IMG/VR virus record: IMGVR_UViG_3300042465_007409
Span: 1-20,147 of that record
DNA: 20,147 bases
Source: a virus
Direction: 5' to 3' (one strand)
Both the position numbers and the translations under genes were made by a program. Below the pieces are notes generated by a model that did not search any database, had not been told where the DNA came from, and saw only the letters and a list, made by a program, of their open reading frames with translations. Position 1 is the first letter of the stretch, and the number at the start of each line of letters is the position of its first letter. Below, one piece after another: positions 1 to 20,147 of the stretch.

Positions 1-13
1 ATGTGGTAAACAT
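1..13 (-). CDS. Possible start of the next cassette gene (cut by window edge)
   Basis: An ATG on the minus strand at 13-11 overlaps the TAA stop (15-13) of the GT32-like gene as TAATG. This is the same coupling seen at uvsY/uvsW and gene 44/62. Only M-F-T-T can be read before the window ends, so no product can be named. The call rests only on the overlap pattern and on the tight packing of the neighbouring genes. Confidence 0.35.
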
Positions 14-915
14 TAGTATAAATCTTTCTCAATTAAAATTTTATTTATATATTGTTGTAATAAGTAAAATTTACTTCCAGGAACTATATTTTTATTTTTA
101 AATGATGAATTATGCCAATGCCAAGTAAATGCTTCTAAAAAGAGATGTGTTTTATTTTTTAATTCTTTATCAAACCATTGAGTTTCTATCTCTGTTCCAA
201 GACCATGGTGTTTTATATTTATACACCACTCCGTGTTAAAAAAAGTTGAAGGTAGTATATTAAATTGATTATCTCTATATACATCTCTAAATAATTCTTT
301 TCCCCATGTAGTTGAATTTTTTTCTGGCATTCTTTGTATTAGCATTTTAAGAAATTTATTACCTAATTCGCTATCTTTAAATAAATTCATTACACTAGCA
401 CATGCTCCCTGATTTACAAAATCAGTTTCACTTCCCCACATGTATAAAAATTCTTGATCTATAAGAGGAGACATATCTCTCAAAAAGACAATATCCATAT
501 CTATCCAAAATCCCCCATATTTTGTACATGCCAAAAGTCGTAAAAGATCGCTTTTTAAATAATACAAACTATCTGTGGCGAATAAAAAATCATATTTTTC
601 CTCTAAAATAGTATTTTTTGATAATTCTAATGGATCATAAATTTTAAAAGTAATATAATCTTTAAATTTTTTCAATTCAGATTTATTAGAGATATCATAA
701 TCAGACCATATAATCAATCTATTATTATGATAATTTTGTGTTGCAAAAAATGATTGAACGCACAATAATTCTTTTTCAGATCTTATCTCGGAATATAAAT
801 GAAAATTTGTATTTTTATTTGATTTTATAAAATTTGTATTTTTTAAAAAATCTAAACATTTTTCATAATCTTTATATAATTCTGGATTTTTTTCAAAACT
901 TATATCAATCATCAT
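13..915 (-). CDS. GT32-type glycosyltransferase (DXD sugar-binding family)
   Basis: 300 aa. The segment around residues 123-146 (SDLLR, then KYGGFWIDMD at 132-141, then IVFLR) is the hallmark of the Gly_transf_sug / GT32 family: an SDxxR helix, a YGG turn and a DxD (D139, D141) that binds the metal and nucleotide sugar. Known members transfer GlcNAc, mannose or galactose in polysaccharide synthesis; donor and acceptor cannot be told here. There is no signal peptide or membrane segment, so it should act in the cytoplasm. It starts with two consecutive Met codons one base after the GT2 gene's stop, implying translational coupling. The gene is very AT-rich. The family call is firm; the substrate is unknown. 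Confidence 0.8.
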   Translation of the reverse strand: MMIDISFEKNPELYKDYEKCLDFLKNTNFIKSNKNTNFHLYSEIRSEKELLCVQSFFATQNYHNNRLIIWSDYDISNKSELKKFKDYITFKIYDPLELSKNTILEEKYDFLFATDSLYYLKSDLLRLLACTKYGGFWIDMDIVFLRDMSPLIDQEFLYMWGSETDFVNQGACASVMNLFKDSELGNKFLKMLIQRMPEKNSTTWGKELFRDVYRDNQFNILPSTFFNTEWCINIKHHGLGTEIETQWFDKELKNKTHLFLEAFTWHWHNSSFKNKNIVPGSKFYLLQQYINKILIEKDLY

Positions 916-916
916 A

Positions 917-1807
917 TTACCTGTTATTATAGTAATTTAATTCTTTTTTAAATCTATTATTAAAATTATTAATATTATTTTTAATTGCTTCTGGATGTGT
1001 TCCAGTGAATTTTTCTGTCTTGCATTGTCCTCTTACATGTGGTTTAAATTCATGTACACCATCAAATATTTCTTCAACTTGTAATTTTTGATCTTCGTCA
1101 CCATTGACCCAAGGCAAATATACTTTATTAAAATAATCATCTATACAATTATTTTTACTAACTGCGTCCTTATAATAAGATATTTTTTTATATACTTGTT
1201 CAGGAAAAACATAGGAATAATGATACATTTGAACACCTATTTTATCATATAATGTATTGCTATCTATATGTTTTTTTTGTATATTTAAATTATCTGGATA
1301 TTTTATCGTTGGTGGTCTATGTGTTAACCAAGTAGCTCCCTTTGTATATTTAAATATTCTTAAAAAATTATCTCTATTAAGTTCAAATCCTGTTAAAAAA
1401 TGATTGAATCCACCATAAAAAGAACAACTTCTGATGCCTACACTAGTTGGTTGTTCTTCTTTTAATAATTTAATTATTTTTTCTAAATCTTCAGTTTTAT
1501 ATACCTCATCCGAATCCAAATTCCAAATATAATCTATATCATCATTTATAAATTTCATATAAGCTTTACATTGATCATCTTTTTCATTAAATTGACCATG
1601 AATAATTTTTATTTTATTTTCTGGATCTGGAAAATCATGTAAAATTTTATTTGTATCATCTAATGATGTTGTTCTACCTTGTCGTTGCCAATAATTAACT
1701 GGCCCCTCTGAAATTAATATTTGTGTTGCAAAAGGATATACTTGTTCTAGACATTCTTTTAGAACATAATCACCTTCAAAAATTATCATTCCAAATGCTA
1801 TTTTCAT
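917..1807 (-). CDS. GT2-like glycosyltransferase
   Basis: 296 aa. The N-terminus (MKIAFGMIIFEGDYVLKECL) is a typical GT-A first strand and helix of family 2-like transferases. It is followed by an ISEGP segment near residue 33 and an acidic NLDSDE motif at 96-101, the expected DxD/DxDE metal-nucleotide-sugar site. The C-terminal half contains several Trp, Tyr and His residues likely to line an acceptor site, but I recognise no specific subfamily. No membrane helices are visible, so it looks soluble rather than a processive polymer synthase. A TTAGGAT stretch upstream overlaps the stop of the preceding gene and may serve as a weak ribosome binding site for the ATG at 1807. The exact sugar is unknown. 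Confidence 0.75.
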   Translation of the reverse strand: MKIAFGMIIFEGDYVLKECLEQVYPFATQILISEGPVNYWQRQGRTTSLDDTNKILHDFPDPENKIKIIHGQFNEKDDQCKAYMKFINDDIDYIWNLDSDEVYKTEDLEKIIKLLKEEQPTSVGIRSCSFYGGFNHFLTGFELNRDNFLRIFKYTKGATWLTHRPPTIKYPDNLNIQKKHIDSNTLYDKIGVQMYHYSYVFPEQVYKKISYYKDAVSKNNCIDDYFNKVYLPWVNGDEDQKLQVEEIFDGVHEFKPHVRGQCKTEKFTGTHPEAIKNNINNFNNRFKKELNYYNNR

Positions 1808-1815
1808 AATAAATC

Positions 1816-2694
1816 CTAACTATTATTTTTTATATCATTAAAATATTTGATACAACAATCATTCAACCATGGTACACCTGTTACATTATGTATACCATGC
1901 CTTGGTGCTACTATAAAAGTATCATTTTGTAAATTTATAGTAAAATTAGAAAAATGAATATATGTTAGTTTTTGTATATTTCCATTCCAAATAATTTTAC
2001 CATCAATTGTATATCCATGATTTTTTAAATTCCAAGGTGCTAAATGCCCAGTTTTTTCTCCAATAATTTTTATATTATTTTTATAAAGTTTATATAATAA
2101 TTCAAGATATTTTTGATCTCCGCATGTTCCGTAATCTTTAGCGTAAATATTATCTGGATTCATTACGCAATTTATCCACGTGTGTAACATTTCTCTTCCA
2201 GCTTTATCATTTTTTATGAAAACTATTCCAACATTAAATAAACCACAATTTGTTTGAACTCTGTGTTCGACTAAACCCATGGATTTATCTTCGATATCTT
2301 GATAGATAGAATCTAAAGATTCATAAAAATAAATATCAGAATCAGAATATATTATATGATCTATTTTAAATTTATTGAAACAATATTCTGGAAAATATGA
2401 TGACATTTTATAATTAAGTTCCATCTTTTTGGCACATATTCCAGTTTGTTGTTCCATTGCTATTGCTTCTTCTGATGGAATGATTTTATCAAATCTAGAA
2501 TCATCATTGATTAAATCATCAATTAATATAAATTTTATATTTTTTATTTTTTTTGATAAAGCAACTTCATAACATTCTTTATCCATGCAAAGATAATATA
2601 CAAATACATCATTATTATGTTTATTTAATGAATTAACAAGTGATAATCCACGATTTAAATAATTTATATCACTTATAGTACATACATATTTCAT
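1816..2694 (-). CDS. GT8-like (GT-A fold) glycosyltransferase
   Basis: 292 aa. It begins with a GT8-like pattern: a first strand (KYVCTISD), then a helix reading GLSLVNSLNKHN. It carries an IIYSDSDIYF motif at 115-123 whose D118-S-D120 matches the metal-binding DxD of glycogenin/LgtC-type retaining transferases. Further along are NCGLFNVGIVFIKND (149-163), DYGTCGDQKYL (187-197), GHLAPWNL (216-223) and a C-terminal HFSNF. The G-D-Q and H-x-S elements correspond in position to conserved GT8 elements. Its ATG overlaps the preceding gene's stop as ATGA. The assignment to a GT-A transferase is good, but the exact family and the donor are uncertain. Confidence 0.7.
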   Translation of the reverse strand: MKYVCTISDINYLNRGLSLVNSLNKHNNDVFVYYLCMDKECYEVALSKKIKNIKFILIDDLINDDSRFDKIIPSEEAIAMEQQTGICAKKMELNYKMSSYFPEYCFNKFKIDHIIYSDSDIYFYESLDSIYQDIEDKSMGLVEHRVQTNCGLFNVGIVFIKNDKAGREMLHTWINCVMNPDNIYAKDYGTCGDQKYLELLYKLYKNNIKIIGEKTGHLAPWNLKNHGYTIDGKIIWNGNIQKLTYIHFSNFTINLQNDTFIVAPRHGIHNVTGVPWLNDCCIKYFNDIKNNS

Positions 2695-3443
2695 AAATCA
2701 CCCATAAACACTTTCAACCAATCAACATTTGGTGATAATAGATCTCCATGTGTTGCGTATCCAGGAATTGGAGTTAGTAGTTTTCTATTTTTAATACTTG
2801 ACAATATATTGAACAATTCAAAATCTCTTGGTATTTTTTTATATGGATAGTCATCTTTATCCATTTCAACTAATTCATATTTAAATACCTCATAATCATG
2901 TCTTATTAAATCTAGTTTCATTGCAAATGTCATTGTAAATGAGTTAGAAGTTCTCCAATAATTATTTAATCCATAATAAATATTACTTTTAAAGTTATCG
3001 AAAAGATTTTGTCCTAAATCTATAAATTTATTATAATTTTTATTGAAATGATATCCATATTTTTCAGGAGAATCATATAATGACACATAATCAGCATCTA
3101 AAATATTAAATGCTTCATTTATAACTTCCCTTGATCCATTTCTATGAAGATAATCATTTTCAACAAAATACACTATATTGTCATCATGAGAACTATTCAT
3201 AGCATGTTTCATTACATAATCGAAACTAGCAGAGTTTCCTAAATTTGTTTTAATTATTTCAAAATTATACGACATAAGCCAGTTCATCGTATCATCTGTC
3301 ACATTATCAGCTACTATAAATAATTTATCTGAATTTTTTAATTCAAAATTTTTTATAAAATTATTTAAACAATTTTCATTTGTAAAATAAGAGGGAGCTT
3401 TACCTCTTCTATTTTTATCAGATAATCTATAATAAATTAGCAT
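2691..3443 (-). CDS. Putative GT-A-like glycosyltransferase, family not recognised
   Basis: 250 aa. The pattern suggests a nucleotide-sugar transferase fold: strands with ADN near residue 45, a variable middle, and VYFVENDYLH at 91-100 where an acidic END could replace DxD. This is followed by DADYVSLYDSPEKYG (116-130) and a C-terminal ATHGDLLSPNVDW, which looks like an active-site loop. I do not recognise a named Pfam family with certainty. The context supports a role in glycan assembly: it begins one base after the stop of the sugar 3-dehydratase and overlaps the next transferase by ATGA. It could instead be a non-catalytic relative. Confidence 0.55.
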   Translation of the reverse strand: MLIYYRLSDKNRRGKAPSYFTNENCLNNFIKNFELKNSDKLFIVADNVTDDTMNWLMSYNFEIIKTNLGNSASFDYVMKHAMNSSHDDNIVYFVENDYLHRNGSREVINEAFNILDADYVSLYDSPEKYGYHFNKNYNKFIDLGQNLFDNFKSNIYYGLNNYWRTSNSFTMTFAMKLDLIRHDYEVFKYELVEMDKDDYPYKKIPRDFELFNILSSIKNRKLLTPIPGYATHGDLLSPNVDWLKVFMGDL

Positions 3444-3444
3444 T

Positions 3445-4788
3445 TTAAACCCTTATGTTACTAGCCATATCAAAATATTTGTTAACTACTTCTTCAATAT
3501 AATCCAGTTGAATATCAGTTATAATAGGACTAGTACCTAGAAAAAAAGTATCTGTTGTAACTTTTGTCGCTACTGGAAAATCCATTTTAGCATTTCCTTT
3601 ATAAATTTTTTCATATGCTGGTTGTAGTAATAAATTTCCACCAAAATAATTCCTAGTTTGAATTTTATTTTGTTCTAAAAACACAGTAAAATCATTTCTT
3701 CTCATGTATACGCCATCTTTGATTGTCAAAGGAAAAGCAAACCAAGATGGATCAGAATTTTTTGTTGCGACTGGTAAATGAAATACTGATTCATATTTTT
3801 TAAATATTTTATATAGTCTATTAAAATTCTTTTTACGCAATTTAGTTATTTCATCTAGTTTTTTAATTTGCACTAAACCAATAGCGGCTTGTAGATCTAA
3901 AGGTTTTAAATTATATCCAATTTCCTCATAAACATATTTGTGATCAAAAATTGTATCTGGCATACTTGGTAGCCAATTGCTAAATCTTTTTTTACACATG
4001 CCATTTATAAGGCAAGCTGATCCTTTTCCAGTGCAATAACATCCACGACCCCATTCTCGTAAGCTTTTGATAACAGTTTCTTGGATTTCATTAGAACATG
4101 CCACAAATCCACCTTCTCCCATGCTAATATGATGTGCTGGATAAAATGAACAAGAAGCAAACTGACCAAAAGATCCAAGTAATTTATTATCATAAGTGCT
4201 GTTTAAAGCATCACAGCAATCTTCAAGTAAAATAAGATCATATTTTTCCACTATTTCCATTACTTTGTCCATATTTGGTGGATTACCTAAAACATGGGCA
4301 AATATAAGAGCTTTTGCTCCTTCTTTAGCTGCTTTTTCTAGTTGTTCTATATTTAAGTTTAATGTATTTAATTCAATATCAATAAATATTGGTATAAATG
4401 AATTTTGGATTATTGGATTTACTGTGGTCGGAAATCCAGCTACTGGAGTTATAATTTTAGTCCCAGCTGGCAAATTGTATAGTTTCTTAGATTTTAATGC
4501 ACTTATCATAAGCAAATTTGCACTAGATCCGCTATTAGTAAGTGCTCCATAGCCTTTTCCTAATTTACTATGAAATTGACGTTCAAAACGAACACCCATT
4601 TCTCCTAGAGCTAACCAGCCATTTAATAGGGTATCGATAGCCGCTATAAACTCTTCATCACCAAAATATGGTCCTGCGTATTGTACCCAGTCTTTTCCAG
4701 CTACCCATTGAGTTTTAATTGAATTTTTTAAAGATATTATTTCTTTAATTTTATTTTCAATTTGATTATTATTTGTTATTTGTATCAT
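3445..4788 (-). CDS. rfbH: [2Fe-2S], PMP-dependent NDP-4-keto-6-deoxyhexose 3-dehydratase (RfbH/DdhC/E1 type)
   Basis: 447 aa, close to full length for the family. It has the DegT/DnrJ/EryC1/StrS aminotransferase fold: TNSGSSANL (84-92) for cofactor phosphate binding, LLEDCCDALNS (187-197) with the Asp that binds the cofactor ring nitrogen, and FYPAHHISMGEGG (215-227). In that last motif His220 stands where ordinary aminotransferases have the PLP lysine, the mark of E1-type C-3 dehydratases that use PMP instead of transaminating. The Fe-S ligands are visible: C192-X57-C250-X1-C252, with C259 or C265 as fourth ligand, before KKRF. E1/RfbH makes the 3-deoxy intermediate for ascarylose, abequose, paratose or tyvelose from CDP-4-keto-6-deoxyglucose and needs a reductase partner (E3), which is not in this window. 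The gene has its own promoter-like sequence in the 38-bp gap upstream. Family firm, substrate inferred. Confidence 0.88.
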   Translation of the reverse strand: MIQITNNNQIENKIKEIISLKNSIKTQWVAGKDWVQYAGPYFGDEEFIAAIDTLLNGWLALGEMGVRFERQFHSKLGKGYGALTNSGSSANLLMISALKSKKLYNLPAGTKIITPVAGFPTTVNPIIQNSFIPIFIDIELNTLNLNIEQLEKAAKEGAKALIFAHVLGNPPNMDKVMEIVEKYDLILLEDCCDALNSTYDNKLLGSFGQFASCSFYPAHHISMGEGGFVACSNEIQETVIKSLREWGRGCYCTGKGSACLINGMCKKRFSNWLPSMPDTIFDHKYVYEEIGYNLKPLDLQAAIGLVQIKKLDEITKLRKKNFNRLYKIFKKYESVFHLPVATKNSDPSWFAFPLTIKDGVYMRRNDFTVFLEQNKIQTRNYFGGNLLLQPAYEKIYKGNAKMDFPVATKVTTDTFFLGTSPIITDIQLDYIEEVVNKYFDMASNIRV

Positions 4789-4795
4789 AATGTTT

Positions 4796-4824
4796 ATTAT
4801 AAATTTTTATATTAAAAAAGTCAA
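4796..4824 (-). promoter_or_regulatory. Sigma-70-like promoter upstream of the sugar 3-dehydratase gene
   Basis: On the minus strand TTGACT (4824-4819), a 17-base spacer and a perfect TATAAT (4801-4796) fill the short gap between the SDR gene's stop and the dehydratase's ATG at 4788. Spacing and match are ideal for a host sigma-70 promoter, so this may be an early promoter inside the cassette. The predicted start site, about 7 bases after TATAAT, falls almost on the ATG, so the message would be nearly leaderless. No Shine-Dalgarno sequence is visible. The AT-rich background raises the chance of coincidence. Confidence 0.5.
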
Positions 4825-4826
4825 TA

Positions 4827-5609
4827 TTATTTTATAATTTCATTTAATGCTTGAAATATAGAATATTCTTTTTTATATCCACAAGAAATTAATTTTGTAT
4901 TATCTAACCACATATCTTTAATTTGTACTAGATTATGAAATTTTGGACTTTCAATTGAATTAATTGTACTATTTGACTTAATTTTGTCTTTGACATAATA
5001 AATGATATCTTTTATTTTTACTGGTTCTGAGTTAGAAATATTATAAATTTCATTTAGTTTACCATTGTCTATTACATTTTTTATAGCTTTACATGCATCA
5101 GTAACATACATGTAGTCTCTTATATGTTCACCACCATCATAAAGATGAACGTCTTGATCATTTTTAAGACAATTAATCATATATTGAATTGCATTTTTCT
5201 TCCTTGATATTTTATCATCATCATTTCCTATAATATTAGTCAGTCTTAATATTCTATAATTTATATTAAATGTTTTACAATAAGAAATTAATAATTGTTC
5301 GGCTGTTCTTTTTGTTATAGAATAAAATCCAGTTGGATTACAAATACTATTTTCATTTGCTGGTAAATCGAGTGTTTGACCATAAACAAACCATGAACTA
5401 ATAAAATTAAATGTTATTTTTTCTTTTAAGTTATATTTTTTACATTCTTCCAAAACTTCAATTAATTTTATTAAATTTGTACTTATAAAGTATAGAATTT
5501 GATTCGCTTTTGGTACATTATCATTTCTTTTATTTTCTATACAAAAATTTTTATATAGTTTTAAAAAATTACTTCCAATAAATCCACTAGAGCCATATAA
5601 ATTAATCAT
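4827..5609 (-). CDS. Short NAD(P)-dependent sugar epimerase/4-ketoreductase (extended SDR family)
   Basis: 260 aa, shorter than the usual 300-340. A Rossmann nucleotide loop is visible at 6-12 (GSSGFIG). S71/S72 sit at the catalytic Ser position, and Y96-S-I-T-K100 is the YxxxK catalytic pair. LRLTNIIGND (121-130) and GGEHIRDYMYVTD (159-171) are typical of NDP-sugar epimerases and dehydratases. The deletion lies between the first loop and the ILYFIS strand (38-43), where about two strands of the usual cofactor domain seem to be missing. Being next to an RfbH-type dehydratase suggests a 4-ketoreductase or epimerase role like abequose/paratose synthase or ascarylose reductase. A GGA lies upstream of the ATG, at most a weak ribosome binding site. 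Fold firm, reaction inferred. Confidence 0.75.
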   Translation of the reverse strand: MINLYGSSGFIGSNFLKLYKNFCIENKRNDNVPKANQILYFISTNLIKLIEVLEECKKYNLKEKITFNFISSWFVYGQTLDLPANENSICNPTGFYSITKRTAEQLLISYCKTFNINYRILRLTNIIGNDDDKISRKKNAIQYMINCLKNDQDVHLYDGGEHIRDYMYVTDACKAIKNVIDNGKLNEIYNISNSEPVKIKDIIYYVKDKIKSNSTINSIESPKFHNLVQIKDMWLDNTKLISCGYKKEYSIFQALNEIIK

Positions 5610-5633
5610 TAATATTCCATTATATAGATAAAA

Positions 5634-6305
5634 TTATAAAAGATAAGATTGTAAAAATTCATTTTCTTGCATATAGTTTTTGCCATGAAATCCAAAAGAG
5701 TTCATTAAAGTATGATCATCATCAATTGGAATTTCTACAGAAAATTTTCTTGCCAACTCAACTGGCGCAAAATTAATATTATTTGATTCTAAATAATTTC
5801 GTATAGTTGAGCTTATAAAAACATCTTCATTAGTTGTAAAATAAGGCATATTTGGGCCAGAAAATAAATTTATATTAGATGTTAATTTATAAAGATTTTT
5901 TGATTTTATACAAAAACCACCATTTCCAACTAAGTTTTTACCATTACACCAAGGCATTCTAGATGGCCATGGTGCTCCTATATAATCATATTTTAAATAT
6001 TCTTCATCCCATAAGTTATTATTAAAACAAAATCCATCCGTTTGGATGCACATTATTCTATCACTCGTACAATATTCATTTAATCCACTAAAAAGCATTA
6101 AATTATATTGTAAATAATTTAATGGTCCAAGATGTATAACATGAAAATCTGAATTTTTATAATTTGTATTTGGAGTTATAAAAATAATTTTATTAATTTT
6201 TAACTTAATTTCATTGAAACACTTTTTAAATAAATTTTTAATTAAATTTTCATAAGCAATGGTTTCATTACCCAAACCATCGACAACAGCTATATCTATA
6301 TTCAC
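5634..6305 (-). CDS. DUF5672-type glycosyltransferase-like protein
   Basis: 223 aa. The run CIQTDGF (86-92), NNNLWDEEYLKYDYIGAPWP (95-114) and VGNGGFCIKS (126-135) is the pattern I associate with DUF5672, a family found among polysaccharide-synthesis genes and thought to be GT-A-like. Q-T-D-G would supply the metal-binding acid, and GNGGF resembles the acceptor loop of family 7/8-like transferases. The start is GTG (6305-6303), overlapping the previous stop as GTGA; the next Met codon lies too far inside to be the start. No biochemical reaction is established for the family, so the transferase role is inference from motif layout and neighbourhood. Confidence 0.7.
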   Translation of the reverse strand: MNIDIAVVDGLGNETIAYENLIKNLFKKCFNEIKLKINKIIFITPNTNYKNSDFHVIHLGPLNYLQYNLMLFSGLNEYCTSDRIMCIQTDGFCFNNNLWDEEYLKYDYIGAPWPSRMPWCNGKNLVGNGGFCIKSKNLYKLTSNINLFSGPNMPYFTTNEDVFISSTIRNYLESNNINFAPVELARKFSVEIPIDDDHTLMNSFGFHGKNYMQENEFLQSYLL

Positions 6306-6943
6306 TTTACATCCTTTAAATTATGATGTTTTTCTGGAGCTTTCCAATAAGGACCAGGAACCACTGGTGGATTACTTCCACTTCTATATTTATGATTGTG
6401 CCAAACCTTCACGTCGTTTGCTGGATTATATACTCTATATTCAGCCTCAACGAAACACTGCATTATTCGTCCATCACATGCGTAATAACCAATTGGAAAA
6501 TCTGCATTTTTGACTTTACATTTACCTTTCCAAATCCAAACATCATTAGATTCAACGGCGGCTTTTCCATCACAATGAAACCCATTAACAAAGTAATAGT
6601 CATCTGGAGGATATGTTCTACTTATTCCTAGAGCAATATCTTCGGTCATTACTGAATCTACTAATTTAATGGTATCATCAAAATAAATATCACCATTCGC
6701 AATGATGTTTATATCATTATTTTTTGATGCTTCGAGCATATTAAAAATATTTTGATAATTTGTTCTATCTCCATATGGAAATATTTTTGTTACTTTTGTG
6801 CTAAAAACTGGAAGTTCATGGTTTGTAATTACAAATATATGATCAAATAAACCAGATAATATGTTATGCTTAATACAAAAATCAAATTCACTTTGTCTAT
6901 ATTCGTTATTAGTTTTTACATATTCAACAAATAGATTTTTCAT
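6302..6943 (-). CDS. Putative GT-A-like glycosyltransferase
   Basis: 213 aa. It has a likely DxD-type site in IIANGDIYFDD (80-90). It then has SNDVWIWKGK (132-141), DFPIGYYACDGRI (148-160), NPANDVKVWHNH (173-184) and a short Pro-rich C-terminus. The succession of an acidic strand, a V-W-I-W-K strand, a G-xx-x-C-D-x-R-I helix start and an N-P-x-x-x-x-x-x-x-H-x-H end resembles a group of small transferase-like proteins found with polysaccharide genes, but I cannot name the family. It overlaps the neighbouring gene by ATGA, so it is co-translated with the paralogous pair. No signal peptide or membrane segment. Confidence 0.55.
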   Translation of the reverse strand: MKNLFVEYVKTNNEYRQSEFDFCIKHNILSGLFDHIFVITNHELPVFSTKVTKIFPYGDRTNYQNIFNMLEASKNNDINIIANGDIYFDDTIKLVDSVMTEDIALGISRTYPPDDYYFVNGFHCDGKAAVESNDVWIWKGKCKVKNADFPIGYYACDGRIMQCFVEAEYRVYNPANDVKVWHNHKYRSGSNPPVVPGPYWKAPEKHHNLKDVK

Positions 6944-7608
6944 TTTATTGTACCATTGTGTGTATAAAACGTCTTACGAATCGCTTCACCAGCTATTCTT
7001 TGTGCATTATGTCCCATATCAACTAATCCTTGAATTTTGGATTCTCCAGATGAAATTCCCATTGTTATTATTGGCTTTCTATCAGTAAAATTAGTATCAG
7101 CAAACGCACAATACTGTTGTCCTACCATTCCTAGACTTATATTTGATTCTTTCAAAACTTCTAATAGTATTTCATGATCAAAGAATTGCTTTGATGTTTG
7201 TAAATAATGCTCACAACGATTAATCCACATGTCAATAAAATTTTTAACAGTAGAGTTATTTTTCATGAAAATTGGAGAAGCTTTTGGTATATACTCTCCA
7301 TACTGATTCATACTGTTTGTAGATAAAATCACATCAACATTGGTATGATCTATTATATCGATAGAACTATGAACTTTGCTATCTATATCTAACCATATCA
7401 GAGAAGTATCAAATTTTTCTAGACACTTTTTTATGAATTTTGGTTTAAATAAACAATTATTTCTATAACTACCAAGTGATACTATATGCTCAACATAATA
7501 ATCTATGTTTAATTCTTGCATATTTTCTATAAATTTTTTTGCGTGATCTGTGTAATAAGTATCATTTTCGTCCACATCACAATAATAAGAAATGACTTTT
7601 GTATTCAT
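6940..7608 (-). CDS. DxD nucleotide-sugar transferase-like protein, paralogue B
   Basis: 222 aa. It is clearly related to the gene immediately upstream. Both share an N-terminal VISxYxDVD...YYxDHA, then GxYRxNCLxKPxFI, WLDxDS (here W72-S77, with D74 and D76 as a DxD), PKASPI, FDHExLL and PxITMGxxxGESK. The WLDxDS strand at residues 70-77 fits a GT-A donor site. I do not know a named family with certainty, though GT77-like nucleotide-diphospho-sugar transferases are possible. Its ATG overlaps paralogue A's stop as ATGA. Divergence from paralogue A is high in the C-terminal third, so the two probably use different donors or acceptors. Confidence 0.6.
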   Translation of the reverse strand: MNTKVISYYCDVDENDTYYTDHAKKFIENMQELNIDYYVEHIVSLGSYRNNCLFKPKFIKKCLEKFDTSLIWLDIDSKVHSSIDIIDHTNVDVILSTNSMNQYGEYIPKASPIFMKNNSTVKNFIDMWINRCEHYLQTSKQFFDHEILLEVLKESNISLGMVGQQYCAFADTNFTDRKPIITMGISSGESKIQGLVDMGHNAQRIAGEAIRKTFYTHNGTIK

Positions 7609-8288
7609 TGATTCACCAAAAACTTATTTCCTGGGCTTTGAAATTTAATATTGTGTTCATCAAAACCCATGTTTCTCAATACCTGTTCTTTTGATTCTCC
7701 ATCCGCTAATCCCATTGTAATTACTGGTTCTCCACCATGAATTGATATACCAGGCCAAACACAATAAGCATTTCCTAAAAAAGCCATACGAACACCAGTA
7801 TTCTCGTTTATCATTTTCATGAATATCTTTAACAAAACTTCATGATCAAATGCAATATTTGCTTGTCGTTCTAATTCTTCACTTGCCTCAATCCAAGCAT
7901 ATATAAATTCATAAGATTTTGGTGTTTGATTTAAGTAAATTGGTGATGCTTTTGGCATACCAATAGTTGGATCTTCCTTTGTAGGAACTTTAGGAAATGC
8001 CATAGCTAAATCAACTTTATCGTGAAACTCATCAAAAACTTCAAGAGGTTTATGTACAATTGAATCTACATCTAACCAAACAAGTGGTGTTCTTAATTCA
8101 TTCATCATCTCAAGAATAAATCTCGGTTTTGATAAACAATTAGAGCGATAATTTCCCTTTGATGGTTTATGTCTAATAAAGTTTGGTATGGAATGTTCCT
8201 CAAGATTTTTTTTCAATCTTGTGGCGTGATCGCTATAATAAGTACGACCATCTACGTCAGCATAAAAAGAAATCACAGGTGTCTTCAT
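7605..8288 (-). CDS. DxD nucleotide-sugar transferase-like protein, paralogue A
   Basis: 227 aa. The order of motifs matches paralogue B: VISFYADVDG (5-14), YYSDHA (17-22), GNYRSNCLSKPRFI (45-58), WLDVDS (71-76), MPKASPIY, FDHEVLL and EPVITMGLADGESK. WLDVDS is the predicted metal and nucleotide-sugar DxD; FDHE probably supplies a further catalytic or structural acid. A TATAAATA late-promoter-like octamer ends 7 bases before the ATG, and no good Shine-Dalgarno sequence is visible. The pair looks like an old tandem duplication. Soluble, cytoplasmic. Function as a glycosyltransferase is inferred from the DxD strand and the neighbourhood. Confidence 0.62.
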   Translation of the reverse strand: MKTPVISFYADVDGRTYYSDHATRLKKNLEEHSIPNFIRHKPSKGNYRSNCLSKPRFILEMMNELRTPLVWLDVDSIVHKPLEVFDEFHDKVDLAMAFPKVPTKEDPTIGMPKASPIYLNQTPKSYEFIYAWIEASEELERQANIAFDHEVLLKIFMKMINENTGVRMAFLGNAYCVWPGISIHGGEPVITMGLADGESKEQVLRNMGFDEHNIKFQSPGNKFLVNQ

Positions 8289-8295
8289 GGTCTAG

Positions 8296-8303
8296 TATTT
8301 ATA
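8296..8303 (-). promoter_or_regulatory. T4 late-promoter-like octamer TATAAATA
   Basis: An exact TATAAATA, the T4 late -10 element read by gp55, followed by CTA. It overlaps the stop of the GT10-like gene and ends 7 bases before the ATG of paralogue A, so transcripts would have almost no leader. The same octamer also turns up by chance inside AT-rich coding sequence (for example at 42-49), so position is the main support. Confidence 0.3.
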
Positions 8304-9141
8304 ATTGTTTTATCATGTGATAAAGAATGTCATCTGCATTCTCTAATTTTTTCACACGTTCAAAATTATGTTTAATTGCATCCATCTTACTATAATATAA
8401 TTCTTCTGTTAATTGGGATGGATCAAATGATGAATCAAGTGTAATGATTCCTTCTGAATTGAAATAATTACCGACATCAGGTGTACCCCAATATACAGGT
8501 ATTGTTCCAGTTGCAAAACAGTCTGTTAATTTTTCTGTAAAGTAAGTTGGATACTTATCATTTTCAATAACAATTGAAAACATATATGGATTCAAGGCAC
8601 GACTTTTATCTCCCCAAGGTCGTTTCTCATATCCAAATCTTTGTGATCCTAATACACCACCATATAAATCAACTTTATCTTTCCATTTGTCTGCCAAAGC
8701 ATGACGAACTTGATGACCTATTGTTGCTTGTTTTGGTGATGCTATTAGAGATACTAATTTATTCTTTTCAAATATTTGTTGATCTTCTATCCAAGGAAGG
8801 TTACTTCCAGCAAACGAGAAATGTAATTTTTTATTTTTGCTGCAAAATGTCCTATCAGAAAAATAAACAGCATCATAGCTGTCACAAATCCGTTCAAGAT
8901 GTTTTTCAAATAAATCTTTAGGAAAATTAAATTCATAAAATATCGCCCTTGATTCACAAATCCATGCTATCTTTTTTTCGTTAGGCTTCTTTACGTAATT
9001 TATTCCATGTGAAATAGCTGCATCTATAAAAACCTTGATATTGCTATCTTCTTTCGTCCATGAAAATAATTTAGGTTTCTTGTCAGAACAGGAAGACTGA
9101 TCTGTATTAAACGGTGCTCCAATTGCTTGCATTATATCCAT
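8299..9141 (-). CDS. GT10 fucosyltransferase-like glycosyltransferase
   Basis: 280 aa. The C-terminal half carries the family-10 signature: FSIVIENDKYPTYFTEKL (188-205) followed by DCFATGTIPVYWGTPDVGNYF (207-227). In alpha-1,3-fucosyltransferases the matching FxxxxENxxxxxYxTEKL segment binds the GDP-sugar. A preceding LVSLIASPKQ (129-138) and HQVRHALADKW (143-153) match the usual start of the C-terminal domain. The N-terminal domain includes ICESRAIF (61-68). Known members transfer fucose or, in some bacteria, other deoxysugars, which fits a cassette that also makes a deoxysugar. It is the first sugar gene after regA. Both the ATG at 9141 and an in-frame ATG three codons on are possible starts. 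Confidence 0.78.
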   Translation of the reverse strand: MDIMQAIGAPFNTDQSSCSDKKPKLFSWTKEDSNIKVFIDAAISHGINYVKKPNEKKIAWICESRAIFYEFNFPKDLFEKHLERICDSYDAVYFSDRTFCSKNKKLHFSFAGSNLPWIEDQQIFEKNKLVSLIASPKQATIGHQVRHALADKWKDKVDLYGGVLGSQRFGYEKRPWGDKSRALNPYMFSIVIENDKYPTYFTEKLTDCFATGTIPVYWGTPDVGNYFNSEGIITLDSSFDPSQLTEELYYSKMDAIKHNFERVKKLENADDILYHMIKQL

Positions 9142-9153
9142 ATTAAAAATAAC

Positions 9154-9561
9154 TCACTTTCCTATATGGTATTTAGGAACGAGTTGCCAGTTAACTTTGT
9201 CTTTATGTGATACTATTTTAATTCTTGCTAAAGAAAGTTGTGGTGTGCTATATTCTTCAGGATCAACTGCATCACATAAACCCCACTCAATCAATAATTT
9301 TACAATAGTATTTCTTCTACCAATATCATCATCAGAAATATCACTCTCTAGATTATCAAGTATAAACATTTCTTTAAAATGCATTATTGCATAACGACCT
9401 CGCTTGTGCAGAATATGACAAGATTGAAATAGTTTATTTTCCTTTTTTGAGGATACCCCAATTCTTGTGAGGGTTTCCTTGATTTTTAAAAAGTCTTCTT
9501 TTGATTTTAGGGTCACTTCAACACCCAATCCATCAAAAATATCATCATTATTTTCTTCCAT
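9154..9561 (-). CDS. regA: RegA translational repressor
   Basis: 135 aa from the chosen ATG. T4 RegA (122 aa) is matched closely: EVTLKSKEDFLKIKETLTR near residues 15-33, then YAIMHFKEMF and a C-terminal WQLVPKYHIGK. RegA binds the start regions of early phage mRNAs and blocks ribosome loading. A TTG four codons further upstream would extend the frame, but GGAG at 9568-9571 lies 6 bases before the ATG at 9561, which decides the start. The N-terminus has about a dozen residues beyond T4's, rich in Glu, Asp and Asn. It follows gene 62 with a 30-base gap, as in T4 (45-44-62-regA). Confidence 0.95.
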   Translation of the reverse strand: MEENNDDIFDGLGVEVTLKSKEDFLKIKETLTRIGVSSKKENKLFQSCHILHKRGRYAIMHFKEMFILDNLESDISDDDIGRRNTIVKLLIEWGLCDAVDPEEYSTPQLSLARIKIVSHKDKVNWQLVPKYHIGK

Positions 9562-9567
9562 TAAATA

Positions 9568-9571
9568 CTCC
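9568..9571 (-). promoter_or_regulatory. Ribosome binding site of regA
   Basis: GGAG six bases upstream of the ATG at 9561. It favours this start over the in-frame TTG at 9573, which would overlap the GGAG itself. Confidence 0.7.
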
Positions 9572-9583
9572 AAAAATATTAAA

Positions 9584-9591
9584 TATTTATA
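9584..9591 (-). promoter_or_regulatory. T4 late-promoter-like octamer TATAAATA upstream of regA
   Basis: Exact TATAAATA in the 30-base gap between genes 62 and regA, ending 22 bases before the regA ATG. This spacing would leave a leader that contains the GGAG. A late promoter for regA and the sugar cassette is possible, but the surrounding sequence is nearly all A and T. Confidence 0.35.
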
Positions 9592-9981
9592 TTATTTAAT
9601 ATTTCCACCAGTATTTAATGCCTTCTTTAGATGATTTATTTGCTCTTTTGTTAGAATTTTGGAGGCTTCTACTGCCTTTTTATCCGAATATCCGTAATAT
9701 TGCTTAATAATTGAAATATCATCAGAATCAGTGGTCTTTTCTTTATGCCACTTGCTAAATCGTTTCTTTTTTCGAATATTCAGAAGATAATAATCATATT
9801 GCATCTTTTTACTAATATTATTATAAAAATTCATCATATTTGCCTCAAAAAGAGTATCTGGAAAATATGATAAGGATTTATTAATAATATAAGGAACGTA
9901 AACCCTCTCGCAACCAGGATCTACGTTCATTAGATTTTTCTTATTATCATTGATGCTGTTGAGAAAATCAAAGATTTCCAT
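9592..9981 (-). CDS. 62: Clamp loader small subunit gp62
   Basis: 129 aa, shorter than T4 gp62 (187 aa) and in the shorter size class expected of marine T4-like phages. Placement between gene 44 and regA and the TAATG overlap with gene 44 identify it more than sequence does. Visible elements are IFDFLNSIND at the N-terminus, YVPYIINKSLSYFPDTLFEANMM-like residues at 28-50 (partial T4 similarity), FSKWHK, and YYGYSDKKA. It joins four gp44 subunits to open and load the gp45 clamp, acting as the non-ATPase subunit. The lysine-rich C-terminus ends in GGNIK. Confidence 0.85.
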   Translation of the reverse strand: MEIFDFLNSINDNKKNLMNVDPGCERVYVPYIINKSLSYFPDTLFEANMMNFYNNISKKMQYDYYLLNIRKKKRFSKWHKEKTTDSDDISIIKQYYGYSDKKAVEASKILTKEQINHLKKALNTGGNIK

Positions 9982-10925
9982 TAGATAAACTCACATGTCA
10001 TCATAAGTTCTACCACACAAGCCACCATATTGATCTCCTGATCGCTCACAAATGCAGCCTTGTACTGATACTCCCCAAGAACAATAATGGCTCCAGGAAT
10101 GCTCATAGGGGCTAGATATGCATTTAGATTATCATAAATCTTTCTAAAAATATCAGTTTCTGACAAATGCACATTTGTTGCCACCCACTTTCGAACATTT
10201 GCGAAGTCCTTATTTTTCATAAATGAAATTAGATTCTTGATTTCATTATCAGCAATATTAATAAGAATACCTTCATCAATCTTACCAGAGACAGAATATC
10301 GCTGAAGTTCGTTTAGAATTCTACGAAAATCTGGGTAATGTTTCATGATAAGCTTGGCCAAAGCCTTTTTATCACAAATAACATTCTCATTTTTAAGAAT
10401 ATATTCACATCGTTCCAAAATTCCAGCACAGATAGAAGGACGTTCCTCGTTAGAGATTGTAAAATCGATACAAGTACATCGTGAATGAATTGGTTCAATG
10501 ATTCGTGACTTGTAGTTACAAGTCAAAATAAAACGACAATTACTTGAAAATTCTTCAATGGCTCCACGAAGTGCTGGTTGAATACTCTGTGCGTTTGAAT
10601 AATCAAACTCATCAAGAATAACAACCTTTTTTGAATTTTCAGAAAATGAAACTGTGCTTGCAAATTGTCGAATCTTTGTTCGAAGTGTATCGATGTTTCC
10701 ATCTTCAGAACAATTAATAAGAATCCAATCAGCATTCAATTGATTACAAAGTGCCTTGGCAACAGTTGTTTTTCCTGTACCAGCAGTACCAGAAAATAGA
10801 AGATTTTGCGGTTCTCCTTTAGCAACCATGTCCTTGAAGGTCTTCTTCAAGGACGATGGGAGAATACATTGATCAATGGTTTGTGGTCGATATTTTTCGA
10901 CCCAAAGAAATTCAGTATTATTCAT
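9981..10925 (-). CDS. 44: Clamp loader ATPase subunit gp44
   Basis: 314 aa (T4: 319). AAA+ ATPase that with gp62 loads the gp45 clamp. Motifs: EKYRPQTIDQCILP (10-23), Walker A GTAGTGKT (46-53), Walker B-type DEFD (105-108), the sensor/trans-acting region with SRC (148-150, the arginine finger), and FPDFRR-like residues (YPDFRR) in the lid domain. An in-frame ATG 12 codons upstream would give an N-terminal extension, but that extension lies wholly inside gp45's coding end. The ATG at 10925, one base after gp45's stop, gives the expected T4-like N-terminus. GC content is visibly higher than in genes 46 and 47. Confidence 0.97.
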   Translation of the reverse strand: MNNTEFLWVEKYRPQTIDQCILPSSLKKTFKDMVAKGEPQNLLFSGTAGTGKTTVAKALCNQLNADWILINCSEDGNIDTLRTKIRQFASTVSFSENSKKVVILDEFDYSNAQSIQPALRGAIEEFSSNCRFILTCNYKSRIIEPIHSRCTCIDFTISNEERPSICAGILERCEYILKNENVICDKKALAKLIMKHYPDFRRILNELQRYSVSGKIDEGILINIADNEIKNLISFMKNKDFANVRKWVATNVHLSETDIFRKIYDNLNAYLAPMSIPGAIIVLGEYQYKAAFVSDQEINMVACVVELMMTCEFI

Positions 10926-10926
10926 A

Positions 10927-11613
10927 TTATGCAGTATACCGTGAGTTAGGTTCCATTGCAAACCAATAAGAGAGATTCAGATTTTCATTATCAAATTGAA
11001 CTGCTACGTTCTTGGCAAATGAAATCTCATAATCTCCAGCCAAAAGACGAATATTTTCCATCTTAAAATTAAGTTCAAATTCAGCACCATCAGCATTACC
11101 TTCAAGTTCTACCTTGTAGCTATTACTTGTTGGATCCTTAAGATCACAGATGATTGCGTAGATAATACTACCATCGCTCTGGAATGAAAGATCTGGAAGC
11201 TGTAGAACTGATGAAATTCGCTGAAGTTCATTAAACATACCTTCTTCGATACGAGTCTTTACCGTAACTGGCGGCATATTTACTGACTTCGTTGGATATG
11301 TGAGAAGACGAGGTTCCGAATAATAATAATTTACAACTGAATTATTTGGTCCAATGATCTTTACACTCTTTTCACCAAATTCAAATTGAGGGTTGCTGAA
11401 AAGACTCACGACTCCAAGGAATTTGTTAAGATCCCAGATACCAAATTCGACATCAAAAGTCTCTTCGATAACTGCCTCTCCCATACCACTCTTGGATGGT
11501 GTGATTGTCTTGATTACATTCCCAGGCTTTACAAGAATATTTGAATTCATATTTGCAAAGTTCTTGAGAATAGAAAGTGTTGTTTTACTGATTGTAATTG
11601 CTGTAGATGTCAT
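10927..11613 (-). CDS. 45: Sliding clamp gp45
   Basis: 228 aa, exactly the length of T4 gp45. The opening SKTTLSILKNFANMNSNIL matches T4's LSKDTTALLKNFATINSGIM region, and DLNKFLGVVSLF matches DLNGFLGILSL. The C-terminus YWFAMEPNSRYTA corresponds to T4's last strand. It is a homotrimeric ring that tethers the DNA polymerase and, with gp55 and gp33, activates late transcription. Seven residues longer at the N-terminus than T4, balanced by small internal losses. It precedes gene 44 with a single base between stop and ATG. Confidence 0.96.
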   Translation of the reverse strand: MTSTAITISKTTLSILKNFANMNSNILVKPGNVIKTITPSKSGMGEAVIEETFDVEFGIWDLNKFLGVVSLFSNPQFEFGEKSVKIIGPNNSVVNYYYSEPRLLTYPTKSVNMPPVTVKTRIEEGMFNELQRISSVLQLPDLSFQSDGSIIYAIICDLKDPTSNSYKVELEGNADGAEFELNFKMENIRLLAGDYEISFAKNVAVQFDNENLNLSYWFAMEPNSRYTA

Positions 11614-11633
11614 ATGTACTCATTATAATTAGT

Positions 11634-11816
11634 TTATTCAAAGTCGTCAAGGTCATCTTCATCAAGATGTTCTAAATTACCGTCAACATAACTTCGAAGT
11701 TTATTCTTAAAATCATTACGTTCTGAAGAACGCTCTTTATCTTTGATGCGACGATCAATATTTTTCATTGTTTGCTTGTGAACGCCCTTACCATTACGAT
11801 CTGTATTTTTCGACAT
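11634..11816 (-). CDS. Small highly charged protein of unknown function
   Basis: 60 aa. The ATG at 11816 is chosen because AGGAG (11822-11826) sits 5 bases upstream; an upstream in-frame ATG would run back into the preceding gene without a ribosome site. N-terminal two thirds are basic (KGVHKQTMKNIDRRIKDKERSS), C-terminal third is acidic (HLDEDDLDDFE). No domain recognised. The position between genes 46 and 45 is where T4 encodes RpbA, the RNA polymerase-binding protein, but sequence gives no support for homology. A small nucleic-acid- or polymerase-binding protein is speculation. Confidence 0.65.
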   Translation of the reverse strand: MSKNTDRNGKGVHKQTMKNIDRRIKDKERSSERNDFKNKLRSYVDGNLEHLDEDDLDDFE

Positions 11817-11821
11817 GTTTT

Positions 11822-11826
11822 CTCCT
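11822..11826 (-). promoter_or_regulatory. Ribosome binding site AGGAG
   Basis: AGGAG overlapping the TAG stop of the 107-residue gene, 5 bases before the ATG at 11816. It decides the start of the small charged protein. Confidence 0.7.
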
Positions 11827-12148
11827 AAAATTCTACCCAATGAAGTCCATTGATATCGCGGACTCTAGTATATACGATACCAGTTGCGAGATCAAGCCAT
11901 CTATCTCCTTCGTTAGTTTCAGATGGTTCAACTTCAGCTCTAAAAAATCTAGATGCTACTTCTAATTCTTTCCAATTTGTAGTGTTATTTAATGGTATTA
12001 TATTTTTAGTTGGTTTTACGGCAACATATTTCTTGCCAAGATATTCTACAACATCACCAGTATTATATACACTATAATAACCATCAGGATCATATTTCCT
12101 GTATTTTCCTCTAAAATTTAGTTCTTGTGGTGTTTCTTCTATAAACAT
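11825..12148 (-). CDS. Small two-module protein resembling chitin-binding-like/phage structural beta modules
   Basis: 107 aa. Residues 14-62 follow a pattern seen in CBM5/12-like carbohydrate-binding folds and phage fibre modules: GKYRKYDP, then YNTGDVVEYLGKKYVAV (28-44), and NNTTNWKEL (54-62). Residues 69-107 carry GDRWLDLATGIVYTR and end in HWVEF, a motif common in phage structural repeats. No signal peptide. It starts one base after gp46's stop, so it is co-expressed with replication genes, which is unexpected for a virion protein. It may be a minor virion or attachment component, or the resemblance may be superficial. Real gene likely; function unproven. Confidence 0.6.
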   Translation of the reverse strand: MFIEETPQELNFRGKYRKYDPDGYYSVYNTGDVVEYLGKKYVAVKPTKNIIPLNNTTNWKELEVASRFFRAEVEPSETNEGDRWLDLATGIVYTRVRDINGLHWVEF

Positions 12149-12149
12149 C

Positions 12150-13859
12150 TCAGATCATCTTACTGAAATTATTTTTCTTTTCAAAGTGAATGACATGGTT
12201 GAATTTATCCACTATTTGATCGGCTTTATGACTGATTACAAACACGTTTGAATTTACACCTAATGTATTTAGTAATTTCATTACTTCATCTGTTCCAACT
12301 GAATCCAGTGATGAATCAAAAACCTCATCCAAGATAAGCAAATTGCAATTAACACTATTTTTTAGTTTAGCAATTTCCCTCCATGCCAATAGAAGAGATA
12401 GATCAATACGCATCTTTTCTCCCTCACTAAAATTCATGTAAGAAAACTCATCTCGATTTCGACTTTTAATAACTTCTTGAAAATTTTCATCTAGATAAAA
12501 TTGGACAAAGAAATCCATAGATTTTAAATACTTATTGATATTTTTATTCATAGATGGAAGATAATGCTTGATGATCTTAGCCTTTACTCCACTATCCTTT
12601 AGAATATCTGATATTTGTTCAAGTTGAATATATTCTTCCTTCTTTGATTCCTTTTCTTCTTCAAATATTTTCAATTGAATATTATATTCATTCAATTTGT
12701 CTTTTTCTTTTACAATATCGGTTTGATTTGTTTCTGTCTTCTTCAACTTAGATTTAGCATGTTCAATTGTCATATTAATGATAGCAATCTGATTCTTTAA
12801 ATCTTTGATTTTATCATCAATGTTATTATTTGATTTAAGTTTTTCTTTGATGGAAGAGATGCTTGACGTTATCGTTTCGATTTGACTTTCGAACGTCTTG
12901 TTAGCTTCCTCGAACTGCTTAATATTTTTTTCGATCTCTTCGAGGTTAGTTTTTTTCGTTTCCTCTGTAATTTTGCCTTTACATTTCGAACAATTTTCTT
13001 CTTTCTCATAAAATTGTTTTTCCTCTATGGCATTTGCCATCTTAAGAGAGATCTGAGCAGTAAACCTCTGAAATTTAACTAAATCTTTTTCTAGAGTAAT
13101 TAAATCTTGTTCATCAATCTTTATCTTATTATTATGATATTCTGATATAGTACTATTTAGAGTATCAATGGTGGATTGGTTACTTTGAATGGTGTTATTC
13201 AATTCTTCGATTTCATCCTCTGACAATCCTACTGTTTTATTAATAATAATTTTTTGATAATCAATCTTTTGTTTTTGATTTTCAATCTTATTACTTAGTT
13301 CTCTAAGATTTTCTTTACTTTGTAATATCTTACCCTTCAATAATGTATTCATATTTGTAAATACATTAATATCTAAAATATTTTCAATAACGGATCTACG
13401 ATCAGCCGCTGTCAATTGCATGAATGGAATGAAGGATGAACTACCAAGAATTACTACTTGAGTAAATGTCTTGTAGTTCATTTTAATAATTTGCTGTTCA
13501 AGTAAGTCTTGGTAATCTGATGTTTTTGCATCCTGATTAATTAATTTACCATTTTTAATTATCTCAAATAATTTTGGACCAAGACCACGACGAATTACAT
13601 ATTCGTCAGATCCAATTGAAAAATACAATTCAACTAAACATTCTTTCGTGTTGATTGAATTCTGAAGCTGTGGAATATTAATTTTTCTAAATGGTTTACC
13701 AAACAAAGCAAAGGTAATCGAATCCAATAATGCAAATGATTTACCACTTCCATTTTTTCCACACACCAAAGTTGTTGGAGATTTTAACAAATCAAGTTCG
13801 GTAAACTTATTACCGAATGATCCAAAATTTTTAAACTTTATCTTCTTGAAGATGATCAT
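12150..13859 (-). CDS. 46: Recombination nuclease ATPase subunit gp46 (Rad50/SbcC-like)
   Basis: 569 aa (T4: 560). An SMC-like ATPase: Walker A GKNGSGKS (34-41), a QVVILGSSSF segment (134-143) as Q-loop region, two long Lys/Glu-rich coiled-coil arms around a zinc hook C290-S-K-C293, an ABC signature near 470-490 (MNFSEGEKMRIDLSLLL) and Walker B NLLILDEVFD, then a FVISHK switch His. Together with gp47 it resects DNA ends for recombination-dependent replication. The ATG at 13859 lies inside the end of a 41-residue frame that spans the gap after gp47. AT-rich (one 60-base stretch counted at 18% GC). Confidence 0.96.
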   Translation of the reverse strand: MIIFKKIKFKNFGSFGNKFTELDLLKSPTTLVCGKNGSGKSFALLDSITFALFGKPFRKINIPQLQNSINTKECLVELYFSIGSDEYVIRRGLGPKLFEIIKNGKLINQDAKTSDYQDLLEQQIIKMNYKTFTQVVILGSSSFIPFMQLTAADRRSVIENILDINVFTNMNTLLKGKILQSKENLRELSNKIENQKQKIDYQKIIINKTVGLSEDEIEELNNTIQSNQSTIDTLNSTISEYHNNKIKIDEQDLITLEKDLVKFQRFTAQISLKMANAIEEKQFYEKEENCSKCKGKITEETKKTNLEEIEKNIKQFEEANKTFESQIETITSSISSIKEKLKSNNNIDDKIKDLKNQIAIINMTIEHAKSKLKKTETNQTDIVKEKDKLNEYNIQLKIFEEEKESKKEEYIQLEQISDILKDSGVKAKIIKHYLPSMNKNINKYLKSMDFFVQFYLDENFQEVIKSRNRDEFSYMNFSEGEKMRIDLSLLLAWREIAKLKNSVNCNLLILDEVFDSSLDSVGTDEVMKLLNTLGVNSNVFVISHKADQIVDKFNHVIHFEKKNNFSKMI

Positions 13860-13956
13860 TATCTAATACCTTCTCTGGAACAATCATTGAACGAAATACA
13901 ACTTTTTTTTCTTCGTCTTTTTCAAATAGAAATTCATCTGCTGATTTTTCAATCAT
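13831..13956 (-). CDS. Small 41-residue protein between genes 47 and 46
   Basis: A reading frame of 41 codons plus TAA. Its ATG (13956-13954) overlaps the gp47 stop as ATGA and its 3' end overlaps the first codons of gene 46. It bridges what would otherwise be the only noncoding gap (about 93 bases) in this run. The product begins MIEKSADEFLFEKDEEKK, continues VVFRSMIVPEKVLD and ends NDHLQEDKV. It is acidic, with no recognised domain. The coupling at both ends supports translation; the length and lack of a known homologue limit confidence. Confidence 0.6.
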   Translation of the reverse strand: MIEKSADEFLFEKDEEKKVVFRSMIVPEKVLDNDHLQEDKV

Positions 13957-14993
13957 AATGTCATACTCTCCATGTATAATTCTTTGATTATCATTTTTAT
14001 TCTATCTTTATTAGTAATATTTTCATTCATATCAATTTCTGAAGCTATGATACTGATTGTATCTTGAGTAATATCAACTTCAGATTCTTCATTATCATTA
14101 TTTTCAAAATCTTCTACTACGGTCAATTCTTGTAATTCACAAGTAGACAATGCATCCATTAGCATATCAAAAATTTTCGGTTTTTTCTTATTTAAGACAA
14201 TAACCTTTACATGTGTATTTCTGATTTTATTTGCATCTGGTTTTTCGAATCCATTTACATCATCATATTTAATAATGTTGAATATTTTTCTAGTATTCTC
14301 AATGAATTCTAATTCTCTGGTATCTGTATCTAAAATAGAAAAACCCTTTTTAGAATTTACATCACCAAAACTCAATTCATATTGAGTACCCAAATAATGA
14401 ATATTTTGTTTGGATTGACGTAGATGAAAATGTCCAGATAATACTTTATCGAATTTACTGAACATCTCTGAATCAGATCCAGAGGAATGACGGATGTTTG
14501 TAACTACTTCGAATCCGTTGATTTCGAAATGCCCAACAAGTATAGAAGCAGATGTAGTTTGAAGGAAATCCAAGCAATCATTTTCGTTATCATTTGTTAT
14601 CCATGGCACTATGCCAATTTTGAGTGTATCAAATTGTAATTCTGTAGGTTTATCATATAAAATAATATTCTTAGAATCACCAAACAATTCATTTATTGAA
14701 TTTATAAAATTGGTATTCTTGTAAAATGTATCATGATTACCAAGTGTAATGTGTAAATTAATATTATTGTCAGCAAAGAATCGAATAAATCTATCTTTTA
14801 CTTGATGTAATGTATTAAAATTTACATACTTACGGCGATCCATCAAATCACCCATATGAATCACATCTTTGATGTTATTTTGATGTAGATATGGGAAAAA
14901 CTGCTCTTCGAAGAATTTAAGTGACTCTTCCAAAAAGAACAGTGAATCGTTTTTATGACCAAAATGTGTATCTGATATTATTGCAATTTTCAC
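13953..14993 (-). CDS. 47: Recombination nuclease subunit gp47 (Mre11/SbcD-like)
   Basis: 346 aa (T4: 339). Calcineurin-like phosphoesterase with all metal motifs: SDTHFGH (7-13; D8, H10), GDLMDRR (48-54; D49), LGNHD (84-88; N86, H87), GHFEI (154-158) and SGHFHLRQ (186-193). It forms the nuclease of the gp46/gp47 complex. The start is GTG (14993-14991), overlapping the gp55 stop as GTGA; it gives the expected KIAIISDTH N-terminus and there is no better ATG. The acidic C-terminal region (NDNEESEVD) may contact gp46. Confidence 0.96.
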   Translation of the reverse strand: MKIAIISDTHFGHKNDSLFFLEESLKFFEEQFFPYLHQNNIKDVIHMGDLMDRRKYVNFNTLHQVKDRFIRFFADNNINLHITLGNHDTFYKNTNFINSINELFGDSKNIILYDKPTELQFDTLKIGIVPWITNDNENDCLDFLQTTSASILVGHFEINGFEVVTNIRHSSGSDSEMFSKFDKVLSGHFHLRQSKQNIHYLGTQYELSFGDVNSKKGFSILDTDTRELEFIENTRKIFNIIKYDDVNGFEKPDANKIRNTHVKVIVLNKKKPKIFDMLMDALSTCELQELTVVEDFENNDNEESEVDITQDTISIIASEIDMNENITNKDRIKMIIKELYMESMTL

Positions 14994-15550
14994 GACTTTT
15001 TACGTTTTCTTTTCTTTGGTTGAGTTTCTTTTTCCATCTTTTCTATATCATTCTCTGATAAATAAAAGTTTTTCTGTAGAAATTCAGCAAATGTGGCAGA
15101 TTCATTGTGTTCCTTCAACCATTCAGAAAATTTAGCATCTATATTATGCATTTCTAGACATTTATATTTAATATATGCTTGTTTCTTTTCTTTTTCGATT
15201 CTTCGTAGAAATGCAAAATAAATTATTTGTGTGAAATATGAGAATGGATTCTTTGATTTGGAATCATCAAAATTATGTGCATATTGCAAACAATTTTCAA
15301 CGCCATCACTTATCATATCTTCCCTGAATGGGTAATTTATAAAATTAGGTCTTTGGGATAAATGTTCAGCAATCTTCATAAAGCATTCACCAATATAGTT
15401 TGTAACTGGTGGTATTGGTTGTTTCTTCTTTAATGCTTTATTCACAACCTTTTTCCAAGAATTCATTTCTGTTAGAAATTCTTCGTTATTTATATAATGT
15501 TTTAACTTTTTGTCTTTTTTTATTTCTTCCATATCGTCATTATACATCAT
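14990..15550 (-). CDS. 55: Late transcription sigma factor gp55
   Basis: 186 aa (T4: 185). The core segment PFREDMISDGVENCLQYAHNFDDSKSKNPFSYFTQIIYFAFLRRI matches T4 gp55 ([42 protein letters not shown]); it is the region-2-like part that recognises the TATAAATA late promoter. Two consecutive ATG codons (15550 and 15547) and one five codons in are possible starts. No strong ribosome site is visible. T4 gp55 ends in a hydrophobic clamp-binding motif; here the C-terminus is instead QPKKRKRKKS. It lies behind a terminator-bearing gap of 117 bases, so it probably has separate expression from the uvsW side. Confidence 0.93.
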   Translation of the reverse strand: MMYNDDMEEIKKDKKLKHYINNEEFLTEMNSWKKVVNKALKKKQPIPPVTNYIGECFMKIAEHLSQRPNFINYPFREDMISDGVENCLQYAHNFDDSKSKNPFSYFTQIIYFAFLRRIEKEKKQAYIKYKCLEMHNIDAKFSEWLKEHNESATFAEFLQKNFYLSENDIEKMEKETQPKKRKRKKS

Positions 15551-15667
15551 ATTCGATATACTTTCAATATTAATTTAAAAAAATGTCAAGATTGCTCTTG
15601 ACACGTTTTCAATAGATAATTATAATTACTTTGTCTGGTATAAGGAAGACTAGGTTTCTTCAAGATC
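15551..15667 (-). promoter_or_regulatory. Intergenic leader of gene 55 with weak promoter-like sequence
   Basis: The longest gap in the window, between the Sm-like protein and gene 55. It holds a hairpin terminator (entered separately). A TATAAT lies at 15624-15619 with only a poor -35 (TTCCTT) 17 bases upstream, so any promoter here would place the terminator in gene 55's leader. No other promoter, tRNA or reading frame could be supported. Confidence 0.3.
15577..15603 (-). terminator. Rho-independent terminator upstream of gene 55
   Basis: Minus strand TGTCAAGA-GCAA-TCTTGACA: an 8-bp perfect stem closed by a GNRA-type tetraloop, immediately followed by seven T. It would end transcripts from the gp23-uvsW side, or attenuate transcripts entering gene 55. 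Confidence 0.75.
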
Positions 15668-16384
15668 TTAGAGATAATCATCTGACTTGGGATCTGGATT
15701 CCAATCACTAAACTTGTTACCAAAATCTTTACGAGTTTTCTCATCACCAGTAAATTTTGCTTTCTTCTTTACCTGATCAATCATAGTTTGAATCATTTCT
15801 GGATCTAGTATACCAGCAGAAATTAGATTCATAATTGCTTCAGGTGGAATTACCATATTCAAATAAATCATTGGTCTATCCTGAAATTCTTTAGGAATAA
15901 TATTATTTTCTATATTCTTCTTACGCTTACGACGCTTTCTGCGTCGTTTTTCTTCTCTTTCAATTTCTTCATATGGAATTTCATCTTCAAAAGGAATCTC
16001 ATCTCCAGAGAATGATGGATTGAATATCTGCTCCATAATAGCATCAACATCTTTCATGTACTGTTCTATTTCTTCTTCAGAAAGATTATTTTTCAGTTTT
16101 TCTTCATTTTCATTTTTCTCTTTTTCAAGAGTATAATGACGTACACATTTCTTACTAGCATCAATTATTGCCACGACTCTATCTTTACTTAATTCAATAG
16201 TTTTTATATCACTATTATTTAACCAATCCTTCATAAAAGTAACATCTACACCAAGTCCATTTTCATCGGACATAGTGGTTGTTAAAAATACCATCGGATT
16301 GTTTACTATGTATTTTTCGGAGTCTTCTTGAACGTCGGCAATTAATTCTTCGCCATTGCTCAATTTGAGTATTTTACAATTCAT
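15668..16384 (-). CDS. Conserved-looking phage protein with Sm-like N-terminus and basic patch
   Basis: 238 aa. The N-terminus reads ILKLSNGEELIADV (5-18), YIVNNPMVFL (25-34) and KTIELSKDRVVAI (61-73), a pattern like the small beta-barrel of Sm/Lsm proteins. The middle is strongly acidic (about 86-145), then an abrupt basic run KRRRKRRKRKK (146-156), then MIYLNMVIPPEAIMNLISAGI (172-192). I believe similar proteins sit beside uvsW in marine T4-like phages but know no function. RNA or nucleic-acid binding is inferred from the fold pattern and basic patch. A strong ribosome binding site (TAGGAGGAG) overlaps the uvsW stop. Confidence 0.75.
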   Translation of the reverse strand: MNCKILKLSNGEELIADVQEDSEKYIVNNPMVFLTTTMSDENGLGVDVTFMKDWLNNSDIKTIELSKDRVVAIIDASKKCVRHYTLEKEKNENEEKLKNNLSEEEIEQYMKDVDAIMEQIFNPSFSGDEIPFEDEIPYEEIEREEKRRRKRRKRKKNIENNIIPKEFQDRPMIYLNMVIPPEAIMNLISAGILDPEMIQTMIDQVKKKAKFTGDEKTRKDFGNKFSDWNPDPKSDDYL

Positions 16385-16386
16385 TG

Positions 16387-16393
16387 CTCCTCC
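16387..16393 (-). promoter_or_regulatory. Strong Shine-Dalgarno sequence GGAGGAG
   Basis: GGAGGAG two bases upstream of the CAATG start context of the 238-residue protein and overlapping the uvsW TAG stop. It is the best ribosome site in the window and contrasts with most genes here, which have weak or none. Confidence 0.7.
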
Positions 16394-17862
16394 TATAATC
16401 TTATGTTCTTGATATCGAACGTAAACTTCTCTTTAGTATATAGGTCAAGCCTCTCATCCATATGTCTGAGGGTGTGATTTCTATATGACTTCCATGATAA
16501 ATTATCACCAATATCGAACACAGTAGCCTTATCTTTTCTGTCTGATTTACGAAGACCTCTACCAATAGATTGTAATATTCTTACGACAGATTTTGATGGA
16601 GATGCAAATATAATTGCATTTATGTTTTTAATATTAATACCAGTGCTACAAGTACCATAAGATGCAACAAGAATACTATTTGTGTGCTTATCAACGATAT
16701 TTCTAATCAATTCTCGTTGTTCAATATCAGTCTTCCCATATATCATAAATGTATCTTTAGTTTTAGACTTATTTAATTGATTGAACAATGGTATACCATG
16801 TTTTTCAACAAAATTAAATAGAACCAGAACATTACCAGGAATATTATTGGCCAAATTACATATAAAATTATTTCTTTTCGTATTAGTAATGAGCCATTCC
16901 ATTTCATGTTGATAGCTGCACTTCTTAATATCTTGATATTCTTTAGTATCATAATTTAATAATATTGAATGGATAGTTAAATTTGATAAGATTTTATCAT
17001 CCATTAATATTTTAGTTGTAGTTACAGAAAAACATCTACCAAATAATCCCTCAATCATTAATTTATGAGCCTGGGTATTATCTAATGTACCAGTTGTTCC
17101 AGTTCTGAAAACACAATTCTTACATTTTTTCATCATGGTAGATAAAGATTTTGCTTTATAAAGATGAACTTCATCCCCAAAGACACCATAAAAGTTCTTG
17201 AAAAATGAATCTGGCTCCTTGTATATACTTTGCCATGTAGATATCACAATCCTTCGATTTATTTCTTTTGATTTTCCTTGAAATATTGTATGTATTTGTC
17301 TCAAGATGTTCTTATCATGATTACAATAATCTGAAAAATCACCAGCCATTTGAGTAACAAGACCTGTGGTTGGTACAATAATTAGATATTTACTATTTTC
17401 ATTATGATCTAAAAGATACTTGAGTGTGAGATATATGATTAATGACTTACCAGAGCCAGTAGGAGACAGCAGGAGGCTTCGATTCTTTGTAAGAGCATGA
17501 ATGACAGCATCTATTTGGTGGGCGTGTGGAATAATCTCCTTGCCTCCAGAATAAATCTTTTGATTATTCAACCATTCCATTATATCAGTCTCTGTTATTT
17601 TTTTAACTTCAATTCCATGTATTTCGTATTTGTACATACGTTCTTCACAGAATTTAACAATATAATCCAATAATCCAACATATATCGTCTGGGCTGCTAA
17701 ATTAAATAATTTAATCGTACCATCCCATTTTTTCTTTTTATATGCTGGTGTAAACTGATGATTTGGTACTTTAAATGTAAAAAATCCAGAAAGCTCTTTC
17801 GCAATCGAAGGCTCACAGTCGATTTTTAAATATACTTCATCGACCTTATGAATCTTTAACAT
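16393..17862 (-). CDS. uvsW: RNA/DNA helicase UvsW
   Basis: 489 aa (T4: 503). Superfamily 2 helicase that unwinds R-loops and branched DNA and switches replication from origin- to recombination-dependent mode. Visible: an N-terminal accessory domain (FFTFKVPNHQFTPAYK, about 27-42), Q-x-x-A before Walker A (PHAHQIDAV), SPTGSGKS (133-140), DEVH (230-233; T4 has DECH), RTGTTGTL motif III, and IGRGLRKS motif VI. ATG at 17862 overlaps the uvsY stop as TAATG, so the two are co-translated. Full domain set, no break. Confidence 0.96.
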   Translation of the reverse strand: MLKIHKVDEVYLKIDCEPSIAKELSGFFTFKVPNHQFTPAYKKKKWDGTIKLFNLAAQTIYVGLLDYIVKFCEERMYKYEIHGIEVKKITETDIMEWLNNQKIYSGGKEIIPHAHQIDAVIHALTKNRSLLLSPTGSGKSLIIYLTLKYLLDHNENSKYLIIVPTTGLVTQMAGDFSDYCNHDKNILRQIHTIFQGKSKEINRRIVISTWQSIYKEPDSFFKNFYGVFGDEVHLYKAKSLSTMMKKCKNCVFRTGTTGTLDNTQAHKLMIEGLFGRCFSVTTTKILMDDKILSNLTIHSILLNYDTKEYQDIKKCSYQHEMEWLITNTKRNNFICNLANNIPGNVLVLFNFVEKHGIPLFNQLNKSKTKDTFMIYGKTDIEQRELIRNIVDKHTNSILVASYGTCSTGINIKNINAIIFASPSKSVVRILQSIGRGLRKSDRKDKATVFDIGDNLSWKSYRNHTLRHMDERLDLYTKEKFTFDIKNIRL

Positions 17863-18296
17863 TATACACCTTGAGTAAACTTAATCCATTCGATTGATGC
17901 TCGAATAGACCAAATTTTGTTTGAAATAATTTTAACTACACTTTCCAGATAATTAACTTTTTCTTTTTGCATAGTTACTTTTAATTCAAGTTGAATTACA
18001 TCTTTATCACTGTCAATAAATTTATCTAAATCTTGACGTATTAGTGCTAATTCAAATGGTTCCCAACCTAAATCGTGTAGTTGTTCTTCACTCAATTTTC
18101 CAGAGTAATATAGCCATTTATTTCTTTTTAGAACATTTAAATCTGTTTCAAACTTAGCCAATACTAGTTTTTCATCAGACAATATACAAAGATATTTGTT
18201 ATGTTGTTGAGGAACAACCGAGGCTTCGTGATCTAAACTTGTATTATCAATGAGGACATCATCCTCTACCATTTTTTTAATATCATTTAGTGTCAT
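17862..18296 (-). CDS. uvsY: Recombination mediator UvsY
   Basis: 144 aa from the chosen ATG (T4: 137). UvsY helps load UvsX recombinase onto gp32-coated ssDNA. The N-terminus DIKKMVEDDVLIDNTSLDHEA parallels T4's LQEELKKDVFIDSTKLQYEA. KWLYYSGK parallels the DYYSGR segment, SDKDVIQLELK parallels SADKDVLKVDTS, and the end WSIRASIEWIKFTQG matches the C-terminal helix. An in-frame ATG 20 codons upstream lies inside the preceding gene and is rejected. It sits beside uvsW as in T4. Confidence 0.9.
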   Translation of the reverse strand: MTLNDIKKMVEDDVLIDNTSLDHEASVVPQQHNKYLCILSDEKLVLAKFETDLNVLKRNKWLYYSGKLSEEQLHDLGWEPFELALIRQDLDKFIDSDKDVIQLELKVTMQKEKVNYLESVVKIISNKIWSIRASIEWIKFTQGV

Positions 18297-18297
18297 A

Positions 18298-18864
18298 TTA
18301 TAAAGTCTTATCTTCAAAAATATCAAAGTGTGTATATGTAAATACTGCCGAGGCAATCACAACATCAGTATCATTTAAAGTAACATCAAAATCTAATCCA
18401 GATAAAAAACTAGGAAATATATTATAAAACTTATATGTGATAATTGGATTATACTGACTGTTCAAAATAACCAATGTAGCATCAGATGTTTTATGTATAT
18501 CCTTTAATTCCTGTACATTATCTGTGTATGGAGCCAAACCCTTCATCCAATCGAACAATTCTTTATAATTCATCATATATTCATCAACTGGAAAACTAAC
18601 CTGTAAATCTTCGAATTGAAATCTATTTCCAGCTAGACGTATATCTATTGGTGTTGGGTTAGACTGTGGTGATATACCAATACTCAAAGAAGGTAAATTT
18701 ACTCGTTGAAGAAAATAACTCATTGTTGGACATCTACTCAATGTAAATACAAATCTATTCTGTAGAAGAAAGTTTGTATTTACTGGTATAGATGGATTTG
18801 ATGAATAAAAATCACCAGGCAAATTTGCCTTCACAGAAGCTGGTATATTTGCTGGATTAAACAT
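18298..18864 (-). CDS. Putative tail-tube-like (gp19/gp54-type) structural protein
   Basis: 188 aa from the ATG at 18864. Motifs include FVFTLSRCPTMSYFLQRVNLPSLSIG (near 39-64), a short GNRFQFEDLQVSFPVDEYMMNY stretch, ELFDWMKGLAPY, and a C-terminal half TLVILNSQYNPIITYKFYNIFPSFLSGLDFDV. This F..L...P...YF...V.LP pattern fits small structural proteins of marine T4-like phages and, more loosely, the tail-tube fold of gp19/gp54. The annotated-type longer start (GTG at 18903) lies in the stem of the gp23 terminator and its first 13 codons are just the hairpin, so I reject it. Structural role likely, exact identity uncertain (in related phages this slot is often called gp3). Confidence 0.65.
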   Translation of the reverse strand: MFNPANIPASVKANLPGDFYSSNPSIPVNTNFLLQNRFVFTLSRCPTMSYFLQRVNLPSLSIGISPQSNPTPIDIRLAGNRFQFEDLQVSFPVDEYMMNYKELFDWMKGLAPYTDNVQELKDIHKTSDATLVILNSQYNPIITYKFYNIFPSFLSGLDFDVTLNDTDVVIASAVFTYTHFDIFEDKTL

Positions 18865-18869
18865 ACTAT

Positions 18870-18877
18870 TATTTATG
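18870..18877 (-). promoter_or_regulatory. Late-promoter-like octamer CATAAATA
   Basis: CATAAATA, one mismatch from the T4 late element TATAAATA, sits between the gp23 terminator and the ATG at 18864, ending 5 bases before it. Location right after a terminator and before a structural gene fits a late promoter; the start of transcription would fall at the ATG. Confidence 0.5.
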
Positions 18878-18882
18878 CAATG

Positions 18883-18909
18883 AAAAAGGGTGGCTTTCGC
18901 CACCCTTTT
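18883..18909 (-). terminator. Strong rho-independent terminator after gp23
   Basis: Minus strand AAAAGGGTGGC-GAAA-GCCACCCTTTTT: GC-rich 7-bp core extended to 11 bp by A-T pairs, GNRA tetraloop, terminal T run. It lies 24 bases past the gp23 stop and reads equally well on the + strand. It is the clearest transcription boundary in the window, as expected behind the most highly expressed late gene. Confidence 0.92.
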
Positions 18910-18933
18910 CCTTATAAACTTTACGGATTATTA

Positions 18934-20147
18934 TCAGGTATTGAAGCCTGAATCAAGACCGTGTAGATTGACTACGCGAGTAAGTCTGTAATAGACGTTA
19001 CTATTAGCATCCAAACCTTCAGCGTTTGCGCTGATTACATCACGACCCTTGGCGAATGGATTTGCGACCATGCCGTAACGAGTCTTGAAGCCAATCTTGG
19101 GTTGGAAGGTATCTTGACCGACTGCACGTACCATTTGTAGCGGAACGTATGGGCAGTAGAACATACCAGCGTCATATGGGGATTGACCCTTATAACCAAC
19201 CATGAAGAAGTCAACACCAGCAGGAACGAATGGATCGATGAAGACCTTGTACTTGCCGTTGAGAACGCCTGCGAAGACGTTACCAGTATCATCAACATTC
19301 ATATTGACGTTGAGTGCTGGTGAGAGATTAAGGAATCCACCCATTGCGAGAGCAGAAGCAACATCTGCGCTGCAAAGAATGAAGTTACCCTTGCCTCTAC
19401 GAGTTTCTTTCGCAATGACGTTTGCTTCACGTTCGATTTGGAACATGAGGCCACGATATCTTTCAGCTGACCAACGACCGTCAGAATCTGTTGAGAGATC
19501 GTATGAACCAGAGTATGAAAGATCGCTTTGCTGCGAACCTGACTTGGCAATGGTGTAAACTGCACGGAGAATTTCGCGGTTGATTTCGTTCAAGATTTCA
19601 GTTGAAAGAATATTTGCGAGTTCTGCCTCAGCATCAAGACCGTGAACAGCCTTGAGATCTTGTGCAAGTTCAGTTGTGTATTCTGCCTTGAGTGCGCGTG
19701 TACGAGCTTGTACTGCGACACGTTCAATGCTGAATGACATTTCCTTGAATGGATTGCCAGACTCACCGAGTGATTCTGCATTTTGTGTAAGGAAACCACG
19801 GAATCTGCTGAAGAGATCTTTACGTGCTGGTGAAGAAACATTATTACCCATTGAATTACCTAAACCAAATGGGTTGGTGTATGTTGAACCTTCGGTGTTG
19901 TTATTAACACCAGTTGTACCAGATGCACCAGCGAAGGATGCGATTGGTTCATCATACATTGCCTCAAGACCAGCTTGATTGTCGTATCTTGAACGGAATG
20001 CAAAGATAAGACCAGTTGGTGCTGACATTGGTTGAACGCTTGCTACATCATAAGCAACGACGTTAGGCATTGCACGACGAACAAGGCTGATGAGGATTGG
20101 ATCATAACCAGCGAGAGCTGATGTTGATGCGCCACCTTGAGCTACTT
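18934..20147 (-). CDS. 23: Major capsid protein gp23 (5' end outside window)
   Basis: 403 residues visible. The frame is open through the window edge: upstream of the first internal ATG (20070) it continues in frame with GYDPILISLVRRAMPNVVAYD, a near match to T4-like gp23 (VRRAIPNLIAFD...), so that ATG is not the start. Further conserved text: VQPMSAPTGLIFAFRSRY, SFSIERVAVQARTRALKAEYT and, in the C-terminal third, KGQSPYDAGMFYCPYVPL and RYGMVANPFAKG. gp23 forms the hexamers of the capsid after cleavage of its N-terminus, which is not in view. It is GC-richer (about 47% in one 60-base stretch counted) than the rest, as for a highly expressed gene. Ends at a strong terminator. Confidence 0.98.
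   Translation of the reverse strand, partial: VAQGGASTSALAGYDPILISLVRRAMPNVVAYDVASVQPMSAPTGLIFAFRSRYDNQAGLEAMYDEPIASFAGASGTTGVNNNTEGSTYTNPFGLGNSMGNNVSSPARKDLFSRFRGFLTQNAESLGESGNPFKEMSFSIERVAVQARTRALKAEYTTELAQDLKAVHGLDAEAELANILSTEILNEINREILRAVYTIAKSGSQQSDLSYSGSYDLSTDSDGRWSAERYRGLMFQIEREANVIAKETRRGKGNFILCSADVASALAMGGFLNLSPALNVNMNVDDTGNVFAGVLNGKYKVFIDPFVPAGVDFFMVGYKGQSPYDAGMFYCPYVPLQMVRAVGQDTFQPKIGFKTRYGMVANPFAKGRDVISANAEGLDANSNVYYRLTRVVNLHGLDSGFNT

Follow-up and report, generated by a model that had tools for sequence, protein, structure and literature searches.

The viral DNA analysed here, an IMG/VR record of 20,147 nucleotides referred to as the window, carries an intact gene for a phage iron–sulfur enzyme that, judging from its sequence, very probably strips a nucleotide sugar of its 3-hydroxyl, a step known from bacterial O-antigen synthesis. 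We consider it quite likely that this protein is an E1/RfbH-type PMP/[2Fe-2S] NDP-4-keto-6-deoxyhexose 3-dehydratase belonging to a viral sister clade of the bacterial enzymes, with a short-chain dehydrogenase (SDR) and glycosyltransferases completing its work. The window encodes a core of T4-type genes, including major head protein, tail tube, UvsY-like protein, UvsW-type helicase, late sigma factor, gp46/47-type nuclease, clamp, clamp loaders and RegA-type repressor, and therefore derives from a T4-like phage. The features that bear on the dehydratase are:

3445..4788, minus strand (4788→3445): rfbH-type gene, 447 aa, open reading frame intact
4129..4134, minus strand: codons for His219-His220, of which His219 aligns with E1 H220
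3988..4041, minus strand: ligand loop C250-Y-C252...C265-K-K, residues 250-267 (coordinates derived from residue numbers)
4827..5609, minus strand: short NAD-dependent SDR, type B, 260 aa, directly upstream of rfbH (Pfam Epimerase, 103.4 bits)
2691..3443, minus strand: 250-aa protein directly downstream of rfbH, with no Pfam or PHROG match
13..2694, minus strand: three proteins, two with glycosyltransferase Pfam matches (Gly_transf_sug; Glycos_transf_2)
5634..9141, minus strand: upstream glycan genes by Pfam, namely a DUF5672 protein, three proteins without assignment and a GT10-type fucosyltransferase-like protein (8299-9141)

Profile search of the window protein against the RfbH equivalog NCBIfam NF011936 returned 471.6 bits (cut-off 423, E = 2e-141), and the nearest solved relative by HMMER is the Yersinia E1 dehydrase 3bcx (E 6.7e-107), with ColD ranking after both E1 entries; a profile E value of 2e-141 together with an E1 match of about 1e-106 rules out chance. 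An AlphaFold model of the protein (mean pLDDT 83.8, pTM 0.84) likewise found E1 as its best Foldseek match in the PDB (E 1.8e-37, 38% identity), followed by ColD. The protein belongs to Pfam family PF01041 (DegT/DnrJ), which is common to sugar aminotransferases, and carries the PHROG label 'aminotransferase', yet an ordinary DegT/DnrJ sugar aminotransferase is a highly improbable identity: His219 occupies the site of the catalytic lysine, all four E1 cysteines are present, and aminotransferase equivalogs score far below threshold (best PseC, 139 against a cut-off of 423.5). Nor is the protein of ColD type, since it has the cluster cysteines and does not group with ColD. By sequence, fold and tree the window protein lies nearer E1 than ColD or aminotransferases; when the loop is removed before tree building, it does not fall among the bacterial proteins that include E1. 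The earlier note on this DNA had proposed an E1/RfbH-type Fe-S/PMP sugar 3-dehydratase in a phage and named grouping with plain aminotransferases as evidence against it; the proposal holds, and the protein groups with E1. The note had given no strand for the gene, which lies on the minus one.

Alignment with E1 places the catalytic residues with one correction. E1 numbering equals that of the window protein plus one around the paired histidines (HMMER alignment), so that E1 H220 corresponds to His219, and the chain of 3bb8, the E1 H220K mutant, reads PAKHI, identifying the mutated residue as the first His of the pair. By this alignment it is His219 that stands in for the PLP lysine; the assignment of this role to His220 had been off by one, and His220 is its neighbour, likewise invariant. 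The window protein contains cysteines at 191, 192, 213, 231, 250, 252, 259 and 265, confirming the C192-X57-C250-X1-C252 pattern described earlier, followed by X6 to C259 and X12 to C265. The E1 chain has C193, C251, C253 and C261, which, given the cysteine positions in the PDB chain, we take to be its cluster ligands, and a spare C257 within the X7 stretch that is comparable to C259. C261, the CKKRF cysteine of E1, lines up with C265. The longer final spacing had been attributed to a short insertion; relative to E1 the insertion measures five residues, between CxC and CKKRF. In an alignment of 42 viral relatives, C192, H219, H220, C250, C252 and C265 are invariant and C259 is variable; across viral loci the CKKRF-type Cys is kept in 80 of 80, and the C259 position is replaced in many. 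We therefore favour C265, at X12, as the fourth ligand, and propose C192, C250, C252 and C265 as the cluster ligands on this sequence evidence. The earlier note had left X6 and X12 both in play and looked to alignment and structure prediction to decide: alignment did so in favour of X12, eliminating C259 as unconserved among viral relatives, whereas the AlphaFold model cannot place the ligands because pLDDT is below 50 in the loop (residues 246-274 and 279-293 of loop 246-293). A further cysteine, C213, sits beside the SFYPAHH motif, near the active site by sequence; it is invariant in the 42-row viral alignment and is Val in E1.

The extended loop marks a large group of viral proteins. A search of IMG/VR with patterns from the window protein collected at least 153 viral contigs with relatives, and in the 80 of 153 loci that were read, every viral homologue of the E1/RfbH clade has X11 or X12 between CxC and C..RF. 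The same spacing occurs in marine virus AG-345-D19, cyanophage S-B05 and a 642-kb phage at ~41-43% identity; a phage collection search returned 73 records, most of them from cyanophages with lower identity, and many of these proteins resemble ColD or aminotransferases and not E1. Bacterial RfbH proteins were sampled from three phyla (395 Bacteroidota, 398 Pseudomonadota and 294 Planctomycetota genomes), and X7 was found in Bacteroidota and Pseudomonadota sequences (55 by exact motif and 4 ending C..RY or C..RH) and in 18 Planctomycetota sequences. E1 itself reads C-X57-C-X1-C-X7-C, of which the window protein matches X57 and X1 and has X12 as its last spacing; exact X7 is a trait of the bacterial clade and no requirement of the RfbH profile. 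When outgroups are included, the tree unites the window protein with 35 viral rows and one Pirellula row (SH-aLRT 99), and the sister of this group is a 67-row X7 group holding E1; the X11/X12 versus X7 split is supported at 100/100 in a tree built without the loop. These trees lead us to place the window protein in a large, virus-associated clade that is sister to bacterial RfbH and is distinguished by its CxC-X11/12-C loop.

The idea that bacteria commonly have the extended loop was rejected, as this form is absent from the E1/RfbH clade in the sampled Bacteroidota, Pseudomonadota and Planctomycetota apart from one Pirellula cassette. This cassette, the only full bacterial X11 case in the three phyla, lies in a metagenome-assembled genome (MAG; L093:500-3900) and comprises an X11 rfbH, a B-type SDR and an RmlB-type dehydratase. 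Its GC content is 34-46%, against 52-59% in the adjoining planctomycete sequence, and a transposase-like fragment lies beside it, so it seems recently transferred and was apparently acquired from, or is common to, phages; the same genome also carries its own X7 RfbH. On a 3.2-kb Flavobacteriales MAG contig (L094) the sequence ends before the loop. Also set aside was a distant group from Planctomycetota, whose CKCxxC...C motif has X11 spacing: it lacks the first ligand Cys and falls outside the E1/RfbH clade. A Planctomycetota DegT-fold group (L193, L196-L199) has one His at the lysine site and a cluster-like CKCxxC-X8-C motif without the first ligand Cys, and is possibly a separate Fe-S or Zn subfamily. 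An X7 rfbH labelled 'Salmonella phage' (L204, OR851175.1) was also discarded, being an unverified 2.6-kb low-coverage contig that is probably host DNA.

Viral and bacterial rfbH genes keep different company. CDP-glucose 4,6-dehydratase (RfbG) scores above cut-off in all 30 RfbH-bearing bacterial genomes, usually adjoining rfbH, versus 0 of 39 viral records, which are mostly fragments but include two of 160-168 kb. These 39 records also contain no E3-type FAD domain (FAD_binding_6); as most are fragments, such genes could lie beyond their ends or be encoded by the host. No Fer2 domain was found in 24 viral records, which argues against a phage ferredoxin as electron donor. The sugar genes that do adjoin viral rfbH are of other kinds. 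Among 44 non-redundant viral loci, rfbH lies directly behind an RmlB-type 4,6-dehydratase, A2, in 9, where a B-type SDR nearly always comes first, and directly behind a B-type SDR in 4, the window included; in further loci its neighbour is Gmd or a different RmlB-type gene. The STDEVYG motif is conserved in A2 and in the related type A, both of which reach 302-325 bits against the dTDP-glucose dehydratase model (cut-off 365) and 59-68 against the CDP-glucose model, and the top solved relatives of A2 are all dTDP-glucose 4,6-dehydratases. One viral Gmd next to rfbH reaches 528.6 bits (cut-off 415), and two relatives of the window locus (L006 and L008) have the order B-rfbH-Gmd. One viral record encodes a nucleotidyltransferase nearest RmlA, at 320 bits (cut-off 360.65) compared with 27 bits for cytidylyltransferase. 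Large aquatic phages often carry RmlB- and Gmd-type genes, so simple co-occurrence is weak evidence and adjacent operons alone count. Within the 20,147-base window we saw no 4,6-dehydratase. Some viral rfbH clusters (L001:2177-9347, L013-L017, L073-L080) contain an acetolactate-synthase-like TPP enzyme, sometimes with NeuB-like, HpaI-aldolase-like or AroB-related proteins, and it is conceivable that these make a branched-chain sugar, as in yersiniose synthesis.

These neighbourhoods bear on two alternatives. The phage protein could be a standard RfbH/E1 that draws its CDP-4-keto-6-deoxyglucose from RfbF and RfbG of the host and its electrons from the host's E3. It would then assist a host whose O-antigen already contains a 3,6-dideoxyhexose, and the long loop would reflect neutral drift. 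It passes the RfbH cut-off, and its partners could be host-encoded given fragmentary viral records; however, RfbG is missing from all 39 viral records and present in all 30 bacteria, viral rfbH shares operons with an RmlB-type dehydratase or Gmd, the same rfbH, B, A cassette recurs in Pirellula, and the loop is fixed throughout the viral clade, leaving this explanation unlikely. The substrate assumed in the activity test suggested earlier, CDP-4-keto-6-deoxyglucose, and an E3 partner find no support in the genes linked to viral rfbH. Alternatively, the enzyme could resemble ColD, or SpnQ deprived of its reductase, with PMP/PLP regenerated by glutamate and the cluster structural only or absent. 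The lack of E3-type FAD and Fer2 domains in the 39 and 24 records fits this reading, as do the transaminase activity of SpnQ without reductase (PMC8987622) and the frequent proximity of Gmd to viral rfbH, as in the colitose pathway. We nevertheless judge it improbable, since members of the viral clade all keep the four cluster cysteines, which ColD lacks, and the tree places the window protein with E1.

Our preferred reading remains a reductive 3-dehydratase. By homology, PMP would form a Schiff base to the 4-keto group of an NDP-4-keto-6-deoxyhexose, and His219 would remove a proton from PMP C4′ as the C3 hydroxyl leaves. E1, ColD and SpnQ all form the Schiff base, rely on His to expel the C3 hydroxyl and pass through a 3,4-hexoseen intermediate, which E1 reduces with E3, SpnQ reduces with ferredoxin or flavodoxin systems and ColD hydrolyses without a cluster (PMC8987622). 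Because the four cysteines are invariant, reduction of the E1/SpnQ type is most likely for the phage enzyme: two electrons, perhaps supplied by host reductases, would pass through a cluster on C192, C250, C252 and C265 and reduce the intermediate to a 4-keto-3,6-dideoxy sugar. As E3 and CDP-sugar genes are lacking in the viral records, the gene content favours general donors, used as in SpnQ, and a substrate linked to dTDP or GDP, and we give a substrate that is not CDP-linked about an even chance. More tentatively, and at somewhat less than even probability, the viral X11/X12 clade may be functionally distinct, using dTDP- or GDP-4-keto-6-deoxyhexoses from phage RmlB- or Gmd-type dehydratases, with a loop that suits host ferredoxins over E3, in a 3,6-dideoxy-sugar route undescribed in bacteria.

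Genes around rfbH could complete the pathway. The SDR at 4827-5609 lacks the TDE motif of 4,6-dehydratases and is likely a 4-keto reductase or epimerase that finishes the sugar, consistent with the B-type SDRs that adjoin viral rfbH in many loci; it would reduce or epimerise the 4-keto sugar, which surrounding glycosyltransferases would attach to a phage or host glycan. From its position, the 250-aa protein at 2691..3443 is possibly one of these glycosyltransferases. Two adjacent paralogues (6940-7608 and 7605-8288) are probably duplicated glycosyltransferase-like proteins. The late-promoter motif TATAAATA has six matches in the window, not above chance, and sigma-70-like promoters there are not above chance either; T4 late-promoter-like copies of TATAAATA on the minus strand lie in very short intergenic gaps at 8296-8303, before the 7605-8288 gene, and at 9584-9591, before regA. 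The window gave no match to anti-phage defence families.

Phage carriage of rfbH is already known: a published inventory of viral auxiliary genes includes rfbH/ascC/ddhC (PMC10653327). Together with the IMG/VR relatives, at least 153, and the named cyanophages, this overturns the view that such a gene is unusual in a phage. In the literature searched, which left most subscription journals outside its scope, neither the viral loop clade nor the partner-gene switch turned up, so that the X11/X12 clade and its different partner enzymes seem new. Automatic annotation names such viral genes CDP-4-keto-6-deoxyglucose 3-dehydratase, and their gene neighbours suggest that the nucleotide may be wrong. 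If dTDP or GDP sugars and general electron donors are indeed used, phages possess their own version of a rare iron–sulfur/B6 reaction, which would bear on the remodelling of host or virion glycans by aquatic phages and supply a natural point of comparison for the coupling between cluster loop and reductase.

Compared with known systems, the window protein has the fold and catalytic His of E1/AscC (CDP-6-deoxy-L-threo-D-glycero-4-hexulose-3-dehydrase, Yersinia pseudotuberculosis, 3bcx/3bb8), with H220 matching H219 and C193/C251/C253/C261 matching C192/C250/C252/C265, but is about 38% identical, has a last spacing of X12 versus X7, and comes from viruses in which neither E3 nor the CDP-glucose enzymes that E1 uses were found (39 records, mostly fragments). 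It shares catalytic and cluster residues with RfbH/DdhC of bacterial O-antigen operons and passes the NF011936 cut-off, yet lies in a sister clade (100/100) to bacterial members that, as sampled, are all X7 and occur with CDP-glucose 4,6-dehydratase in the genome where tested. ColD (GDP-4-keto-6-deoxy-D-mannose 3-dehydratase, 2gms) has the fold, the His for Lys exchange and C3 deoxygenation in common with it, and Gmd also occurs near viral rfbH; by contrast, ColD lacks the cluster cysteines, is about 29% identical and is more distant in sequence and tree. SpnQ (dTDP-4-keto-2,6-dideoxyglucose 3-dehydrase, spinosyn), likened here by description and not by sequence, is a precedent for a [2Fe-2S]/PMP 3-dehydratase that acts on a dTDP sugar with ferredoxin or flavodoxin and not E3 (PMC8987622), although its substrate is a 2,6-dideoxy sugar. 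The closest viral parallels with names are Synechococcus phages S-H68, S-B05, S-B43 and RB11-B, whose homologues are only about 41% identical to the window protein but fall in the same viral clade, with an X11 loop in S-B05 and a copy in S-H68 already annotated as CDP-4-dehydro-6-deoxy-D-glucose 3-dehydratase.
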